DNA from: Pseudonocardia humida
GTDB taxonomy: Bacteria; Actinomycetota; Actinomycetes; Mycobacteriales; Pseudonocardiaceae
Reading direction: 5' to 3'
Length of the DNA: 64,000 bases
Assembly: GCF_023898865.1 (NCBI RefSeq)
Contig: NZ_JAGSOV010000009.1
Location: forward strand, 186,001 to 250,000
The notes under the pieces were generated by a model. That model did no database searches. It was not told the origin of the DNA and was given only the letters and a program-made list of their open reading frames with translations. Each line of letters opens with the position of its first letter. Positions within the stretch are counted from its first letter, which is position 1. Made by a program: the position numbers and the translations under genes. Below are positions 1 to 64,000 of the stretch, piece after piece.

Positions 1-558
1 CGCGGGCGCGATGTCGCAGGCGGCGTCGCGGAACTGGACGCACTGCCGGTCGAGCACGGCGCGGGAGCCGGGCAGGCGGTCGGGGTCGAGGTTGTCCGGG
101 CGGGTCCAGACCCCCTCCCGCAGCTCGGCGAGGTGCAGCGCGGTCGCCGCCCGGCGCAGGGCCGTGCGGTCGGCGGCGGGGCGGCGCTCGAGCGAGACGA
201 CGGCCAGCTCCCACGACCCGTCCCACGGTCGCGACCCGAGGTGCCCGGGACGGGTCGCGTCGTCGACGCGGCGGCGGCGTTCGAGGAGGTGGCCGGCCAG
301 CGCGTAGGTGGAGTCGTCGGTGGTGAGCTCGCCGTCGGCCACCATCCGCCACAGGCAGGTGCGCACCGCCCCGGAACTGATCCCGAACAGCGCTGCCACG
401 GCGACCAGCCCGGCCACCGGCAGCCGCGCGTCCCGCGCGCCGAGCAGCGCGGAGGCCAGCACGGACCGGGCGGTGAGCGGGCGGGTCATGGCGACCAGGT
501 CGGCGACCCCGGCCCGCCGACCGTCCGGGTCGACGGGGTCCGGGGACGCGGCAGCCAT
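1..558 (-). CDS. PaaX-type transcriptional regulator (3' end outside window)
   Basis: The reverse strand reads open from an ATG at 558 to the window edge (186 codons, no stop), so the C-terminus is missing. Residues about 26-95 form a winged-helix domain like PaaX: a run of small hydrophobic residues, ISSGAVRTCLWRMVADGEL as recognition helix, then a basic stretch. Residues about 112-155 carry the PaaX central-domain signature WELAVVSLERRPAADR and AELREGVWTRPDNL. PaaX proteins repress phenylacetate or other aromatic catabolic genes and usually release DNA on binding an acyl-CoA. The gene is divergent from a Rieske oxygenase with 98 bases between the starts, so it probably controls that oxygenase. 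The ligand cannot be told from sequence. Confidence 0.85.
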   Translation of the reverse strand, partial: MAAASPDPVDPDGRRAGVADLVAMTRPLTARSVLASALLGARDARLPVAGLVAVAALFGISSGAVRTCLWRMVADGELTTDDSTYALAGHLLERRRRVDDATRPGHLGSRPWDGSWELAVVSLERRPAADRTALRRAATALHLAELREGVWTRPDNLDPDRLPGSRAVLDRQCVQFRDAACDIAPA

Positions 559-610
559 GCCCGCATCCTCGCCGATCACCGGGTGCGAGCGCGCGGCCCG
601 CCGCCGGATG

Positions 611-650
611 TTACGTATTCCTTGACACGTGACGATCGTGTCGTGATGCT
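611..650 (+). promoter_or_regulatory. Promoter and operator-like dyad between PaaX and Rieske genes
   Basis: A consensus TTGACA at 622-627 is followed 17 bases later by GATGCT at 645-650, with the ATG at 657, so the oxygenase mRNA may be leaderless. The -10 is weak. An imperfect inverted repeat, TTACGT at 611-616 and ACGTGA at 627-632, overlaps the -35 and is a plausible repressor site. Operator identity is inferred. Confidence 0.45.
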
Positions 651-656
651 CGACGC

Positions 657-1799
657 ATGACGACGTCAACGGGGACGCGGCCGGCCGACGACGTCGAGGT
701 CGTCCGCCGGGTCCTGGCGCACATCGATGCCGGCACGACCGACGAGGGCGAGTCCTGGCGCGAGCCGGTGGGCAACTACCTCGACCCGGGGCGCTTCGCC
801 GCGGAGATGCGCCTGCTCAGGTCGACGCCCAGCGTGTTCGTGCCGTCGGCGGCGGTACCGGGCTCCGGCGACCACGTCGAGCGGGTCGCGTTCGGCGTGC
901 CGCTGTTCGCGGTCCGCGACCGCGACGGGCGGGCCCGGGTCTTCCGCAACTCGTGCCGCCACCGCGGGGTCGCGCTCGTCGAGGGTCCCGGCTGCTCGCA
1001 CGCGCTGGTGTGCCGCTACCACGGCTGGACCTACCGCCTCGACGGCTCGCTGTCGCACGTGCCGCACCCCGGCGGCTTCCCCGACCTCGACCCGTCCGCG
1101 CGCGGGCTGGTGGAGGTGCCCAGCGCGGAGGTCGACGGGCTGATCGTGATCGCCGGCGTGGAGCCGGGCGCCCCCGCGGACCTGGCGGCACTGGCGGACG
1201 GGGCGGTGTGGCGCGACAAGCTGCTACCGGCGAGCCGGCTGTTCGACGTGAGCACCGCCGTCCGGCCGATGAACTGGAAGGTGCTCGTCGAGCAGTTCCT
1301 GGAGGGCTACCACATCCGCACCACCCACCGCGAGACGTTCTACCCGCTGCAGTACGACAACCTGAACGTCATCGAGACGTTCGGCCCGAACAGCCGGATC
1401 ACCTACCCGTACCGGGCCGTCGAGCGGCTGCGCGAGCGCCCCGAGGAGACCTGGACGGTCGAGCGGCGGCTCACGTTCCTCTACCAGCTGTTCCCCAACG
1501 TCATGATCGCCACCTTCCCGGACCGGGTGGTCGTGGTCGTCGTGGACCCGGTCGACGTCGACCACACGACCGTCACCAGCTACGCGCTGACCGATCCGGC
1601 GGTCTTCGGCGACCTGCCGGGCGAGCCCACGCCGGGCGGCAAGCTCATCGCCGACGGCCTGCTCGAGGACGACCGGATGTCCGCCGGCGTGCAGCGCGGG
1701 CTGCACGCCGGCGCCAACGAGTTCGTCGAGTTCGGCCGGCACGAGAGCGCCATCGGGCACTTCCACCGCACCCTCACCGACCGGCTCGACGGCACCTGA
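657..1799 (+). CDS. Aromatic ring-hydroxylating dioxygenase, Rieske-type alpha subunit
   Basis: A 380-residue protein with both domains of a Rieske non-haem iron oxygenase. The Rieske [2Fe-2S] motif is complete: C100-R-H102, then C119-R-Y-H122. The catalytic domain has N206 and the ligands H219 and H224 within LEGYHIRTTH; an Asp in EDDRMSAGVQRGL (near residue 339) would be the third iron ligand. These enzymes use electrons from a reductase to hydroxylate or demethylate aromatic or quaternary-amine substrates. No reductase or ferredoxin gene lies nearby, so the electron partner is encoded elsewhere. The gene sits between a PaaX-type regulator and an MHS transporter, which suggests uptake and oxidation of a small organic acid or aromatic compound. 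The substrate is not identifiable. Confidence 0.9.
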   Translation: MTTSTGTRPADDVEVVRRVLAHIDAGTTDEGESWREPVGNYLDPGRFAAEMRLLRSTPSVFVPSAAVPGSGDHVERVAFGVPLFAVRDRDGRARVFRNSCRHRGVALVEGPGCSHALVCRYHGWTYRLDGSLSHVPHPGGFPDLDPSARGLVEVPSAEVDGLIVIAGVEPGAPADLAALADGAVWRDKLLPASRLFDVSTAVRPMNWKVLVEQFLEGYHIRTTHRETFYPLQYDNLNVIETFGPNSRITYPYRAVERLRERPEETWTVERRLTFLYQLFPNVMIATFPDRVVVVVVDPVDVDHTTVTSYALTDPAVFGDLPGEPTPGGKLIADGLLEDDRMSAGVQRGLHAGANEFVEFGRHESAIGHFHRTLTDRLDGT

Positions 1800-1811
1800 T
1801 CCGCCGGCCCG

Positions 1812-3164
1812 TCAGCCCGCCCGGGTGCGGTTCCGCGCGGACGCGGGGTAGGCCGTGTCCTCTGCTGCGATGTCGACGCGCGAGGTCTCCCTGGCGAGCA
1901 GGACGCAGACCACCGTGACGGCGAGGACGGCGACGACGTAGATCGAGACGGCCAACGAGCTGCGGTAGGCGCTCAGCAGGGCGGTGGCGATGATCGGGGC
2001 GAGGGCCCCGCCGATGATGCCGGCCAACTGGTAGCCCATCGACGCCCCGCTGTAGCGGATCCGGGTCGGGAACATCTCGGCGATGAACGAGGCCTGGGTC
2101 GCGTACATCGCGGCGTGGAAGAGGAGCGCGACGACCGTGGCCAGCACGATCAGCGCGAAACTGCCGGTGTCGAGCAGCGCGAAGAAGGCGAACACCCACC
2201 CCGCGGCGCCGACCGCGCCCGCCAGGTAGACCGGGCGCCGGCCGTACCGGTCCGACAGCGCGCCGAACACGGGGATGAAGAAGATCTGGCAGGCCGCCCC
2301 GATCAGCACGCCGCCCAGCGCCAGCCCGCTGGGCAGCCCCAGGTAGGTGGTGATGTAGGTGGTGATGAACAGGACGAAGATGTAGAAGGCGACGTCGACG
2401 CCGACGCGGGCGCCCAGCGCGAGCAGGATCTCCCGCGGGTAGCTGCGCAGCACATCCACGATCGGGGCCCGGGTCTTCGCGCCCTCGTGCTCGACCTTCT
2501 CGAACAGCGGGCTCTCCGCGATCGTCGCCCGGATCCACAGTCCGACGATCACCAGTAGCCCGCTGAGCAGGAACGGGACCCGCCACCCCCAGCTCGCGAA
2601 CGACTCCTCGTCGGTGACCGCCTGCATGACCCACAGCACGCCGTTGGACAGCAGCAGCCCGATCGGCACCCCGACCTGCGGCCAGCTCGCGTTCAGCCCG
2701 CGCCGGCGGGGGTCCCCCGACTCCAGCGTCATCAGCACCGCGCCGCCCCACTCCCCGCCCAGGCCGATGCCCTGCAGGAAGCGCAGCACGACCAGCAGGA
2801 TCGGCGCGCCGATGCCGAGCACGGCGTAGGTCGGGACGAGCCCGATCGCGAACGTCGCGATCCCCATCAGCAGCAGGGTGATGACCAGGACGTTCTTGCG
2901 ACCGACCCGGTCGCCGAAGTGCCCGAACACGATCCCGCCCAGCGGCCGGGCGACGAAGCCCACCGCGGCGGTGGTGAACGCGAGCAGGGTGCCCACCAGC
3001 GGGTCGAAGCTGGGGAAGAACAGCGTGTTGAACACCAGCGCGGCCGCGGTGCCGTAGATGAAGAAGTCGTACCACTCGAGCGAGGTGCCCACGAGGCTCG
3101 CGACCACCACGCGGCGCACGGATGACGCCCGGTTCGCACTTCGCTCCACGGGAGATGTCGCCAT
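1812..3164 (-). CDS. MFS transporter, metabolite:H+ symporter (MHS) family
   Basis: A 450-residue, roughly 12-helix membrane protein. The N-terminal signature GTSLEWYDFFIYGTAAALVF and the loop FGHFGDRVGRKNVL are typical of MHS transporters (ShiA, ProP, citrate and dicarboxylate symporters). The motif RFLQGIGLGGEWGGA in helix 4 is characteristic of the group. It converges on the Rieske gene with 12 bases between the stops, which leaves no room for a shared terminator. Substrates of the family are small organic acids, betaines or aromatic acids. The context suggests it imports the oxygenase substrate. A TACGTATT element upstream is shared with the oxygenase promoter region. Confidence 0.88.
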   Translation of the reverse strand: MATSPVERSANRASSVRRVVVASLVGTSLEWYDFFIYGTAAALVFNTLFFPSFDPLVGTLLAFTTAAVGFVARPLGGIVFGHFGDRVGRKNVLVITLLLMGIATFAIGLVPTYAVLGIGAPILLVVLRFLQGIGLGGEWGGAVLMTLESGDPRRRGLNASWPQVGVPIGLLLSNGVLWVMQAVTDEESFASWGWRVPFLLSGLLVIVGLWIRATIAESPLFEKVEHEGAKTRAPIVDVLRSYPREILLALGARVGVDVAFYIFVLFITTYITTYLGLPSGLALGGVLIGAACQIFFIPVFGALSDRYGRRPVYLAGAVGAAGWVFAFFALLDTGSFALIVLATVVALLFHAAMYATQASFIAEMFPTRIRYSGASMGYQLAGIIGGALAPIIATALLSAYRSSLAVSIYVVAVLAVTVVCVLLARETSRVDIAAEDTAYPASARNRTRAG

Positions 3165-3218
3165 CGGGGCTCCTAAGCAGTCCTCGGCCGGCAGCCGAAC
3201 GTCTGAATGAGGTCTGCG

Positions 3219-3585
3219 TCACGGTACGTATTGTTGAGCAATCTCACAAGAGATCACGTCGTCTCGTTGCCGGCACGCCGCGGGCGGCTCCAGCACCGCC
3301 GGTTCGCCGACTCCCACGACCGCGTAGTGGAGCGTGACGTAGTGCAGCCCGTCCTCGACGAAGGTCGTTGGTCCAGGCCAGGGGCGACACCCGGGTGGCC
3401 GCCATCCCGCTCTCCTCCGCCGGCTCCCGCACGACCGACGCCGCCGATCCTCGCCGGGGTCCACCTTGCCGCCGGGGAACGCCCAGGTGCCCGCGCCGTG
3501 CGCGCCCCCGCCGCTTCCCCAGCAGCACGGCACCGTCCCGCACGACGACCGCGCTGACGCCCAGGAACGGTCCGGAGAACGTCAT
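3219..3585 (-). pseudogene. Decayed Nudix hydrolase (multiple frameshifts, C-terminal truncation)
   Basis: Reading from an ATG at 3585, one frame gives MTFSGPFLGVSAVVVRDG and VLLGKRRG; the chain continues in a second frame as GTWAFPGGKVDPGED, returns to the first as SVVREPAEESGMAATR, and shifts again to VEDGLHYVTLHYAVVG. Together these spell the Nudix box (G...E...REpaEEsG) and flanking strands of a MutT/ADP-ribose-pyrophosphatase-like protein. At least three frame changes are needed. The usual C-terminal W-x-W-(F/D)-ALP segment is absent; sequence runs instead into the transporter promoter. It is therefore a pseudogene, unless several sequencing indels coincide. Confidence 0.75.
3222..3242. 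promoter_or_regulatory. TACGTATT element with ATTG/CAAT dyad upstream of MHS transporter
   Basis: GTACGTATTGTTGAG begins at 3224, and ATTG (3230-3233) and CAAT (3239-3242) flank a 5-base centre. The stretch resembles TTACGTATTCCTTGA in front of the Rieske gene (611-625). This makes it a candidate shared operator for the PaaX-type regulator; the assignment is inferred. Confidence 0.4.
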
Positions 3586-3895
3586 GACCCACCTCCTCGA
3601 CACCCTGACGGCGATGATCCGCGTGGTCGCGGGGGCATGCCGGCCGGGGCGGCGATCACGTCGAGCTCGTGGGGGTGGAACGCCTCCGGACGGCGGCTCG
3701 GGGCGTCGGCCGGTGCGGGCTGGGCCGATCTCGTGGACACCAGCCGCGCTGGTGCGGCTCATGTCCCCAGATCCACGTGTTGATCTCCCCCCCAGACCGT
3801 CCGGGCGGGTGGCGCAGCGGCGGGGACCCCGTCCGGCCCCGACGCGCTCGACCGGCTCACCTCGCCGCCCCCGCCCCGGCAGTACCGTGGACCCC
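3586..3895. other. Gene-free stretch, no recognisable content
   Basis: This 310-base stretch lies between the decayed Nudix gene and the DUF1707/TM2 gene. Open frames exist on both strands but their products are Arg/Pro-rich and match no family I know. It may hold the Nudix promoter remnants and the promoter of the next gene. I see no clear hairpin or dyad. Confidence 0.5.
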
Positions 3896-4426
3896 GTGAG
3901 CACCCCGGATCCCGTTCGCATCGGCAACAGCGAGCGCGAGGCCGCCGTGCGGGCGCTTGGCGAGCACTTCGCCGAGGGCAGGCTCGACCCGGACGAGTAC
4001 GAGGAGCGCGCGGCCGCCGCGTACGCCGCGCGCACCTCAGAGGACCTCACCCCGCTGTTCAAGGACCTCCCGCGCAGCGAGCCGGGGACGGCCGTCGCCG
4101 TCCCGCCCCCCGCGCAGTACCCGGCCGTCGCGTTCCCGACGGCGGCGTACCCCACCCCGTCCGCGCGCCGCGACCCCGACGCCCCCTACGGCCGCGAGCC
4201 GGTCACCGGCGTCCCGTACTCCGACCGCCACAAGGTCGTCGCCGGGGTGCTGCAGCTGGTGCTGCCGCTCGGCATCGGGCGGTTCTACACCGGCCACACC
4301 GGGATCGCGGTGGCCCAGCTGCTGCTCAGCTTCATCGGCATCGGCCTGCTGTGGGCGTTCATCGACGGCATCGTGATCCTCGCCGGCCGCCCGGTCGACC
4401 AGTACGGGCGCCCGCTGCGCCCCTGA
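3896..4426 (+). CDS. DUF1707 and TM2 domain membrane protein
   Basis: A 176-residue protein. Residues about 5-55 match the DUF1707 pattern: RIGNSEREAAVRALGEHFAEGRL, with DPDEYEERAAAAYAART next. A Pro/Ala-rich linker follows. The C-terminal third is a TM2 domain: YSDRHKVVAGVLQL, a first hydrophobic segment, GIGRFYTGHTGIAVAQL, and a second segment ending in DGIVILAGRPVDQYGRPLRP. Two membrane helices are expected, with the soluble domain in the cytosol. DUF1707 proteins are common actinobacterial membrane-associated proteins without a firm function. I chose the GTG at 3896 because DUF1707 normally begins a few residues before RIGNSERE; a GTG at 3887 is also possible. Confidence 0.85.
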   Translation: MSTPDPVRIGNSEREAAVRALGEHFAEGRLDPDEYEERAAAAYAARTSEDLTPLFKDLPRSEPGTAVAVPPPAQYPAVAFPTAAYPTPSARRDPDAPYGREPVTGVPYSDRHKVVAGVLQLVLPLGIGRFYTGHTGIAVAQLLLSFIGIGLLWAFIDGIVILAGRPVDQYGRPLRP

Positions 4427-4435
4427 GGGGCCGAA

Positions 4436-4463
4436 CGACCGTCGGGATGGATCCCGGCGGTCG
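4436..4463 (+). terminator. Hairpin terminator after the TM2 gene
   Basis: CGACCGTCGGG (4436-4446) pairs with CCCGGCGGTCG (4453-4463) over a 6-base loop, with one G-T wobble. It lies just past the stop of the TM2 gene. There is no U-tract, as is usual in high-GC actinobacteria. Confidence 0.6.
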
Positions 4464-4528
4464 ACGGGTTGCACGAGGGGAGTGCTCGCGCGCTCCCCAC
4501 CGGACCCGATCTGCCGAAGGACCCCCGC

Positions 4529-5539
4529 ATGGTGCTCGCCCTGTCGATCCTCGATCTCGCCCCGGTCGCGCCCGGTGAGACGCCACGCGAGAGCTTCGCG
4601 GCGAGCGTCGAGCTCGCCCGGGCCGCGGAGCGGCTCGGCTACCGACGCGTCTGGTACGCCGAGCACCACAACATGGCCTCGATCGCCTCGTCGGCGACGA
4701 GCGTGCTGATCGGCCACGTCGCCGACCGGACGTCCACGATCCGGCTCGGCGCCGGCGGGATCATGCTGCCCAACCACGCGCCGCTGACGATCGCTGAGCA
4801 GTTCGGGACCCTGGAGACGCTGCACCCCGGCCGCATCGACCTCGGTCTGGGCCGGGCTCCGGGCAGCGACCAGGTGACGATGCGGGCGATGCGCCGTGAC
4901 GCCTCCGCGTCGGCGACGTTCCCCGAGGACGTGCTGGAGCTGCAGGGCTACCTGCGGGGCCGCTCGACCGTCCCGGGCGTGCAGGCCGTGCCGGGCGCCG
5001 GGACGGACGTGCCGCTCTACATCCTCGGGTCGTCGCTGTTCGGCGCGCAGCTGGCCGCGCGCCTCGGCCTGCCCTACGCGTTCGCCTCGCACTTCGCCCC
5101 GCAGGCGCTGCACGCCGCCGTCGCCCGCTACCGCGACGAGTTCCGGCCCTCCGAGCAGCTCACCGAGCCCTACGTCATCGCCGGGGCGAACGTGGTCGCC
5201 GCCGACGACGCGGACACCGCGCAGCACCAGCTCGCCACCGTGCGCAGGCGGCGGGTCCGGTCGATGATCACCCGCCAGCCGGGGTCGCCGGACTACACCG
5301 ACGCCCAGATCGACGCGTTCCTCACCACGCCGAACGGGCAGCAGATCGCCGACATGATGCGCTACACGGCCGTCGGGACCGGCGACGACGTCCGGCGCTT
5401 CCTGGAGGAGTTCGCCGCGTCGGTGCAGGCCGACGAGCTGATCGTGGCGCACCACGCCGAGGACGTCACCTCCCGGCTGCGCTCGGTGGAGCTCACGGCC
5501 GAGGTCATGGGGCTCGCCCGGGAGAGCGTCGAGGCCTGA
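4529..5539 (+). CDS. LLM-class flavin-dependent oxidoreductase (luciferase-like)
   Basis: A 336-residue TIM-barrel protein of the bacterial-luciferase superfamily. The N-terminus [20 protein letters not shown] and the following [12 protein letters not shown] are the signature of the MsnO8/YhbW-like subgroup. [22 protein letters not shown] and [12 protein letters not shown] form the flavin and phosphate-binding loops. It should use FMNH2 or F420 in the cytosol; which one is not visible. An in-frame ATG 60 bases upstream adds an unrelated Pro-rich leader, so I prefer the ATG at 4529, where the homologous region begins. It converges on a DUF899 gene and shows no operon context that would identify the substrate. 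Confidence 0.88.
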
Positions 5540-5566
5540 TCGGCCCCGACGCCCCCGGGAGCGCGC

Positions 5567-6265
5567 TCAGCCGCGCGCGGAGCGGACCTCCTGGTTGCGC
5601 CGGAACTCCTCGGCGTAGCGCTCGGGCTCGGGCCACCACTGGTACCGCTCGCCCTGCGGACGGCCCGCGGGGACGTCCTGCCAGTCCTCCTGGCGCCCGT
5701 TCGGGGTGAGGTCGAGCAGCGCCCAGGAGTTGGTGAACGGCTCCGAGCCGCGCCCGTCGGTGTGGTAGGTGCGGAACACGCGGTCGCCGTCGCGGACGAA
5801 CACGTTCAGGCCGAAGCCCTCGCCCGGGCCGGCGCCCATGTCGGCGCCGAACGGGCTCTCGGCCGTCGAGTACCAGGGCATGGTCCAGCCGAAGCGGTCG
5901 CGGTAGGCGACCGCCTCCTCCCACGGCCCCGCGGTCACGATCGCGAAGGTCGTGTCCTTGCTGTGCAGCGGCTCGAGCGTGCCGACGTGGCTGGTGAAGA
6001 ACGTGCAGCCGCCGCACTGGTCGTGCGTCCCGGGGGTCCACATGAAGTGGTAGGTGATCAGCTGGGCGCGGCCCTCGAACACCTCGGCCAGGCCGACGTC
6101 GCCGTCCTCGCCACGCAGTGTGTACGGGCCGACCTCGACCATCGGCAGCCGCCTGCGCTCCGCGGCCAGCGCGTCGACGCGGCGGGTGAGCTCCTTCTCC
6201 CGCGCGCGGTGCTCGGCGAGCGCTGCGGCCCAGCTGGCGTGGTCGGCGAGCTGCGGTAGCGACAC
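5567..6265 (-). CDS. DUF899 thioredoxin-like family protein
   Basis: A 232-residue protein of the DUF899 family, which has a thioredoxin-like fold. Visible hallmarks: KELTRRVDALAAERRRLPMV near the start, LITYHFMWTPG, a CGGC thiol pair in DQCGGCTFF, and FGLNVFVRDGDRVFRTYHTD with the WALLDLTPNGRQE ending. Function is unknown; the CxxC suggests a redox role. The GTG at 6265 is preceded by AGGAGGA at ideal spacing and matches the usual N-terminus (LPQLADHASW), so it is preferred over an upstream ATG at 6307. It stands alone between a convergent luciferase-like gene and a KTSC gene on the same strand. Confidence 0.85.
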   Translation of the reverse strand: MSLPQLADHASWAAALAEHRAREKELTRRVDALAAERRRLPMVEVGPYTLRGEDGDVGLAEVFEGRAQLITYHFMWTPGTHDQCGGCTFFTSHVGTLEPLHSKDTTFAIVTAGPWEEAVAYRDRFGWTMPWYSTAESPFGADMGAGPGEGFGLNVFVRDGDRVFRTYHTDGRGSEPFTNSWALLDLTPNGRQEDWQDVPAGRPQGERYQWWPEPERYAEEFRRNQEVRSARG

Positions 6266-6358
6266 GGGTCCTCCTGCGGGTTCGGCGCCGGCTCGTTGCC
6301 GGCTCACCCATGTAGAGCCGCCGAGCGCGCGGAACTCATCGCTCGCCAGCGGATCGCC

Positions 6359-6571
6359 TCACCCCAGCCTGCGGTACCGGTAGACGTTGCGGACGTTCCT
6401 GGCGACGTAGCCGCCGATGCTCGACGCCGCGGCCAGCCCTTCGACCACGCGTGCCGGGACGTCGAGGTAGCGGTAGACCGCGCCGCTGGCGAACTGGACC
6501 TCCAGCGCGCGGTTCGCCGGGTCGTACCCGAGCGAGCGCACGCTGCTGGACTCCACCTGCTGCCGGATCAT
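6359..6571 (-). CDS. KTSC-domain small protein
   Basis: A 70-residue protein consisting of one KTSC domain: VESSSVRSLGYDP, LEVQFASGAVYRYLDVP, and ASSIGGYVARNVRNVYRY. KTSC domains also occur fused to lysyl-tRNA synthetases and as short free-standing proteins; a nucleic-acid role is suspected but unproven. The ATG at 6571 fits the expected length. No partner gene is evident; the DUF899 gene downstream is on the same strand, 93 bases away. Confidence 0.8.
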   Translation of the reverse strand: MIRQQVESSSVRSLGYDPANRALEVQFASGAVYRYLDVPARVVEGLAAASSIGGYVARNVRNVYRYRRLG

Positions 6572-6899
6572 CGCGTCCCCCCACCGTCGTGGCCGAGCGC
6601 TCCCCCGACCGCTCCCTTGTCTACCGGAGCCCACTGACATTCCTGGGCGACACCGGAGGGGTCGGATCGCCCCGAGCGTGCCGTACGAACCCCCGTGGAC
6701 GTCGCCCGTACGGCGTGCGCCGGGGGGTGGTCCGTACAGCCCGTCACGGTAAACGCGGGGTACGGCACTCGATGGTGGCCTCTTCTTTGGCGGTCCCCGG
6801 ATTCGCGAGCTACGCTTTTCCCATCGGCGCCTCCCCCATTCTCGGGCGCCGTCCGAATGGCGCCGCGCGGGGTCGGCCCAAGAATTCACCGGAGTCACC
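6572..6899. promoter_or_regulatory. Intergenic region with promoter for the small secreted protein
   Basis: This 328-base divergent intergenic region has no convincing gene. TTGGCG (6787-6792) and TACGCT (6811-6816), 18 bases apart, are a plausible promoter for the gene at 6900, giving a leader of about 75 bases. CGGAG at 6890-6894 serves as ribosome-binding site. Confidence 0.4.
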
Positions 6900-7223
6900 G
6901 TGCTGAAGAAGGCTGGGATCGTCGTGGCCGTCGCCGCGAGCGGTCTGCTCATCATGACACCTGTCGCGTCCGCCCGGACGGCACCGGCGCAGGCCTCGAA
7001 CAACTGCTCGTTCGCGCAGTCCGGGGGGTCCGTCGTGCAAACGATCAACGGCGTCACCGTGGTCAACGCGGTGGCCCCCATCACCGTGCCGGTGCAGGCC
7101 CTGAACTGCAACTCGATCAACCTGTCGAATGTCGTGAACACCAATTCCGGGAACACCACGAGCAGTTCCGTCCGGACCCGGATCGAGAACTCGTTCAACC
7201 GCCTGTTCATCCTCCGCCGCTGA
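6900..7223 (+). CDS. Small secreted protein with two cysteines
   Basis: A 107-residue protein from a GTG start preceded by CGGAG. Residues 1-25 are a signal peptide: LKKAGIVVAVAASGLLIMTP with a VASA cleavage site. The mature part of about 80 residues is rich in Asn, Ser, Thr and Val and holds two cysteines (NNCSF and ALNCNS), likely joined by a disulfide. The composition and the VPVQALN element weakly recall the rodlin and chaplin surface proteins of streptomycetes (rodlins have a similar VPIQDLN), but there is no real chaplin domain. I do not recognise a named family. The gene stands alone, with its own promoter and a very strong terminator, as expected for an abundant extracellular or cell-surface protein. 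Confidence 0.75.
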   Translation: MLKKAGIVVAVAASGLLIMTPVASARTAPAQASNNCSFAQSGGSVVQTINGVTVVNAVAPITVPVQALNCNSINLSNVVNTNSGNTTSSSVRTRIENSFNRLFILRR

Positions 7224-7240
7224 CCCCCTCCGCGATGACC

Positions 7241-7277
7241 CGCCGACCCGGACCGCTCGACGGTCCGGGTCGGCGGT
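7241..7277 (+). terminator. Strong GC-rich terminator hairpin
   Basis: A perfect 16-bp stem: CCGCCGACCCGGACCG (7241-7256) and its complement (7262-7277) around the loop CTCGA. It begins 17 bases after the stop of the secreted-protein gene. Confidence 0.85.
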
Positions 7278-7363
7278 GCGTCGACGCCCCCGACGGGGTG
7301 GACGTCCACCGGGACTGAGCCGCGGTACCCGGGCGGGTGCCGTGCGCGACACCCGGATGCCGT

Positions 7364-7387
7364 TAGCTATGACAACGCGTAGCGTTG
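7364..7387 (+). promoter_or_regulatory. Inverted repeat before MFS start codon
   Basis: CAACGC (7373-7378), GTA, GCGTTG (7382-7387) form a perfect dyad 7 bases before the ATG at 7395. It would cover the ribosome-binding region, next to a TAGCTA/TATGAC -10-like run at 7364-7373. It is a likely repressor operator, or an RNA hairpin that hides the start; no regulator gene is adjacent. Confidence 0.5.
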
Positions 7388-7394
7388 CGCGGCG

Positions 7395-8636
7395 ATGAGC
7401 TCGACGACGGGCCCGGCCACCCCGCCCACCCTGCGGTCGTTGATCCCGTCGGTCTTCCTGCCCGCCGTGGTCTACGAGATCGGCATCGGCGCGATCACGC
7501 CGGTCGTCGCGATCACCGCCCTCGACCTCGGGGCCTCCGCGGGGACGGCGGGGTTCCTGGTTGCGCTGCTCGGGATCGGGCAGCTGGTCGGCAACGTGCC
7601 GTCGGCGGCGGTGGCCGCGCGGCTCGGCGACCGCCGGGCCATGGTCGTCGCGGCCGGGGTGTCGGTGGGCGCCGTGACCGGCTGCTTCGTCGCCCCGTCG
7701 CTGCCCCTGCTCGGGGTGTGCCTCCTCGTGCTCGGCATGGGCAACTCGACGTTCTACCTCGCCCGGCAGTCCTACCTGACCGAGGTCGTGCCGCTCGACC
7801 TGCGGGCGCGGGCGCTGTCGATGCTCGGGGGCTCGCACCGGGTCGGACTGTTCATCGGGCCCTTCGTCGGGGCCGTGGTGATCAGCCTGGCGTCGCTGCG
7901 GGCCGCGTACCTGGTCGCGGCGGTGGCCGCGGCGCTCGCGGCCGTGCTGCTGCTGGTGATCCCGGACGTCGCCGCCGCCGGGCCGGCTCGCCCGGCCCGG
8001 CGGACGCGCGGGGGTCGCGGCTACCGGACGATGCTGCGCGAGCACCGCCCGCTGCTGGCGACCCTCGGCGTCGCTGTGCTCGCCATCGGCGCCGTCCGCG
8101 CGGCCCGCCAGGTCGTGCTGCCGCTGTGGGCGGTGCACATCGGCCTCAGCCCGGAGGCCACCAGCCTGGTGTTCGGCATCGCCAGCGCCGTCGACATGGC
8201 CCTGTTCTACCCGTCGGGCAAGGTGATGGACCGGTACGGGCGGCTGACCGTCGCGCTGCCGTCGATGGTGGTCCTGGGGCTGGCCATGGCGGCGCTCCCG
8301 CTGACCGGCGGGATCGTCGGGCTGACCGCCGTGGCCATGGTCATGAGCCTGGGCAACGGCATCGGCTCGGGCATCGTCATGACGCTCGGCGCGGACGCCG
8401 CTCCCCCGCACGACCGGCTGCGCTTCCTGTCGATCTGGCGGCTGATGAGCGACACCGGCGTCGCGGTCGGGCCGGTGGTCGTCTCGCTGGTGGCCGGGGC
8501 CTGGACGCTGGCCGCGGGGATCGTCGTCGTGGGCGGGGTCGGCGTGCTGGCCGCCGGGGCGCTCGCGCGGTGGGCACCGCGGTACTCCGCGTTCGCGACC
8601 CCGGCGATGGTGCGGGCGCGGCGGGAGGCGGCCTGA
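7395..8636 (+). CDS. MFS transporter (DHA1-like, about 12 helices)
   Basis: A 413-residue membrane protein with 12 predicted helices. The loop after helix 2, AAVAARLGDRRAMV, is the MFS motif A; helix 4 carries LGMGNSTFYLARQSYLTE, and the second half has VMDRYGRLTVALPSM as a second motif A. The overall layout is that of drug or sugar efflux pumps; the substrate is unknown. The stop is one base from the stop of the convergent HxlR gene. A dyad close to the start suggests control by a local repressor. Confidence 0.85.
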   Translation: MSSTTGPATPPTLRSLIPSVFLPAVVYEIGIGAITPVVAITALDLGASAGTAGFLVALLGIGQLVGNVPSAAVAARLGDRRAMVVAAGVSVGAVTGCFVAPSLPLLGVCLLVLGMGNSTFYLARQSYLTEVVPLDLRARALSMLGGSHRVGLFIGPFVGAVVISLASLRAAYLVAAVAAALAAVLLLVIPDVAAAGPARPARRTRGGRGYRTMLREHRPLLATLGVAVLAIGAVRAARQVVLPLWAVHIGLSPEATSLVFGIASAVDMALFYPSGKVMDRYGRLTVALPSMVVLGLAMAALPLTGGIVGLTAVAMVMSLGNGIGSGIVMTLGADAAPPHDRLRFLSIWRLMSDTGVAVGPVVVSLVAGAWTLAAGIVVVGGVGVLAAGALARWAPRYSAFATPAMVRARREAA

Positions 8637-8637
8637 G

Positions 8638-9141
8638 TCAGCGCTCGCCGGTGAGCACGGCGCGGGCGATCGCGTCGCGCTCGGCGGCCTCGCGCGCGGC
8701 CTGCTCCTGCTCCTGGGCGATGCGCCGGTCGTACGCGGTGCGGGCCTCGGCGATCTCGCGCTGGTGGTCCTCGGTCCACACCACCAGCGACTTGATCGTC
8801 TCGTGCAGGGTGGCACCGAGGGTGGTGAGCTCGTAGTCCACCCGGGGCGGCACGGTCGGGTGCACGGTGCGGCTCACCAGGCCGTCGCGCTCCAGGTGGC
8901 GCAGGGTGCGGGCGAGCATCCGCTGGCTGATGCCGTCGATGGCGCGGCGCAGCTCGGTGAAGCGCAGCGGGCGCCGGTCGAGCAGGGCGATGGCCAGCAA
9001 CGACCACTTGTCGGCGATCCGGTCGAGGATCTGGCGGACCTCGCAGTCCTCGCGGGCGTCCCAGTTGAGGACGTCGAACTCGCCGTCGACCGCGCCGGTA
9101 TCCGCGCAGTTACCGGGTGACCGTGATGTTCCGTCTTCCAC
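8638..9141 (-). CDS. HxlR-family transcriptional regulator
   Basis: A 167-residue winged-helix protein. Residues about 26-115 are an HxlR domain: CEVRQILDRIADKWSLLAIA, LLDRRPLRFTELRRAI, ISQRMLARTLRHLERDGLV, then YELTTLGATLHE. The lone Cys of the motif (EDCEV) is the position that senses electrophiles or oxidants in YodB/HypR-type members. A charged Glu/Ala-rich helix extends the C-terminus. The start is a GTG at 9141. It is divergent from a DHA2 exporter with 66 bases between the starts, so it most likely represses that exporter. Confidence 0.88.
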   Translation of the reverse strand: MEDGTSRSPGNCADTGAVDGEFDVLNWDAREDCEVRQILDRIADKWSLLAIALLDRRPLRFTELRRAIDGISQRMLARTLRHLERDGLVSRTVHPTVPPRVDYELTTLGATLHETIKSLVVWTEDHQREIAEARTAYDRRIAQEQEQAAREAAERDAIARAVLTGER

Positions 9142-9155
9142 GCCACCAGATACTT

Positions 9156-9168
9156 CCGCAGAGTGCGG
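9156..9168. promoter_or_regulatory. CCGCA-GAG-TGCGG dyad between HxlR gene and exporter
   Basis: A perfect 5-bp dyad with a 3-base centre lies midway in the 66-base divergent intergenic region, the right place for a site controlling both genes. Its match to known HxlR sites is not established. Confidence 0.45.
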
Positions 9169-9207
9169 TCGGTAACAAGAGGGAACCGACTTCGGGAGGA
9201 CCACGAC

Positions 9208-10629
9208 ATGTCCGAGACCGCACCCGGCCGAGCGCCGCGGATGGGGGCACGCGCGCGCGGCACGCTGATCGTGCTCTGCGGCGCGATCTTCCTGGAGGGC
9301 ATCGACGTCGCGATGCTCAACGTGGCCCTGCCCACCATCCGCGCCGACCTCGGCCTGACCACCGGCGAGCTCAGCGGGGTGGTCAGCGCCTACGTGCTCG
9401 GCTACGCCGGGTTCATGCTGCTGGGCGGGCGCGCCGCGGACGTGTTCGGCAAGCGGCGGATGTTCCTGACCTGGCTCGTGGTGTTCCTGGTGTTCTCCGG
9501 GCTCGGCGGGCTGGCCACCGAGGGGTGGGTGCTGCTGGCCGCGCGGTTCGTCACCGGCGTGGCGGCCGCCTTCCTGACCCCGGCCGGCCTGGCCCTGGTC
9601 ACCGCGAGCTTCCCGGCGGGCCCGCTGCGCACCAGGGCGCTCGGCTTCTACGCGGGCACCGCGGCCGGCGGCTACTCCCTCGGCCTGGTGGCCGGGGGCC
9701 TGCTCACCGCGCTGGGCTGGCGGTGGGTGTTCTTCGCCCCGGTGGTCCTGTCCGCGGCGATCCTGCTGGCCGCGATCCCGCTGGTCCGCGAGACCGGGCA
9801 GCGGCAGGCGGTCCGCGGCCTGGACCTCGCCGGCGCGGGGAGCATCACCGCGGCCATGCTCCTGCTGGCCTACGGGGTCGTGCGGCTCGAGTCGCCCGGC
9901 GAGGGCACCGCCACCACCGCCGCCCTGCTGGTCGGGGGCGCGGCCATGGTCGCGGTCTTCGTCGCCGTCGAGCGCCGCTCGCACGCGCCGCTGGTGCGGC
10001 TGGGCCTGCTGCGCACCCCGGCGCTGGTCCGCACGAACACCGCCGCGCTGCTGTTCCTCGGCTCGTTCGCCGGGTTCCAGTTCCTCGTCACGCTCTACCT
10101 GCAGGAGCTGCGCGGCTGGACGCCCCTGCAGACCGCGCTGGCGCTGCTGGTCGTCGCGATCGACACGATCCTCGCCCCGACCCTGACCACGCGCCTGGTC
10201 AACCGGTTCGGCCCGGTCCCCGTGCTGCTCGGGGGCCTGGCCAGCGCGGTGCTGGCCTACGCGCTGTTCCTGCCCGTCGCCCCGGACTGGACCTACGCGC
10301 TGATGCTCCCCAGCTTCGCCGCGCTCGGGCTCGCCTTCTCGCTGGCGTACGGACCGCTGACGATGGCGGCCACCGACGGGGTCGACGAGGCCGAGCACGG
10401 GCTGGCCGGGGGCCTGCTCTACACGTCGATGCAGTTCGGGACCGCGCTCGGGCTGTCCGCCGCGACCGCCGTGCACGTCGGCGCGACCGCCGCGGGCGCC
10501 ACCGGCATCGACGCGCTGCGCGCCGCCATGGCGGTGCCGCTGGCGGGCGCGGCCCTCGGCCTCGTCGTGGTGGCCGTCGGCCTGCGCAGGCGCACCGCGG
10601 TCACGGTCACGGACCCGGCGGCCGTGTGA
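9208..10629 (+). CDS. MFS drug exporter, DHA2 (EmrB/QacA-like)
   Basis: A 473-residue, about 14-helix exporter. It starts with MSETAPGRAPRMG from an ATG preceded by GGGAGGA. Motif D1-like LEGIDVAMLNVALPTIRADL in helix 1, motif A GGRAADVFGKRRMF, and motif C-like residues in helix 5 mark the DHA2 family of proton-driven multidrug pumps. It is divergent from an HxlR regulator, and its 3' end overlaps the convergent SpoIIE phosphatase gene by 23 bases. Likely role: efflux of a toxic compound sensed by HxlR; the compound is unknown. Confidence 0.88.
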   Translation: MSETAPGRAPRMGARARGTLIVLCGAIFLEGIDVAMLNVALPTIRADLGLTTGELSGVVSAYVLGYAGFMLLGGRAADVFGKRRMFLTWLVVFLVFSGLGGLATEGWVLLAARFVTGVAAAFLTPAGLALVTASFPAGPLRTRALGFYAGTAAGGYSLGLVAGGLLTALGWRWVFFAPVVLSAAILLAAIPLVRETGQRQAVRGLDLAGAGSITAAMLLLAYGVVRLESPGEGTATTAALLVGGAAMVAVFVAVERRSHAPLVRLGLLRTPALVRTNTAALLFLGSFAGFQFLVTLYLQELRGWTPLQTALALLVVAIDTILAPTLTTRLVNRFGPVPVLLGGLASAVLAYALFLPVAPDWTYALMLPSFAALGLAFSLAYGPLTMAATDGVDEAEHGLAGGLLYTSMQFGTALGLSAATAVHVGATAAGATGIDALRAAMAVPLAGAALGLVVVAVGLRRRTAVTVTDPAAV

Positions 10630-11761
10630 GCGCGGTCTGCGCCCGGATGGCGAGCAGCGCCACGTCGTCGCTGGGGTGCTCGCCGATCGGGTCGAGCAGG
10701 GCGTCGCAGAGCGCGTCCAACGAGGCGCCGCCGACGGCGGCCGCGGTGTCGACGACCCGGCGCAGGCCGTCGTCGATCGCCGCGCCCCGCCGCTCCACCA
10801 GCCCGTCGGTGAACATCACCACCGCGTCCCCCGGGCGCAGCACCAACTCGTGGTCGGCGCGGGCGATCCGCGGGTCGACCCCGAGCAGGAGGTCGGGCTC
10901 GTGCTCCAGCAGCCGTGCGGAACCGTCGGCGCGCAGCAGCAGCGGAGGAGGGTGACCGGCGTTGGCCCAGCGCAGCAGCAGGTCGGTCCGGTCCCGGTCG
11001 TCCGCGCGGACCTCGGCCATCACCATCGTGGCCAGGGTGCCCGGGTTGAGGGAGCGCACGGCCCGGTCGAGGGCGGTCAGCAGCTCGGCCGGCGACCGGA
11101 CCAGCACCTGGGCGATCCCCCGGACGCTGCTGCGCAGCTGGGCCATGGTGACCGCGGCGTGGCCGTCGTGGCCGGCCACGTCGCCGATCACCAGCACCGT
11201 CCGGCCGTCGGCGGTCTCGAACGCGTCGTACCAGTCGCCGCCGACCCGCACGTGCTCGGCGGCGGGCAGGTACCGGACGGCGACGTCGAGGCGCGGCACG
11301 CGCGGCGGGTCGGCGAGCAGGGTGCGCTGCAGCTCCTCGGCCAGGGTGGCCGTGCGTTCGGCCCCCTCGGCCCGCACCCGGCTCGCCATGGCCTCGGCGC
11401 TGAGCCGCTCCAGCCGGGCCTCCCGCTCCAGGCGCGCGTCGCAGGCCCCGACCGCGAACAGCCCGCCCAGCGCCACCCCGAACAACCGCGCGGCCTGGCT
11501 GGGCCACTCGTCGGCGGTGTACTGCTGGCCGTCGACGCCGAGCACCGCGGCGACGACGAAGGCCAGCACCGCGTACGCGATCGTCAGGCCGCGCCCGGTC
11601 AGGCTCGCGGCCAGCAACGGGGCGATCACCACCAGGCTGAGCACGACCCGCTCCGGGCCCGCCGCCAGGTCCAGCAGCGTGAACAGCACGATGACGGCCA
11701 GCGGCCCGACGGCACCAGCACGGCCGAGCCGATCCACCCCCGCACCCCCGCACTCGATCAC
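10607..11761 (-). CDS. Membrane-anchored PP2C/SpoIIE-family serine phosphatase
   Basis: A 384-residue protein. Residues about 15-115 hold four or five hydrophobic segments. A linker helix rich in Arg/Glu (residues about 110-150) follows. From about residue 160 a SpoIIE domain is clear: RYLPAAEHVRVGGDWYDAF, TVLVIGDVAGHDGHAAVTMA, LLRWANAGHPPPLLL, DAVVMFTDGLVERRG and SDDVALLAI. Metal-binding Asp residues (GGDWYD, GDVAGHD, FTDGL, DDVA) are all present. Such phosphatases act on anti-sigma-antagonist (STAS) proteins. A HATPase kinase gene lies 27 bases upstream on the same strand, so the two may oppose each other in partner switching. No STAS gene is in the window. Confidence 0.88.
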   Translation of the reverse strand: MIECGGAGVDRLGRAGAVGPLAVIVLFTLLDLAAGPERVVLSLVVIAPLLAASLTGRGLTIAYAVLAFVVAAVLGVDGQQYTADEWPSQAARLFGVALGGLFAVGACDARLEREARLERLSAEAMASRVRAEGAERTATLAEELQRTLLADPPRVPRLDVAVRYLPAAEHVRVGGDWYDAFETADGRTVLVIGDVAGHDGHAAVTMAQLRSSVRGIAQVLVRSPAELLTALDRAVRSLNPGTLATMVMAEVRADDRDRTDLLLRWANAGHPPPLLLRADGSARLLEHEPDLLLGVDPRIARADHELVLRPGDAVVMFTDGLVERRGAAIDDGLRRVVDTAAAVGGASLDALCDALLDPIGEHPSDDVALLAIRAQTALTRPPGP

Positions 11762-11788
11762 CCACGAGGTGGGGCGAACGGGTCGACC

Positions 11789-12274
11789 CTAGTGTCCCGA
11801 CCCCGGCAGCGGCTTGCTGGTCATGGTGACCGCGGTGCCCCCGGCGCTGTGCTCGATGTGCAGCGAGGCCGTGCAGGTGCTCATCATCAGCAGCCCGCGG
11901 CCGCGCAGGCCGGGGTCGGCCGGGACGGGGCGCCAGCGGCCCTGGTCGGTGACCGACACGGTGACCAGGCGGCCCTGGGACCCGGTGGTGGTCCAGGCGT
12001 AGACGTTGACCGTGCCGGGGACGGCCTGCCCCAGGTAGGCGTGGTCGACGACGTTGGCCACGGCCTCGTCGACGGCCAGGATCACGTCGTCGAGGTCGTC
12101 GTCGCGCCAGCCCCAGCGCAGCAGCCACTCCCGCAGCCGCCTGCGCACGACCCGCGCCGACGCGGCCTCCGCGGTCAGCGCGACGAGCAGCTCCACCGGC
12201 GGTACCGGACCGTCGACGGGGACGGCTGTGCCCAGCATCCCGTCGCCGGGTGAGGCCGATCCTTCTGCAGCCAT
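11789..12274 (-). CDS. HATPase_c anti-sigma-factor-type serine kinase (RsbW-like)
   Basis: A 161-residue protein with a GHKL ATPase fold of the RsbW/SpoIIAB kind. N-box: DDVILAVDEAVANVVDHAY (residues about 73-91). G1 box: VTVSVTDQGRWRPVP, an Asp followed by Gly. G2 box: PGLRGRGLLMMSTC. These bind ATP and Mg2+. Such proteins bind sigma factors or phosphorylate STAS antagonists on serine. It is probably co-transcribed with the SpoIIE phosphatase downstream. No sigma factor or antagonist is nearby, so the target is unknown. Confidence 0.85.
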   Translation of the reverse strand: MAAEGSASPGDGMLGTAVPVDGPVPPVELLVALTAEAASARVVRRRLREWLLRWGWRDDDLDDVILAVDEAVANVVDHAYLGQAVPGTVNVYAWTTTGSQGRLVTVSVTDQGRWRPVPADPGLRGRGLLMMSTCTASLHIEHSAGGTAVTMTSKPLPGSGH

Positions 12275-12353
12275 CCGGCCTCAAGTATGCGCGCCGCGCA
12301 ACCGGGGACCGATGGCGGGAGCCGGACCGCGCCCCGCCGGCGCCGGGCCCCGG

Positions 12354-12536
12354 TCAGGACGGCTCGTCCCCGGGGGTCGTGCCGTCGCGGGCCTCGGCGT
12401 CCTCGGGATCACCCAGCTCGTCGGATCGCGGCGGGTCGACCCGGCGCCCGACGACCCGCTCCTCCATCTCGTCCACGGCGTCGCTGAGCTGGTCCTGGTC
12501 GGCCGGGTCGGGGTCGGACGGGGTCGTGGCAGCCAT
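12354..12536 (-). CDS. Small acidic protein, unknown
   Basis: A 60-residue, strongly acidic protein. The ATG at 12536 is chosen because CAGGAGGAC precedes it at good spacing. The sequence has a short amphipathic helix (QDQLSDAVDEMEERVVG) between disordered Pro/Asp-rich ends. No family is recognised. It lies upstream of, and on the same strand as, the HATPase-phosphatase pair with about 80 bases between, so it might belong to that operon. Confidence 0.55.
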   Translation of the reverse strand: MAATTPSDPDPADQDQLSDAVDEMEERVVGRRVDPPRSDELGDPEDAEARDGTTPGDEPS

Positions 12537-12652
12537 CGGGACGTCCTCCTGCGTGGTCCGCACGGCGCGGTGCCGCGAACGACCGTTCCCGCGCACGCCC
12601 CCGGCAAACGGCCGGCGGGCCCGGCGCCGAGCCCGTCCAGCCTAGGGGGTCC

Positions 12653-13105
12653 TCAGGGCGCGGCGGGCGCTTCGGCGCGGCGGGCGAACCGCAGCAGCCT
12701 GCGGATGGCGACCGGGTCGTCGTCGAGCTCGACGCCGCGGGGTGGGCTCGCCGACCCCGCGGGCTCGCCGACGGCCCACTCGACGACGTCGGCGGGCTCG
12801 GGGACCAGGCAGCGCGGCGTCGCGCCCGGTCCGGCGTAGTGGGCCGGCGGGCCGCCCGCCGTGCGGTGCGATAGCGACCAGCCGTGGGCGGGGCCCCAGC
12901 TCAGCGTGCGCCCGGTCAGCTCGGGCCGGTCGCGGCAGAAGCCGAACGCGAGCCGGATGCCCAGCAGGGTGGCCTCCCGGACCCCGCCCCGGTCGTCGAG
13001 CCGCAGCCCGCGGCGCGCGGCCTCGCGCAGCACCCGCTCGCGGTAGCCGCGCACCGACGCGGCCGTCTCCTGGCCCAGTGCCGCCACCAGCGCGTTGCCG
13101 TCCAT
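12653..13105 (-). CDS. DUF6292-like protein
   Basis: A 150-residue protein. I chose the ATG at 13105 because the text before it reads as intergenic low-complexity coding. Features: GYRERVLREAARRGLRLDD, a mid region SWGPAHGWSLSH, then PRCLVPEPADVVEWAVGEP and a C-terminal LLRFARRAEAPAAP. This order (an N-terminal helix, a W-x-x-x-HGW strand, and a final helix with 'P.PA.V..F') resembles the DUF6292 proteins that are frequent in Pseudonocardiales. No function is known. Assignment to the family is from memory of its pattern and is moderate. Confidence 0.55.
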   Translation of the reverse strand: MDGNALVAALGQETAASVRGYRERVLREAARRGLRLDDRGGVREATLLGIRLAFGFCRDRPELTGRTLSWGPAHGWSLSHRTAGGPPAHYAGPGATPRCLVPEPADVVEWAVGEPAGSASPPRGVELDDDPVAIRRLLRFARRAEAPAAP

Positions 13106-13403
13106 GCCCTCGAGCCTGCTGGCTGGCGGGCCGCGGCGCCATGCGGTCCAGCACCCATCTCGGGGCGGGGTCGGCAGAAGAACCGCAGCGTCACGTGGCC
13201 CCAGGCGATCACCGTGCTCAGCGCCGGTGGCCGGTGCGGGTGGCGATGCCGATGCCACGACGTCGGCGCTCGTGGCGACCGCGGTGCCGTTGCCCCCGAA
13301 GTCGGCACCCAGCGAAGGCCACCACAGCGCTCAACCTGCGCGACCGGCTCGACCTGGCCCGCTACCCGTCCGGGCCGCGCTGATCGAGCCCTGACCGGCC
13401 GTC
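13106..13403. other. Gene-free stretch, no recognisable content
   Basis: This stretch of about 300 bases lies between the DUF6292-like gene and a small membrane protein gene, both on the minus strand. An open frame on the plus strand ends LRDRLDLARYPSGPR near 13383, but it has no ribosome-binding site or family match. It likely contains the promoter of the DUF6292-like gene. Confidence 0.4.
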
Positions 13404-13664
13404 CTACGGGCGCTTCCGCGGCCGGCGGGGCGGCGGCGTGCGATCGGCGGTCAGGATCGTCCAGGTGATGGTGCCGACGCTCAGCAGCGCCAGCAGGACC
13501 ATCGACCCCGACGCCGTCGCCAGCCCGATCACGATCGCGGGCAGCACCCAGACCGGCACGATCTCGTAGTCGGGCTCGAGCCCGCCGGCCTCGGGAGCGA
13601 CGACCGGCTCCGCGGGCTCCTGCCCGGGCCGGCGGCCGCCGCGCGCCTCGTCCCGTTCCGCCAT
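13404..13664 (-). CDS. Small membrane protein, unknown
   Basis: An 86-residue protein. An acidic, Gly/Pro-rich N-terminus (residues 1-35) is followed by VPVWVLPAIVIGLATAS and VLLALLSVGTITWTILTA, which form one long or two short membrane helices, and a basic Arg/Pro-rich tail (PPPRRPRKRP) that would lie in the cytosol. No family is recognised. The ATG at 13664 follows GGGG; a GTG at 13673 is an alternative. Confidence 0.55.
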   Translation of the reverse strand: MAERDEARGGRRPGQEPAEPVVAPEAGGLEPDYEIVPVWVLPAIVIGLATASGSMVLLALLSVGTITWTILTADRTPPPRRPRKRP

Positions 13665-13874
13665 CGACCCCACCGCCCTCGCGTCACCGGCACCGCCGCT
13701 CCCGGGTGGAGCGCGGCCGGTGCGGTCCAGTCTTCGGCGGGCGCGGGCGATCCACCATGCGGGTCAGCACCCATATCCGCCGCCCCCGGCCTCCGACGCG
13801 CACGATCGGGCGCAACAGGGAGAGCGCGGCGGGCGGTCTGGCATCCTGGCCGCCGCCGGCGATGGGGTTGCCCG

Positions 13875-14708
13875 ATGGAGTTCGAGTTCGAGCTGACCCG
13901 TCCGGCGCCGCCGCTCGCGCCCTACGTCGAGTCGGTGTGGTGGGCGCGCGGGCAGATCCCCTACCGCCGCGAGCGGATCGCCCCGACCGGCTCCACCGTC
14001 GCCGTGCTCGTGCTCGGCGCGCCGATCGTCCAGGTCCCGCGCAACGGCACCGGCGAGCGGTTCGTCGCGGCGCGCGGGTGGCTGGCCGGACCGCACGACG
14101 AGCCCGTGGTCAACGCCCCGACGGCCGAGACGTGGGCCGTCGGCGTGGTGTGCACGCCGGTGGGCTGCCGGGCCCTGTTCGGGGCCGACCCCGCTCCGCT
14201 GCGCGGACGCGTGGTGGACCTGGAGAGCAGGTGGGCCGCGGCCGGCCCGCTGCGGCGCTCGCTGCTGGGGCTGACCGAGCCGCGAGCGGGCACGGCCCTG
14301 GTCGAGGACGCGCTGCGTGCCGGCCTGCGCCCGCACGTGCGCGGCATGGCGCGCTGCGCGACGGTGGTGGCCGCGCTGGAGGCCGACCCCCGGCGGCCGA
14401 TCGCCGCGATCGCCGCGGACCTCGGCGTCACCCACGGGCACCTCGACCGCGAGTTCGTGCGGGTCGTCGGGCTAGCGCCGCGCGCGCTCGCCCGCATCCT
14501 GCGGCTGCGCAGGCTGCTCGCGCGGATCGACGTCCACGCCGCCGTCGACTGGACCGCGCTGGCCGCCGAGTGGGGCTGGTTCGACCAGAGCCACTTCATC
14601 CGGGACTTCCGCCGCCACACCGGCGTCACCCCGTCTGGCTACGTCGCCGCGCAGCGCCGCGAGTTCGCGGCCGGACAGCACGAGCCCGGGTTCGTGCCGG
14701 AGAGGTGA
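13875..14708 (+). CDS. AraC-family transcriptional regulator
   Basis: A 277-residue regulator. The N-terminal half begins FELTRPAPPLAPYVESVWWARG, typical of the DUF6597-like sensor found in many AraC proteins. The C-terminal domain has two helix-turn-helix motifs: IAAIAADLGVTHGHLDREFVR and ALAAEWGWFDQSHFIRDFRR, ending in HTGVTPSGYV. The effector is unknown. The SRPBCC gene 74 bases downstream, on the same strand, is a possible partner. Confidence 0.88.
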   Translation: MEFEFELTRPAPPLAPYVESVWWARGQIPYRRERIAPTGSTVAVLVLGAPIVQVPRNGTGERFVAARGWLAGPHDEPVVNAPTAETWAVGVVCTPVGCRALFGADPAPLRGRVVDLESRWAAAGPLRRSLLGLTEPRAGTALVEDALRAGLRPHVRGMARCATVVAALEADPRRPIAAIAADLGVTHGHLDREFVRVVGLAPRALARILRLRRLLARIDVHAAVDWTALAAEWGWFDQSHFIRDFRRHTGVTPSGYVAAQRREFAAGQHEPGFVPER

Positions 14709-14782
14709 AATCCGTACAAGCCGCCCCCGGCGCGGACCCCCACACTCCTGCGGACCGACCCCGCCGCCCCGAGGGAGCCGCC

Positions 14783-15208
14783 ATGCGCCGCGCGTTCGAG
14801 ACCGAGACCGAGATCGACAGGCCGGTCGCGCAGGTGTGGCGCGAGCTCACCGACTGGGAGCACGCACCGCGCTGGATGACCGGCATCGAGGCGATGAGCT
14901 GCGCCGGGGGCACCGCGCCCGGCTCGGTCGTCACGTTCTGGACCCGGGGCCGGTCCCGCACCGGCACCATCGCCGCCGTGGAGCCCGAGCGCGCGCTCAT
15001 CGTCGAGTCCGTCCAGGGCGGCGTGACGGCCCGCTACACCTACCGCCTGCGCCCCTCCGGCTCGGGCACCACGGCCCGGCTCACCGCCGAGGTCGCCACC
15101 ACGGGTCCGTGGACGCTGCTCGGACCCGTGGTGCGCGGCGCGATCCGGCGGGCCGACGCCGGCCAGCTCGACGCGCTGCGCGACGTGCTGGAGGGCCGGC
15201 GGGTCTGA
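14783..15208 (+). CDS. SRPBCC-family protein
   Basis: A 141-residue START/SRPBCC-fold protein: FETETEIDRPVAQVWRELTD at the N-terminus, WMTGIEAMSCAGG, then GTIAAVEPERALIVES and a C-terminal helix GAIRRADAGQLDALRDVLEG. These helix-grip proteins bind hydrophobic ligands; many are polyketide-cyclase-like or of unknown function. The ATG at 14783 follows GAGGGA. It is likely co-transcribed with the upstream AraC gene. It converges on the ABC binding-protein gene, with 12 bases between the stops. Confidence 0.82.
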   Translation: MRRAFETETEIDRPVAQVWRELTDWEHAPRWMTGIEAMSCAGGTAPGSVVTFWTRGRSRTGTIAAVEPERALIVESVQGGVTARYTYRLRPSGSGTTARLTAEVATTGPWTLLGPVVRGAIRRADAGQLDALRDVLEGRRV

Positions 15209-15220
15209 GCGCCGCGCCGG

Positions 15221-16444
15221 CTACTCGGTGCCCGTCAGGAACTGCGACTTCTGCCCGAGCTCGGCGATCACCACGTTGGACAGCTGCGGTGGGGTGCCCT
15301 CCACCGCGCGCAGGTACATGTTCTGCTTCGGGCTCTGCCCGTCGAACTCCCACGGGCCGCGCGGGCTGTCGTCGATCGTGCCGACGCCCCCGAGCGCGAC
15401 GTTCAGCGCGTCGCCGTCGAGGCCCGTGGTCGTGCGCAGCGCCCGGTCGAGCACCGCGGCGGCGTCCCACATCGACACCGAGTAGCAGGTCGGCACGGCC
15501 CGATGGGCCGCGCGGTAGGCCTCGACGAACGCCCGGTTGGCCGGGTTGTCCAGCCGGTCGGAGTAGAACAACGACGTCCGGACCCCCACCGCCGCTTCGC
15601 CCTGCCCGTCCAGGACCCCGCCCTCGGTGAGGAAGCCCGAGCCGTAGAGCGGCGTCGACTTGAGCCCGTACGCCGCGTACTGCTGCACGAACCGCACGGC
15701 CTCCGCACCGGCGAAGAAGCAGAACACCGCGCCCGCGCCGGAGTCGCGGATCTCCTTCAGGAACGGGCTGAAGTCCTGGGTGGTGCCGAACTCCGGGCCG
15801 GCCTGGCCCGCGATCGTGCCGCCCGCGGCCTCGAAGGCCACCTTGAACCCGACGCGCGCCTCGCTGCCCGCCGCGTAGTCCGGGGCGATGAGGAAGACGC
15901 CACCGGGGATGTTCTCCTGCGCCAGGTAGGGGCCGACGGCCGCGGCCACCTGGGCGTTCTGGAAGGAGGTCCGCCAGATGTAGGGGTTGCGGTGGCGCCC
16001 GGTGATGTCCGCGGCCCCGGCGTTGCCCACGATCAGCAGCTTCTTGGCCCGCACGACCAGCGGCGCCACGGCCAGCGCGGTCGCCGAGTTCACCAGCCCG
16101 ACGACGACGTCGACCTGGTCGCTCTGCAGCACCCGCTGCACGGCGGGCACGCCCCGGTCGGGGCTGTCGCCCTCGTCGGCGACGATCGTGGTGACCTTGT
16201 AGCCGCCGAGCGTGTTGCCGTGCTGGGAGAGCCACAGCTCCCACCCGTGCTGCATGTCCAGGCCCAGGGGCGCGTAGTTCCCCGACTGGGGCACGACGAG
16301 CCCCACCCGGACCTCGCCGATCCGCCCACCCGACGCGCTGGCCTCGGGCGCGCTCCCGGCCCCGCAGGCCGCGAGCAGCGGGGCCCCCGCCGCCGCAGCC
16401 GCCAGGCCCAAGAACCGACGGCGATTCATGTCCGAAGCACTCAT
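15221..16444 (-). CDS. Branched-chain-type ABC transporter substrate-binding lipoprotein
   Basis: A 407-residue periplasmic-binding protein of the LivJ/UrtA class (type I fold). Residues 1-28 hold a twin-arginine-like RRRFLG followed by a lipobox LLAAC, so it is exported and lipid-anchored. Mature features: VRVGLVVPQSGNYAPLGLDM, VADEGDSPDRGVPAVQRVL, VVVGLVNSATALAVAPL, and VFLIAPDYAAGSEARVGFK. Ligands of this class are amino acids, urea, amides or aromatic acids. No permease or ATPase genes lie next to it, so it is an orphan here. The start ATG at 16444 is preceded by GAGGAG. Confidence 0.88.
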   Translation of the reverse strand: MSASDMNRRRFLGLAAAAAGAPLLAACGAGSAPEASASGGRIGEVRVGLVVPQSGNYAPLGLDMQHGWELWLSQHGNTLGGYKVTTIVADEGDSPDRGVPAVQRVLQSDQVDVVVGLVNSATALAVAPLVVRAKKLLIVGNAGAADITGRHRNPYIWRTSFQNAQVAAAVGPYLAQENIPGGVFLIAPDYAAGSEARVGFKVAFEAAGGTIAGQAGPEFGTTQDFSPFLKEIRDSGAGAVFCFFAGAEAVRFVQQYAAYGLKSTPLYGSGFLTEGGVLDGQGEAAVGVRTSLFYSDRLDNPANRAFVEAYRAAHRAVPTCYSVSMWDAAAVLDRALRTTTGLDGDALNVALGGVGTIDDSPRGPWEFDGQSPKQNMYLRAVEGTPPQLSNVVIAELGQKSQFLTGTE

Positions 16445-16915
16445 TCCCGACCGCTCCTCATCGAACACTGCGTGGGTTGTGTGATCCAGATCGCACGCGC
16501 AGCGAGAGAATAGCGGTCCACTACAGACGGTTGTCACCGGGCCAACCATTGCGTCTCTTCGGGTGAAGCCGCCGCTCGTCCGCACGCGCCGACCTGTCGC
16601 GGACGGCGACCAACCGTCGGCCGCACGACACGCCGGGGCTCATCTCGGTCCGATCGGAGCACCCGGGCGTGTCGGACCCGCGCCTGCTTGCCGTCTCAAC
16701 GAAGAACTGACGGATCGGTTGTTCCGCTGAGGAGGCCCGCCTCGTCGAGCACATGGTCCTGTTGCGATTACAACGAATAGTGTGGGGTGCGCTGACTGCC
16801 GTCCCCGACCCGAGGTGCCGGTGCGATTGTGAACGCTTCACCTGCGAGCGCGGCGACTATCCCGTGGTGCCGATCCTTCCTCGACTCCGCACAAATGTTC
16901 GAGTAGAATCAAGGC
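16445..16915. promoter_or_regulatory. Divergent intergenic region with CRP-like site and -10 box
   Basis: TGTGATCCAGATCGCA at 16480-16495 matches the Crp/GlxR pattern TGTGA-N6-TCACA with one mismatch. On the minus strand TATTCT (16507-16512) is a good -10 for the binding-protein gene, preceded by GTGACA at 19-base spacing. The CRP-like site would then lie just downstream of the transcription start, a repressing position. The rest of the 470 bases up to the HNH gene holds no gene I can support. Confidence 0.5.
16887..16909 (+). promoter_or_regulatory. SOS-box-like LexA site and leaderless promoter of HNH gene
   Basis: CCGCACAAATGTTCGA (16887-16902) agrees with the actinobacterial SOS-box palindrome TCGAAC-N4-GTTCGA at 14 of 16 positions, using its most common spacer. 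TAGAAT follows at 16904-16909, 6 bases before the ATG at 16916, giving a leaderless transcript. DUF222/13E12-type genes in mycobacteria are known LexA targets, which supports the reading. Confidence 0.7.
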
Positions 16916-18257
16916 ATGACCTCGACCGAGCCCGCCGCCACGGCAGACCGCATTCGTGCGCTCGCCGCCGGGCTGCGCGAGAACGGTACGGACCAAGACG
17001 CGTTGAATGCACTCGCTGCTACTCGGGAGTTGACCCGAGCCATATCGCAACTGCAGGTCGAAGCCGTAGCCGTGTTGCAGCGCAGTGGTGCGTTCGCCGC
17101 CGCCGGACACCGGCGGCCCGAATCCGTGGTGGCCTCGGTGCTGACCGTGGATCGGGGGCGGGCGCGGGAGATCGTGCGCGCAGCCGAGCACGTCGCCGCG
17201 CGGGTGGATCTGCAGGGGCAGGTGTTGCCGCCGGTGCTGCCCGCGATGGCTGCGGCGTTCAGCAGCGGTGCGGCGAGCTTGCAGCACGTCGACTTGATCG
17301 CCCGACTCCTCGACTCACCGGCGGCGCGGCGGATCCCGCCCTACGCCTGGACCGGGATCGAGGAGCAGATCGCCGCGGTCGCCGACACGTCGACCCCGAC
17401 GGAGCTGGCGAGGTTCGGGGCCGACCTGGTGCGCGCCTACGACCAGGACGGCGCCGAACCCGACGAGCGGGAGCCCGTGCAGGTCAACGAGCTACGCCTG
17501 ACCCCGCTACCCACGGGGGTGGCGGGAAGATCAGCGGGGTGTTCACCGACCCGGTCCGCTACACGATGATCGCCACGGTCATCGACGCCAAGGCCACCCC
17601 GCGCACCGCCCAAGACCCGCGCAGCGCCGCCGAGCGCGACGCCGACGCCCTCGCCGAGGTGTGCGGGTTCGTCGCCACCCACGGCGACACCATCCTCCCC
17701 ACCACCGCCGGGGAACGCCCTCGCCTGGCGATCACGATGGCCCTGACCGACCTGGAGAACCGGGCTCGCGCGGCCTGCCTGGACCTCGGTGGCACCCCGA
17801 CTCCGGCGGCGCTGCGGGCGCTGTGCTGCGACGAGAAGGTCATCCCCATCGTCCTCGACGGCGACAGCCAACCCCTCGACGTCGGGCGAGAAGCCCGCAC
17901 CATCCCCCTCCCGATTCGGCGCGCGATCGTCGCCCGCGACCACGGATGCGCCCACCCCGGCTGCGATCGCCCACCCAGCTGGTGCGAAATCCACCACATC
18001 AAAGAATGGGCCCGCGGCGCCACACCAAAATCGACAACCTCGTCATGTTGTGCTGGACGCACCACCAAGAGATCCACTCGACGGAATGGCTCGTACGCAT
18101 CGCCCGTGACGGCCTACCGGAGTTCATACCCCCGGCCTGGCTCGACAAGGAACGCACACCCCGACGGCACCCGAGAACCGGACCACCCGGGCGCCCGGAC
18201 CCGACTCGACCACCGCAGATCAACCCCGGCCGGAGTGTGTCCCGTGTTCCGCGCTGA
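16916..18257 (+). pseudogene. Frameshifted DUF222/HNH endonuclease (13E12 family)
   Basis: Three consecutive frames are needed to read the family. Frame 1 (16916 to about 17520): ELTRAISQLQVEAVAVLQ, AAGHRRPESVVASVLTVDRG, the DUF222 N-terminal half. Frame 2 (about 17520-18015): SGVFTDPVRYTMIATVIDA, RDHGCAHPGCDRPPSWCEIH, including the first part of the HNH motif. Frame 3 (to 18257): TKIDNLVMLCWTHHQEIHST, the rest of HNH. Breaks lie at a G-rich run near 17519 and near 18020. All HNH residues (two CxxC-like pairs, EIHHI, N, H) survive across the frames, so the breaks are recent or are sequencing errors. Family members are nucleases of unclear role, present in many copies in actinobacteria. Confidence 0.8.
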
Positions 18258-18366
18258 CCCCGTGGGCACAGGTGCCCACACCCTCCCGAAGCCCCCTGCT
18301 CGGATCCGAGGTCGCCCGCCGCGCAGGCGCCGCCGGAGGCGCACGAGAGGCGACGAGGCGACCGCG

Positions 18367-19461
18367 TCAGACGAGATCCACCACCCCGAACACCGGCTCC
18401 GGCCGCCGGCACGTCGTGGTGAGCGCGACCGAGGCCCGGGTGTCGGCGGCCGTCTGGACCGACTGCATGACGTCCAGCACGTGCAGCGCCACCTCGGCAC
18501 CCGCGCGGTGCGCCCTCCCCTCGCCCAACGCCGCGGCGAGGTCGGCCAGGCCGCACCCGCGCCCGGCGTCGCGGAAGCCCGCGACGACCCCGACGTCGAC
18601 CCACTCGGTCGCGGCGGCGGGGTGCAGCTCGACCTGGCCGGTGAACAGGTTCGGGTCGGGCACCGACAGCGAGCCGCCGGTGCCGTGGACCTCGATCGCC
18701 GGGAGCCGGGCCGCCCACACGTCGAAGCTCATGACCAGTGTGGACACCGCGCCCGACGCGTGCTCCAGGATCCCGGTGACGGTGGTGTCGACCTCGACGG
18801 GGAACGGGGTGCCGGCACGGGGGCCGCTGCCGATCGTGCGGGTCGGCAGCGGGCGCGTCGACGCGCCGACGACGCGCTCGACCGGGCCGAGCAGGTGCAC
18901 CAGTGCGGTGAGGTAGTACGGGCCCATGTCGAGCAGCGGGCCGCCGCCGGGGCGGTAGTAGAACTCCGGGTCGGGGTGCCAGCGCTCGTGGCCCGGGGTG
19001 GTCATGAACGCCGTCGCCGAGTGCGGGGTGCCGATGCGGCCGGCGTCGACCACGGCGCGGGCCGTCTGGACCCCCGTGCCGAGGACCGTGTCCGGGGCGC
19101 AGCCCACGCGCAGGTCCGCGGCGGTGGCCGCCTCGACGACCTTGCGGCCCTCCGCCACCGACAGGGCCAGCGGCTTCTCCACGTAGACGTGCTTGCCCGC
19201 GGCGATCGCGGCCGACGCCAGCTCGGCGTGCGAGTCGGGCAGGCTCAGCACCAGGACGACGTCGACGTCGGGTGCGGCGAGCAGGTCGGGCAGCGGCAGG
19301 ACCCGGGCCCCCTCGTGCTGGGCGGCGAGGGCCTCGGCCCGGGCGGTCTGCAGGTCGCTGACGGCGCTCACGCGCAGCCCCGGCGACCGGGCCAGGGTCT
19401 GGGAGTACTGCCCGGAGATGAACCCGGCACCGACCAGCCCGACCCGGAGCGGCCCGCTCAC
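18367..19461 (-). CDS. Gfo/Idh/MocA-family oxidoreductase
   Basis: A 364-residue NAD(P)-dependent oxidoreductase. N-terminal Rossmann motif VGLVGAGFISGQYSQ; the family's EKP motif appears as GKHVYVEKPLALS (the Lys is catalytic); the C-terminal beta-sheet domain includes FYYRPGGGPLLDMGPYYLTA, where D and the following Tyr/His region form the active site. Members oxidise sugars, inositols or related polyols. The GTG at 19461 is the natural start because the fold begins at once. It is third in a TetR-ThuA-Gfo order on the minus strand, and a 74-bp tandem repeat lies between its start and the ThuA stop. ThuA and Gfo/Idh genes often go together in sugar catabolism. Confidence 0.88.
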   Translation of the reverse strand: MSGPLRVGLVGAGFISGQYSQTLARSPGLRVSAVSDLQTARAEALAAQHEGARVLPLPDLLAAPDVDVVLVLSLPDSHAELASAAIAAGKHVYVEKPLALSVAEGRKVVEAATAADLRVGCAPDTVLGTGVQTARAVVDAGRIGTPHSATAFMTTPGHERWHPDPEFYYRPGGGPLLDMGPYYLTALVHLLGPVERVVGASTRPLPTRTIGSGPRAGTPFPVEVDTTVTGILEHASGAVSTLVMSFDVWAARLPAIEVHGTGGSLSVPDPNLFTGQVELHPAAATEWVDVGVVAGFRDAGRGCGLADLAAALGEGRAHRAGAEVALHVLDVMQSVQTAADTRASVALTTTCRRPEPVFGVVDLV

Positions 19462-19685
19462 CGCTCGGCCTCGCAGAGCTCGGCCGGCGCTTCGCGCAAG
19501 CACTGCGTCAACGGTTCGCTCGCAAGCTCACTCACCGCTCGGCCTCGCAAAGCTCGGCCGGCGCCTCGCGCAAGCACTGCGTCAACGGTTCGCTCGCAAG
19601 CTCACTCACCGCTCGCCCTCGCAAAGCTCGGCCGGCGCCTCGCGCAAGCACTGCGTCAACGGTTCGCTCGCAAGCTCACTCACCG
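19457..19685. repeat. 74-bp tandem repeat, three copies plus a stub
   Basis: Units start at 19457, 19531 and 19605, with a partial unit from 19679. Copies differ at about three bases. Each unit on the minus strand contains a GTGAG(T/C)GAGC element, and the unit edge coincides with the GTG of the Gfo/Idh gene at 19461. On the minus strand each unit encodes, from a GTG, a peptide beginning SELASEPLTQCLREAPAELC, but 74 is not a multiple of three, so the frame changes between copies. The first 23 bases recur at 21913-21935 at the start of the saccharopine-dehydrogenase-like gene. Confidence 0.9.
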
Positions 19686-20372
19686 GGCCGCCCACAGCAG
19701 GCCGCGCTCGATGATCGTCGTGACCTGCGGCACGCGCAGGACGTCGAGGTCGTGGCCGGGCGTGCAGACGAAGACCCGGCCCTGGCCCCAGCGGCGGGTC
19801 CAGACGGCCGGGGAGGTCACCGGTCGGTGCCACGCGTCGAACTCGCGCGCATCGAGGGTGGTGGTGGCCAGGACGTCGACGTACTCGTCGGTGAGCACCC
19901 AGTACTGCTCGGTGACCAGGTCGAAGTCGTCGATGCCGCGGATGATCGGGTGCTCGGCGCCCGGGACCATCCGCACCCGGTAGGGGATGAAGTAGTCGGC
20001 CTGCTCGCCGCGGCGCTCGTCGGGCGCCTTGGGCGGGTGGCAGGCGAACTGGCCGCCGACCATGTGCAGGTAGTCGCTGGAGGCGCGGTAGGAGTCGGCG
20101 ATGCCGCCGTGCCACCCCGCCAGTCCGGTGCCGGCGCGCACGGCGGCCGTGAGGCCGGCCAGCTCGTCGTCGGCGATGGTGCTCATGGTCATGCACTGCA
20201 CGACGAGGTCGACACCGGCCATGTAGTCGGCCTCGGCGTACACCCCCGGCGAGTCCTCGACGCGGACGTCGAAGCCGTTGGCCCGCAGGTGCGGCAGGAA
20301 CATGTCGGTGGCCTCCACCGGGTGGTGCCCCGTCCACCCCCCGCGCACTACCAGTGCCTGCCGTTCCCCCAC
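19680..20372 (-). CDS. ThuA-domain protein
   Basis: A 230-residue protein of the ThuA family (class I glutamine amidotransferase-like fold). Visible: ALVVRGGWTGHHPVEATD near the start, YMAGVDLVVQCMTMSTI, GLAGWHGGIADSYRAS, and a C-terminal GQGRVFVCTPGHDLDV. The catalytic Cys/His/Glu set of true amidotransferases is not conserved in the family. ThuA was found in trehalose utilisation and works with sugar dehydrogenases. It lies 13 bases downstream of the TetR gene and upstream of the Gfo/Idh gene, probably as one operon. Its stop lies in the first bases of the tandem repeat. Confidence 0.87.
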   Translation of the reverse strand: MGERQALVVRGGWTGHHPVEATDMFLPHLRANGFDVRVEDSPGVYAEADYMAGVDLVVQCMTMSTIADDELAGLTAAVRAGTGLAGWHGGIADSYRASSDYLHMVGGQFACHPPKAPDERRGEQADYFIPYRVRMVPGAEHPIIRGIDDFDLVTEQYWVLTDEYVDVLATTTLDAREFDAWHRPVTSPAVWTRRWGQGRVFVCTPGHDLDVLRVPQVTTIIERGLLWAAR

Positions 20373-20385
20373 TTACGCCCTCCGC

Positions 20386-20988
20386 TCAGTTCGTGACCAG
20401 TGCCAGTAGTCGTTCCACATCGTCGTGCAGCCGGGCGGGGGCCGGCTCCACCCCGGACAGGTGGCGCAGGAGGGCCTGCTGGAACAGGCCGTCGAAGCAG
20501 GCGTAGGCCGCTGTGAACGGCAGCGCGGGGACGCCGTCGACGAGCTCGGCGTAGCGGCCGACGACTCGGGTGATCATGTCCTCGAGGATGGCGTCGATCT
20601 CGCGGACGTCGTCGCGGAAGGCGGGCTCGAACAGCGACTGGGAGCGCAGGTCGTACCAGAGCCGGTGCATGCGGGCGTCGGCGACGAGGGTGCCGGCCAT
20701 GGCCTCGGCGAACCCGGCGGAGAGCTCCTCGCCGGTGCGGGCGGCCGCGACGACCTCGTCGTAGCGCTGCACGCACACCGACTTGTACCGGCGCACGCAG
20801 TAGGTGATGAGCTCGACCTTGTCGCGGAAGTAGTAGTGCAGCACGCCGTGCGAGAAGGAGGTGTGCTGTGCGATCTCGCGCAGGCTCGTACGGGCGTAGC
20901 CGAGCTCGGACAGGGTCTGCAGCGCCGCGTCCGCGAGCTCGCGGCGGCGCTCCTCGAACTTGTCGGCCCGTCCGACGGTGGCTGTCAT
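20386..20988 (-). CDS. TetR-family regulator
   Basis: A 200-residue regulator. HTH at residues about 10-55: RRRELADAALQTLSELGYAR, TSLREIAQHTSFSHGVLHYYF, DKVELITYCV. The C-terminal ligand domain resembles the BetI-like TetR_C group. It is divergent from an SDR-SDH-ligase operon. TAGCCT (20996-21001, minus strand) lies 7 bases before the ATG, so its own message is leaderless. The doubled operator at 21018-21055 covers the -35 position of this promoter, so it probably represses itself and both arms of the cluster. Confidence 0.88.
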   Translation of the reverse strand: MTATVGRADKFEERRRELADAALQTLSELGYARTSLREIAQHTSFSHGVLHYYFRDKVELITYCVRRYKSVCVQRYDEVVAAARTGEELSAGFAEAMAGTLVADARMHRLWYDLRSQSLFEPAFRDDVREIDAILEDMITRVVGRYAELVDGVPALPFTAAYACFDGLFQQALLRHLSGVEPAPARLHDDVERLLALVTN

Positions 20989-21017
20989 CTCGGCCAGGCT
21001 AACCGACCCCACCCGTT

Positions 21018-21055
21018 TGGACACTCGTCCAGACAATTCTTGACACTCGTCCAGA
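21018..21055. promoter_or_regulatory. Doubled TetR operator
   Basis: GACACTCGTCCAGA occurs twice, at 21020-21033 and 21042-21055, exactly 22 bases apart (two helical turns). The first copy is a perfect dyad TGGAC-ACTC-GTCCA; the second has one mismatch. The first overlaps the -35 position for the TetR gene, the second overlaps a TTGACA (21040-21045) that could serve the SDR operon. Confidence 0.75.
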
Positions 21056-21118
21056 ACTCCTCCACGGTGGTGCTCCGCATCACAGGCGACATCACCGGCG
21101 ATGACGAGAGGGGCACGG

Positions 21119-21910
21119 ATGAGTCCGTTCGATCTGGCGGGGAGGCGCGCGCTCGTCACCGGCGGCGCACGCGGCCTGGGCGCAGGCATGGCACAGGCGC
21201 TGACCGCGGCGGGGGCCCGGGTGATGATCGCCGACGTGCTCAAGGACGTCGGCGAGCAGACCGCCGCGGGTCTGGAGGGCGGCGGCTTCGTCGAGTTGGA
21301 CGTCACCGACGACGCGGCCTGGGAGAACGCCGTCGCGCACACCGTGCGCGAGCTCGGCGGGCTCGACGTGGTGGTCAACAACGCCGGCATCGAGGTCACC
21401 CAGCTGATCGTGGACACCGACCCCGACGACATCCGCAAGATGCTCGACGTCAACGTGCTGGGCACGATGCTCGGCATCAAGCACGGGCTGCGGGCCATGC
21501 GCCCCGGCGGCGCCGCCGGCGACGGCGGCGCGATCATCAACGTGGCCTCGGTCGCGGCCACCATCGCCTTCCCGGCCATCGCCGGCTACTCGGCCACCAA
21601 GTCCGCGGTCGACCGGCTCACCCGGGTCGCGGCGATGGAGTCGGGCAAGCTCGGCTACGGGGTGCGGGTCAACTGCATCTACCCCGGGCTCGTCGCCACC
21701 GACATGGGCGTGAAGCTGGCCGTGGAGACCTCCGGCCTGGGCCTGTTCGAGAGCCCGGACGCCGCCGTCGCCGCGGTCGTCGAGCTCACCCCGTCCGGGC
21801 GCCTGGGCGAGGTGTCCGACATGGCCGACGCGGTGGTCTTCCTGGCCTCCGACGCGTCCCGGTTCGTCAACGGCGTCGGCCTGCCGGTCGACGGCGGGAT
21901 GGGCATGTGA
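21119..21910 (+). CDS. SDR-family oxidoreductase
   Basis: A 263-residue classical short-chain dehydrogenase. Cofactor motif TGGARGLGAG, NNAG in VVNNAGIEVTQ, catalytic Ser in NVASVAATIA, and YSATK for the Tyr-x3-Lys pair. An acidic residue after the second strand (IADVLKD) favours NAD. The C-terminal tail LPVDGGMGM is usual. The ATG at 21119 follows GAGAGGGGC. It is first of three genes (SDR, saccharopine-dehydrogenase-like, acyl-CoA ligase) with a 4-base overlap to the next. Members oxidise secondary alcohols of steroids, lipids or sugars; the substrate is not visible. Confidence 0.9.
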   Translation: MSPFDLAGRRALVTGGARGLGAGMAQALTAAGARVMIADVLKDVGEQTAAGLEGGGFVELDVTDDAAWENAVAHTVRELGGLDVVVNNAGIEVTQLIVDTDPDDIRKMLDVNVLGTMLGIKHGLRAMRPGGAAGDGGAIINVASVAATIAFPAIAGYSATKSAVDRLTRVAAMESGKLGYGVRVNCIYPGLVATDMGVKLAVETSGLGLFESPDAAVAAVVELTPSGRLGEVSDMADAVVFLASDASRFVNGVGLPVDGGMGM

Positions 21911-23073
21911 CCGTGAGCGAGCCCGCGAGCGAACCATCGGCACCAGTCGGACCGAGCGCCAAGCCCGTCGTCGTCTACGGGGTCTCCGGCTACACCGGCC
22001 GGCTGATCTGCGAGTACCTGCGCGAGTACCACGTGCCGTTCATCGCGGCGGGCCGAGACGGCAAGAAGGTGCAGGAGGTCGTCGACCGGATCCCCGGCAT
22101 CGACACCGTCGCGCACGACGTCGTCGAGGTCGGCCACGACGTGGAGTCGCTGACCCGGCTCTTCGAGGGCGCCTCGGTCGTGTGCAACACCGTCGGGCCG
22201 TTCATCAAGCTCGGGCCCGAGGTCGTCGAGGCGAGCCTGGCCGCGGGCTGCCACTACCTGGACACCACCGGCGAGCAGGACTGGGCGCTGGACGCGCAGA
22301 AGCGGTGGGGGGCCGCCTTCCGCGAGGCCGGCCTGCTGCTCTCCCCCGGGGTCGCGCAGATGTACACCACCGGCGAGATCGCGGCGAACATCGCGCTGGA
22401 GACCGCGCCCGGGCTCGACACGCTGGACATGCTGGTGCTCTGGAAGGGCTTCCCGACCTACGCCTCCACCCAGACGATCTTCACGATCCTCAAGGCCGAC
22501 TGGTTCCACCTGCAGAACAACGAGTACGTCGCGTGGGACCACCGGGCCACGCGCGAGTGCGTGGTGCCCGGCCAGCACGGCACCGCGCTGACCGTGCCGT
22601 GGGGCGGCACGCTGCACCCGGTCTGGTTCAAGGACGACCCCCGGGTCGCCACCTGCCTGGTCACCGGCGGCGTCATGGACCGCGCGGTCATGGACGGCGT
22701 CGTGGCCACGACCGGGATGTTCGAGGACCAGATCCGCCCGCTCGACCGGGCCGGCCAGGAGGCCGCGCTGTCCGAGATCGCCGCCGGCCTGCAGGCCGAC
22801 ATGCCGCCGCGGGAGAACCCGCGGGTCAACACCTCCATCGACTCCGTGCACGCGTCCGGTCCCCTCGGGCGCGTGCACGTGACCATCCACGGCAACTCCA
22901 ACTACAAGCAGACCGGCCTGCTGCAGGCCTACTGCGCGTACTCGCTGCTGCAGCAGCCGCCCCGCCGGGCCGGGTTCGCCTCGGCCTGCCAGGCGTTCGG
23001 GCACCGGGAGCTGCTGGGCGTGCTGCGCAACTTCGGGCTGGTGCTCAACCCGGTCGTGGAGGCGCACGCGTGA
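21907..23073 (+). CDS. Saccharopine dehydrogenase-like NAD(P)-binding protein
   Basis: A 388-residue protein with an N-terminal Rossmann domain: VVVYGVSGYTGRLICEYL, then CNTVGPFIKLGPEVVEASLA and CHYLDTTGEQDW, the conserved core of saccharopine-dehydrogenase-like and trans-acting enoyl reductase proteins. The C-terminal half (NNEYVAWDHRATRECVV onwards) resembles a DUF5938-type domain. Such proteins are not lysine enzymes; actinobacterial relatives reduce lipid or polyketide double bonds. The GTG at 21907 overlaps the SDR stop (ATGTGA). The first 23 coding bases nearly match the 74-bp tandem repeat at 19457-19685. The ligase gene follows after 46 bases. Confidence 0.8.
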   Translation: MTVSEPASEPSAPVGPSAKPVVVYGVSGYTGRLICEYLREYHVPFIAAGRDGKKVQEVVDRIPGIDTVAHDVVEVGHDVESLTRLFEGASVVCNTVGPFIKLGPEVVEASLAAGCHYLDTTGEQDWALDAQKRWGAAFREAGLLLSPGVAQMYTTGEIAANIALETAPGLDTLDMLVLWKGFPTYASTQTIFTILKADWFHLQNNEYVAWDHRATRECVVPGQHGTALTVPWGGTLHPVWFKDDPRVATCLVTGGVMDRAVMDGVVATTGMFEDQIRPLDRAGQEAALSEIAAGLQADMPPRENPRVNTSIDSVHASGPLGRVHVTIHGNSNYKQTGLLQAYCAYSLLQQPPRRAGFASACQAFGHRELLGVLRNFGLVLNPVVEAHA

Positions 23074-23119
23074 GACCGGTCCCGCACGTGGTGGTGGGGC
23101 GGCCGTCGGAGGGGGCGGC

Positions 23120-24628
23120 GTGGCCCTGACCGCCTACCTGGACAAGGGTGCGTCGCTGGGCGGCGACGCCCCTTGTCTGGTCAGCGATGGGCTGACCCTG
23201 AGCTACGACGACGTCGTCGACCACAGCCACGCCGTCGCCGCGGCGCTGGCCAGGGAGGGCGTGCGGGCGGGCGACAAGGTCGCCGTGCTGTCGGGCAACG
23301 ACCCGGTCGCCTTCGCCACGGTGTTCGGCATCGCCCGCCGCGGCGCGGTGTGGGTGCCGATCAACCCGCGCAACGCCGCCGCGGAGAACCGCGAGCTGCT
23401 GGAGCTGTTCGACTGCGTCGCGCTGTTCCACTCCGCGGCCTACGCCGAGCTGGTGGAGGCCATCGCCCCGCAGCTGCCGGGGCTGCGCACCATCGTGCCA
23501 CTGGCCGACATCGGAACCTGGACGGCCGGCGAGCGGACCGAGTACGGCGCCACTCCGCCCGACGACACCGTCATGATCGTCGGCACCGGGGGCACCACCG
23601 GGCGCCCCAAGGGCGTGCAGCTCAGCGACCGCACGATCGAGACGATGACGGCGATCGTGCTGATGAGCTACCCGTTCCGGGGCAGGCCGGTGTACCTGGC
23701 CATGGCCCCGCTCACCCACGCCGCCGGCGTGCTGTGCTTCCCGGTGATGGCCCTGGGCGGGCGGATCGTGGTGATGGCGGCCCCGGACACCGGGGCGTTC
23801 CTGGCGAACGTGCCCGCGCACCGGGTCACGCACACCTTCCTGCCCCCGACTGTGATCTACCAACTGCTCGACCACGAGGACCTGCCGCGCACGGACCTGT
23901 CGTCGCTGCAGTGCTTCTGGTACGGCGCAGCGCCGATCTCACCGACGCGGCTCGAACAGGCGCTGACCGCGATCGGCCCGGTCATGGGGCAGCTCTTCGG
24001 CCAGTCCGAAGCCCCGATGATGATCTCCACGATGGCCCCGGCCGAGCACTTCCGACCCGACGGAACCGTCGCCCACGAGCGGCTCACCGCGGCCGGGCGC
24101 CCCACCCCGCTGGTCACCGTGGGGATCATGAACGGCGAGGGGCGGCTGCTGGCGCCCGGTGAGCGCGGCGAGATCGTCGTGCGCGGCTCGCTGGTGATGA
24201 CGGGCTACTACCGCGACCCGGAGGCCACCGCCGAGGCCTCGCGGTTCGGCTGGCACCACACCGGCGACATCGGCTACCTCGACGCCGACGGCTACCTGTT
24301 CGTCGTCGACAGGGCCAAGGACATGATCATCACCGGAGGCTTCAACGTGTACTCGGCCGAGGTCGAACAGGCCCTCATGACCCACCCGGACGTCCGCGAC
24401 TGCGGCGTCGTCGGCGTGCCCGACGACAAGTGGGGCGAGCGGGTGGTCGCCGTCGTGCAGCTGCACCCGGACTCCACGGCCGACGAGGCCGAGCTGATCA
24501 CCGCGGTGAAGACCAGGATCGGCAGCGTGAAGGCGCCCAAGCAGGTGCTGATCTGGCCCGATCTGCCCCGCTCGACCGTCGGGAAGGTCCTCAAGACCGC
24601 CATCAAGGAGAAGCTGCGCTCCAGCTGA
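23120..24628 (+). CDS. AMP-forming acyl-CoA synthetase/ligase
   Basis: A 502-residue adenylating enzyme of the ANL superfamily. AMP-binding P-loop: VGTGGTTGRPKGVQLS. A5 motif region YGAAPISP and GQSEAPMM; A7 WHHTGDIGYLDADGYL; A8 hinge DRAKDMIITGGFNVYSAEVE; A10 Lys in STVGKVLKTAIKEKL. All catalytic elements are present. It would activate a fatty, steroid side-chain or aromatic acid to its CoA thioester. The GTG at 23120 follows CGGAGGGGG. As last gene of the SDR operon it suggests a catabolic route that ends in a CoA ester. Confidence 0.9.
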   Translation: MALTAYLDKGASLGGDAPCLVSDGLTLSYDDVVDHSHAVAAALAREGVRAGDKVAVLSGNDPVAFATVFGIARRGAVWVPINPRNAAAENRELLELFDCVALFHSAAYAELVEAIAPQLPGLRTIVPLADIGTWTAGERTEYGATPPDDTVMIVGTGGTTGRPKGVQLSDRTIETMTAIVLMSYPFRGRPVYLAMAPLTHAAGVLCFPVMALGGRIVVMAAPDTGAFLANVPAHRVTHTFLPPTVIYQLLDHEDLPRTDLSSLQCFWYGAAPISPTRLEQALTAIGPVMGQLFGQSEAPMMISTMAPAEHFRPDGTVAHERLTAAGRPTPLVTVGIMNGEGRLLAPGERGEIVVRGSLVMTGYYRDPEATAEASRFGWHHTGDIGYLDADGYLFVVDRAKDMIITGGFNVYSAEVEQALMTHPDVRDCGVVGVPDDKWGERVVAVVQLHPDSTADEAELITAVKTRIGSVKAPKQVLIWPDLPRSTVGKVLKTAIKEKLRSS

Positions 24629-24695
24629 CCGATGAGATCCCCCGGCCGGGGGTGTCTGACCCCGCAACAGCACCTTCGGCGCGGGGAGGCAGTAC

Positions 24696-25169
24696 ATGGC
24701 GGTCGCGGAGAGCGTGGACGCGGGCACGGCGGCGGCGGAGGCGCGCCGGGTGGTGGCCGCGAACACCTACATGACCCTGGCCACCGCCGACGGCGACGGG
24801 CGGCCGTGGGCCACCCCCGTGTGGTTCGCCGACCGCGACTGCGCCGAGTTCGTCTGGGTGTCGCGCCCGGGGGCCCGGCACTCCCGCAACATCGCCGGCC
24901 GACCCGCGGTCGGCATCGCCGTCTTCGACTCCACGGTGGCGGTGGGCGGGGCGGCGGCGGTCTACGCGGAGGCCGAGGCCGAGGAGGTCGGCCCCGACGA
25001 GCGGGCTGCCGCGCTCGCGGTCTACAACGAGCGCGCGCGGGAGCAGGGCATCGGCTCGTGGGACGAGCAGAGGGTCGTCGGGGCGTCGCAGTTCCGGCTC
25101 TACCGGGCCAGGGCGTCGCGGGTCTACGTCCTCGACGAGCACGACGGACGGGTCGAGGTGAGCGGTTAG
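24696..25169 (+). CDS. Pyridoxamine 5'-phosphate oxidase-fold protein
   Basis: A 157-residue split-barrel flavin-type protein: YMTLATADGDGRPWATPVWF, VWVSRPGARHSRNIAGRPAVG, and a C-terminal YRARASRVYVLDE. The family binds FMN or F420; small members like this are often F420- or haem-related with unknown substrates. It lies 67 bases after the ligase stop on the same strand, so it may be read with that operon. The stop is 4 bases from the stop of the convergent hydrolase. Confidence 0.83.
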   Translation: MAVAESVDAGTAAAEARRVVAANTYMTLATADGDGRPWATPVWFADRDCAEFVWVSRPGARHSRNIAGRPAVGIAVFDSTVAVGGAAAVYAEAEAEEVGPDERAAALAVYNERAREQGIGSWDEQRVVGASQFRLYRARASRVYVLDEHDGRVEVSG

Positions 25170-25173
25170 CCGG

Positions 25174-26076
25174 TCAGGGCGCCGCCTCCGCCCCGGCCCG
25201 CCCGGCCAGGGTCCGCACCTCGTCGACGATCCGGGGCCAGATCTCCCGGGGCAGGTCGTGACCGACCCCGGGCAGCGGCACCAGCCGGGCCCCCGGGATG
25301 GCTCGCGCCGTCGCTCGCGCGGCCGACGGCCGGCCGATCGGGTCCTGCTCGCCGTAGAGGACCGACGTCGGGACGCGCAGCTCCGCCAGCCGCCCGCCGC
25401 TCCAGGGCGCGCCGGTCTGGCGGCCCATCGCGGCGGCGTCCCGGATGCCGCGGGACATCGCGGTCTCGCGCTCGATGGCGGCGCGCGCGAGCGACTCGTC
25501 GAACGGGTAACCCGGCGAGGAGATCCGCCTGGCCATCGCCAACCCGACCGCGAGGTCGCCCTCCGGACCCTCGGGGGCCGTCAGGCGCGCCGCCCAGATC
25601 ACGAAGCCCAGCCGGATGTGGCGGAGCTGGGCGAGGCCGCCGGCGTCGCTGGGCATCGCCGCGGACACGGTGATCGTCCGGACCCGGTCGGGGTGGCGCA
25701 ACGCGATGCGCTGGGTGATCAGCCCGCCCAGCGAGTGGCCGAACAGGTGCGCGGAACCCCAGCCCAGCGCGTCGAGCACCGCGACGGCGTCGTCGGTCAT
25801 GTCCTCGGCCGTGTAGGCGACCGGGCGCCGACGGAGCAGGCCGGCGAAGGGGCTGACCTTCTCGGCGTCGGTGAAGTGCGTGGACTGGCCGGAGTCGCGC
25901 TGGTCGTAGGCGACGACGTGGAAGCCCGCCTCGACCAGCGCCGAGACGAACCCCGCCGGCCACCACGCCCGGGACGCGCCCAGGCCCATCACGAGCAGCA
26001 ACGGATCACCACCCGCCCCGCCCAGGTCCTCGTAGGCGATCCGGACGTCGCCGTTGGGCGCGTACCGAGTTCCCAT
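25174..26076 (-). CDS. Alpha/beta hydrolase
   Basis: A 300-residue alpha/beta hydrolase. Nucleophile elbow GHSLGG (FGHSLGGLITQ), acid in LYGEQDPIG, and His in PGVGHDLPREI; oxyanion segment LVMGLGASRAWW. It resembles the group that includes haloperoxidase- and epoxide-hydrolase-like esterases, without a defined substrate. The start ATG is preceded by GAGG. A promoter with TAGCGT (26110-26115 on the minus strand) and direct repeats lies just upstream, so a dedicated repressor is likely, but none is adjacent. Confidence 0.86.
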   Translation of the reverse strand: MGTRYAPNGDVRIAYEDLGGAGGDPLLLVMGLGASRAWWPAGFVSALVEAGFHVVAYDQRDSGQSTHFTDAEKVSPFAGLLRRRPVAYTAEDMTDDAVAVLDALGWGSAHLFGHSLGGLITQRIALRHPDRVRTITVSAAMPSDAGGLAQLRHIRLGFVIWAARLTAPEGPEGDLAVGLAMARRISSPGYPFDESLARAAIERETAMSRGIRDAAAMGRQTGAPWSGGRLAELRVPTSVLYGEQDPIGRPSAARATARAIPGARLVPLPGVGHDLPREIWPRIVDEVRTLAGRAGAEAAP

Positions 26077-26086
26077 CCCGCACCTC

Positions 26087-26126
26087 TTCGCGATCGTTGT
26101 TCGCGATCGACGCTACCTGATCGCGT
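26087..26126. promoter_or_regulatory. TTCGCGATCG direct repeats over hydrolase promoter
   Basis: TTCGCGATCG occurs at 26087-26096 and 26100-26109 (13-bp period), followed by an inverted GATCGCG at 26119-26125. A minus-strand -10 (TAGCGT) sits at 26110-26115 between them. It is probably the operator of an unlinked regulator. Confidence 0.55.
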
Positions 26127-26179
26127 ACGCCGTTCGCAAATAGGGTCCGTCGACTCCCGCACAGAGGCGGTCAGACGGC

Positions 26180-27925
26180 CTACCCGGGTCCGGGCACGTG
26201 CTTGGCCCGCAGGTACTCCCCCACCGACTTGCCGATCTGGTCGACCCGCAGGTTGGAGGAACCGCCGCTGCCGAGCAGGCCGGTCAGCACGAGGTGCACC
26301 GCGCGCAGGTGCGGCAGCTCGTGGCGGACGATCCGGCCGGCCGCCTCGGGCAGCAGCCGCTTCACCCGCTCCGTGGACAGCGCGGCCCGCAGCCACTCCC
26401 AGTGGGCGGGGTCGGGCACCCAGACCCCGACGTTCGAGTTCCCGCCCTTGTCGCCGGCCCGGGCGTGGGCCAGCTCGCCGAGCTCGATCACCGGGCCGTC
26501 CGGGGCCGGGCCGGACGCCTCCGGGTGCGCAGGCTGGGCCAGCTCCTCGGGCGTGGCGGTGCGCGACGCGACCGGCACCTCGATCCGGGTGCCGTCGTCG
26601 AGCACGACGTGGTGGTCGAGCAGCTCGGCGGGCAGCAGCGCGGGCCAGTAGTCCATCCGCGGCCACGGCTCGGTGGCCCGCGGCGCGTGCCCGTCGTGGT
26701 GGAAGCCCGGGAAGCCCTGCAGGTACAGCGAGCCGACGGCGGGGGCGAAGCGCAGCAGCGGCTCCGGGCGCCGCGCGGTGGCGATCACCCGGATCGGGAC
26801 CGTGGCCTCCCACTGGCTGGCCGGGTCGACCGCGGCCACCCCGAGCGGGGTGATGTCGAGCTGGTCGACGTGGCCCTCGAGCCGGTCGCGCAGCTGCGCC
26901 CGCAGCAGCTCCACCTTCCCGGCCACGTCCGGCGCGGTGCAGAACAGCATCGTGGAGATCTCGTAGCCGATGGGGGCGAACACCGCGACCTTGGCCGTCG
27001 GCGGCGGCGGGGACCCGGTGACCGGACCGATCGCCACGCGGTCGAGGCCCACCTGCTCCAGCCGCACCGTGTCCAGGTGCACCGTGGCGTCGGGGTTGAG
27101 GTAGCGCGGGCCCTGGATCTCGTAGAGCAGCTGGGCGGTCACCGTGTCGACGGTGACCATCCCGCCGTCGCGGGCGTGCTTGGTGATGACGCTGCTGCCG
27201 TCCGCGGCGACCTCCGCGATCGGGAACCCCGGCCGCACCATCCCGGGCACCGAGCGGAAGCCGGAGAAGTTGCCGCCGGTGGCGTGCGCCCCGCACTCGA
27301 TGACGTGCCCGGCGGTGACCGCGCCGGCGAGCGCGTCGACGTCGTCCGGGGTCCAGCCGTGCCACCAGGCCGCGGGCCCGGCGGTCAGCGACGCGTCGGT
27401 GACCCGGCCCGCGACGACGATGTCCGCGCCCGCGGCCAGCGCGGCCGCGATGCCGAACCCGCCCAGGTACGCGTTCGCCGCCACCGGCTCGACGCCCCAG
27501 TCCTTGATGGGCTCGCCGGTGTCGAGGTTCTCCAGCGCGTGCCCCTCGGCGTGGAACTCGCCCAACCTGGCCGCCACGTCGTCGCCCCCCACGTGGGCCA
27601 CCCGCAGGGCCAACCCCGCCTCGACGACCTTCTCCCGCACCGCGGCGGCCATGCCGGCCGGGTCGAACCCGCCGGCGTTGGTGACCACCTTGATGCCGCG
27701 CCGGGCGATCTCGGGCAGGTGCGGTACCAGCTGGTCCAGCGCGTAACCCACCCACCCCGGCCTGCCCCTCCCGGCCGCCGCGGCCAGCGCGGCCAGGGTG
27801 ACCTCGGCCAGGTAGTCGCCCATCAGGACGTCGACCGGGTCGCCCGCCATGGCCTCGTCGACGGCCGTGACCCGGTCGCCGAGGTAGCCGGAGACGTTGG
27901 CGATCCGCACGGGGCGCGCACTCAT
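26180..27925 (-). CDS. AtuA/DUF1446 family protein
   Basis: A 581-residue protein of the acyclic-terpene-utilisation AtuA family (DUF1446). Typical elements: RIANVSGYLGDRVTA at the start, DVLMGDYLAEVTLA, IKVVTNAGGFDPAG, and GADIVVAGRVTDASLT. Its C-terminal part (LGELAHARAGDKGGNSNVGV) is the domain usually fused to AtuA in actinobacteria. AtuA belongs to the pathway for citronellol/geraniol breakdown in pseudomonads, but its biochemical role is unsettled. No other atu gene is nearby. TAGCGT lies 6 bases before the ATG (leaderless), and a dyad stands about 45 bases upstream. Confidence 0.88.
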   Translation of the reverse strand: MSARPVRIANVSGYLGDRVTAVDEAMAGDPVDVLMGDYLAEVTLAALAAAAGRGRPGWVGYALDQLVPHLPEIARRGIKVVTNAGGFDPAGMAAAVREKVVEAGLALRVAHVGGDDVAARLGEFHAEGHALENLDTGEPIKDWGVEPVAANAYLGGFGIAAALAAGADIVVAGRVTDASLTAGPAAWWHGWTPDDVDALAGAVTAGHVIECGAHATGGNFSGFRSVPGMVRPGFPIAEVAADGSSVITKHARDGGMVTVDTVTAQLLYEIQGPRYLNPDATVHLDTVRLEQVGLDRVAIGPVTGSPPPPTAKVAVFAPIGYEISTMLFCTAPDVAGKVELLRAQLRDRLEGHVDQLDITPLGVAAVDPASQWEATVPIRVIATARRPEPLLRFAPAVGSLYLQGFPGFHHDGHAPRATEPWPRMDYWPALLPAELLDHHVVLDDGTRIEVPVASRTATPEELAQPAHPEASGPAPDGPVIELGELAHARAGDKGGNSNVGVWVPDPAHWEWLRAALSTERVKRLLPEAAGRIVRHELPHLRAVHLVLTGLLGSGGSSNLRVDQIGKSVGEYLRAKHVPGPG

Positions 27926-27968
27926 GCCCCCACGCTAGGAAACCGGGCCACCCAGGGCCATAGGCCAG

Positions 27969-27988
27969 CTGATCGAACGTTCCGTCAG
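27969..27988. promoter_or_regulatory. 20-bp dyad upstream of AtuA gene
   Basis: CTGATCGAACGTTCCGTCAG is symmetric at 16 of 20 positions around the perfect core GAACGTTC. It lies 44 bases before the AtuA start, a usual place for a TetR-type operator. Confidence 0.5.
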
Positions 27989-28087
27989 AAGCGGGGTGAG
28001 GATGGTGCGCTCGATCTCGGCGACGGCCGGTGCCCCCTGCGGGGCAGGACGCCGAACCGGAGAGGCGCGCGCGGGGCCAGGTCGCGA

Positions 28088-28858
28088 TCAGACGCGCGGA
28101 CCGAGGAAGAGGCCGCCACTCGCGTCGATGACCTGGCCCGTGATCCAGCGGGCGGCGTCGGAGGCGAGGAACGCGACCACGTCGGCGACGTCGTCGGCTC
28201 CGCCCAGCCGATCCAGCGCCGTCATCGCGGCGATGGCCTCGGCCAGGCCGGCCGCCGCGAAGGCCGCGGCGTTGGTCGCCGTCCGGGTGGCACCGGGGGC
28301 GACGGCGTTCACCGTGATCCCGCGGGCCCCGAGCTCGTTGGCCAACGTCGTGCTCATCGTCTCGACCGCACCCTTCGTCATGGCGAACGAGGTCTGGCCG
28401 GGGTTGGCCATCCGGGTCGCCACCGACGAGATCGTGATGATGCGGCCACCGTCGCGCAGCAGCGGCAGCGCCCGCTGGATGGTGAAGTACGGCGCCCGCA
28501 CGTTCACCGCGAAGAGGTGGTCGAACTGCGCCCGCGTCGTGGCGGCGAGCGGGCCGGCGGGCGCGGCCGCCGCGTTGTTGACGAGGACGTCGAGCGGCTG
28601 CCCGGCCAGGCGGGCCTCGACCCCGGCGAACAGCGTCTCGACGTCGTCGTCCACGCCCAGCTCCGCCCGGACGGCGTGCGCGGTTCCCCCACCGCGCTCG
28701 ATCTCCGCGACCGTCGCCGTCGCCCCGGCCTCGTCCGTGCCGAAGTGCACGACGACCACCGCCCCCTTCGCCGCCAGCCGGGTCGCGATCGCCTGTCCGA
28801 TGCCGCGCGACGCTCCCGTCACCAGAGCCGTCCTGCCGGTCAGTTCACCCATGCCCAC
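28088..28858 (-). CDS. SDR-family protein with Phe in place of catalytic Tyr
   Basis: A 256-residue short-chain dehydrogenase-like protein. Cofactor motif TGASRGIGQAIA is intact; NNAG is NNAA; the Ser is present in ITISSVATRM. The Tyr-x3-Lys site reads SFAMTK: the DNA shows TTC (Phe) where Tyr is expected. The Lys and the rest of the fold (ITVNAVAPGATRT, ASGGLFLGPRV) are normal. Loss of the Tyr hydroxyl normally abolishes dehydrogenase activity. It may bind NAD(P) without catalysis, or use another residue. It is divergent from a TetR gene, with two dyads between them. Confidence 0.85.
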   Translation of the reverse strand: MGMGELTGRTALVTGASRGIGQAIATRLAAKGAVVVVHFGTDEAGATATVAEIERGGGTAHAVRAELGVDDDVETLFAGVEARLAGQPLDVLVNNAAAAPAGPLAATTRAQFDHLFAVNVRAPYFTIQRALPLLRDGGRIITISSVATRMANPGQTSFAMTKGAVETMSTTLANELGARGITVNAVAPGATRTATNAAAFAAAGLAEAIAAMTALDRLGGADDVADVVAFLASDAARWITGQVIDASGGLFLGPRV

Positions 28859-28877
28859 CGTGTCCCCCTGTTAGTCG

Positions 28878-28918
28878 CTACCAATGTGGTAGTCACTCTC
28901 ACCACGGTAGTGTCTACC
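28878..28918. promoter_or_regulatory. Two TetR-type dyads in SDR/TetR divergent region
   Basis: CTACCA-ATG-TGGTAG (28878-28892) and GGTAG-TGT-CTACC (28906-28918) are perfect dyads with the same half-site in opposite arrangement. TAGTGT (28908-28913) lies 7 bases before the TetR ATG at 28921, so the second dyad covers its leaderless promoter. Confidence 0.75.
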
Positions 28919-28920
28919 AC

Positions 28921-29538
28921 ATGGTCGACCGCTCCCCGACGCTGCGAGCGCAACGGCGGGCCGAGACGCAGCGCTCGATCCAGGCGCACGCGGTGCGGCT
29001 GTTCACCGAGCGCGGGTACGACGCCACGACGGTCACCGACGTCGCCGGGGCCGCGGGCGTGTCGCCGATGACCGTGTACCGGCACTTCCCCACCAAGGAG
29101 GACCTGGTGCTCGTCGACCGGCACGGCCCGCTCGTGGCCGAGCGGGTCGCCGCGTCGCCCGCGGCGCAGCCCCTGGTCCGCCGCATCGGCGACGCGCTCG
29201 TCGACTCGGCCAGGACGTTGACCGGGGGCGCGCGCGGCCACGACTCACCGGAGGAACGCTTCCTGCTCGCCCGGCTCCGGCTCATGATCGCGACGCCTGC
29301 CCTGCGGGCCAAGCACCTGGACGCCCACTACGCCCTGCAGCAGGCGATCGTCGAGGCCCTCGGGGACGATGGCGCCGACCCCGACGCGGCGTTCCGCACC
29401 CGAGCGGCGGCGAGCGCCTGCCTGGCCGCCATGCACACCGCGCTGGTGCGCTGGGCCGAGGACGACGGCCGGACCGAGCTGCCCGACCTGATCGCGCATG
29501 CGCTCGCCGCCGCCTTCGGCGGTGGCACCGGCGACTGA
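28921..29538 (+). CDS. TetR-family regulator
   Basis: A 205-residue regulator. HTH at residues about 11-58: RAETQRSIQAHAVRLFTERG, YDATTVTDVAGAAGVSPMTV, YRHFPTKEDL. The C-terminal domain is all-helical and matches no named ligand class. It is divergent from the SDR gene with 62 bases between the starts. Two dyads in that gap point to control of itself and the SDR. Confidence 0.88.
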   Translation: MVDRSPTLRAQRRAETQRSIQAHAVRLFTERGYDATTVTDVAGAAGVSPMTVYRHFPTKEDLVLVDRHGPLVAERVAASPAAQPLVRRIGDALVDSARTLTGGARGHDSPEERFLLARLRLMIATPALRAKHLDAHYALQQAIVEALGDDGADPDAAFRTRAAASACLAAMHTALVRWAEDDGRTELPDLIAHALAAAFGGGTGD

Positions 29539-29546
29539 GCCCGCCG

Positions 29547-30233
29547 TCAGATCGCCATGGCGGTGCGGACGTCGGTCGCGGCGCCGGTGCCGCCGCTGCC
29601 CTCGGACCTGATCCGGCCGGCGGCCAGCACGTAGTAGCGCCCGGCGGCGTCCAGGGCGAAGCCGACGTGCTGCTCGACCAGCAGCACCGACAGCCCACCC
29701 CGGCGGGTCAGGTCGAGGATGGTCCGCTCGATCTCGGCGACGACCGAGGGCTGGATGCCCTCGGTGGGCTCGTCGAGGATGAGCAGCCGCGGCTCGGTGA
29801 TCAGCGCGCGGGCGATGGCCAGCTGCTGGCGCTGCCCCCGGACAGCAGCCCGGCTCGTCGACCCAGCCCCTTCAGCGCCGGGAACAGGTCGAGCGCCTCG
29901 TCGACCAGCGCCGGGCCCCGGCTGCGCCCGTCCGCGACGACCTGCAGGTTCTCCGCGGTGGTCAGCTGCCCGGAGGACTGCTGACCTGCGGCACGTAGAC
30001 CAGGCCGCAGCGGACCCGCCGGTCGGGCGGCAGCGCCGTCACGTCCTCGCCGTCGAGCAGGATGCGGCCCGACGCGCGGCAGCAGCCCGACCGCCGCCCT
30101 GAGCAGGGTGGTCCTGCCCGCTCCGTTGTGCCCCATGACGGCGGCGACGCCGTCGGCGGGCACCTCGATGCTCACGTCGTGCACCACCGTGGTGCGCCCG
30201 TAGGCGATGTCCACGTCCTTCCATGCGCAGCAC
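29547..30233 (-). pseudogene. Wrecked ABC ATPase, UrtE/LivF type
   Basis: Pieces in order across different frames: DVDIAYGRTTVVHDVSIEVP, a P-loop GHNGAGRTTLLRAAVGLLP, RILLDGEDVTALPPDRRVR, QLTTAENLQVVADG with LFPALKGLG, the C-loop LLSGG, then QLAIARALITEPRLLILDEP (Walker B) and VLLVEQHVGFALDAAGRYYV. Together they spell an ATPase of the urea/branched-chain amino-acid family. At least four frame changes are required, and the P-loop Lys is Arg (GAGRTT), a substitution that would itself kill ATP binding. Both kinds of damage argue for a genuine pseudogene. Confidence 0.82.
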
Positions 30234-30234
30234 G

Positions 30235-30345
30235 TCAGACCCCCTCGCCGAGCACGATCGCGGCCTCTTCGGCGGTGCGCGAGCCGGGGCCGAGGTGGAC
30301 CCCCTGGACCAGCGGGTCGGCCTGCACCTGGGCGACCGAGCCCCC
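30235..30345 (-). pseudogene. Possible tail of an UrtD/LivG-type ATPase
   Basis: Just upstream of the broken UrtE-type gene, one frame ends with GSVAQVQADPLVQGVHLG and a short tail. This resembles the C-terminus of UrtD/LivG proteins (GSL-x-x-VQADPRV-x-x-VYLG). Nothing of the ATPase body is readable upstream; the next 100 bases to folC show no homology. It may be the last trace of a urea-type transporter cluster. Weak evidence. Confidence 0.35.
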
Positions 30346-30446
30346 GGAGAGCGAGTCCTGCGCGAACTCCAGCAACTGCTCGTCGTCCGTGCCGGTGTCT
30401 GCCACACCTGCCAACGCACCTTCGACAAACACGAGCTAACAAAGCC

Positions 30447-31856
30447 CTACCAGTGGTCGCCCGGATGCCCGCGCAGCAGCGTGCGGGCGTGCCCGGCGGT
30501 GACCACGCTCCCGGTGACGAGCACCCCGGGGCGGTCGCCCGCCCCGCCCGGGCGGGCCCAGCGCAGGGCGCGGTCGAGCGCGGCGGCCAGGTGCGGCTCG
30601 ACGAGCACGCGGTCGGCGCCGAGCACCTCCCGGGCCACCCCGGCGAGATCGGCGGGCCGGGTGCAGCGCGGCGACCCGTTCGTGGTGACCACGACCAGGT
30701 CGGCGCAGCCCCGCAGCGCCTCCAGCATGCCGGTGGCGTCCTTGCCCTCCAGCACGGCGAGGACGACGGCGAGCCGGGTCGCCGGGCGCGCCTCGGCGAG
30801 CGCGGCGGCCGTCACGGCCATGCCGTGCGGGTTGTGCGAGGCGTCGACCAGGACCGGCGGGTCGCGGCGCACGACCTCCAGCCGGCCGGGGGCGACCACC
30901 GCGGCCAGCGCGCGGCGCACCGCGGCGGGGTCGAGGCCGGCGTCGCGGCGGGCCAGGAACTCCTCGACAGCGGCCATCGCGACCCGGGCGTTCTCGCCCT
31001 GGTGCGCCCCGAGCAGCGGCAGCCGCAGGCCGGGCAGGTCGACGGAGCCGGTGCGCAGGTGCAGGGTCTGGCCGTCGGGGTCCGCGGCGCGGGCGACGAG
31101 CTCGACGGCGTCGGCGGCGGCGCGCACGCGCGCCCCGACGCCGCTCGCGCGCCGGTGCACGACCCGCTCGACCTCCGGCAGCTGCGCGGCGAGCACCGCG
31201 GTGGCCCCCGCCTTGATGATCCCGGCCTTCTCCCCCGCGATCGCCACCTCGTCCGGGCCGAGGTACTCGGTGTGGTCCAGGGCGATCGGGGTGAGCACCG
31301 CCACCTCGCCGTCGAGCACGTTGGTGGCGTCCCAGGAGCCGCCCATGCCGACCTCGACCACCGCCACGTCGACCCCCGCCCCGACGAACGCGACGACCGC
31401 CATCGCGGTGATCGCCTCGAAGAACGACACCGGCACCGCCCCGGCCCGGTCGACCCGTTCCAGCGCCGGGCGGACCAGTCGGTATACCTCGACGAACCGG
31501 GCCTCGTCGACGGGCTCGCCGTCGACGACGATGCGCTCGCGGACCGACTCCAGGTGCGGGCTGGTGAAGCGGCCGACCGAGAGCCCGGACGCGCGGAGCA
31601 GCCCGTCGATCATGCTGGCGGTGGTGGTCTTGCCGTTCGTCCCGGTCACGTGCACGACCGGCAGCGCGCGCTGCGGGTGGTCGAGCGCCGCCACCACCGC
31701 CCTGATGCGGTCGAGGCTGGGCTCCAGGCGGTTCTCCGGCCAGCGGGCCAGCAGGGCGCGCTCGACCTCGGCGAGGTCGGCGGGGTCGGCGGGGCCGGGA
31801 CCGGGTGCGGGGCGGACGGGGGCGCTCGTCGACGGCCCGCCCGCGAGCCCGCTCAC
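30447..31856 (-). CDS. folC: Folylpolyglutamate synthase / dihydrofolate synthase
   Basis: A 469-residue Mur-ligase-like enzyme. P-loop VTGTNGKTTTASMIDGLL, the folate-binding loop FTSPHLESVRERI, FFEAITAMAVVAF, EVGMGGSWDATN, and ALDHTEYLG with Lys-containing GEKAGIIK; C-terminal VLVDASHNPHGMAV. It adds Glu to dihydropteroate and then to folates in the cytosol. The GTG at 31856 overlaps the stop of the upstream dihydropteroate synthase gene by 4 bases (GTGA), so translation is coupled. In many bacteria folC and folP are not adjacent; here they form a compact folate pair. Confidence 0.92.
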   Translation of the reverse strand: MSGLAGGPSTSAPVRPAPGPGPADPADLAEVERALLARWPENRLEPSLDRIRAVVAALDHPQRALPVVHVTGTNGKTTTASMIDGLLRASGLSVGRFTSPHLESVRERIVVDGEPVDEARFVEVYRLVRPALERVDRAGAVPVSFFEAITAMAVVAFVGAGVDVAVVEVGMGGSWDATNVLDGEVAVLTPIALDHTEYLGPDEVAIAGEKAGIIKAGATAVLAAQLPEVERVVHRRASGVGARVRAAADAVELVARAADPDGQTLHLRTGSVDLPGLRLPLLGAHQGENARVAMAAVEEFLARRDAGLDPAAVRRALAAVVAPGRLEVVRRDPPVLVDASHNPHGMAVTAAALAEARPATRLAVVLAVLEGKDATGMLEALRGCADLVVVTTNGSPRCTRPADLAGVAREVLGADRVLVEPHLAAALDRALRWARPGGAGDRPGVLVTGSVVTAGHARTLLRGHPGDHW

Positions 31857-32740
31857 CGGACCGCCGGGACGGCGGCGGGCACCCGCACCCCGGGCTCCAC
31901 CCGGGGCGCGCCCGCCTGCGGGCCCAGCGCGGCCACCACCCGCACCGCGTCGGCCGAGGGCCCGACGTCGTGCACCCGCACGCCCCAGGCCCCGGCCCTG
32001 GCCGCGAGGACGGTGGTGGCGAGCGTGGCCGCGTCGCGCCGCTCGGGCGGGTGCTCGTCCGAGCCCGGCGGCAGCGCCCCGACCAGGAACCGCTTGCGCG
32101 ACGCGCCCACCAGCACCGGGAACCCCAGCCCCACCAGCCGGTCCAGGTGCGCCAGCAGCGTCCAGTTGTGCGCGGGGAGCTTGGCGAAGCCGAGCCCGGG
32201 GTCCACGACCAGCCGGGCGGCGTCGACGCCCGCGGCCAGCGCGTCGTCGACCCGGGCGAGCAGTTCGGCGGCGACTTCGCCGACGACGTCGTCGTAGGCG
32301 GCCGCGGCGTACATGTCGCGGCTGTCGCCGCGGGCGTGGGTGAGCACCCACGCCGCCCCGGTGCCGGCCACGACCGCCCCCATGTCCGGATCGGCCCGTC
32401 CGCCGCTGACGTCGTTGACCAGCACCGCGCCCGCCTCGACCGCCCGCGCGGCGACCCGGGCCCTGGTGGTGTCCACGCTCACCGCGACGCCGTCGGCGAC
32501 CAGCGCGGCCACCACCGGCAGCACCCGGGCCAGCTCCCGCTCCGGGTCCACCCGGCCGGCACCGGGGCGGGTGGACTCGCCCCCGACGTCGACGCAGTCG
32601 GCTCCGGCCGCCCACAGCCGCCTGCCGTGCTCCACGGCCGCCGCGGTGGTGGCGTAGCGGCCGCCGTCGGAGAAGGAGTCGGGGGTCACGTTGACCACGC
32701 CCATGACGAGGCACCGGTCGCTGGGGTCGCCGAGCATCAC
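31853..32740 (-). CDS. folP: Dihydropteroate synthase
   Basis: A 295-residue TIM-barrel enzyme that joins p-aminobenzoate to the pterin pyrophosphate in folate synthesis; it is the target of sulfonamides. Signatures: VMGVVNVTPDSFSDGG, DVGGESTRPGAG, DPGLGFAK, VGASRKRFLVG and a C-terminal RVHDVGPSADAVR. All substrate-binding loops are intact. The start GTG follows GAGGAG; an ATG is the next codon. A TAGCGT -10-like box (32767-32772, minus strand) lies about 30 bases upstream. This may be a second, FolP2-like copy, since the expected folate genes folE, folB and folK are not adjacent. Confidence 0.92.
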   Translation of the reverse strand: MMLGDPSDRCLVMGVVNVTPDSFSDGGRYATTAAAVEHGRRLWAAGADCVDVGGESTRPGAGRVDPERELARVLPVVAALVADGVAVSVDTTRARVAARAVEAGAVLVNDVSGGRADPDMGAVVAGTGAAWVLTHARGDSRDMYAAAAYDDVVGEVAAELLARVDDALAAGVDAARLVVDPGLGFAKLPAHNWTLLAHLDRLVGLGFPVLVGASRKRFLVGALPPGSDEHPPERRDAATLATTVLAARAGAWGVRVHDVGPSADAVRVVAALGPQAGAPRVEPGVRVPAAVPAVR

Positions 32741-32871
32741 GGGCCGCTCCTCGGGGTCGACCGTCGACGCTAATCACGGGCGCGCCCACCGCCATCTCGC
32801 GCATGACCGGTCTCGGCCCGGTCACCCGTCGGGACGCGGCTGCGACCATTGACGTAGGCGGGACCTCCCGG

Positions 32872-34041
32872 TCAGGCCCGCGGTGCGGCGGCCGGCTTCC
32901 GGCGCCGGTTCAGCAGGGTCAACACCGTGCCCGCGAGCAGCCCCCAGAACGCCGCGCCCACGCCGAGGAAGCCGACCCCGGCCGCGGTCACCACGAACGT
33001 GACCACCGCGGCCTCGCGCCCGTCCGGCTCGGCGGTGGCCGACGTGATGGCGCCGCCCAGCGCGCCCAGCAGGGCGAGTCCGGCGACGGCCTCGACCAGC
33101 ACCGGGGGCGAGGCCAGCAGCAGCGCGGTCGCCGGGCCCGCGGCCAGCCCGAGCAGCCCCAGCCCGATCCCGTTGGTCACCGAGGCGAGCCAGCGCCGGC
33201 TCGGGTCGGGGCCGGCGTCCGGTCCGGCGGAGAGCGCCGCGCTGATCGCGGCCAGGTTGACCGCGTGCCCGCCGGCCGGGGCGCCGGCCATCGTGGCCAG
33301 ACCGGTGGCGACCAGGACGGGGCGCAGCGGCGGGTGGTAGCCGAACTGGGCCAGCACCGCCATCCCGGGCACGTTCTGCGCGGCCATGGTGACCAGGAAC
33401 AGCGGCAGCCCCACGCTGACCAGCGTGGCGGGGTCGAGCACCGGGGTCGTCCAGACCAGCGCCGGGGCCGCGTCGGCGCCGCCCGCCGCCGGGGCGGGGC
33501 CGGTGAGCAGCACCAGCGGGACGGCCACGGCCAGCGCCGCGGGCACCGCCCACGGCGTGGCGAACCGCCCGACCAGCAGCCAGACCCCGATCACCGGCGC
33601 GGCCGGCGCGGGCACCTCGGCCAGCGCCCGCACCGGGGCCAGGCACAGCGGCAGCAGCACCCCGGCCAGCATCGCCCCGGCCACCGGCGCCGGGATGGCG
33701 GAGATCAGGCGCCCGAGGACGGGCACCAGCCCCGCCAGCACGATGAGCGCGCCGCACAGCAGGAACGCCCCGACCGCCGCCGGGAACCCGCCCGGCGGGG
33801 CGCCGGCCGCGATCAGCAGCGCCGCTCCCGGGGTCGACCAGGCGATGCTGATGGGCACGCGGTGGCGCAGCCCCAGCACGACCGCCACGACCGCGCCGGC
33901 CAGGCAGACCGCCAGCAGCCCCGACGCGGCCTGCCGCTGGTCGGCGCCGACGGCTCGCAGGCCCGTCAGCACCACGGCGAACGTGCTGGCGAACCCCACG
34001 AGCGCCGCCACCACCCCGGCCAGCACCGGTTGCCACCGCAC
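32872..34041 (-). CDS. Benzoate/H+ symporter, BenE family
   Basis: A 389-residue, about 12-helix membrane protein. It begins VRWQPVLAGVVAALVGFAST, with ISIAWSTPGAALLIAAG, FLVTMAAQNVPGMAVLAQFG and TMAGAPAGGHAVNLAAISAA as BenE hallmarks. The family imports benzoate with protons, although many actinobacterial members are untested. The GTG at 34041 is fixed by AGGAGGGG just before it. It is divergent from an XRE-cupin regulator, and an 18-bp palindrome lies between the starts. BenE next to an XRE-cupin gene is a recurrent pair, so regulator and transporter probably form a unit. Confidence 0.88.
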   Translation of the reverse strand: MRWQPVLAGVVAALVGFASTFAVVLTGLRAVGADQRQAASGLLAVCLAGAVVAVVLGLRHRVPISIAWSTPGAALLIAAGAPPGGFPAAVGAFLLCGALIVLAGLVPVLGRLISAIPAPVAGAMLAGVLLPLCLAPVRALAEVPAPAAPVIGVWLLVGRFATPWAVPAALAVAVPLVLLTGPAPAAGGADAAPALVWTTPVLDPATLVSVGLPLFLVTMAAQNVPGMAVLAQFGYHPPLRPVLVATGLATMAGAPAGGHAVNLAAISAALSAGPDAGPDPSRRWLASVTNGIGLGLLGLAAGPATALLLASPPVLVEAVAGLALLGALGGAITSATAEPDGREAAVVTFVVTAAGVGFLGVGAAFWGLLAGTVLTLLNRRRKPAAAPRA

Positions 34042-34056
34042 GAGAACCCCTCCTAG

Positions 34057-34074
34057 CGTTCCGTAAACGGAACG
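34057..34074. promoter_or_regulatory. 18-bp palindrome between BenE and XRE-cupin genes
   Basis: CGTTCCGTAAACGGAACG is a perfect 18-base inverted repeat (8-bp arms, AA centre), 15 bases upstream of the BenE start and 11 bases upstream of the XRE start. It is placed to control both genes, most likely bound by the XRE-cupin protein. Confidence 0.8.
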
Positions 34075-34085
34075 GTCGAGCAGAG

Positions 34086-34688
34086 GTGGACGATAGCCCC
34101 GTGCAGCCCCCGCCGACAACCAGCGGCCCCGCCCCGCCCGCCCTCGCCGGCGGCGGCGCCGGGGTCGGCCCGCGGGTGCGCGCCCTGCGCGAGGAGCGCG
34201 GGATCTCGCTGTCCGAGCTGGCCCGCCGGGCGTCCGTGGGCAAGGCCACGCTGTCGGGCCTGGAGACCGGCACCCGCAACCCGACCCTGGAGACCCTGCA
34301 GTCCGTCGCCGCGGCGCTCGGCCTGCCCCTGACCGCCCTGCTGGGCGACCCCGGCGCCGTCGCGGCGGGCGCGATCCGCGGCGCGGCCGTCGACATGCGG
34401 CTCCTGCGCGTCTTCGACGACGGCCCGGTGACCTACGAGCTCTACCGGATGCGCGTGCCCGCCGGGCTCGCCCAGACCTCCCCCGCCCACCACGACGGGG
34501 TCACCGAGCACGTCACGGTGTTCGCCGGGCGGCTGCGCACCGGCCCGCTGGACGGGCCGCTGCTCGTCGGGCCGGGCGAGCACGCGGAGTGGCGCGCCGA
34601 CGCGCCGCACGGCTACGCGGCGCTCGGCGACGCCGACGTGCTGGCCAGCCTGCTGATCCGCTACCCGCGCCCCGCTCCGCCCCGCTGA
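34086..34688 (+). CDS. XRE-family regulator with cupin domain
   Basis: A 200-residue regulator. After a Pro-rich N-terminus, residues about 28-90 form the HTH: VRALREERGISLSELARRAS, VGKATLSGLETGTRNPTLE, TLQSVAAALGLPLTALLG. The C-terminal part (RVFDDGPVTYELYRMRVPAG, HHDGVTEHVTVFAGRLRTG, LLVGPGEHAEWRADAPHGY) is a cupin beta-barrel that likely senses a small ligand. Start GTG at 34086; another GTG at 34101 is possible. It is divergent from BenE and probably controls it through the 18-bp palindrome. Confidence 0.88.
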   Translation: MDDSPVQPPPTTSGPAPPALAGGGAGVGPRVRALREERGISLSELARRASVGKATLSGLETGTRNPTLETLQSVAAALGLPLTALLGDPGAVAAGAIRGAAVDMRLLRVFDDGPVTYELYRMRVPAGLAQTSPAHHDGVTEHVTVFAGRLRTGPLDGPLLVGPGEHAEWRADAPHGYAALGDADVLASLLIRYPRPAPPR

Positions 34689-34700
34689 GCCCGGACGCGG

Positions 34701-34735
34701 CGGAGGGGGCCACCGCGGTGCGGTGACCCCCTCCG
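34701..34735. terminator. Bidirectional terminator hairpin
   Basis: CGGAGGGGG (34701-34709) pairs with CCCCCTCCG (34727-34735), and an inner stem CACCG/CGGTG extends it. It sits between the convergent ends of the XRE-cupin gene and the HtaA-like gene and can serve both. Confidence 0.85.
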
Positions 34736-34745
34736 GTGCGTGCGG

Positions 34746-35375
34746 TCAGATGCAGGCCACGACCTTGGCCGTGCCGATGGAGACACCCTCGCTGAACAGC
34801 GAGACGCCGAACGTCTCGTTCAGCGCGGCCGCCGCCTCCGCGGTCAGGGTCGCGCTGACCCCGCGCACGGTGACGCCCTTGTCGTCGGCCTCGACGGAGG
34901 CCTCGGACGCGTCCAGCGCGAGCAGCGGGACGCGGGTGTCGGTGCCGCTGACGCGCGCGGTGAGCACGCCCTCGGCGGTGTCGATGACGAAGTCCTGGAC
35001 ACCCAGGCTCACGTCACCGGCGCTGAACTCCAGGCCGCCGGAGTGCTCGACGGTCCCGAGCGTGGTGGCGGGGTCGAGCGACCCGCCGGTGACCGGGAAG
35101 GAGATCCGGCCGCCCTTGGCGTGGGCGTCGCCGGTCGGGGTGACCGACACGCCGTTGTCGGCGAGCAGGGCCGCGGTGTCCTCGTCGAGCTTCAGGGTGG
35201 TCCGCCCGCCCTGGAGATCGGCCGCACCGCCCTGCTCGTGCGGATCGGTGGCGGGGGCGACCGCGACGGTCGCGGGGGCGGCGGTGGCCGCGGTCGCGGG
35301 GGTCGCGACGGCCAGGCCAGCCGCCCCGACCGCGACGGTCACCAGGGAAAGGCGAAGAGCTCGGCGCAACGACAT
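34746..35375 (-). CDS. Secreted HtaA-like protein
   Basis: A 209-residue protein with a signal peptide (SLRRALRLSLVTVAVGAAG to about residue 30, cleaved near ATAATA). The mature part has repeated beta-strand blocks: GRISFPVTGGSLDPATTLG, TVEHSGGLEFSAGDVSLGVQ, DFVIDTAEGVLTARVSG. This is the rhythm of HtaA domains, which bind haem in corynebacteria, but the haem-binding Tyr/His residues are not obvious. Family membership is plausible rather than certain. A single Cys near the C-terminus (VVACI) remains. Its promoter region is shared with the divergent CarH-like gene. Confidence 0.65.
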   Translation of the reverse strand: MSLRRALRLSLVTVAVGAAGLAVATPATAATAAPATVAVAPATDPHEQGGAADLQGGRTTLKLDEDTAALLADNGVSVTPTGDAHAKGGRISFPVTGGSLDPATTLGTVEHSGGLEFSAGDVSLGVQDFVIDTAEGVLTARVSGTDTRVPLLALDASEASVEADDKGVTVRGVSATLTAEAAAALNETFGVSLFSEGVSIGTAKVVACI

Positions 35376-35448
35376 GGGTGGTTCCTCCGTGGGTCTCGTG
35401 GCCGGGCGCCGGCGGCGCCGTCACCCGATCCAGTGACAACCGTAAGAG

Positions 35449-35465
35449 TTGCACAACGTTTGCAC
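35449..35465. promoter_or_regulatory. TTGCAC direct repeat in HtaA/CarH-like divergent region
   Basis: TTGCAC occurs at 35449-35454 and 35460-35465, exactly 11 bases apart, the arrangement expected for a MerR-type protein binding one face of DNA. A minus-strand -10 (TACGGT) lies nearby toward the HtaA-like gene. No consensus is known for this regulator, so the assignment is inferred. Confidence 0.4.
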
Positions 35466-35572
35466 CACTTGGCGGCGCGCTGGGTCACCATGGGTGCGCC
35501 GGACCGGGCCGAGCAGACTGGGCGAGCGGGCCGCCCGGCTCGACGGGACAGCGGCGGGACGGGACGGGACAG

Positions 35573-36496
35573 GTGCCGGGAGAACAGGGGCGCGCGGACG
35601 ACGTGCTCGGCGTCGCGGCGGTCGCGCGCCGGCTCGGCGTCGCGCCGGCGACCCTGCGGTCGTGGCACCGCCGCTACGGGATCGGGCCGTCGTCCTACAG
35701 CAGCGGGGCCCGCCGCGCCTACACCGCCGAGGACGTGGCCCGGCTGGAGGCGATGCACGCCGCGATGGTGCGCGGCGCGTCCGCCGCCGACGCCGCCCGC
35801 ACCGCACTCGCCACCGGACTCGGCGCGTCCACGGAGCCCACCCCGCCCTCCGGGCGGCAAGGCGGGCGCGGCCTGCGCCTGCCCGACGCCGGTCCCCGCG
35901 TCCGCGGGCTCGGGCGGGCCGCGTCCGCGCTGGACGCGGAGGCGGTCGACGCCGTCCTCGACGACTCGATCACCGCGCTCGGCGTCGCCGCCACCTGGGA
36001 CGGGGTCGCCCGCCCCGTGCTCGTCGCGATCGCCGAGCGGTGGCAGCGCACGTCCACCGGTGTGGAGACCGAGCACCTGCTCAGCGAGTGCCTGCTGCGC
36101 GCCTTCCACCGGGTCGTCGACCGGGCGCCGGTGACCCGCAGTGGCCGACCGGTCCTGCTGGCCGCCGTGCCCGGCGAGGCGCACCACCTGCCCCTGTCCG
36201 CGCTGGCCGCCGTGGTCGCCGAGCGCGGCGTCGGCGCCCGCTCGCTCGCCGCGCTGCCGGAGGCGTCGCTGCGCGCGGCCGTGGACCGCACCGGACCGGC
36301 CGCGGTGTTCCTGTGGGCGCACGGCCCCGGCCCGCACCTCGAGGGGCTGTTCACCGACCTCCCGCGCCCCCGCCCCGGGTGCCGGTGGATCGTCGGCGGC
36401 CCGGGCTGGGCCGGTCAGGACCTCCCGGGCGAGGTGCTGCGCTGCGACACGCTCAGCGAGGCGGCCGACCAGGTGGAGCGCGCCGGCACCGGCTGA
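35573..36496 (+). CDS. CarH-like MerR-family regulator with B12-binding domain
   Basis: A 307-residue protein from a GTG. Residues about 14-80 are a MerR HTH: GVAAVARRLGVAPATLRSWH, RRYGIGPSSYSSGARRAYTA, EDVARLEAMHAAMVRG. The C-terminal part has both hallmarks of the CarH/LitR cobalamin photoreceptors: the light-sensing helix bundle motif W-x9-E-H (W157, E167, H168, within RWQRTSTGVETEHLLS) and the cobalt-ligand motif G-E-x-H (E202, H204) in AVPGEAHHLPLSAL. In Thermus CarH the same residues are W131, E141, H142 and H177, with nearly the same spacing. It should bind adenosylcobalamin as a dark tetramer on DNA and release it in light. The B12 binding and light response are inferred. No carotenoid gene is adjacent. 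Confidence 0.82.
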   Translation: MPGEQGRADDVLGVAAVARRLGVAPATLRSWHRRYGIGPSSYSSGARRAYTAEDVARLEAMHAAMVRGASAADAARTALATGLGASTEPTPPSGRQGGRGLRLPDAGPRVRGLGRAASALDAEAVDAVLDDSITALGVAATWDGVARPVLVAIAERWQRTSTGVETEHLLSECLLRAFHRVVDRAPVTRSGRPVLLAAVPGEAHHLPLSALAAVVAERGVGARSLAALPEASLRAAVDRTGPAAVFLWAHGPGPHLEGLFTDLPRPRPGCRWIVGGPGWAGQDLPGEVLRCDTLSEAADQVERAGTG

Positions 36497-36615
36497 GCCC
36501 GGAGGAGTGCTTCCACACACCTGCGGTGACAGGCCCGGCCCACTCAGCGGGCGGGCCCGCGAGCCGATAGAAAGACGTGCTCGCGGACCCGCGGGCGTCC
36601 CCTCGTGGAGGTTCG

Positions 36616-38718
<2,103 letters not shown>

Positions 38719-38760
38719 GCGACGGGTGGCCGCCCGAGCGCGCCACTCGCTCACCCGGGC

Positions 38761-38811
38761 TGGACGAGAGTGACTCTCGTCCACCTGGCTGGGCGAAAGT
38801 GACTCTCGCCC
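38761..38811. repeat. Pair of related palindromes after glgX
   Basis: A perfect palindrome of 23 bases (38761-38783, core GGACGAGAGTG/ACTCTCGTCC) is followed at 38791-38811 by a near-perfect relative (core GGGCGAAAGTG/ACTCTCGCCC, one mismatch). Both share AGTGACTCTCG. Placed 43-93 bases past the glgX stop, they are likely terminators. Their similarity suggests a dispersed palindrome family. Confidence 0.8.
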
Positions 38812-38955
38812 GACAAGGTTGGGCAAGACCATCAAACGCGACCGCACCATCACCGCTCACCGACAACGCGCAGGTTGAAGATCAAGCTGAGACTCGGCCG
38901 GTCGCGCGGGATGACCCCCAGCCCGGGTGTTCGGGCGCAGCAATAGGCTTCACGA

Positions 38956-40110
38956 GTGACACAAGAGGGGCGAACGCGACCGAAAGACCGCCGTGCTTCC
39001 ATTCTCGCGACCGCTGGCGTGCTGTTCCATCGGCGAGGGTACGTCGGAACGAGCCTGGAGGACATCGCCGCTGAGCTGGGTATCACGGCACCCGCGCTGT
39101 ATCGTCACTTCCGCGGGAAAGCGGCCCTTTACACCGCCGCGCTCGAATCCAATCTGGTGGAGCTCGAGCGGAGCGTCGCAGCATCCACCTCCGTCGACGA
39201 GATCGTTCGGGGATTGGCTCGGGTCGGCGTGGAGCACCCCACCCTGGGTCTGCTGTGGAGCCCTGACCGCCGCCGCCGCCTCGTGGATCCGGATGGCGAG
39301 CTGGCTCGCCGCATCTCGGCGGTGGTCGACACGGTCGGTGCGCGCGTTCACGCTGACGCGACCGGTGAACTCGGACGGATACTCGCTCGGGCGGCGCTCG
39401 CCGCTGTGTCGAGCACGGGGTTCTACTCATCACCCCTCAGCGCAGAGGAGCAGCGCCGGCAACTCGAAGAGGTCGTGGCTGCCGTTCTCAGCTTCCGGCC
39501 CCTCGATCCGCTCGTCACCCTTCCGGTCCACGACGAGGAGCCGGCGCCCCGGTCATGGGCGACGCAGAAGACGGCACTCCTCGATGCGTGCGCGTCGCTG
39601 GTGACCCGCCGCGGCGGGTACCACGCTGTCAGCCTGGACGACATCGCCGCGGCAGCCGGTGTGACGGCGGCCACGGTGTACCAACTCTTCGCGGGCAAAC
39701 CCGACCTCTTCGCGGCCGTTCTGCGCAGGGTCGCGCAGTGGGTGACGGCGATGCTGCAACAGGACTCCGCGCGCGCCACGAGCCCGGACGAAGCCCTACA
39801 GCTGACCGTGGCGTCGTCCTTGGAGTTCACCGCACGGCACCCGTCCTGGACGGGAAGCCTGGCGGACGAGTTGCCGAACCTGCCGGACGAGTACCAGGCG
39901 GAGATCCTTGCGCTCGTCCAGGACTACCTGGACGAGTGGCTGGCGCTGTGTGTCGCCATCGTGCCGGCGCTGCCCGCGGAGGCGACACGGGTCCGCATGC
40001 GCGCCGTCCTCGCCGTCATCGGTGATCGCGCGCTCCAAGCCGCCGACCTGGAGGTGTTCTCGGTGAGCGACACCACCGTGCTGGTGCGGAGGATGCTCAG
40101 CACAAGTTAA
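38956..40110 (+). CDS. Tandem TetR-domain regulator
   Basis: A 384-residue protein about twice the usual TetR length. First HTH (residues about 11-58): DRRASILATAGVLFHRRGYV, TSLEDIAAELGITAPALYRH. Second HTH (residues about 205-255): KTALLDACASLVTRRGGYHA, VSLDDIAAAAGVTAATVYQL. Each is followed by a helical ligand domain, so two TetR units are fused in one chain, able to act as a pseudo-dimer. The GTG at 38956 has TAGGCT 6 bases before it (leaderless). Codon use is less GC3-biased than in neighbours. It precedes an esterase and an MFS gene on the same strand. Confidence 0.87.
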   Translation: MTQEGRTRPKDRRASILATAGVLFHRRGYVGTSLEDIAAELGITAPALYRHFRGKAALYTAALESNLVELERSVAASTSVDEIVRGLARVGVEHPTLGLLWSPDRRRRLVDPDGELARRISAVVDTVGARVHADATGELGRILARAALAAVSSTGFYSSPLSAEEQRRQLEEVVAAVLSFRPLDPLVTLPVHDEEPAPRSWATQKTALLDACASLVTRRGGYHAVSLDDIAAAAGVTAATVYQLFAGKPDLFAAVLRRVAQWVTAMLQQDSARATSPDEALQLTVASSLEFTARHPSWTGSLADELPNLPDEYQAEILALVQDYLDEWLALCVAIVPALPAEATRVRMRAVLAVIGDRALQAADLEVFSVSDTTVLVRRMLSTS

Positions 40111-40154
40111 TGATCATCTGCTCTTCCGCCAGACGCGGACCCCTGCTCCTGCAC

Positions 40155-40174
40155 CGTTACGTGCTAAGTTAACG
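40155..40174. promoter_or_regulatory. CGTTA-N10-TAACG dyad before the esterase gene
   Basis: CGTTA (40155-40159) and TAACG (40170-40174) flank a 10-base centre including TAAGTT, a possible -10. It lies about 40 bases before the esterase start and 45 bases after the TetR stop, and is a plausible target of the tandem TetR protein. Confidence 0.5.
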
Positions 40175-40214
40175 TGAGATCCGGCTCAGTCGCGAAGCTA
40201 GCGGAGGCTCACCG

Positions 40215-41687
40215 ATGGTGTTGGTACTGACCGGAGAGGGCGCCGTCGCAGGCGTGGTCGATCGCGGCGCAGTCCGCTTCCGCGGGATCCCGTACGCGGC
40301 CGCGCCATACGGTGCACGACGGTTCCTGCCCCCGATGCCCGTCGAACGCTGGGAGGGTGTGCGCGACACGTCCGAGTTCGGGCCCGGGTCGCCCCAGGGG
40401 AGATTCGAGGGCGATCCGTTCGACGCCTACTTCAATCCCCACGTGCAGGGCGAGGACTCGCTCACCCTCGACGTCTGGACCCCGGATCCCGCGACGGCGG
40501 GACTTCCGGTCATGGTGTGGATCCACGGCGGCGGTTTCATCACCGGCACCGGATCGGCGCCGGCTCACGATGGTCGGACGTTCGCGCGGGACGGGATCGT
40601 GCACGTCGGCGTCAACTACCGCCTCGGTGTCGACGGTTTCGCCTTCTTCGGAGACGGCACCGAGAATCTCGGTCTTCGAGACCAGATCGCGGCGCTGGAA
40701 TGGGTGCGACGCAACATCGAGCACTTCGGCGGCGATCCGTCCAACGTGACGGTGTTCGGACAGTCCGCCGGCGCCGTCGCCATCCTCGAGCTGCTGGCGA
40801 TGCCCGCCGCGCGTGGCCTCTTCGCCCGCGCTATCGCCATGAGCGGCTCACCGGTCGTTGCGACCGACGCCGCCGGTGCGGCTCGCGTGACCGCCCGGCT
40901 CGCCGAGCGGTACGGCGTCGCACCCGAGCGAGAGGCGTTCGCCGGGCTCTCGCTCGAGCGCACGCTGGCCGAGATCATTCCGATGGCGCTCGAATTCGTC
41001 GATCCCTCGCAGTGGGGCGTCGATGCGTTCACCGTGTCGCCCTACCGCGGAGTGTGCGGCACCGCGTCGATGCCTGAATCGCCCATGGCGGCCGCACGCA
41101 CGTCGACCGTGCCACTGATGACCGGAACCGTGCGCAACGAGACGACCGGCTTCCTCGCCGGGCTCGGACTGCTCGAGACCCTGCCCGACGAACGGGCCGA
41201 GCAGATGCTCGCGCTGCTGGGCGTGGACGACGACATCCGTCAGGCGTACACCGCGGGGCCTCGCCGCCTACGCACCGGAGCCCAGCTGGTCGAGGCGGCG
41301 TGGACGGACTGGTTGTTCCGGGTGCCCACCCTCGAACTCGTCGAGCGCCGGACTGCGCCCACGCACGTCTACGAGTTCCACTGGGAGAGCCCGTCGTTCC
41401 CCGAGGGGTTCGGTGCCAACCACGCGCTCGAGGTGCCTTTCATCCGCGACGACCTCGCCGGCCTGGCCGCCGTCGGACCCGCCGGGCTGGCGCTGCTCGG
41501 ACCCGATGCCCCGCAGCAGCTCGCGACGAGCATGCACGACGCGTTCGCCGCTTTCGCGAAGAACGGCGACCCCGGGTGGGCTCCGTACGGGCCCACCGAC
41601 CGCACGACCATGGTGTTCGACACCGTGAGCACAGTTCAGAACGATCCTGCCGCGATGGCGCGGAAAGCATGGGAGGGAAAGCGATGA
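40215..41687 (+). CDS. Type-B carboxylesterase/lipase
   Basis: A 490-residue alpha/beta hydrolase of the carboxylesterase/cholinesterase type. Oxyanion hole VWIHGGGFITG; nucleophile Ser in FGQSAGAVAI; acid Glu probably in VRNETTGFLAG; His in GANHALEVPF. The catalytic triad is therefore complete. No signal peptide is visible, so it is cytosolic. Its last four bases overlap the ATG of the MFS gene, so the two are translationally coupled: import and hydrolysis of an ester. Confidence 0.9.
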   Translation: MVLVLTGEGAVAGVVDRGAVRFRGIPYAAAPYGARRFLPPMPVERWEGVRDTSEFGPGSPQGRFEGDPFDAYFNPHVQGEDSLTLDVWTPDPATAGLPVMVWIHGGGFITGTGSAPAHDGRTFARDGIVHVGVNYRLGVDGFAFFGDGTENLGLRDQIAALEWVRRNIEHFGGDPSNVTVFGQSAGAVAILELLAMPAARGLFARAIAMSGSPVVATDAAGAARVTARLAERYGVAPEREAFAGLSLERTLAEIIPMALEFVDPSQWGVDAFTVSPYRGVCGTASMPESPMAAARTSTVPLMTGTVRNETTGFLAGLGLLETLPDERAEQMLALLGVDDDIRQAYTAGPRRLRTGAQLVEAAWTDWLFRVPTLELVERRTAPTHVYEFHWESPSFPEGFGANHALEVPFIRDDLAGLAAVGPAGLALLGPDAPQQLATSMHDAFAAFAKNGDPGWAPYGPTDRTTMVFDTVSTVQNDPAAMARKAWEGKR

Positions 41688-42931
41688 CCCAGCCCATGCT
41701 CGATACGACCGCTCGCGTACGAGGACTCGGCACGGTGATGGCTGGGTTCTTCGGAGTGCAACTCTTCGTCAACATTGCGAACGGAGGGGTAGCGAACTCA
41801 CTCGTCCCGAACCTCATCGCCGAACTGGACGAGGCCAACAAGGTCGCGATCTTCGGGCTGACCGGCGCCGTCTCCGCGGTCGCTGCGGTCGTGAGCCAGC
41901 CGCTGTGGGGACTGCTGTCCGACCGCACGCGATCCCGCCTGGGACGCCGGGTGCCCTGGATCGTCGGCGGCGTCGTCGGACTCGGGGCCACTCTCCTCGG
42001 ACTGGCCCTCGGCGGCACCGTCGCGCTCGTCGTCGCGCTCGCCGCGGTCGTCGCGATCTTCTACAGCATGATCACCGGTCCACTCAGCGCGATCATCCCC
42101 GACCGCACACCCGTCGCGCGTCGCGGCGTCTTCTCCGCCCTCGGGTCGCTGGGCATCTTCGTCGGCGGCCTGATCGGCATCGTCATCGCCTCCCGGTTCG
42201 TGGGCGATCTGACTGTCGGTTTCGTCGTCATGGCGGGGCTCGCCGTCATCGGCGGCATCCCCTTCGCGCTCGCTCTCCGCGATCGCAAGTTCGACACGGT
42301 GGCCCCGGTCGCCGAGCGCGTCTCGTGGACGGAGACACTGCGCAGCTTCTTCGTGGACCCGCGTAAGCACCCGGACTTCTTCTGGGCCTTCATCGCGCGG
42401 CTCGTTCTCATAGTCGGCTACTGGTCGATCGTCTCGTTCCAGCTGTACATCCTCGACGACTACATCGGCCTCGGACTGGCGCAGGCGAATGAGGTCTTCC
42501 CCCTGGTGACGGGTGTCATGAGCCTGGCGATCATCGTGGCGCTCGTGCCGTCGGGGCTCATCTCCGACCGCATCGGCCGACGCAAGCCGTTCGTCGTCGT
42601 TGCGTCGATCGTCGTCGCCGTGAGCTGTGTCGTTCCCATCGTCTCGCCGACGATCACCGGCGCACTCGTGTCCATCGCGCTCGGCGGCCTTGGCATCGGG
42701 GTGTACCTCGCCGTCGACCAGGCGTTGATGACGCAGGTCCTGCCGAACGCGAGCGATGCGGGCAAGGACCTCGGCGTGCTGAACATCGCCCAAGCGGGCG
42801 GACAAGTGCTCGCCCCTCTCGTGGCCAGCCTCGTGATCAGCGTCGCCGGGTATCCCATGCTGTACGGATTCGCAGCCGTCATGGCGGTGCTCGCCGCGCT
42901 CGCCATCCTGCCCATCCGGTCCGTTCGCTGA
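41684..42931 (+). CDS. MFS transporter, ester or sugar type
   Basis: A 415-residue, about 12-helix MFS protein. It starts MTQPMLDTTARVRG, overlapping the esterase stop by 4 bases (ATGA). Motif A appears as PLWGLLSDRTRSRLGRRVPW and again as GLISDRIGRRKPFV. PNASDAGKDLGVLNIAQAGG is a motif of the glycoside-pentoside-hexuronide/MelB-like relatives, so a glycoside or ester substrate is possible. Together with the esterase and tandem TetR it forms a three-gene block. Confidence 0.87.
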   Translation: MTQPMLDTTARVRGLGTVMAGFFGVQLFVNIANGGVANSLVPNLIAELDEANKVAIFGLTGAVSAVAAVVSQPLWGLLSDRTRSRLGRRVPWIVGGVVGLGATLLGLALGGTVALVVALAAVVAIFYSMITGPLSAIIPDRTPVARRGVFSALGSLGIFVGGLIGIVIASRFVGDLTVGFVVMAGLAVIGGIPFALALRDRKFDTVAPVAERVSWTETLRSFFVDPRKHPDFFWAFIARLVLIVGYWSIVSFQLYILDDYIGLGLAQANEVFPLVTGVMSLAIIVALVPSGLISDRIGRRKPFVVVASIVVAVSCVVPIVSPTITGALVSIALGGLGIGVYLAVDQALMTQVLPNASDAGKDLGVLNIAQAGGQVLAPLVASLVISVAGYPMLYGFAAVMAVLAALAILPIRSVR

Positions 42932-43009
42932 CCCCGATCGACGTGGTGTGCTCAGCCGATGAGGCACCCGTTCCCGCACTCCCTGCCCAGAGCTCCGCGG
43001 GTGGCCGCC

Positions 43010-43480
43010 ATGGCGCTCAGCTGGATCCGGCAGCGTCGCAAGGGTCGGAGATCGGCAGGCGCGACACTCGCACGCATCCGGTTTGGGGTTGTCGCTGGCG
43101 GTGGTCAGGAGTCGGCCGGCGCCTCGACGCCGACGCCGGGGAGGTCGAGTAGTTCGGGTGCGGTGATGGTGACCAGCTGGTGCCGTTCGCGGTCCGCGGC
43201 GGTGATCTCGTCGGTGAGGAACTGGTAGCGGGCGGCCAACCGGCGTAGGGCGAGGATCGCCGCATGGGCGGGGTCGTGGCAGGACCCGGTGACGGGCGAC
43301 GCGGCGCAGGCGCTGACCAGGGCGGGGGTGCGCAGGTGACGCAGGTCCTCGCGCAGGTCGGCGGGTGCGGTCAGCAGCAGGGCCTTGAGCTGGTTGATCG
43401 TCTGGGTGCGGGCCTTGACGCGCTGCGGCGGGTGACGCGCAGGATCCGATCGCCTCGACGGCCCCTTCGCGGGTCTTCGG
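43010..43480 (-). mobile_element. IS110-family transposase remnant
   Basis: On the minus strand a frame from about 43480 to 43115 reads PKTREGAVEAI, RVKARTQTINQLKALLLTAP, LREDLRHLRTPALVSACA, LALRRLAARYQFLTDEITAA, and PELLDLPGVGVEA. This is the middle and the start of the C-terminal part of an IS110 transposase (DEDD type, PF01548/PF02371). A frameshift near 43450 and a stop near 43115 break it, and the DEDD N-terminal domain and conserved C-terminal Ser region are missing. Nearby 43115-43010 another frame gives LLTTASDNPKPD, a further trace. No flanking IS ends are visible. Confidence 0.75.
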
Positions 43481-43559
43481 GACCCCGCAACGGGTGGGAC
43501 TGCCCAGGGTTCGGGGGAGATGGCGGTCCGGTGGGGTCCCGGGGCACCGCGCGCACCGT

Positions 43560-43601
43560 GTGGCCACGGCGCACACGTCAGGACATGTGCGCGGTGGCCA
43601 C
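43560..43601. repeat. Long hairpin before the subtilase gene
   Basis: Arms 43560-43575 (GTGGCCACGGCGCACA) and 43586-43601 pair over 16 positions with one G-G mismatch, around the 10-base loop CGTCAGGACA. It is 123 bases upstream of the subtilase start. It could be a terminator for the upstream IS remnant or a regulatory hairpin. Confidence 0.7.
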
Positions 43602-43724
43602 TGGGTGTGCGCGGTGGGGGCGCAGGGGGCGGGGCGGTACGCAGAAGTGCGTATTGCCCCGCGAACGGCGTATCCCTCTACTCCGCCGATCGCTCCTCCT
43701 GGCCCCGTCCTAGGAGGAAGCACC

Positions 43725-45243
43725 ATGGCCCGTTCGCTCAACCCCGCTCTCGACCCGCGGCTGCGCCGGCTCGTGCACGCCCAGGACCAGCCCGCGCGGC
43801 TGGACGATCTCACGGCCGCGCAGGTCGTCGCCCGCGACGGTGCCCTGCCGGCCGGCGGGCCGCCGTCGACGCGGGTGCTGGTGCGGTCCGACGGGCCGCC
43901 GCTGCCCGGTACGGCGGGCACCACCTGGACGACCGTGGCCGAGGGCATCCACGCCGTGCAGCTGCCGATCTCCGAGCTGGAGGCGTTGGCCGACCAGCCG
44001 CAGGTGCAGTTCGTGGAGGCCGCGCGGCTGCTGGGGCCGCTGCTGGCGAGCTCGGTGCCGGAGACCCGGGCCGACCGGCTGCGCACCGCGCAGCCGCCGC
44101 GCCCCGCCCTGACCGGGGAGGGGACCGTCGTCGGGATCATCGACTTCGGTCTCGACTTCACCCTGGACGACTTCCGCGCGGCCGACGGCACCACGCGCGT
44201 CGCGTTCCTGTGGGACCAGGGGCTCGTACCGCGGGCGGGTGAGTCGGCCCCGGCCGGTTTCCGCCGCGGCGTGGAGTACGACGCCGCGGCCATCGACGCC
44301 GCGCTCAAGGCCGACGACCCGTTCTCCGTGGTCCGCCACGACCCCGGTCCGGGCAGCCACGGCACCCACGTCGCGGGCACCGCGGCGGGCAGCGGGTGCT
44401 CCGCGGACGCCGATTTCCCCGCCGGCGTCGGGCGGCCCGCTGCCCACCGGGCCGGACCGCAGCCCCAACGAGCTGGAGATCTGGTACTCGCCGCGCGACG
44501 AGCTGCACGTCCGGCTGATCGACCCCACCGGTCGGACGACCTCCGTCGTGATGCCGGGGCAGACCGAGCTGCACGACTTCCCGAGCGGCAACAGCGCCTT
44601 CCTCGACTCGGAGCGGCTCTCCCCGCTCAACGGCGACTCCCGCATCTTCATCGCCGTCGACCCCGGCACGGCCGCGCGGGTGGCGGGCGGGGTGTGGCGG
44701 GTCGAGATCACCGCGGCCCGGGTCCGGTCGGGCCGGTTCGACGCCTGGATCGAGCGCGACGCCCGCGACCCCGCCAACGCCTTCGCCGACCAGTCGTTCT
44801 TCGTCGGGTCCGACTTCGACCCGGTGATGACCCTGGGCACCCCGGCCACGAGCAGGCGCGGCATCAGCGTGGCCAACTACGACCACGTGACCGTGGCCCC
44901 GAGCTCGTCCAGCAGCCGCGGGCGCACCCGCGACGGGCGCGACAAGCCCGAGGTCGCCGCGCCGGGCACCGGGATCGTGTCCTCGGCGTCGCTGGGCGGG
45001 CGCCCCGACGGGCTCGGCGGGGTGCGCCCGGTGCGGACCGAGATGAGCGGGACGAGCATGGCCGCGCCGCACGTGAGCGGCATCGTCGCGCTGCTGCTGC
45101 AGCTGGATCCCACGCTGTCCGCGGCGCAGCTGCGCAAGGCGCTGCTGGCCTCGGCGAACCCGCCGGACGGTGTGGTCCCGTTCGACGCGGCGTGGGGCTA
45201 CGGCCGGGTCGACGCCGTCGAGGCCGCGCGGCTGCTGGGCTGA
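43725..45243 (+). pseudogene. Subtilisin-like (S8) serine peptidase with internal deletion and frameshift
   Basis: From an ATG after TAGGAGG, frame 1 gives an N-terminal propeptide-like domain (GIHAVQLPISELEALADQ), the catalytic Asp (TVVGIIDFGLDFTLDDF) and His (GPGSHGTHVAGTAAGSG). About 44400 the text jumps to a second frame that continues with PNELEIWYSPRDELHVRLI, a C-terminal domain, and the catalytic Ser (MSGTSMAAPHVSG). The stretch between His and PNELEIWY, normally 130-150 residues with the oxyanion Asn (AAGN), is reduced to about 30. So both a deletion and a frame change exist. Asp, His and Ser survive, but the enzyme cannot be active as drawn. Confidence 0.82.
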
Positions 45244-45253
45244 GGGCCCGCCG

Positions 45254-45529
45254 TCACGACCGGTACGCGTCGTCCGCGTCGACGTGCACGACGCCGTCCA
45301 GCTCGGCGAGCCCACCGAGCCGGGCGGCGGGCAGCTCCACCGCCAGCAGACCGGTCTCCGGGCTCCACGACGACACCGCGCCGCCGAGCCCGGCGACGCG
45401 CGCGAGCAGGTCGTCGGGGTCGGCGGTGGGGGCGACGCGGACGAGCGTGCGGACGCGCTCGTCGGCACCCGCGCGCACCAACCGGTGCTTCGCCCGGGGG
45501 CTCAGCGTGCGGGGCAACCTCTGCACCAT
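45254..45529 (-). CDS. Stand-alone propeptide-like protein (inhibitor/chaperone candidate)
   Basis: A 91-residue protein. Residues about 25-91 (VRTLVRVAPTADPDDLLARV, GLLAVELPAARLGGLAELDG, VVHVDADDAY) follow the beta-alpha-beta pattern of subtilase propeptides and I9 inhibitors. The same element occurs in the convergent subtilase N-terminus: GIHAVQLPISELEALADQPQ, VQFVEAA. There is no signal peptide. An RBS (GGAGGT) precedes the start. Such free propeptide proteins can fold or inhibit subtilases. It converges with the broken subtilase, 10 bases stop to stop. Homology is judged by eye and is short. Confidence 0.7.
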   Translation of the reverse strand: MVQRLPRTLSPRAKHRLVRAGADERVRTLVRVAPTADPDDLLARVAGLGGAVSSWSPETGLLAVELPAARLGGLAELDGVVHVDADDAYRS

Positions 45530-45738
45530 CGCGACCTCCTGCCGAGGACGCCGACGCTACTCGCCGCCGGGTGGTGCGCGCCTGGGCGGCGGGCCCTCGG
45601 ACGGTGTCGGTCACCACCGGGTCGGCGCTCGCGCAGCCGCCGAGCAGGCCGCTCGCGCCCAGCAGGCCGGCCCCGGCGACCGACGGCGGGGCCTGAAAGG
45701 CGATCTCAGCAGCCGTCCGGTGCTCTAGCGTGACCGGG
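45530..45738. other. Intergenic with lipoprotein-signal-like trace
   Basis: Minus-strand text around 45700-45600 reads SVAGAGLLGASGLLGGCASA, which looks like a lipoprotein signal peptide with a lipobox, but it has no ribosome-binding site, lacks a body and runs out of frame into the next gene. On the plus strand TAGCGT (45726-45731) lies 7 bases before the GTG of the S9 peptidase. Confidence 0.35.
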
Positions 45739-47754
45739 GTGCAACCCACCGACATCGGACGTCTCGTGTCCCTCGCCGACCCGAGGGTCTCCCCCGACGG
45801 CTCGCTCGTCGCCTTCACCGTCACCCGCGTCGACCTCGACGCCAACCGCTACCGCAGCGCCGTCTGGCTCGCCGCGACCGACGGTTCGGCGCCACCGCGC
45901 CAGCTCACCTCCGGTGAGCGCGGCGACTCCCGACCCGTCTGGTCCCCCGACGGGCGCAGGCTCGCGTTCACCAGCCGGCGCTCCGCCGACTCCGAGGCCG
46001 CCACCCTGCACGTGGTGCCGGTCGACGGCCCGGGCGAGACCGTCACCCTGTGCGAGCGACCGGAGGGCATCGAGGATCCCGCCTGGTCACCCGACGGCCG
46101 GCACATCGCGTTCGCCTCCCGCGAGCGCACCGGGCGCTACTCCGACGGCGACGACGAGCGGGCGCGGCCGCCCCGGCGCATCGACCGGCTGTGGAGCCGG
46201 ATCGACGGCACCGGCTGGACGATCGACCGGCCGCGCTCGCTGTTCGTCGTCCCGGCCGACGGGTTCGGCGCCCCGCGGTTGGTGGCCGGCGGCCCGTACG
46301 AGTACGGCGAGCCCGTGTGGAGCCCGGACGGCAGCCGGCTGCTGACCGCGGCGCCGCGGGCCAAGGACTGGGACCTCGACCTCATCTCCGAGCTGCACGT
46401 CATCGACCTGGGCACGGACGACCCGCCCACCGCGCTGACCTCGACCGGCCGGATCTCGCACGGCTGGCCGTCCTGGAGCCCCGACGGCACCACGATCGCC
46501 ACGCTCGCCGGCGACGGCAAGCTGCTGCCCACGCACCACCAGGTCGTGCTGACCGACGTGGCCACCGGCGAGCAGCGGGTGCTCACCGCCGAGCTCGACC
46601 GCCAGTGCGCGCCGATGCCCGGGGCGCGCGCCCCGATCTGGGACGGCGACCACGTCCTGTTCTCCCTCGAGGACCGCGGCGACGTGCACGTGTACCGGGT
46701 CGCCGCGGACGGCTCCGCACCCGCCGAACGGGTGCTCGGCGGCACCCGGACGATCAGCGGCTTCGACCGGGCCGGCGGGGTGCTGGCGTTCGTCGCGGGC
46801 ACGCCGACCGCGCTGCCGGAGCTGTTCGTGCGCGACGCGGACGGCACCGAGCGCCGGCTCACGGCGGTGGGCGCCGCGTTCCACGACGCCGTCGCGGTGC
46901 GGGCGCCGGAGTACTTCCGGGTGCCCTCCCCCGCCGGCGACGGCGAGATGGACGCCTGGCTGGTCACGCCCGCGGACACCGCGCCCGGCGAGCGGATCCC
47001 GGTGCTGCTGTCCATCCACGGCGGCCCGATGACCCAGTACACCAACAGCTTCTTCGACGAGTTCCAGCTCTGGACGGCGGCGGGCTACGCCGTCGTCTAC
47101 TGCAACCCGCACGGCTCGACCGGCCAGACCGACGCCTGGGCGCGGTCGATCCGCCCGCCGGAGGCCCAGGAGGCCCCGGGCACCGGGTGGGGCGGCATCG
47201 ACGCCGACGACGTGCTGGCCGCGCTCGACGCCGCGCTGGCCCGCGACCCGCAGCTCGACCCCGACCGCGTCGGCGTGCTGGGCGGCTCCTACGGCGGCTA
47301 CCTGACGAGCTGGCTCATCGGGCACACCGACCGGTTCGCCGCGGCGTGCAGCGAGCGCGCGGTGAACAACACCGAGTCGCTGGAGACCAGCTCCGACGCC
47401 GGTGGGCACTTCCGCCACGAGTTCGGCGCCACCCACATCGAGGCCCCGCAGCTCTACCGGCGCATCTCGCCGATCAGCTACGTCCAGGACATCAGCACCC
47501 CGGTGCTGATCCTGCACTCCGAGGACGACCTGCGCTGCCACGTCGAGCAGGCCGACCAGCTGTTCGTGGCGCTGCGGCTGCTGGGCAAGCCGGTGGAGTA
47601 CTGGCGCTTCCCCGAGGAGGGCCACGAGCTGTCCCGCAGCGGTTCGCCGCGCCACCGGGTGCAGCGCGCGGAGATCATCCTCGACTGGTTCGGCCGGCAC
47701 CTCGGCGGCCGGCGCCCCGCGATCACCTGGGACCACCCCTCGCGCACGCAGTAG
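45739..47754 (+). CDS. S9-family peptidase (acylaminoacyl-peptidase/DPP-like)
   Basis: A 671-residue serine peptidase. The N-terminal half is a beta-propeller with repeated W-SPDG blades (RPVWSPDGRRLAF, DPAWSPDGRHIAF, PVWSPDGSRLL, PSWSPDGTTIAT). The C-terminal alpha/beta hydrolase has LSIHGGPMTQY, GGSYGGYLTSWL (Ser), HSEDDLRCHVEQ (Asp) and FPEEGHELSRSGS (His). It would remove N-terminal residues from oligopeptides in the cytosol; no signal peptide is present. The GTG at 45739 is preferred to one at 45730, because TAGCGT sits 7 bases upstream and the product then begins QPTDIGRLVSL. Confidence 0.92.
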   Translation: MQPTDIGRLVSLADPRVSPDGSLVAFTVTRVDLDANRYRSAVWLAATDGSAPPRQLTSGERGDSRPVWSPDGRRLAFTSRRSADSEAATLHVVPVDGPGETVTLCERPEGIEDPAWSPDGRHIAFASRERTGRYSDGDDERARPPRRIDRLWSRIDGTGWTIDRPRSLFVVPADGFGAPRLVAGGPYEYGEPVWSPDGSRLLTAAPRAKDWDLDLISELHVIDLGTDDPPTALTSTGRISHGWPSWSPDGTTIATLAGDGKLLPTHHQVVLTDVATGEQRVLTAELDRQCAPMPGARAPIWDGDHVLFSLEDRGDVHVYRVAADGSAPAERVLGGTRTISGFDRAGGVLAFVAGTPTALPELFVRDADGTERRLTAVGAAFHDAVAVRAPEYFRVPSPAGDGEMDAWLVTPADTAPGERIPVLLSIHGGPMTQYTNSFFDEFQLWTAAGYAVVYCNPHGSTGQTDAWARSIRPPEAQEAPGTGWGGIDADDVLAALDAALARDPQLDPDRVGVLGGSYGGYLTSWLIGHTDRFAAACSERAVNNTESLETSSDAGGHFRHEFGATHIEAPQLYRRISPISYVQDISTPVLILHSEDDLRCHVEQADQLFVALRLLGKPVEYWRFPEEGHELSRSGSPRHRVQRAEIILDWFGRHLGGRRPAITWDHPSRTQ

Positions 47755-47830
47755 CCCGCCCACTCACCGCCGCCCCGCCCCGCCCCGCCCCGCCCCCGCC
47801 CCCGCCCATCCGCACAGGGCCCTGCTCTGA

Positions 47831-47885
47831 TGTCAGGAAAGCCACCATCAGGACGTGTGGTGTCCTGATGGTGGCTTTCCTGACA
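47831..47885. terminator. Perfect 24-bp stem, bidirectional terminator
   Basis: Positions 47831-47854 are fully complementary to 47862-47885 around a 7-base loop GTGTGGT. It begins TGTCAGGAAAGCCACC. It stands between the convergent stops of the S9 peptidase (47754) and the DsbA-like gene (47943). Such a perfect palindrome may also be a mobile palindromic element. Confidence 0.9.
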
Positions 47886-47942
47886 CGGGGGCAACGGGCT
47901 GGGCGACACGGAGGCCGGGGCGCCGCCGGGGCGATGGGGCGG

Positions 47943-48695
47943 TCAGGCGCCGATGGCGCTCTGCAGCCAGGAGGTGTCGTTCAGGTCGATCTTCTTGCCG
48001 TTGACGGTGACGGTCGGCGTGCCGAACGTGCCCTCGGTCTGCAGGGCCTGGTCGGCGGCGGCCTTCTCGGTCTCGGCGCCGACGGCGGCGGAGTTCGCGC
48101 CCCCGGTGACGCAGGTGCCGAAGTCGGGGCCGGCGCCGAGTTCGGTGCCGAACGCGACCAGTTGCTCGTCGGTCAGGCCCGAGCCGCCCTCGGCGGGCTG
48201 CTCGGCGAACAGCTTCTCGTGGTAGCCCGGGAAGATGTTCGCCGCGGCCGCGCACAGCGCGGCGTTCGCGGCCCGGGTCGAGTAGCCCTGCGGCTCGGTG
48301 AGCCGGTCGAGGATCGCGATCGCGTGGTACTTGACGGTGATCCTGCCCTCGTTGAGCGCGGTCTTGATCTCGTCGCCGTAGCGCGTCTCGAAGCGCTCGC
48401 ACTGCGGGCAGAGGTAGTCCTCGTAGGTGTCGACGACCACCGGGCCCGACCCGGCGGTGACGACCGCGCCCGACACCGCCACCGGGTAGGAGGCGACGAC
48501 GTCGGCGGACGAGCTGCTGCGCTGCCAGAAGATGAACCCGCCCACCAGCAGCGCGAACACCACGACGACGGCCACCATGATGATCGCGGTCCGGTTGGGG
48601 CCGGTCTTGCGCTCCACCTTGATGCCCGCCGCGGCCAGCTTGCGGGCCGCCTCGTCCTGCTTGCGCCGCTTCTCGTTGCGGGCAGCTCCGCCCAT
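47943..48695 (-). CDS. DsbA-family membrane-anchored thiol oxidoreductase
   Basis: A 250-residue protein. A basic cytosolic N-terminus (GGAARNEKRRKQDEAARKLA) leads to one membrane helix (TAIIMVAVVVVFALLVGGF, residues about 37-60). The extracytoplasmic part is a DsbA-type thioredoxin fold with the active site CPQC (DTYEDYLCPQCERFE) and the cis-Pro loop GTFGTPTVTVNG. It oxidises or isomerises disulfides in exported proteins. It starts 2 bases after the stop of the MauE-like gene upstream, so they are co-translated. Confidence 0.9.
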   Translation of the reverse strand: MGGAARNEKRRKQDEAARKLAAAGIKVERKTGPNRTAIIMVAVVVVFALLVGGFIFWQRSSSSADVVASYPVAVSGAVVTAGSGPVVVDTYEDYLCPQCERFETRYGDEIKTALNEGRITVKYHAIAILDRLTEPQGYSTRAANAALCAAAANIFPGYHEKLFAEQPAEGGSGLTDEQLVAFGTELGAGPDFGTCVTGGANSAAVGAETEKAAADQALQTEGTFGTPTVTVNGKKIDLNDTSWLQSAIGA

Positions 48696-48697
48696 GG

Positions 48698-49174
48698 TCA
48701 GGTCCTCTCCGAGTCGACGAGCCGTGAGTCCAGCGACGCGAGCGTGCGCGGTCGGGCGATCAGCCAGCAGGCGAGCAGCGCGAAGCCGGTGTCGCGCAGC
48801 AGTTCCTGCACGTAGGCCGTCTGCCCGGGCTCCACGGTCCCGCCGCCGCCGAAGCAGCCGCAGTCGATGGAGAGCCCGCGCGCCCAGGCCTGCACGACGC
48901 CGGCCACGAACACCACGAGCAGCGCCAGCGACAGCACCGCGACGATCCGGGTGCCCACGCCGACCAGCAGCAGCACGCCGAAGGCGATCTCGACCCACGG
49001 CAGCAGCGCGGCCACCACCTCGACGCCGACGTCGGGCAGGACGTCGTAGGCGCGGACGGCGACGTAGGTCTGGTCGGGGTCGACGGCCTTGAGCCCGCCG
49101 GAGATGAGCCACACCGCGGCGAGACCGAGCCGTGCCAGCGTCCCGATCACATCGAGGGCGCGGCCGGACTTCAC
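48698..49174 (-). CDS. MauE/DoxX-like membrane protein
   Basis: A 158-residue protein with four membrane helices. Elements: RLGLAAVWLISGGLKAVDP, LLPWVEIAFGVLLLVGVG, and GLSIDCGCFGGGGTVEPGQ, the Cys-Gly-Cys loop of the MauE family. MauE-type proteins are thought to pass electrons or disulfides to DsbA-like partners; pairing with the DsbA gene just downstream supports that. The GTG at 49174 is chosen because the family begins within a few residues of the first helix. The photolyase-remnant stop is 4 bases upstream. Confidence 0.87.
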   Translation of the reverse strand: MKSGRALDVIGTLARLGLAAVWLISGGLKAVDPDQTYVAVRAYDVLPDVGVEVVAALLPWVEIAFGVLLLVGVGTRIVAVLSLALLVVFVAGVVQAWARGLSIDCGCFGGGGTVEPGQTAYVQELLRDTGFALLACWLIARPRTLASLDSRLVDSERT

Positions 49175-49178
49175 GCGT

Positions 49179-50222
49179 TCAGCGTAGTGGTCCCCGCCGG
49201 GGCCCCTCGCCAGGCCCGCCACAGAAGCTCTCGCGGGCCGACTCCTGCTCCAGCACCGCCTCCAGGTCCGACAGCCCGCCCATGCTCGCCACCGCCCGGC
49301 TGGTCCGGTTGTCGGCCGCCAGCAGGTCCCGGTGGCGGTGCACCCACGCCCAGTACCCGGCGGTGAACGGGCAGGCGTCGTCCCCGAGGCGCTTGCGCGG
49401 GGTCGAAGGCGCAGCCGCCGCAGTGGTCGGACATGCGGTTGATGTAGGCCCCGCCGGAGGAGTACGGCTTGGTCGCCATCCGGCCGCCGTCGGCGTGCTG
49501 GCTCATGCCGGTGACGTTGGGCGGCATCACCCACTCGAACCCGTCGACGAACGCCTCCCGGAACCAGTCCGACAGCGCGGCGGGCCGGTACCCGCGCTGG
49601 AGGGCGTGGTTGCCCAGCACCATCAGCCGCGGGATGTGGTGGGTCCAGCCGCGGTCGCGGACGCCGGCCAGCGCGTCGCGCAGGCAGGCCGCGGTGACCG
49701 CGTCGGCGTCGAGCTCGCGCCACCAGTCGGGCAGCGGGGCGTGCGCAGGGCGTTGCGGTGCCGGTAGGCCCGGCCGAACCGCCAGTACAGCTGCCAGACG
49801 TACCCCCGCCAGCCGAGCACCTGGCGCACGAAGCCCTCGGCGGAGGCGATGGGGACGTCGCCGCTGCGGTAGGCGGCCTCGGCCTCGCCGACCACGTCCA
49901 GCGGGTGCAGCAGGCCCAGGTTGAGCGGCACGGACAGCAGCGAGTGCGCCATCGCCCAGTCGCCGGCGAGCGGCGCGTCCTCGTGCGGGCCGAAGTGGGC
50001 CGGCCGGTGCTCGACGAAGTGCGCGAGCGCCCGGCGGGCCTCGGCCGCGGTCACCGCGAACCAGCGCGGGCCGTCGCGCCCGACGGTGGGCAGGCCCTGC
50101 GAGGTGGGCTCGTGCACGACGACCGGGCGCCCGACCCTCTCCAGCGCGTCCCGGTAGCCGTCGGCGCGCAGGTGGATCGCCGGTCGCCGAGCTCGGCGGC
50201 CAGGTGGCGCAGGCGGGGCCCG
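49179..50222 (-). pseudogene. Broken photolyase-related protein (FeS-BCP/CryPro-like)
   Basis: In the minus direction, frame pieces follow: LRHLAAELGD, PAIHLRADGYRDALERVG, ALAHFVEHRPAHFGPHEDA, FVRQVLGWRGYVWQLYWR, LPDWWRELDADAVTAACLRD, MPPNVTGMSQHADGGRMATK, YINRMSDHCGGCAFDP, KRLGDDACPFTAGYWAWVH. This is the iron-sulfur photolyase/cryptochrome family, with three of the four cluster cysteines seen (C-x2-C and ACPF). At least three frame changes occur, and the first 40 or so residues are missing at the junction near 50222. It is not functional. Confidence 0.8.
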
Positions 50223-50228
50223 GCACGG

Positions 50229-51000
50229 TTCCTGCGGGATCGGCTTCGGGCAGACCGTCGAGTACGCCCGGGACAACGCCGACGCGCCCGCGCGGGCGAC
50301 GTGCGCACATCCCGGGTCCTGCGCCGGCGCCTCGCCGCGGTGCGCGACCGCCTCACCTCGCGGTACGGGGCGCTCGACGCCCCCGCGCTGGACGACGTCG
50401 CGGACGCGTTCGTCGCGTTCGGCGCGGCGGTGGCCGTCGTGCCCCCACTTTCACCGCGCGCATCCTGCGCCAGGGTCGGTGCGTCTTCGAGGGCGCGCAA
50501 GGAGTGCTCCTCGACGAGTGGCGGGGCTGGCACCCGTTCACCACCTGGTCCTCGACGACCTTCGCGAACGTGGCGGAGCTGTGCGGGGAGAACGGGGACG
50601 TCGAGCGCCTCGACGTCGTCCGGACCTCCACCACGCGGCACGGCCCCGGCCCGCTGGTGACCGAGGCGCCGCTCGACCTCCCGGAGGCGCACAACCGCGC
50701 AGGCGAGTGGCAGGGCGCGTTCCGGGTGGGGCACTTCGACGCTCCGGCCCGCTCCGCGGCGCTGCGCGTGTGCACGGCCTACGAGGTCGACGGCGAGGTC
50801 TGGGACCGCATCGAGCCGGGGCCGGTCCGCGACCTGGACCACCAGCGCGCCCTGACCGACCGCCTGCTGCGGGCCCGGCCCGCCGCCTGCGCCGCCCCGA
50901 CGACTGGGCCGGCGAGATCGGATCGCTGCTCGGCGCGCCGGTCCGCCTCGAATCGTGGGGCCCCGACCGCGCGCACAAGCGGTTCGTCGCGCGGGCAGGT
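50229..51000 (+). pseudogene. Broken adenylosuccinate synthetase-like gene
   Basis: Pieces in plus-strand order: SCGIGFGQTVEYARDNADAP, RAGDVRTSRVLRRRLAAVRD, then VFEGAQGVLLDEWRG with HPFTTWSSTTFANVAEL, TRHGPGPLVTEAPLDLPEAH, EWQGAFRVGHFDAPARSAAL, and DDWAGEIGSLLGAP with WGPDRAHKRFVAR. The core motifs are those of PurA (GAQG, TTRHGPGP). The N-terminal GTP P-loop (GDEGKG) is missing, and about three frame changes are present. The most similar branch is the divergent PurA seen in some actinobacteria. The start is lost at the same place where the photolyase gene loses its own. Confidence 0.75.
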
Positions 51001-51010
51001 GGTGCGGCCG

Positions 51011-51592
51011 CTACCCGCTACGGCCTTCCACGTGCTTCTCGAGGCCCTGGTCCAGGAAGTCGATCATCCAGGTGAAGCTGTCGTCGACGTCGGCGTCGAA
51101 CTGGAAGTTGCCGCCCGCTTCCAGGGTCGCGAACCCGTGCAGGTTGCTGCGCAGCATCCGCAGGGCGTGGATCTCCTGGTCGGGGGCCAACCGGTACCCG
51201 TGCAGCATGGCCGCCCAGGAGGCGAGCACCCGTTCGACGGCCGGGACCAGCGGGTCGTCGGGCCCGTTCGGGCGGGCGGCGTTGCCCGCCGCGTACCGGC
51301 CGGGGTGGTCGAGCACGTACCTGCGCATCGCCTGCGCGCCTGCGGCGAGGGCGTCGCGGCCTGCCCGCCCCTGGATGGCGTCGCGGATGGCGTCGGCGAC
51401 CTCGTTCACGGCCAGCACGGCGATCCGGTGGGCGAGGTCGGCCTGACCGGCGACGTGCTTGTAGAGCGACGGGGTCCGGACCCCGAGCCGTTCGGCCAGC
51501 AGACCCATGCTGAGCTGGTCGAACCCCACCTCGTCGGCGAGGGCGGCGCCGGCCGCGGTGACCGCCGCCGGGGTGAGCCCGGCCCTAGGCAC
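51011..51592 (-). CDS. TetR-family regulator (WHG-type C-terminus)
   Basis: A 193-residue regulator. HTH: LTPAAVTAAGAALADEVGFD, QLSMGLLAERLGVRTPSLYK, HVAGQADLAHRIAVLA. The C-terminal part has HALRMLRSNLHGFATLEAGG, typical of TetR_C_33 (WHG) domains. It is second in an operon with the alpha/beta hydrolase gene, overlapping it by 8 bases. A 36-bp nested palindrome precedes the operon and is the likely autoregulatory site. Confidence 0.87.
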   Translation of the reverse strand: MPRAGLTPAAVTAAGAALADEVGFDQLSMGLLAERLGVRTPSLYKHVAGQADLAHRIAVLAVNEVADAIRDAIQGRAGRDALAAGAQAMRRYVLDHPGRYAAGNAARPNGPDDPLVPAVERVLASWAAMLHGYRLAPDQEIHALRMLRSNLHGFATLEAGGNFQFDADVDDSFTWMIDFLDQGLEKHVEGRSG

Positions 51593-52421
51593 GGGCCGCC
51601 GTCCGGGCCAGGAACGGCAGGACCACCGCGAGCAGCTCCTCGGGGGTCTGTGCGTGCGGGTAGTGACCGGCCCCGTCGATGACGACCAGCTCGCCCAGCC
51701 CGGCCGGCAGCTCGGCGACGATCTTCTCGCCCTCGGCGCGCGGATCGGCCCAGTCGGGGTCGAGACCGCCTTCGACCACCAGTACCGGGCACGTGACGTT
51801 GGGCAACTGCGCGCCGGCGTCGGTCGGGGCGGACTTGGCCATGGCCTGCAGGGCCTGCATCCGGCCGGGCTCGCCCATCTTCGCCTCGATGCGGGCCAGT
51901 TCGCCGTCCCAGTCGGCCGGCTTGGTCGGGTAGGCCAGGTCGAGGTACTTCTTCCAGCTCGACAGGCTCCCGCGCAGCAGCGTCATCATCAGGTGGGTGG
52001 ACCCGGCCCGGTGGCGCTTCACCCGCACCATCCCGCCCAGGGAGATCGACTGCTTGCGGGTGAACGGCGCCAGCTCGACGATCCCGCTGACCAGCTCGGG
52101 TGCCGTGGCCGCCGCGATCGTCGCCGCGCCGCCGCTGATCGACTGGCCGACGATCACCGCCGGGCCGCCGAGGTGGCGCACGACGGCGACCAGGTCGCCG
52201 GCGATGTCGGTGCGGCTGTAGCCGTCCCAGCCGAGGCTGGAGTCGCCGCAGCCGCGGATGTCGACGTTCGCGACCCGGTACCCGGCCGAGACCAGGTCCG
52301 GGACGAGGAAGCGGTAGGAGTGCCTGCTGTCGCCCATGCCGTGGGCGAGGACGACGAGGGGGCCGTCGCCGGTCACGTCGTAGGCGATGGTGCCGGCGCC
52401 GATGCTGAGGTACTCGGTCAT
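51585..52421 (-). CDS. Alpha/beta hydrolase
   Basis: A 278-residue hydrolase. Oxyanion segment VVLAHGMGDSRHSY; nucleophile elbow VGQSISGGAATIA (Ser); acid in VVEGGLDPDWAD; His in DGAGHYPHAQTP. The fold is intact and resembles pimeloyl-ester or epoxide-hydrolase-like esterases. It leads an operon with the overlapping TetR gene. Start ATG preceded by GGAGGA. The strong promoter upstream (TTGACG-17-TAGCTT) is covered by a palindrome, so expression is inducible, probably by the hydrolase's substrate. Confidence 0.88.
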   Translation of the reverse strand: MTEYLSIGAGTIAYDVTGDGPLVVLAHGMGDSRHSYRFLVPDLVSAGYRVANVDIRGCGDSSLGWDGYSRTDIAGDLVAVVRHLGGPAVIVGQSISGGAATIAAATAPELVSGIVELAPFTRKQSISLGGMVRVKRHRAGSTHLMMTLLRGSLSSWKKYLDLAYPTKPADWDGELARIEAKMGEPGRMQALQAMAKSAPTDAGAQLPNVTCPVLVVEGGLDPDWADPRAEGEKIVAELPAGLGELVVIDGAGHYPHAQTPEELLAVVLPFLARTAARA

Positions 52422-52440
52422 GATGTCCTCCGGAGATGCA

Positions 52441-52488
52441 GCTAATGTTGTTAGCTAAAAAGCTAACCGAATTAGCCTCAGGCGTCAA
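52441..52488 (-). promoter_or_regulatory. 36-bp nested palindrome over promoter
   Basis: GCTAAT (52441-52446), GTT, GTTAGCT (52450-52456), AAAA, AGCTAAC (52461-52467), CGA, ATTAGC (52471-52476): two perfect nested dyads. On the minus strand TTGACG (52483-52488) and TAGCTT (52460-52465) with a 17-base spacer make a near-consensus promoter lying under the palindrome. The TetR protein encoded in the operon is the natural ligand. Confidence 0.85.
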
Positions 52489-53780
52489 ATCCGCTCGCCG
52501 CGCACCTTCCCGGCCGGGGGCACCTCGCGCTCGACCTCGACGGTCGCGGTCGGCGGGTCGGCCTCCTCCGCCGTGCGGCGCACCAGCGTCTCCGGGGCCC
52601 GGATCCAGAACACCAGCGCCACCAGCGCCACCGCCCCGGTGACGGCGAAGGCCGAGGAGTAGCCCGCGCTCTCGGCCAGCGCCCCGGCCACCACCGGACC
52701 GATGATCGCGCCCATGTCGGCGGCCATCTGGAAGCCGGCCAGCACCGAGCCGCCGCGCGCCCCGGAGCCGATGACGTCGGCGACCGCGGCGTTCATCGGC
52801 GGGTTGACCAGCCCGCTGCCCGCCCCGGCCAGCAGGCTGACGACCAGGAACAGCGGCGCGGAGTCGATCATGCCGAGGCACGCCGTGGTGATCCCGGAGA
52901 CGGCCAGGCCGACCAGCATCGGGGGGCGGCGACCGATCCGGTCGGCGATCCGGCCCGTCACGGTCAGGGTGGCGGCGTTGCCCACCGCGAAGACGGCCAG
53001 CGCCACGCCCGCCCACGACTCCGACCGGCCGAGCACCTCGACCACCAGCAGCGGCACCAGCGCGATCCGCACACCGAACACGGCCCAGCCGTTGGCGAAG
53101 CTGGCCACCAGCGCGGCCCGGTAGGCGGAGTGGCCGAAGGCGTCGCGGAACCGCGCGGGCGGGGTCTCCACGCCCAGCTCGACGTGGCCCCGACCGGGGC
53201 GCAGCAGCAGCGCCGATGCGCCCACGACCACCAGCAGCACCACGGCGTAGACCAGGAACGCCGCGCGCAGGCTGACCACGAGCAGGGCCCCACCGACCAG
53301 CGGCCCGACGATGTTGCCCAGCAGGAACCCGGTGGCCCACAGCCCGGTGGCCCGCCCGCGCATGGTCTCCGGGGCGAACCCGATCAGCATGGACAGCGCC
53401 GAGACCGTGAACATCGTCGACCCGATGCCCGCCAGCACCCGCAGCACCAGCAGCTGCCAGTACTCGGCGGCGAAGCCGCACCCCGCGGTCGACAGCGAGA
53501 GCACGGCGAGCCCGCCCAGGTACACCGGTAGCTCGCCGTAGCGGGTCACGAACCGCCCGCCGAGCGGGGCGAACACCAGCCGCGACAGCGCGAAGATGCT
53601 GACCGCGAGCGAGACGGCGGTGACGCCGACGTCGAAGCTGCGGACGAACACCGGCAGCGTGGGGGCGACGATGCCGAAGCCGATCGCGATCAGGAAGGCG
53701 GCGACGACCAGGATCCAGATCTGGCGCGGGAGCCGCTCGCGGACGGGTCCGGGAGCGCGGCGGCCGTCCGCCTCGACCAC
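52485..53780 (-). CDS. MFS exporter (DHA1, drug/antibiotic type)
   Basis: A 431-residue, 12-helix protein. The GTG at 53780 is chosen: AGGAGG stands 6 bases before it, while the ATG at 53798 lies upstream of that ribosome-binding site. Helix 1 FLIAIGFGIVAPTLPVFVRS, motif A APLGGRFVTRYGELP, helix 5 FLLGNIVGPLVGGALL, second motif A RIADRIGRRPPMLV. It is similar to tetracycline- and quinolone-type efflux pumps. It lies upstream of, and on the same strand as, the hydrolase-TetR operon, which has its own promoter. Confidence 0.88.
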   Translation of the reverse strand: MVEADGRRAPGPVRERLPRQIWILVVAAFLIAIGFGIVAPTLPVFVRSFDVGVTAVSLAVSIFALSRLVFAPLGGRFVTRYGELPVYLGGLAVLSLSTAGCGFAAEYWQLLVLRVLAGIGSTMFTVSALSMLIGFAPETMRGRATGLWATGFLLGNIVGPLVGGALLVVSLRAAFLVYAVVLLVVVGASALLLRPGRGHVELGVETPPARFRDAFGHSAYRAALVASFANGWAVFGVRIALVPLLVVEVLGRSESWAGVALAVFAVGNAATLTVTGRIADRIGRRPPMLVGLAVSGITTACLGMIDSAPLFLVVSLLAGAGSGLVNPPMNAAVADVIGSGARGGSVLAGFQMAADMGAIIGPVVAGALAESAGYSSAFAVTGAVALVALVFWIRAPETLVRRTAEEADPPTATVEVEREVPPAGKVRGERI

Positions 53781-53893
53781 CGTCGGCCTCCTTCGCATTG
53801 CTATCGAAGGACTCTACGGGACCACACGGGGACCTCACGGGCGTGGAACGCGTGGCCCAGCCCACAGCCGTCCGCCCGGTCGGGTCTGCCCGG

Positions 53894-54856
53894 TCAGGCC
53901 CGCTCGGCCAGGTCGGCGAGCTCGGACGGCGAGGCGTTGCCCCCGGTGCACACGACGGCGATCGTGCGCCCGGCGAACTCCCCGGGACTTTCCAGCACCG
54001 CGGCCAGCGCGGCCGCCCCGGCGCCCTCGGCCAGGGTGTGCGCGTACCCGGCCAGCAGCCGCCGGGCCTGCGCGATCCGCTCGTCGGGGACGAGGTGGAA
54101 GTCGGCGAGGCCGGTGCGCATCAGCGCCTGCGGCAGCGCGAACCCCCGCCCGGTGGCCAGGCCCTCCGCCGCGGTGCGGTCGGGCCGGTGCACGCACTCC
54201 CCCGCGCGCCAGGAGTCGTGGGCGGCGGGCGAGGCGCTCGACTGCACGCCGATCACCCGGCACCGCGGCGCCAGCTCCGCGGCCACCAACCCGGCCGCCG
54301 CGGCGCCGGTGCCGCTGCCCACCGGGACGACGACGGCGTCCAGGTCGGGACGGGCCTCGAAGACCTCCAGGTAGATCGAGCCGACCCCGGCGATCAGCTC
54401 CGGGGTGTCGCCGGGCCCGATGAGCAGCCGCCCCTCCCGCTCCGCGACGTCCTGGGCGCGGGCCTGCGCGCCGGCCAGGTCGGCGCCGTCGAGCAGCACG
54501 GTCGCCCCGAGCGCGCGCACCGCCCTGACCTTCGCCGGGTTCGCCGCGGCGGGCATGACGACCGTGCACGAGGCCCCGAACACCGCGCAGGCGTAGGCCA
54601 CGGACTGCGCGTGGTTGCCCGTCGAGAACGTGACCAGGCCGCGGGCCCGCTCGTCCGGGCCCAGCCCGGCCAGCAGCGTGATCCCGCCGCGCACCTTGAA
54701 CGCCCCGACCGGCTGCACGTTCTCGTGCTTGACGAGCACGTGGGCGCCGACCACCTCGTCGAGCGCCGGGTAGGACCACATGGGGGTCGGTGGCAGGTGC
54801 CCGGCCAGCAGCTCACGGGCGCGCAGGATGTCGGCGAAGGTGACCGTCGGGACCAT
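53894..54856 (-). CDS. PLP-dependent threonine/serine dehydratase-like enzyme
   Basis: A 320-residue fold-type II PLP enzyme. The Lys that binds PLP is in VGAFKVRGGITLL; the phosphate loop is PVGSGTGAAAAGL; FSTGNHAQSVAYACAVFG is the Asn-Gly substrate loop; VVCTGGNASPSE closes the family pattern. It deaminates threonine or serine, or racemises/eliminates 3-hydroxy amino acids. No ACT regulatory domain is present, so it is the short catabolic type. The ATG at 54856 fits the family length; an upstream ATG at 54892 is possible. It is divergent from a LysR gene. Confidence 0.87.
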   Translation of the reverse strand: MVPTVTFADILRARELLAGHLPPTPMWSYPALDEVVGAHVLVKHENVQPVGAFKVRGGITLLAGLGPDERARGLVTFSTGNHAQSVAYACAVFGASCTVVMPAAANPAKVRAVRALGATVLLDGADLAGAQARAQDVAEREGRLLIGPGDTPELIAGVGSIYLEVFEARPDLDAVVVPVGSGTGAAAAGLVAAELAPRCRVIGVQSSASPAAHDSWRAGECVHRPDRTAAEGLATGRGFALPQALMRTGLADFHLVPDERIAQARRLLAGYAHTLAEGAGAAALAAVLESPGEFAGRTIAVVCTGGNASPSELADLAERA

Positions 54857-54927
54857 GCCCCCAGCCTGCGGGCGGATCATCCATCGGTCCAATGCCAGTT
54901 CTTCGGCTCACCCATCAACCGCATCGA

Positions 54928-54933
54928 TAGATT
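54928..54933 (+). promoter_or_regulatory. Leaderless -10 box of LysR gene
   Basis: TAGATT at 54928-54933 lies 6 bases before the GTG at 54940, so the LysR message starts at its own start codon. Nearby TCGATAGATTG could also carry the T-N11-A contact of LysR proteins. Confidence 0.5.
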
Positions 54934-54939
54934 GTCGGG

Positions 54940-55818
54940 GTGCTCGACGTGAACCGCCTGCGGGTCCTGGCCGCGCTGGCGCGGTACGGCTCGATGACCG
55001 CCGCCGCCCGCGCCCTGCGCTACACCCAGCCCTCGATCAGCCACCACCTCGCCCGGCTCGAAGCCGAGACCGGCAGCCGGCTGGTCCAGCGGGTGGGCCG
55101 CGGCGTCCGGCTCACCGAGGCCGGGCAGGTGCTGGCCGGGCGGGCCGAGGAGATCCTGGCCCGGCTCGACGCCGCCGAGGCCGAGCTCGACGCGCTCACC
55201 GGGCTCACCGCGGGCCGGGTCCGGCTGGCCGCCTTCCCGTCCGCGCTGGGCACGTTCGTGCCGGTGGCCGCGGCCGCGTTCGCCGCCGAGCACCCCGGCG
55301 TCGAGCTGCGCCTGACCGAGGCCGAACCGCCGGACGCCGTGGCCCTGCTGCGCTCGGGCGAGGTCGACGTCGCGGTGCTGTTCGACCACCCCGGCGCACC
55401 CGATGACGACGACGGGCTGCGCCGGGTGCCGCTGCTGACCGACCGGCTGCACCTGGTGACCCCGCCCGGCGTCACCGGCGACGAGCCCGCCGACCACGCC
55501 GCCCGGCGCTGGATCACCGGCTGCGAGCGCTGCCGCGCGCACCTCGTCCGCTGCTGCGCCGACGCCGGCTTCACCCCCGACATCGCGTTCACCACCGACG
55601 ACTACGTGGCCGTGCAGGCGCTGGTCGCGGCCGGGCTGGGCGTCACCGTCCTGCCCGGCCTCGCGCTGGCCGCCAGCCGCGACGCCCGGGTGCGGGTGGC
55701 CGCGCTGCCCGGGGAGAGCCGCTCGGTGGTCGCCGCGGTGCACGGAGCCGCCCCCGACCCGCCCCCGACGGCCGCCCTGCTCACCCGGCTCCGCGCCGCG
55801 GCCGTCGAGGTCGGATAG
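54940..55818 (+). CDS. LysR-family regulator
   Basis: A 292-residue LysR protein. HTH at residues 5-60: RLRVLAALARYGSMTAAARA, LRYTQPSISHHLARLEAETG, RLVQRVGRGVRLTEAGQVLA. The C-terminal ligand domain starts AGRVRLAAFPSALGTFVPVA. It is divergent from the threonine-dehydratase-like gene with 83 bases between starts, so it probably activates that gene. Confidence 0.88.
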   Translation: MLDVNRLRVLAALARYGSMTAAARALRYTQPSISHHLARLEAETGSRLVQRVGRGVRLTEAGQVLAGRAEEILARLDAAEAELDALTGLTAGRVRLAAFPSALGTFVPVAAAAFAAEHPGVELRLTEAEPPDAVALLRSGEVDVAVLFDHPGAPDDDDGLRRVPLLTDRLHLVTPPGVTGDEPADHAARRWITGCERCRAHLVRCCADAGFTPDIAFTTDDYVAVQALVAAGLGVTVLPGLALAASRDARVRVAALPGESRSVVAAVHGAAPDPPPTAALLTRLRAAAVEVG

Positions 55819-55866
55819 GCGCCGGAAGCCGGCGGGCCCAGCCCCGACGACCCCGACCGGAACGGC

Positions 55867-56055
55867 TCACGCGTCCGGCTTCCGCATGTTGTTGATCTGC
55901 TCGCGGAGCTTCTCGACGTCCCAGCGGTACTGACCGCTGGCCAGCGTCAGGTCCGGCGTGATCCAGCCCGCCACCACGTACCGCCGCAACGTGCGCGCTG
56001 ACATCCCCAGCGCCCGCGCAGCGTCGGGCGTCGACACCAGCGGCTGATCAGGCAC
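55867..56055 (-). CDS. Excisionase/MerR-like small DNA-binding protein
   Basis: A 62-residue protein with one HTH: LVSTPDAARALGMSARTLRR, YVVAGWITPDLTLASGQYRW, DVEKLREQINNM. This matches the short MerR-like excisionase (Xis/HTH_17) proteins of actinobacterial integrative elements. The GTG at 56055 gives the whole domain. An integrase is not in the window; a Cys/His-containing small gene lies opposite. Confidence 0.7.
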   Translation of the reverse strand: MPDQPLVSTPDAARALGMSARTLRRYVVAGWITPDLTLASGQYRWDVEKLREQINNMRKPDA

Positions 56056-56105
56056 CCGGGCACGTGAGCCACCCTGACCTGCGGTTCGCCGGCTAGTACA
56101 CGGGC

Positions 56106-56318
56106 GTGCTGATCGAGCTGAGCCGACTCCCGGTGACGATCGCGAACATCGAGGCCGACCACACCCGCACCGCTGACGGCTACTGCGCGGCCCGGGGATG
56201 CGCGCGTGGCGGCTACAGGGCGCCGACCATCCCCCACCCCTGCTCCACCCGGACACTGGCGGACTCGGCAGCCCGCATCGCCGCCCACCGGGCCGAGCCC
56301 CGTCCGAGCACTGGGTAG
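56106..56318 (+). CDS. Small Cys-containing protein, unknown
   Basis: A 70-residue protein from a GTG. Middle part: NIEADHTRTADGYCAARGCA, RAPTIPHPCSTRTLADSAAR. The order C-x4-C, then H-P-C and a C-terminal helix is found in a common group of short actinobacterial proteins of unknown function. It is divergent from the excisionase-like gene with 50 bases between. A shared origin from an integrative element is possible. Confidence 0.5.
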   Translation: MLIELSRLPVTIANIEADHTRTADGYCAARGCARGGYRAPTIPHPCSTRTLADSAARIAAHRAEPRPSTG

Positions 56319-56356
56319 CCCTGACCGTCGGCGGGCCCGATCTCGCGCGCGGCGGA

Positions 56357-57829
56357 ATGATCGACCAGCGCCCGCACCTTGTCCCTGGGGTGCCCCCGAC
56401 CTCAACGACCGCGGTCGGCCTGCGCTCGGAGCGCGGTCCCGTCCTGCTCGCCCTCATGGTGTCCACCGGCCTGATCGCCATCGACGCGACCATCCTCGCG
56501 ACGGCGGTGCCCTCCATCGTGCGCGACGTGGGCGGGTTCGAGCAGTTCCCGTGGCTGTTCTCGGTGTACCTGCTGGCCCAGGCGGTCTCGGTCTCGGTCT
56601 ACGCCAAGCTCTCCGACACCTTCGGCCGCAAGCCGGTGATGCTGCTGGGGATCGGGCTGTTCCTGCTGGGCAGCGTGCTGTGCGGGCTGGCCTGGAGCAT
56701 GCCGGCGCTGATCGCGTTCCGGGCGGTGCAGGGCCTTGGCGCCGGGGCGGTGCAGCCGATGGCGATGACGATCGCCGGCGACATCTACACGGTGGCCGAG
56801 CGCGCGAAGACCCAGGGCTACCTGGCCAGCGTCTGGGCCGTCTCCTCGGTCGTGGGCCCGACGCTGGGCGGGGTGTTCTCCCAGCTGGGGATCTGGCGGT
56901 GGATCTTCTTCGTGAACGTGCCGCTGTGCCTGCTGGCCGCCGGGCTCATCGCCCGCAACTTCCGCGAGACCGTGCAGCGCCGCGAGCACCGCATCGACTA
57001 CCTCGGCTCGGTGCTGCTGACCAGCGGCATGACGCTGGTCATCCTGGGCGTGCTGGAGGGCGGCCAGGCCTGGGCCTGGGACTCGCCGGCGAGCATCGCC
57101 GTCTTCGCCGGCGGCGCCGCCCTGCTGGCGGCGTTCGCGCTGGCCGAGCGCCGGGCCGCGGAGCCGGTCCTGCCGATGTGGGTGTTCCGCAGGCGCCTGC
57201 TGGCGACCACGACGCTGCTCGCGCTCGGCGTGGGCGCGATCCTCATCGGCCTGACGTCCTTCGTGCCGACCTACCTGGAGTACTCGCTCGGGGTGCCGCC
57301 GCTGGTGGCCGGCCTGGCCCTGGCCGCGCTGACGCTGGGCTGGCCGCTGAGCGCCAGCCTGTCGGGCCGGCTGTACCTGCGCCTGGGCTTCCGGCCGACG
57401 GTGCTCGTCGGCCTCGCGCTGGTCGTCGGGGGCACCGGGTCGCTCGCCCTGCTCGCCCACTCCCCCTCGGTCGCCGCCGTGGCGATCAGCTGCTTCCTGA
57501 CCGGCGCGGGGATGGGCCTGGTCGCCACCCCGTCGATCATCGCCGCGCAGGCCAGCGTCGAGTGGCACGAGCGCGGCGTCGCCACCGGCACCAACATGTT
57601 CGCCCGGTCGCTGGGCAGCGCGCTCGGCGCGGCCGCGCTGGGCGCCGTCGCGAACGGGGTGGTCGCGGCGTCCGGCCGACCGGCCACCGACCCGGCCGTC
57701 GCGACGGAGTCCGGCGCCGCGGTGTTCCTCGCGGTGCTGGTCGCCGTGGGCGTCACCGTGGTCGCGGGGGTGCTGATGCCGAAGGTGCGCGCCGCGGCGC
57801 CCGCACCCGACACCTCACCGACCGGCTGA
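56357..57829 (+). CDS. MFS drug exporter, DHA2 (EmrB/QacA-like)
   Basis: A 490-residue, about 14-helix exporter: STGLIAIDATILATAVPSIV in helix 1, YAKLSDTFGRKPVMLLGIGL as motif A, FRAVQGLGAGAVQPMAMTI in helix 4, and SSVVGPTLGGVFSQLGIWRW in helix 5. These mark DHA2 drug:H+ antiporters. The ATG at 56357 is chosen because the preceding text (from 56198) is low-complexity. Its stop overlaps the convergent PPDK-like stop by 15 bases. No regulator lies beside it. Confidence 0.88.
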   Translation: MIDQRPHLVPGVPPTSTTAVGLRSERGPVLLALMVSTGLIAIDATILATAVPSIVRDVGGFEQFPWLFSVYLLAQAVSVSVYAKLSDTFGRKPVMLLGIGLFLLGSVLCGLAWSMPALIAFRAVQGLGAGAVQPMAMTIAGDIYTVAERAKTQGYLASVWAVSSVVGPTLGGVFSQLGIWRWIFFVNVPLCLLAAGLIARNFRETVQRREHRIDYLGSVLLTSGMTLVILGVLEGGQAWAWDSPASIAVFAGGAALLAAFALAERRAAEPVLPMWVFRRRLLATTTLLALGVGAILIGLTSFVPTYLEYSLGVPPLVAGLALAALTLGWPLSASLSGRLYLRLGFRPTVLVGLALVVGGTGSLALLAHSPSVAAVAISCFLTGAGMGLVATPSIIAAQASVEWHERGVATGTNMFARSLGSALGAAALGAVANGVVAASGRPATDPAVATESGAAVFLAVLVAVGVTVVAGVLMPKVRAAAPAPDTSPTG

Positions 57830-59329
57830 CGCCGCCCGCGCCCGCAGCACGGCGTGCGCCGCGGCGAGCCGCTCGACGTCGGGACGCGCGCGGGCGTCGC
57901 CCGCCACGGCGTCGGCCCAGCCGAGCACCCGGGCCAGCCGGTCGTCGTCGCCCGCCTCGACGACCGGCGGCCGGCCCAGCACCACGACCCCGCTCCCGCC
58001 GTCCACGCCGACCAGCGCGCCTTCGGCGACCACGCGTCCGCCCACCCGCACGACCCCGTCCTCGACGACCAGGCCCGCCACCCCGACGACGGCCGGCCTG
58101 CCCATCGACCGCGCGACGACGGCGGCGTGGCCGGCCGGTCCGCCGCGCGCCGTGACCACCCCGGCGGCGGCCCCGATGCCGTGCACGTCGAGCGGGGAGG
58201 TCTCCGGTCGCACCAGGACGACCGGCCCCTCGACGGCCATCCGGACCGCCCCGTCGGCGCTGGTCGCGACCCGGCCGACCGCCACTCCCGGGCACGCGCC
58301 CACGCCGCGGGCGAGCACGTCGACCTCGGCGCCGGGCGCGATGCGCGGCACCCGGGCGTCGCGCAGGTGCCGCGCCGACAACCGCAGCAGCGCCTCGTCC
58401 CGCCCGATGACGCCCTCGTCGACGAGGTCGGTGGCCACCCGCACAGCCGCGGCCCCACCGGACCCCTCCCGGCGCACCTGCAGGAACCACAGCGCACCGG
58501 ACTCCACGGTGAGCTCGACCGAGCAGGCGTCCCGGTGGTGGGCCTCGATCCGCTCCAGCGCGCCGCGCAGCTCCGCCCACGCTCCCGGCTCCCGCACGCG
58601 CAGCTCGTCGAGGGGCAGGGTCGCGGCCGCGCCCGCCACGGCGTCGTCGCCCTGCCCGCGGAAGACGACCTCGCCGAACGGGCCCGGCTCCCCGGTCGTG
58701 GGGTCGCGGCTGAACGCGACCCCGCCCGCGCTGCGGTCGTCGCGGTTGCCGAAGACCATCGCCTGCACGACGACCGCGGTCCCGAGGTCGTGCGGGATGC
58801 CGTGCAGCGTGCGGTAGGTCCGGGCGCGCGGCGAGTCCCAGGAGGCGAACACCGCCCCGACCGCCCGCTCCAGCTGCTCGACGGCGTCGTCCGGGAGATG
58901 CGCCACGCCGGCGGCGGCGGAACTGGCCAGGAAGCGCCGCCGCGAGTCGAGCGCGAAGCCGGGGTCCCCGGTCTCGGCGGCCAGCGCGCCCGTCGCCGCG
59001 GTGGTGAGCCCGAGGCCCAGGACGGTGCTCATCATCCCGGGCATCGACACCTCGGCCCCGGACCGGACCGACACCGCCAGCGGCGGCACCCCGCCCAGCC
59101 GGCGTCCGGTGGCGGCTTCCACCCCGGCGACGGCGGCGACCAGCTCCTCGCGCAACCCGGCGGGCGGGCGCCCGTCGCGGCGGAACGCCCGGCACGCCGC
59201 GGTGGTGACGACGAACCCCTCCGGGACGGGCAGGCCGAGGCGCCGCAGGAGCACCAGCCCGCCCGCCTTGGCCCCGATGACCCCGACCGGATCGGCCAGG
59301 TCGGCGGCCAGCGGGCGGACCCACCTCAC
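57815..59329 (-). CDS. PPDK-like protein without the PEP/pyruvate-binding barrel
   Basis: A 504-residue protein. Residues about 1-300 are an ATP-grasp-like PPDK_N domain: VGVIGAKAGGLVLLRRLGLP, PEGFVVTTAACRAF, SVRSGAEVSMPGMMSTVLGL, ALDSRRRFLASSAAAGVAHL. Residues about 370-450 form the phosphohistidine domain: VVTARGGPAGHAAVVARSMG, RPAVVGVAGLV, with the His to be phosphorylated. The C-terminal TIM barrel of pyruvate phosphate dikinase (normal length about 870) is missing, so it is a two-domain kinase-like protein. The GTG at 59329 overlaps the stop of the winged-helix gene upstream (GTGA), so the two are co-translated and probably work together. The substrate is unknown. Confidence 0.85.
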   Translation of the reverse strand: MRWVRPLAADLADPVGVIGAKAGGLVLLRRLGLPVPEGFVVTTAACRAFRRDGRPPAGLREELVAAVAGVEAATGRRLGGVPPLAVSVRSGAEVSMPGMMSTVLGLGLTTAATGALAAETGDPGFALDSRRRFLASSAAAGVAHLPDDAVEQLERAVGAVFASWDSPRARTYRTLHGIPHDLGTAVVVQAMVFGNRDDRSAGGVAFSRDPTTGEPGPFGEVVFRGQGDDAVAGAAATLPLDELRVREPGAWAELRGALERIEAHHRDACSVELTVESGALWFLQVRREGSGGAAAVRVATDLVDEGVIGRDEALLRLSARHLRDARVPRIAPGAEVDVLARGVGACPGVAVGRVATSADGAVRMAVEGPVVLVRPETSPLDVHGIGAAAGVVTARGGPAGHAAVVARSMGRPAVVGVAGLVVEDGVVRVGGRVVAEGALVGVDGGSGVVVLGRPPVVEAGDDDRLARVLGWADAVAGDARARPDVERLAAAHAVLRARAASAGR

Positions 59330-59934
59330 CGCGGGATGCCCAGCGTGACCAGCAGGTCTTCGTGCAGCTGGAACCACACGGTGTGGTAGGCCTCCAGGTC
59401 GTCCACGAAGTACTGCCGCTCCCCCGCCCCGACCCGGGCCACGGCGCCGCCCAGGCGGGTCGCGTACCGCCCGAACCGGGGGAGCACCGCCGCCAGCTCC
59501 GCGCACACGGCATCGGCCCGCGGCGCGAACTCGTCTAGCAGGCCCAGGACGCGGTCGTCGTAGGCGGCGTCGGCGTGGTCGTTCGGGACGATCGCCCCGT
59601 CGACGGAGCGCGTCTGCCACGCGGTGCAGAGCTCGAGCAGCTCCTGGTTCAGCCCCAGGAAGCGGTCGTAGACCCCGGCCACGACCTCCCGGGCGCCCGC
59701 GGCGTCCAGCTCGGCGGCGACGCGGGCGGCGTCGGCGGCCTTGCCCGCCGGGGTGATGGTCCATCCACCGAACGGGCCCCTGTCGTGCGTGACCAGCCCG
59801 GCGACGGCCAGGTCGATCAGCTCCGACTCGGCGTCGGCCTCGGCGAGGCCGGCCGCCGTCGCGACGCGGCCTGCTTCCGCGGACCCGATGCAGCGCAGCG
59901 CATGCAGCACGGCCGATTCAGATGTCATCATCAT
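59326..59934 (-). CDS. Winged-helix protein coupled to PPDK-like gene
   Basis: A 202-residue protein. Residues about 1-70 form a winged-helix-like DNA-binding domain: SESAVLHALRCIGSAEAGRV, GLAEADAESELIDLAVAGLV, THDRGPFGGWTITPAGKAAD. The rest (residues about 80-202) is helical: YDRFLGLNQELLELCTAWQT, DRVLGLLDEFAPRADAVCAE, VDDLEAYHTVWFQLHEDLLV. This domain accompanies PPDK-like genes in several actinobacteria. It is upstream of the PPDK-like gene and overlaps it by 4 bases. A perfect dyad lies across its start codon. Starts: three ATG codons in a row, 59934 being the first. Confidence 0.78.
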   Translation of the reverse strand: MMMTSESAVLHALRCIGSAEAGRVATAAGLAEADAESELIDLAVAGLVTHDRGPFGGWTITPAGKAADAARVAAELDAAGAREVVAGVYDRFLGLNQELLELCTAWQTRSVDGAIVPNDHADAAYDDRVLGLLDEFAPRADAVCAELAAVLPRFGRYATRLGGAVARVGAGERQYFVDDLEAYHTVWFQLHEDLLVTLGIPR

Positions 59935-59940
59935 CTGAAT
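59916..59940. promoter_or_regulatory. Inverted repeat over the start of the winged-helix gene
   Basis: ATTCAGATG (59916-59924), a 7-base centre, and CATCTGAAT (59932-59940) form a perfect 9-bp dyad that includes the start codons. On the minus strand TACGGT lies 7 bases before the first ATG, so transcript and operator start together. Strong autoregulatory site candidate. Confidence 0.8.
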
Positions 59941-59992
59941 GACCGTAGCATCGTCGGAGTGGAGCCGATCCGGCTCGAAGCGCTGCGACTGC

Positions 59993-61090
59993 TCACGTTC
60001 GCCCGCACCTGCGGCACGCCCCGCGGCGACGCAGGTGGTAGGCCAGCGTCGCGGCGCCGAGCGCCACGCCCCACACCACCCACAGCGCGCTCGGCAGGTT
60101 GAGCCCCCAGGAGTCGGCGCTGAACCCGGCGCGCACGTTCATCAACCCGGCCGGGACCAGGACGACCGCGACGATCGCGGCCGGGACGACGGCCAGGGCG
60201 GGCGGAACCGGGCGACCGGCGCGGAACCGGACCCAGCGCGGGTAGACCTCCCCCCAGCGCCGCACCAGGCCGTGGGTGAGGACCCCGCCCAGCGCCGAGG
60301 CGATCGCGCAGCCGAGCCCGACCTCCAGCATCCCCGGGGTGCCCTGCATCATCCGCAGGAAGTCGTCGCTGATGCCCAGCGGGAAGCCGAGGTACCACGC
60401 GATCCGGGTGACCTCGTAGGGCAGCGGCGCGAGGAGGGCCACCACCACCGCCCACCGGCCCCACCGGAGCAGCGCCGCGGGCGACGGGCCCCGCCCGTGG
60501 GTCCCGTCGCGGCGGCCGCAGTGCGCGCAGGCCCCCCGGGTCCGGCGCTGGTGGGCGAGGGTGGCCGCGGCCCAGAGCAGCCCGCCGACGAACAGCACGA
60601 CCAGGTTGGTCCGGTGCCAGTACAGGATGTCGCCCAGGCCGTCCTGGTCGCCCGGAATCCCGGTGAACGCGAAGACGGCCAGCACCGGCGCGAACGCCAG
60701 CAGCGCGAGCAGCGAGTAGTCCGGCACGACGAGGGTCAGCCCCGCCGCCACCGTCCAGCCGAACACCAGCACCGCCGTCCGCGGCCACCCGCTCCCGGCC
60801 CGCCTCGCCGTCACCAGTCCGACGACGCCGCCGAGCAGGCCGAGCACGGCCATGACCGGCGCGACCACGCCGACCGGCGCCCCTTCGAGCACGGACCCCG
60901 AGGCGCGGTCCGGGTCGACCGGGGCGAACGGGAACCCGTCGCCGCCCAGCGACCAGTGCAGCCCGAGGCCGCCGTACGCGAACGACCACACGGCCGCCGC
61001 GCGCCCCGACCAGGCAGGCCAGTCCGACATCGCGCGGAACACCCAGGCGGTGCGGACCGCCGGTCGTCGTCGAACCCCTGGAGCGGACAT
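59993..61090 (-). CDS. Membrane protein with two CxxC ribbons
   Basis: A 365-residue protein with about eight hydrophobic segments (for example VLEGAPVGVVAPVMAVLGLL, VPDYSLLALLAFAPVLAVFA, NLVVLFVGGLLWAAATLAH). Two Cys-rich cytosolic ends resemble each other: RRTRGACAHCGRRDG in the middle and RRRGACRRCGRT at the C-terminus; each follows a helix ending LAHQ or LAYHL. This suggests an internal duplication with two small zinc ribbons. No family is recognised. It is divergent from an EEP-fold hydrolase. Confidence 0.7.
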   Translation of the reverse strand: MSAPGVRRRPAVRTAWVFRAMSDWPAWSGRAAAVWSFAYGGLGLHWSLGGDGFPFAPVDPDRASGSVLEGAPVGVVAPVMAVLGLLGGVVGLVTARRAGSGWPRTAVLVFGWTVAAGLTLVVPDYSLLALLAFAPVLAVFAFTGIPGDQDGLGDILYWHRTNLVVLFVGGLLWAAATLAHQRRTRGACAHCGRRDGTHGRGPSPAALLRWGRWAVVVALLAPLPYEVTRIAWYLGFPLGISDDFLRMMQGTPGMLEVGLGCAIASALGGVLTHGLVRRWGEVYPRWVRFRAGRPVPPALAVVPAAIVAVVLVPAGLMNVRAGFSADSWGLNLPSALWVVWGVALGAATLAYHLRRRGACRRCGRT

Positions 61091-61199
61091 GCCCCGAGCG
61101 TCGTCGGCGCCGGACCTCGCCACCCCCCGCCGCGGGGGGACCCGGATCCCCCGGCGGAGGGACCGGGCACGGCCCGTCGACGCGCGGCAGGATGACCGG

Positions 61200-62012
61200 A
61201 TGGGGTTGCGGATCATGACCTGGAACCTGTGGTGGCGGTTCGGCCCGCAGTGGCGCGCGCGCCAGGCCGCCATCGCGCACACCCTGCGCGCGGTCGATCC
61301 CGACGTCGTCGCCCTGCAGGAGGTGTGGGGCACCGACGCCACGACCCAGGCGCACGAGCTGGCCCGGCCGCCGGGCCTGCACGCCGCGTTCACCCCGACG
61401 TCGCTGCCCCCGGCGCCCGTCCCACCGGAGCACCCCGACCAGGACGGGGTCCGGGTCGGTCTGGGCCTGCTCAGCCGGTGGCCGATCACCCGGTGGCGGG
61501 CCGTCCCGATGCCGGCCCGGTACCGCGACACCGCCCCGACCACCCTGCTCGCCGAACTGGCCCACCCGGACGGCCCGCTGCGCGTCGCCGTGACCTGCCT
61601 GGAGTGGGAGCCGGAGTTCGACGCGGACCGGCACGCGCAGGCCGAGGCCCTGGCCGCGGTGGCGACCGATCCGGCGCTGGACGGCCCGCTGCCGGTGCTG
61701 GTGGCCGGCGACCTCAACGCCGCCCCGGACAGCCCGGTGCTCCGGCCGCTGAACGCCGTCCTGACCGACGCCTGGACGGCCGGCGGTGGCGACCCGGCCG
61801 CGGTCACCCTCAGCTCGGCGCACCCGCACGCGCCGCTGGAGGCCGCCGAGCTGATCGACCAGCGGATAGACCACGTGCTGGTCCGACCGGGCCGGCCGGG
61901 GCAGCGGGTGAGCGTGGGGCGGGCCGAGCTGGCCGGGCACCCGGTCGACGGGCTGGACCCGTCGGACCACCTGGCCGTCGTGTGCGATTTGGAGTGGTCC
62001 GCACCGGGCTGA
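61200..62012 (+). CDS. Endonuclease/exonuclease/phosphatase-family hydrolase
   Basis: A 270-residue EEP-fold protein. Start GLRIMTWNLWWRFGPQWRAR with the first catalytic Asn; QEVWG for the metal-binding Glu; VAGDLNAAPDSPV (Asp and Asn); and DPSDHLAVVCDLEW (the Asp-His pair) at the end. All EEP residues are present. Members cleave phosphodiesters in nucleic acids or phospholipids. There is no signal peptide, so a cytosolic substrate is likely. It is divergent from the membrane protein gene (about 110 bases between starts). Confidence 0.85.
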   Translation: MGLRIMTWNLWWRFGPQWRARQAAIAHTLRAVDPDVVALQEVWGTDATTQAHELARPPGLHAAFTPTSLPPAPVPPEHPDQDGVRVGLGLLSRWPITRWRAVPMPARYRDTAPTTLLAELAHPDGPLRVAVTCLEWEPEFDADRHAQAEALAAVATDPALDGPLPVLVAGDLNAAPDSPVLRPLNAVLTDAWTAGGGDPAAVTLSSAHPHAPLEAAELIDQRIDHVLVRPGRPGQRVSVGRAELAGHPVDGLDPSDHLAVVCDLEWSAPG

Positions 62013-62044
62013 TCCGCGCGGCCGGCACGATCGCCGGGCGCGCT

Positions 62045-62509
62045 CTACCCGGCCCCGCGCACGTGGGCGTCGAGGTTGGCCAGCGTCGAGGCGAAGGCCG
62101 CCGCGTGGTCCGCGCTGCTGATGCCGTCGGGGACGTCGGTCGCCGTCACCGTGACGCGGGCGCCGCCGTCGACCGCCTCGACCGCCCACGTCATCGTCAT
62201 GGTCCCGGTGAACCGCGGGTCGTCGGAGACGAAGTCGACCTCCTCCACGACCCGGTGCGGCGCCTGCACGGCGGCGAACCGGACCTCGGCGACGTCGGTG
62301 TTCTCCTCGGACTTGCCCACCACGGAGGTGTCGTCGTAGGTGAGGACCATGCGGTAGCCGCCGCCGGTGCGGGCGTCGAACCACTCGAACCGCCCGGTCA
62401 TGCCCGTCGGTGGCAGCCACGCGGCGCGGGCGTCGGCGTCGACGAGTGCCGCGAACACCGCCTCCGGCGCGGCGGCGATCACGATGTCGGCGGAGTCGGT
62501 GTGGGGCAC
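62045..62509 (-). CDS. AHSA1/SRPBCC-family protein
   Basis: A 154-residue SRPBCC protein: ADIVIAAAPEAVFAALVDAD, RAAWLPPTGMTGRFEWFDAR, TGGGYRMVLTYDD, and a C-terminal helix DHAAAFASTLANLDAHV. It is of the activator-of-Hsp90-like (AHSA1) branch, whose bacterial members bind small ligands. No partner is evident. It converges on the EEP gene, 32 bases stop to stop. Confidence 0.85.
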   Translation of the reverse strand: MPHTDSADIVIAAAPEAVFAALVDADARAAWLPPTGMTGRFEWFDARTGGGYRMVLTYDDTSVVGKSEENTDVAEVRFAAVQAPHRVVEEVDFVSDDPRFTGTMTMTWAVEAVDGGARVTVTATDVPDGISSADHAAAFASTLANLDAHVRGAG

Positions 62510-62582
62510 GGCCGCGACGCTATCGCCCGTCCCCGACAGGACCCGGTCCCGACCGCAACCCGGTGGACCGGGTGGTGTTCGG

Positions 62583-63449
62583 TCACGAGCTCGTCCCGGC
62601 CGTGCGGGCGGTGATCAGCCAGCAGGCGGAGGGGTAGCGCACGCCCCGGCCGGGCCGGTGGTGCGCGGCGACGTCGGCGCGGAGGCGGTCGACGGCCCGG
62701 GCGCGGACCCGGGGGTCCTGACCGGCGAGCAGGCCGGCGTGCTGGGCGGTCAGGAAGGCCATGGCGTCCGCGGGATCGGTGCCGAGGTGCATGGGCTCCT
62801 CGACGGGCTCGATGCGGATGGCGGTGCAGCCGGCGTCGGTGAGCACGGCGCGGGCCCGGGCGGGATCGGACAGGGAGAGCGGGCCCGGGCGGCCGTCCGC
62901 TGGCGGCTGCGGGGTGTCCCGGTCGGGGGTCAGCGCATCGGCGACGCGGTGCATGAACGGGTTGCGCCCGAAACCCTGCCAAACCAGCAGCGCGAAGCGG
63001 CCGCCGGGGCGCAGCGCGGCCCCGAGGTTCGCGAACGCCGCCACGGGGTCGTCGAAGAACATCGCGCCGTGCCGGCTGATCACGACGTCCGCCCCGGCCG
63101 GGGGGAAGGGGTGGACCTGGGCGTCGGCCCGGGTGAACGCGACCGTGCGGAGGCCCTCGGCAGCCGCGCGGCTGCGGGCGAGGTCGAGCATCCGCGTCGA
63201 GAGGTCGACGCCGTGGGCGCTGCCCGTCGGGCCGACGCGGCGGGCGGCGGCCCGGGTGGTGTGCCCGGTGCCGCAGCCGACCTCGAGGACGCGCTCGCCG
63301 GGGCTGAGCGCGGCGGCGCGCTCCAGGGCGGGGTCGTAGGCGGCCACGCCCCGGTCGAACCGGTCGGCGTGCTCGGCCCAGAACGCCCCGGTCGCGCCGT
63401 CCCACGCCTGCTGCTGAGCGGTGTTCGCCGCCGTCGGGATCTCGGTCAT
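62583..63449 (-). CDS. Class I SAM-dependent methyltransferase
   Basis: A 288-residue methyltransferase. SAM motif I: VLEVGCGTGHTTRAAARRVG; acidic motif II in HGVDLSTRMLDLARSR; motif IV ADVVISRHGAMFFDDPVAAF. The C-terminal half (FMHRVADALTP to the end) is the ubiE/COQ5-like lid. The ATG at 63449 begins TEIPTAANTAQQQAWDG, the normal family start. It is divergent from an XRE-cupin gene with 68 bases between starts. The substrate is not known. Confidence 0.88.
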   Translation of the reverse strand: MTEIPTAANTAQQQAWDGATGAFWAEHADRFDRGVAAYDPALERAAALSPGERVLEVGCGTGHTTRAAARRVGPTGSAHGVDLSTRMLDLARSRAAAEGLRTVAFTRADAQVHPFPPAGADVVISRHGAMFFDDPVAAFANLGAALRPGGRFALLVWQGFGRNPFMHRVADALTPDRDTPQPPADGRPGPLSLSDPARARAVLTDAGCTAIRIEPVEEPMHLGTDPADAMAFLTAQHAGLLAGQDPRVRARAVDRLRADVAAHHRPGRGVRYPSACWLITARTAGTSS

Positions 63450-63517
63450 GCCCGGGATCCTGGCGACCGGGGCCGCAGCACCCGGCGATCCTTGCGGGAT
63501 CTGCAAACCTGGGGCGT

Positions 63518-64000
63518 GTGGGAGATCGGGACGTCGAACGGGTGGTCGCGGGGGTCGGCGCGCGGCTGCGGGAGCGCCGGCTGGACGCTGGCCTGTCGCT
63601 GGCCGACCTGGCCGCCGAGCTCGGGGTCTCGAGCAGCACCGTCTCCCGGCTCGAGACCGGACGCCGGACCCCGACCCTGGATCTGCTGCTGCCGCTGGCC
63701 CGGCGCTACCGGGTCACGCTCGACGAGCTCGTCGACGCCCCGGCCACGGCCGACCCCCGCACCCACCCCCGCCCGCGGACGCGCGCGGGGATGACCGCGC
63801 TGCCGCTGCACCTCGGGCCGGGCCTGCAGGCGTTCAAGAACACCCTCGCCGCCGGCCCCGCCGACGCGGCCATCCCGCTGCGGTCGCACCCGGGCTACCA
63901 CTGGCTCTACGTGCTCCGCGGCGCTCTGCGCGTCGTCCTCGGCGGTGCCGACTTCCCGGTGCGCGCCGGGGAGTCGCTGGAGATCACCGACACCCACGTC
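63518..64000 (+). CDS. XRE-family regulator with cupin domain (3' end outside window)
   Basis: From a GTG at 63518, 161 codons without a stop reach the window edge. Residues 7-62 are an XRE HTH: VGARLRERRLDAGLSLADLA, AELGVSSSTVSRLETGRRTP, TLDLLLPLARRYRVTLDELV. Residues about 95-161 (LHLGPGLQAFKNTLAAG, LRSHPGYHWLYVLRGALRVV, DFPVRAGESLEITDTHV) are the start of a cupin barrel. TTGC-N7-GCAA at 63492-63506 could be its operator. It is divergent from the methyltransferase gene, so it probably controls it. Confidence 0.85.
   Translation, partial: MGDRDVERVVAGVGARLRERRLDAGLSLADLAAELGVSSSTVSRLETGRRTPTLDLLLPLARRYRVTLDELVDAPATADPRTHPRPRTRAGMTALPLHLGPGLQAFKNTLAAGPADAAIPLRSHPGYHWLYVLRGALRVVLGGADFPVRAGESLEITDTHV

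Follow-up and report, generated by a model that had tools for sequence, protein, structure and literature searches.

A CarH/LitR-type MerR regulator of Pseudonocardia humida, encoded divergently from an HtaA-fold protein, as a putative retargeted duplicate of a whiB-paired regulator

The 64,000-bp stretch of Pseudonocardia humida DNA analysed here (the window) encodes a 307-aa MerR-family regulator with a B12-binding region of the LitR/CarH type (35573..36496, + strand), divergent from a gene for an HtaA-like protein (34746..35375, - strand). Judged from sequence comparison, it is a diverged, retargeted duplicate of the MerR-B12 regulator that is paired with whiB at the groEL1 locus, and the duplicate is now paired with the htaA-like gene in place of whiB. 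We lean towards the reading that it has been neofunctionalised into an adenosylcobalamin (AdoCbl)-dependent, light-gated local repressor of itself and of the htaA-like gene. In the dark, AdoCbl would be held between Trp157, Glu167 and His204, and the oligomeric, AdoCbl-loaded regulator would occupy 11-bp repeats at 35449-35470, repressing both divergent promoters. Illumination with green or blue light, or a lack of AdoCbl, would release the regulator and allow synthesis of the exported protein and of the regulator itself.

The regulator starts with a GTG at 35573, which is conserved in P. lacus (N-terminus VPAEQ...), and not at 35449, the first base of the direct repeat upstream of this GTG. 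Pfam analysis found MerR_1 (45.7 bits, cut-off 21.6) and B12-binding_2 (26.1 bits, cut-off 23); the Rossmann half was seen by fold only, as Pfam B12-binding (PF02310) was not reported. This MerR helix-turn-helix (HTH), four-helix and Rossmann B12-binding architecture is that of CarH/LitR class I, as in Thermus, Bacillus megaterium, Myxococcus and the LitR of Streptomyces coelicolor. A phmmer search against the PDB placed Thermus CarH on top (3whp, E 8.5e-14; 5c8d, 1.1e-13). The AlphaFold2 model had a pLDDT of 89.5, based on an alignment of 45 chosen rows from which relatives without ligand residues were excluded (the ligand counts below come from a separate set of 103 rows), and its top PDB match in Foldseek was CarH bound to AdoCbl and DNA (5c8e, E 4.6e-16). 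The first-pass annotation had described a CarH-like protein carrying W157, E167, H168 and H204, and both the phmmer alignment and the fold match agree with it. The regulator was not filed as a CarH equivalog, because it scored 63.2 bits on NCBIfam NF052513, below the cut-off of 400; two LitR-looking rows with a divergent ECF-sigma match reached just 70 and 59 bits on the same model, so this cut-off is not decisive. Relative to P. lacus, dN/dS was 0.17 over the 76 N-terminal codons and 0.43 over the 223 C-terminal codons.

Aligned with Thermus CarH by phmmer, Trp157 (36041..36043) corresponds to Trp131, which stacks on the adenosyl group, Glu167-His168 (36071..36076) to Glu141-His142, and G201-E202-A203-H204 (36173..36184, all + strand) to G174-E-R-H177, with H204 at the place of the lower cobalt ligand His177. 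The regulator therefore contains the Wx9EH motif of CarH/LitR class I (W157-x9-E167-H168). The P. lacus copy keeps the W, E and H residues, with D-E-V-H in place of G-E-A-H, and Trp157 and His204, whose conservation had been singled out beforehand as the check on the assignment, are retained there and in 13/13 aligned Pseudonocardia groEL-locus copies. Among 103 family rows (102 from loci passing a profile-span filter, plus the window copy), Trp131 was found in 65, Glu141 in 90, His142 in 90 and His177 in 93, with the full set in 53. The pattern D/ExHx2G/P-x41-SxT/V-x22-27-GG is represented by E202-A-H204-H-L-P207 and G275-G276, while the Ser place is Ala249, as it is Ala in 63/104 aligned rows. 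The dimer salt-bridge pair, which we take to be R176/D201 in CarH numbering, is Ala/Ala, the D201 column being unsure owing to a loop deletion; CarH G160 is replaced by Val and G192 is kept. With regard to the four SignatureFinder elements, as given in the accessible part of PMC11796333, EH and GxxH are present, GxxW reads AxxW, and GxxxP is broken (A-A-L-P) in a loop shortened by one residue. CtMerR, in contrast, carries all four. In comparison with CarH/LitR class I, the regulator shares Wx9EH, ExHx2P and tandem 11-bp repeats between divergent genes, but differs in lacking His132, in its altered dimer interface and GxxxP loop, and in having no carotenoid neighbours.

The place of His132 is taken by Gln158 (Glu in P. 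lacus), and His was found there in 0/103 family rows. The bis-His light state of Thermus CarH, for which His132 is described as the upper ligand in light (PMC10442372, in the portion available), therefore cannot form. This absence, together with the altered dimer interface, favours a different, rather unlikely reading, in which the cobalamin-bound regulator would sense B12 supply or redox state instead of light, AdoCbl loading alone switching DNA binding. The cofactor chemistry such sensing needs is probably available, since a Cob_adeno_trans adenosyltransferase (202.8 bits) encoded in the genome points to an ability to make AdoCbl. Nevertheless, the Wx9EH motif, called crucial for CarH photoreceptor activity in the available text of PMC9304148, is intact in both species. 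Light responses also occur in proteins without His132: those treated in the accessible part of PMC11796333 include CtMerR (Arg at this place) and the photocobilin SasPcob (Gln, as in the regulator). CtMerR (PDB 8JBS; phmmer E 1.2e-5) is itself a CarH-type MerR protein, whereas SasPcob combines the B12 light-sensor fold with a biliverdin domain where the regulator has its DNA-binding domain.

The regulator has few close relatives. Within 60 Pseudonocardia genomes, 48 gave some match, many to the HTH alone, and a copy more than 80% identical was found only in the P. humida genome and in P. lacus. The P. lacus regulator spans two contigs, and the htaA-like, XRE-cupin, BenE, folP and folC genes adjoin it as in the window. 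Other strong matches that were opened sit in the order groES-groEL1-whiB-MerR-B12-(hypothetical)-BldM-like response regulator-SigD-anti-sigma-DUF5319-guaB; these names were given by resemblance and recall, and WhiB, the response regulator and the sigma factor had Pfam matches. We take this whiB to be of the WhiD/WhiB3 type and the sigma factor to be SigD/ShbA-like. P. humida has a paralogue at this locus too (contig C78:7387-8421), 52% identical to the window regulator. The two have the same architecture and a divergent partner with a repeat element between, but differ in the partner (htaA-like here, whiB there) and in the half-sites, GCAA/TGCAA here versus (T/C)CAA/TTCAA there.

A 12-row profile that included groEL-locus copies matched 116/150 genomes and 37/46 genera of the family (E ≤ 1e-15), and more widely 99/200 genomes of the order and 153/296 of the class (E ≤ 1e-20). 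The loci opened were chosen among the best matches rather than at random: those from 20 Pseudonocardiaceae genera had at least three other groEL1-locus genes in 20/20 cases, and among those from the order and class 18/40 lay at the groEL1 locus, in 13 other families, with 22 elsewhere or unplaced. Copies at this locus occur even in genomes of 1.3 to 1.6 Mb. In the tree, the window and P. lacus copies formed a pair (support 100) with a branch length of 0.62, and the pair fell within a group that also comprised 35 Pseudonocardiaceae groEL-locus rows (98); a quick method with SH-aLRT support only was used, and the exact join of the pair is unsure given its long branch. The paralogue status had been missed by the first-pass annotation, as had Gln158, the Ala in GxxW, the shortened GxxxP loop and the Ala/Ala pair.

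Upstream of the groEL-locus copies lies a 20-bp element with a consensus of about GAACCGCG(C/T)CAAA(A/C)(C/G)TTGTTCAAG, which contains an 11-bp-spaced (T/C)CAA and TTCAA repeat. With up to three mismatches it was found at 43/52 groEL loci (a further locus, L047, was dropped as its upstream sequence was missing). The element was spotted by eye in the same loci in which it was later counted, so these counts apply to those loci and cannot serve as an independent test; the controls were family copies elsewhere, P. lacus excluded (0/48), and the reversed pattern, found once at the groEL loci and never elsewhere. whiB is divergent from the MerR-B12 regulator in 49/52 groEL loci, and the element was present in 43 of these 49 and in none of the three loci without whiB. 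A script placed 42 of the elements between whiB and the regulator, the one at L199, on the other strand, being unplaced. In the P. humida genome, the strict form with up to three mismatches occurs once, at the whiB/MerR-B12 place on contig C78.

The full set of W, E, H and E/D-x-H was present in 34/53 groEL-locus rows, at least one ligand residue was missing in 19/53, and the lower ligand His177 was missing in 10/53 (L121-L128, L132 and L142), all ten of which still have the whiB element. B12 dependence may have been lost in the lineages of these ten copies. A tree test of whether ligand losses go together gave no support either way, with few independent pairs. In a separate 15-row clade of further MerR-B12 genes (L129-L131, L133-L141, L145-L147), some of them beside another whiB, EH and ExH are kept in 15/15 and Trp131 is replaced or gapped in 15/15. 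In four other rows (L187-L189 and L220), which resemble litR/litS pairs, a match to the SigD query lies nearby on the opposite strand; the available part of PMC12705666 describes the Streptomyces coelicolor LitR as acting on the litS promoter and using coenzyme B12.

The ligand losses mean that B12 independence is possible in the family, and the LitR/CarH proteins have been divided into classes I-V, some without B12 (PMC9758184, accessible text). The window regulator could thus be a B12-independent MerR protein with a vestigial pocket, responding to another signal or partner as in Myxococcus CarA or class II LitR, a proposal to which we assign a low probability. Its eroded signature glycines point that way, as does its score of 63 bits against the NCBIfam CarH cut-off of 400, but the LitR-looking rows score equally low (70 and 59 bits). 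Moreover, the ligand positions all survive in both species despite the fast-evolving C-terminal half.

The intergenic region between the regulator and the htaA-like gene is 197 bp long and contains two 11-bp direct repeats, TTGCACAACGT/TTGCACCACTT (35449..35470, + strand), the regulator's putative binding site and candidate operator. The aligned place in P. lacus reads TTGCACAACTT/ATGCACAACTT, with the 11-bp repeat conserved. CarH binds tandem 11-bp nnnnTnnACAn sites, and such repeats number three or four in the operators of Thermus and B. megaterium, as reported in the available part of PMC9304148. The window has one full and one imperfect repeat (the second with TGCACC), and P. lacus has two full ones. 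A TTGCAC repeat with 11-bp spacing had been noted between the divergent genes at the outset, and it proves to be real, conserved and in keeping with the CarH operator rule. In dinucleotide shuffles, a TnnACA/TnnAC pair at 11 bp arose in 11/2000 for the window intergenic region and 20/2000 for P. lacus, and plain 11-bp self-similarity in 76/2000 and 9/2000, respectively. The perfect pair TGCACMACNNNTGCACMAC occurs once in the P. humida genome and once in that of P. lacus, each time in the regulator-htaA intergenic region. With up to two mismatches, 1.57 occurrences per window are expected by chance, so it is the exact, conserved form of the repeat that counts.

Read on the - strand (35464-35449), the site is TGCAAACGTTGTGCAA, a variant of the core of the whiB/MerR-B12 element, KYCAAANNTTGTTCAA. 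Three forms of the element were tried against the window operator. The core fits with two mismatches (as good in 1/2000 shuffles), both of them a G before CAA, one per half-site, and with three mismatches in P. lacus (16/2000). The longer form CCGCKYCAAANNTTGTTCAA gave five mismatches in the window (29/2000) and seven in P. lacus (1086/2000), the latter no useful match, and the third form gave five (120/2000). In the MerR HTH and wing (residues 12-76; 35606..35800, + strand), the recognition helix carries His at residue 32 in the window and P. lacus copies and Asp there in 62/102 relatives; among the 53 groEL-locus rows, this residue is Asp in 41 and His in one. In the wing, the window and P. 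lacus copies have Arg at residue 47 and Ala at residue 49, against His and Arg, respectively, in 96/102 relatives each. The regulator and its candidate site may thus have changed specificity together.

A search for a wider regulon with up to two mismatches gave matches near background, 23 versus 15 for the reversed pattern in P. humida and 19 versus 16 in P. lacus. Carotenoid control was considered and rejected, as the 13 kb around the phytoene synthase of P. humida (contig C119) contained no TnnACA or TTCAA pair at 11 bp. The best-conserved intergenic stretch in comparison with P. lacus is one of 20 columns from 35418 (19/20 conserved), which includes an inverted repeat, GTCACCCGATCCAGTGAC (35420..35437), flanked by the direct repeat and the htaA-like start. 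A scan for sigma-70 promoters and terminators found nothing, and no promoter was placed.

The lack of a placed promoter leaves room for a CarH-like regulator without control over the htaA-like gene, in which case the repeat would serve autoregulation only or be the site of another factor. In addition, no MerR-B12 gene lies in the 12-13 kb around any of the four closest HtaA homologues from outside P. lacus (56-61% identical). We nonetheless consider this improbable, since the divergent pair and the repeat are conserved in P. lacus together with neighbouring genes and neither genome has a perfect site other than this repeat.

A light-gated, AdoCbl-dependent local repressor is preferred because CarH is the top match in both sequence and fold, because all ligand positions are kept in the window and P. 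lacus copies on a branch of 0.62 with dN/dS below 1, and because the operator rule fits, the whiB-element core matches the site, and near-invariant DNA-contact residues have changed. The light responses of CtMerR and SasPcob, the probable AdoCbl supply and the uniqueness of the perfect repeat in each genome also speak for it. Counting against it are AxxW and the broken GxxxP (two of the four SignatureFinder elements), the changes at the salt-bridge pair and G160, the fairly high C-terminal dN/dS (0.43), the presence of just two repeats, the second imperfect, the longer whiB element with its five mismatches in the window and no useful match in P. lacus, the missing ligand residues in 19/53 groEL-locus relatives, and the want of a placed promoter.

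The product of the divergent gene, 209 aa in length with an N-terminus resembling a signal peptide by eye, matched Pfam HtaA at 35.4 bits (cut-off 24). Its model had a pLDDT of 71.7, with residues 1-49 unordered, and Foldseek placed it in the HtaA/CR fold (8smu, 1.4e-6; 6jsa, 2.1e-6), while phmmer found no match in the PDB. The HtaA-like identity assigned in the first-pass annotation is thus upheld, and the gene is conserved in P. lacus, yet the haem-related role suggested with it is not supported. In CR domains, the axial tyrosine that binds hemin is conserved, as are a serine and a tyrosine on a propionate (PMC12494546, accessible part); the HtaA-like protein and its P. lacus orthologue contain no tyrosine at all, and so no axial tyrosine for the haem iron. 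Despite the Pfam match and the fold, which it shares with the corynebacterial HtaA/ChtA CR domains (8smu, 6jsa, 9o0k), a light- or B12-controlled surface protein for haem uptake is therefore very improbable, the ligating and propionate tyrosines both being missing, and this reading was set aside. The protein is probably an exported HtaA-fold protein. Beside its gene, in P. lacus too, an XRE-cupin regulator (34086-34688) is divergent from a BenE-like gene (32872-34119), the latter named by eye.

CarH-type photoreceptors are known mostly as switches of carotenoid genes. As a tentative view, held with less than even confidence, the window copy may derive from an old actinobacterial CarH-WhiB module, in which a cobalamin-dependent, light-gated MerR regulator is divergent from whiB across an 11-bp-repeat element. 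In the retargeted copy, the DNA-contacting residues and both operator half-sites would have changed and whiB would have been replaced by the exported HtaA-fold protein. Such a module, if real, would make a locus central to redox and development responsive to light or B12, also in genomes as small as 1.3 to 1.6 Mb, and a light- or B12-gated parent regulator would be an unrecognised input for the WhiB, BldM and SigD-type regulators of the groEL1 locus. The window regulator would be a CarH-type protein with a seemingly single local target outside pigments, and the duplicate a case for joint specificity change of a MerR regulator and its operator. Literature titles and abstracts yielded no MerR-B12 gene beside whiB, which is weak evidence of novelty as subscription papers lay mostly outside the search, and the word cobalamin is absent from the accessible part of a 2013 survey of developmental genes (PMC4255298).

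Some 52 kb ahead of the window, on contig C41, lies a gene for a homologue of 8j2x/8j2w (E 1.8e-87; L153:6791-7834, + strand), structures that we take to be those of photocobilin SasPcob. The encoded protein contains W-x9-EH, GxxH and GxxxP and is encoded beside a 574-aa protein judged PAS-like by eye; it is a candidate second B12 light sensor of this genome. Within the window, a subtilase-like protease at 43494-45243 seems to be split over two frames, one with HGTHVAGT and the other with GTSMAAPHVSG, reflecting either a frameshift or a sequence error.
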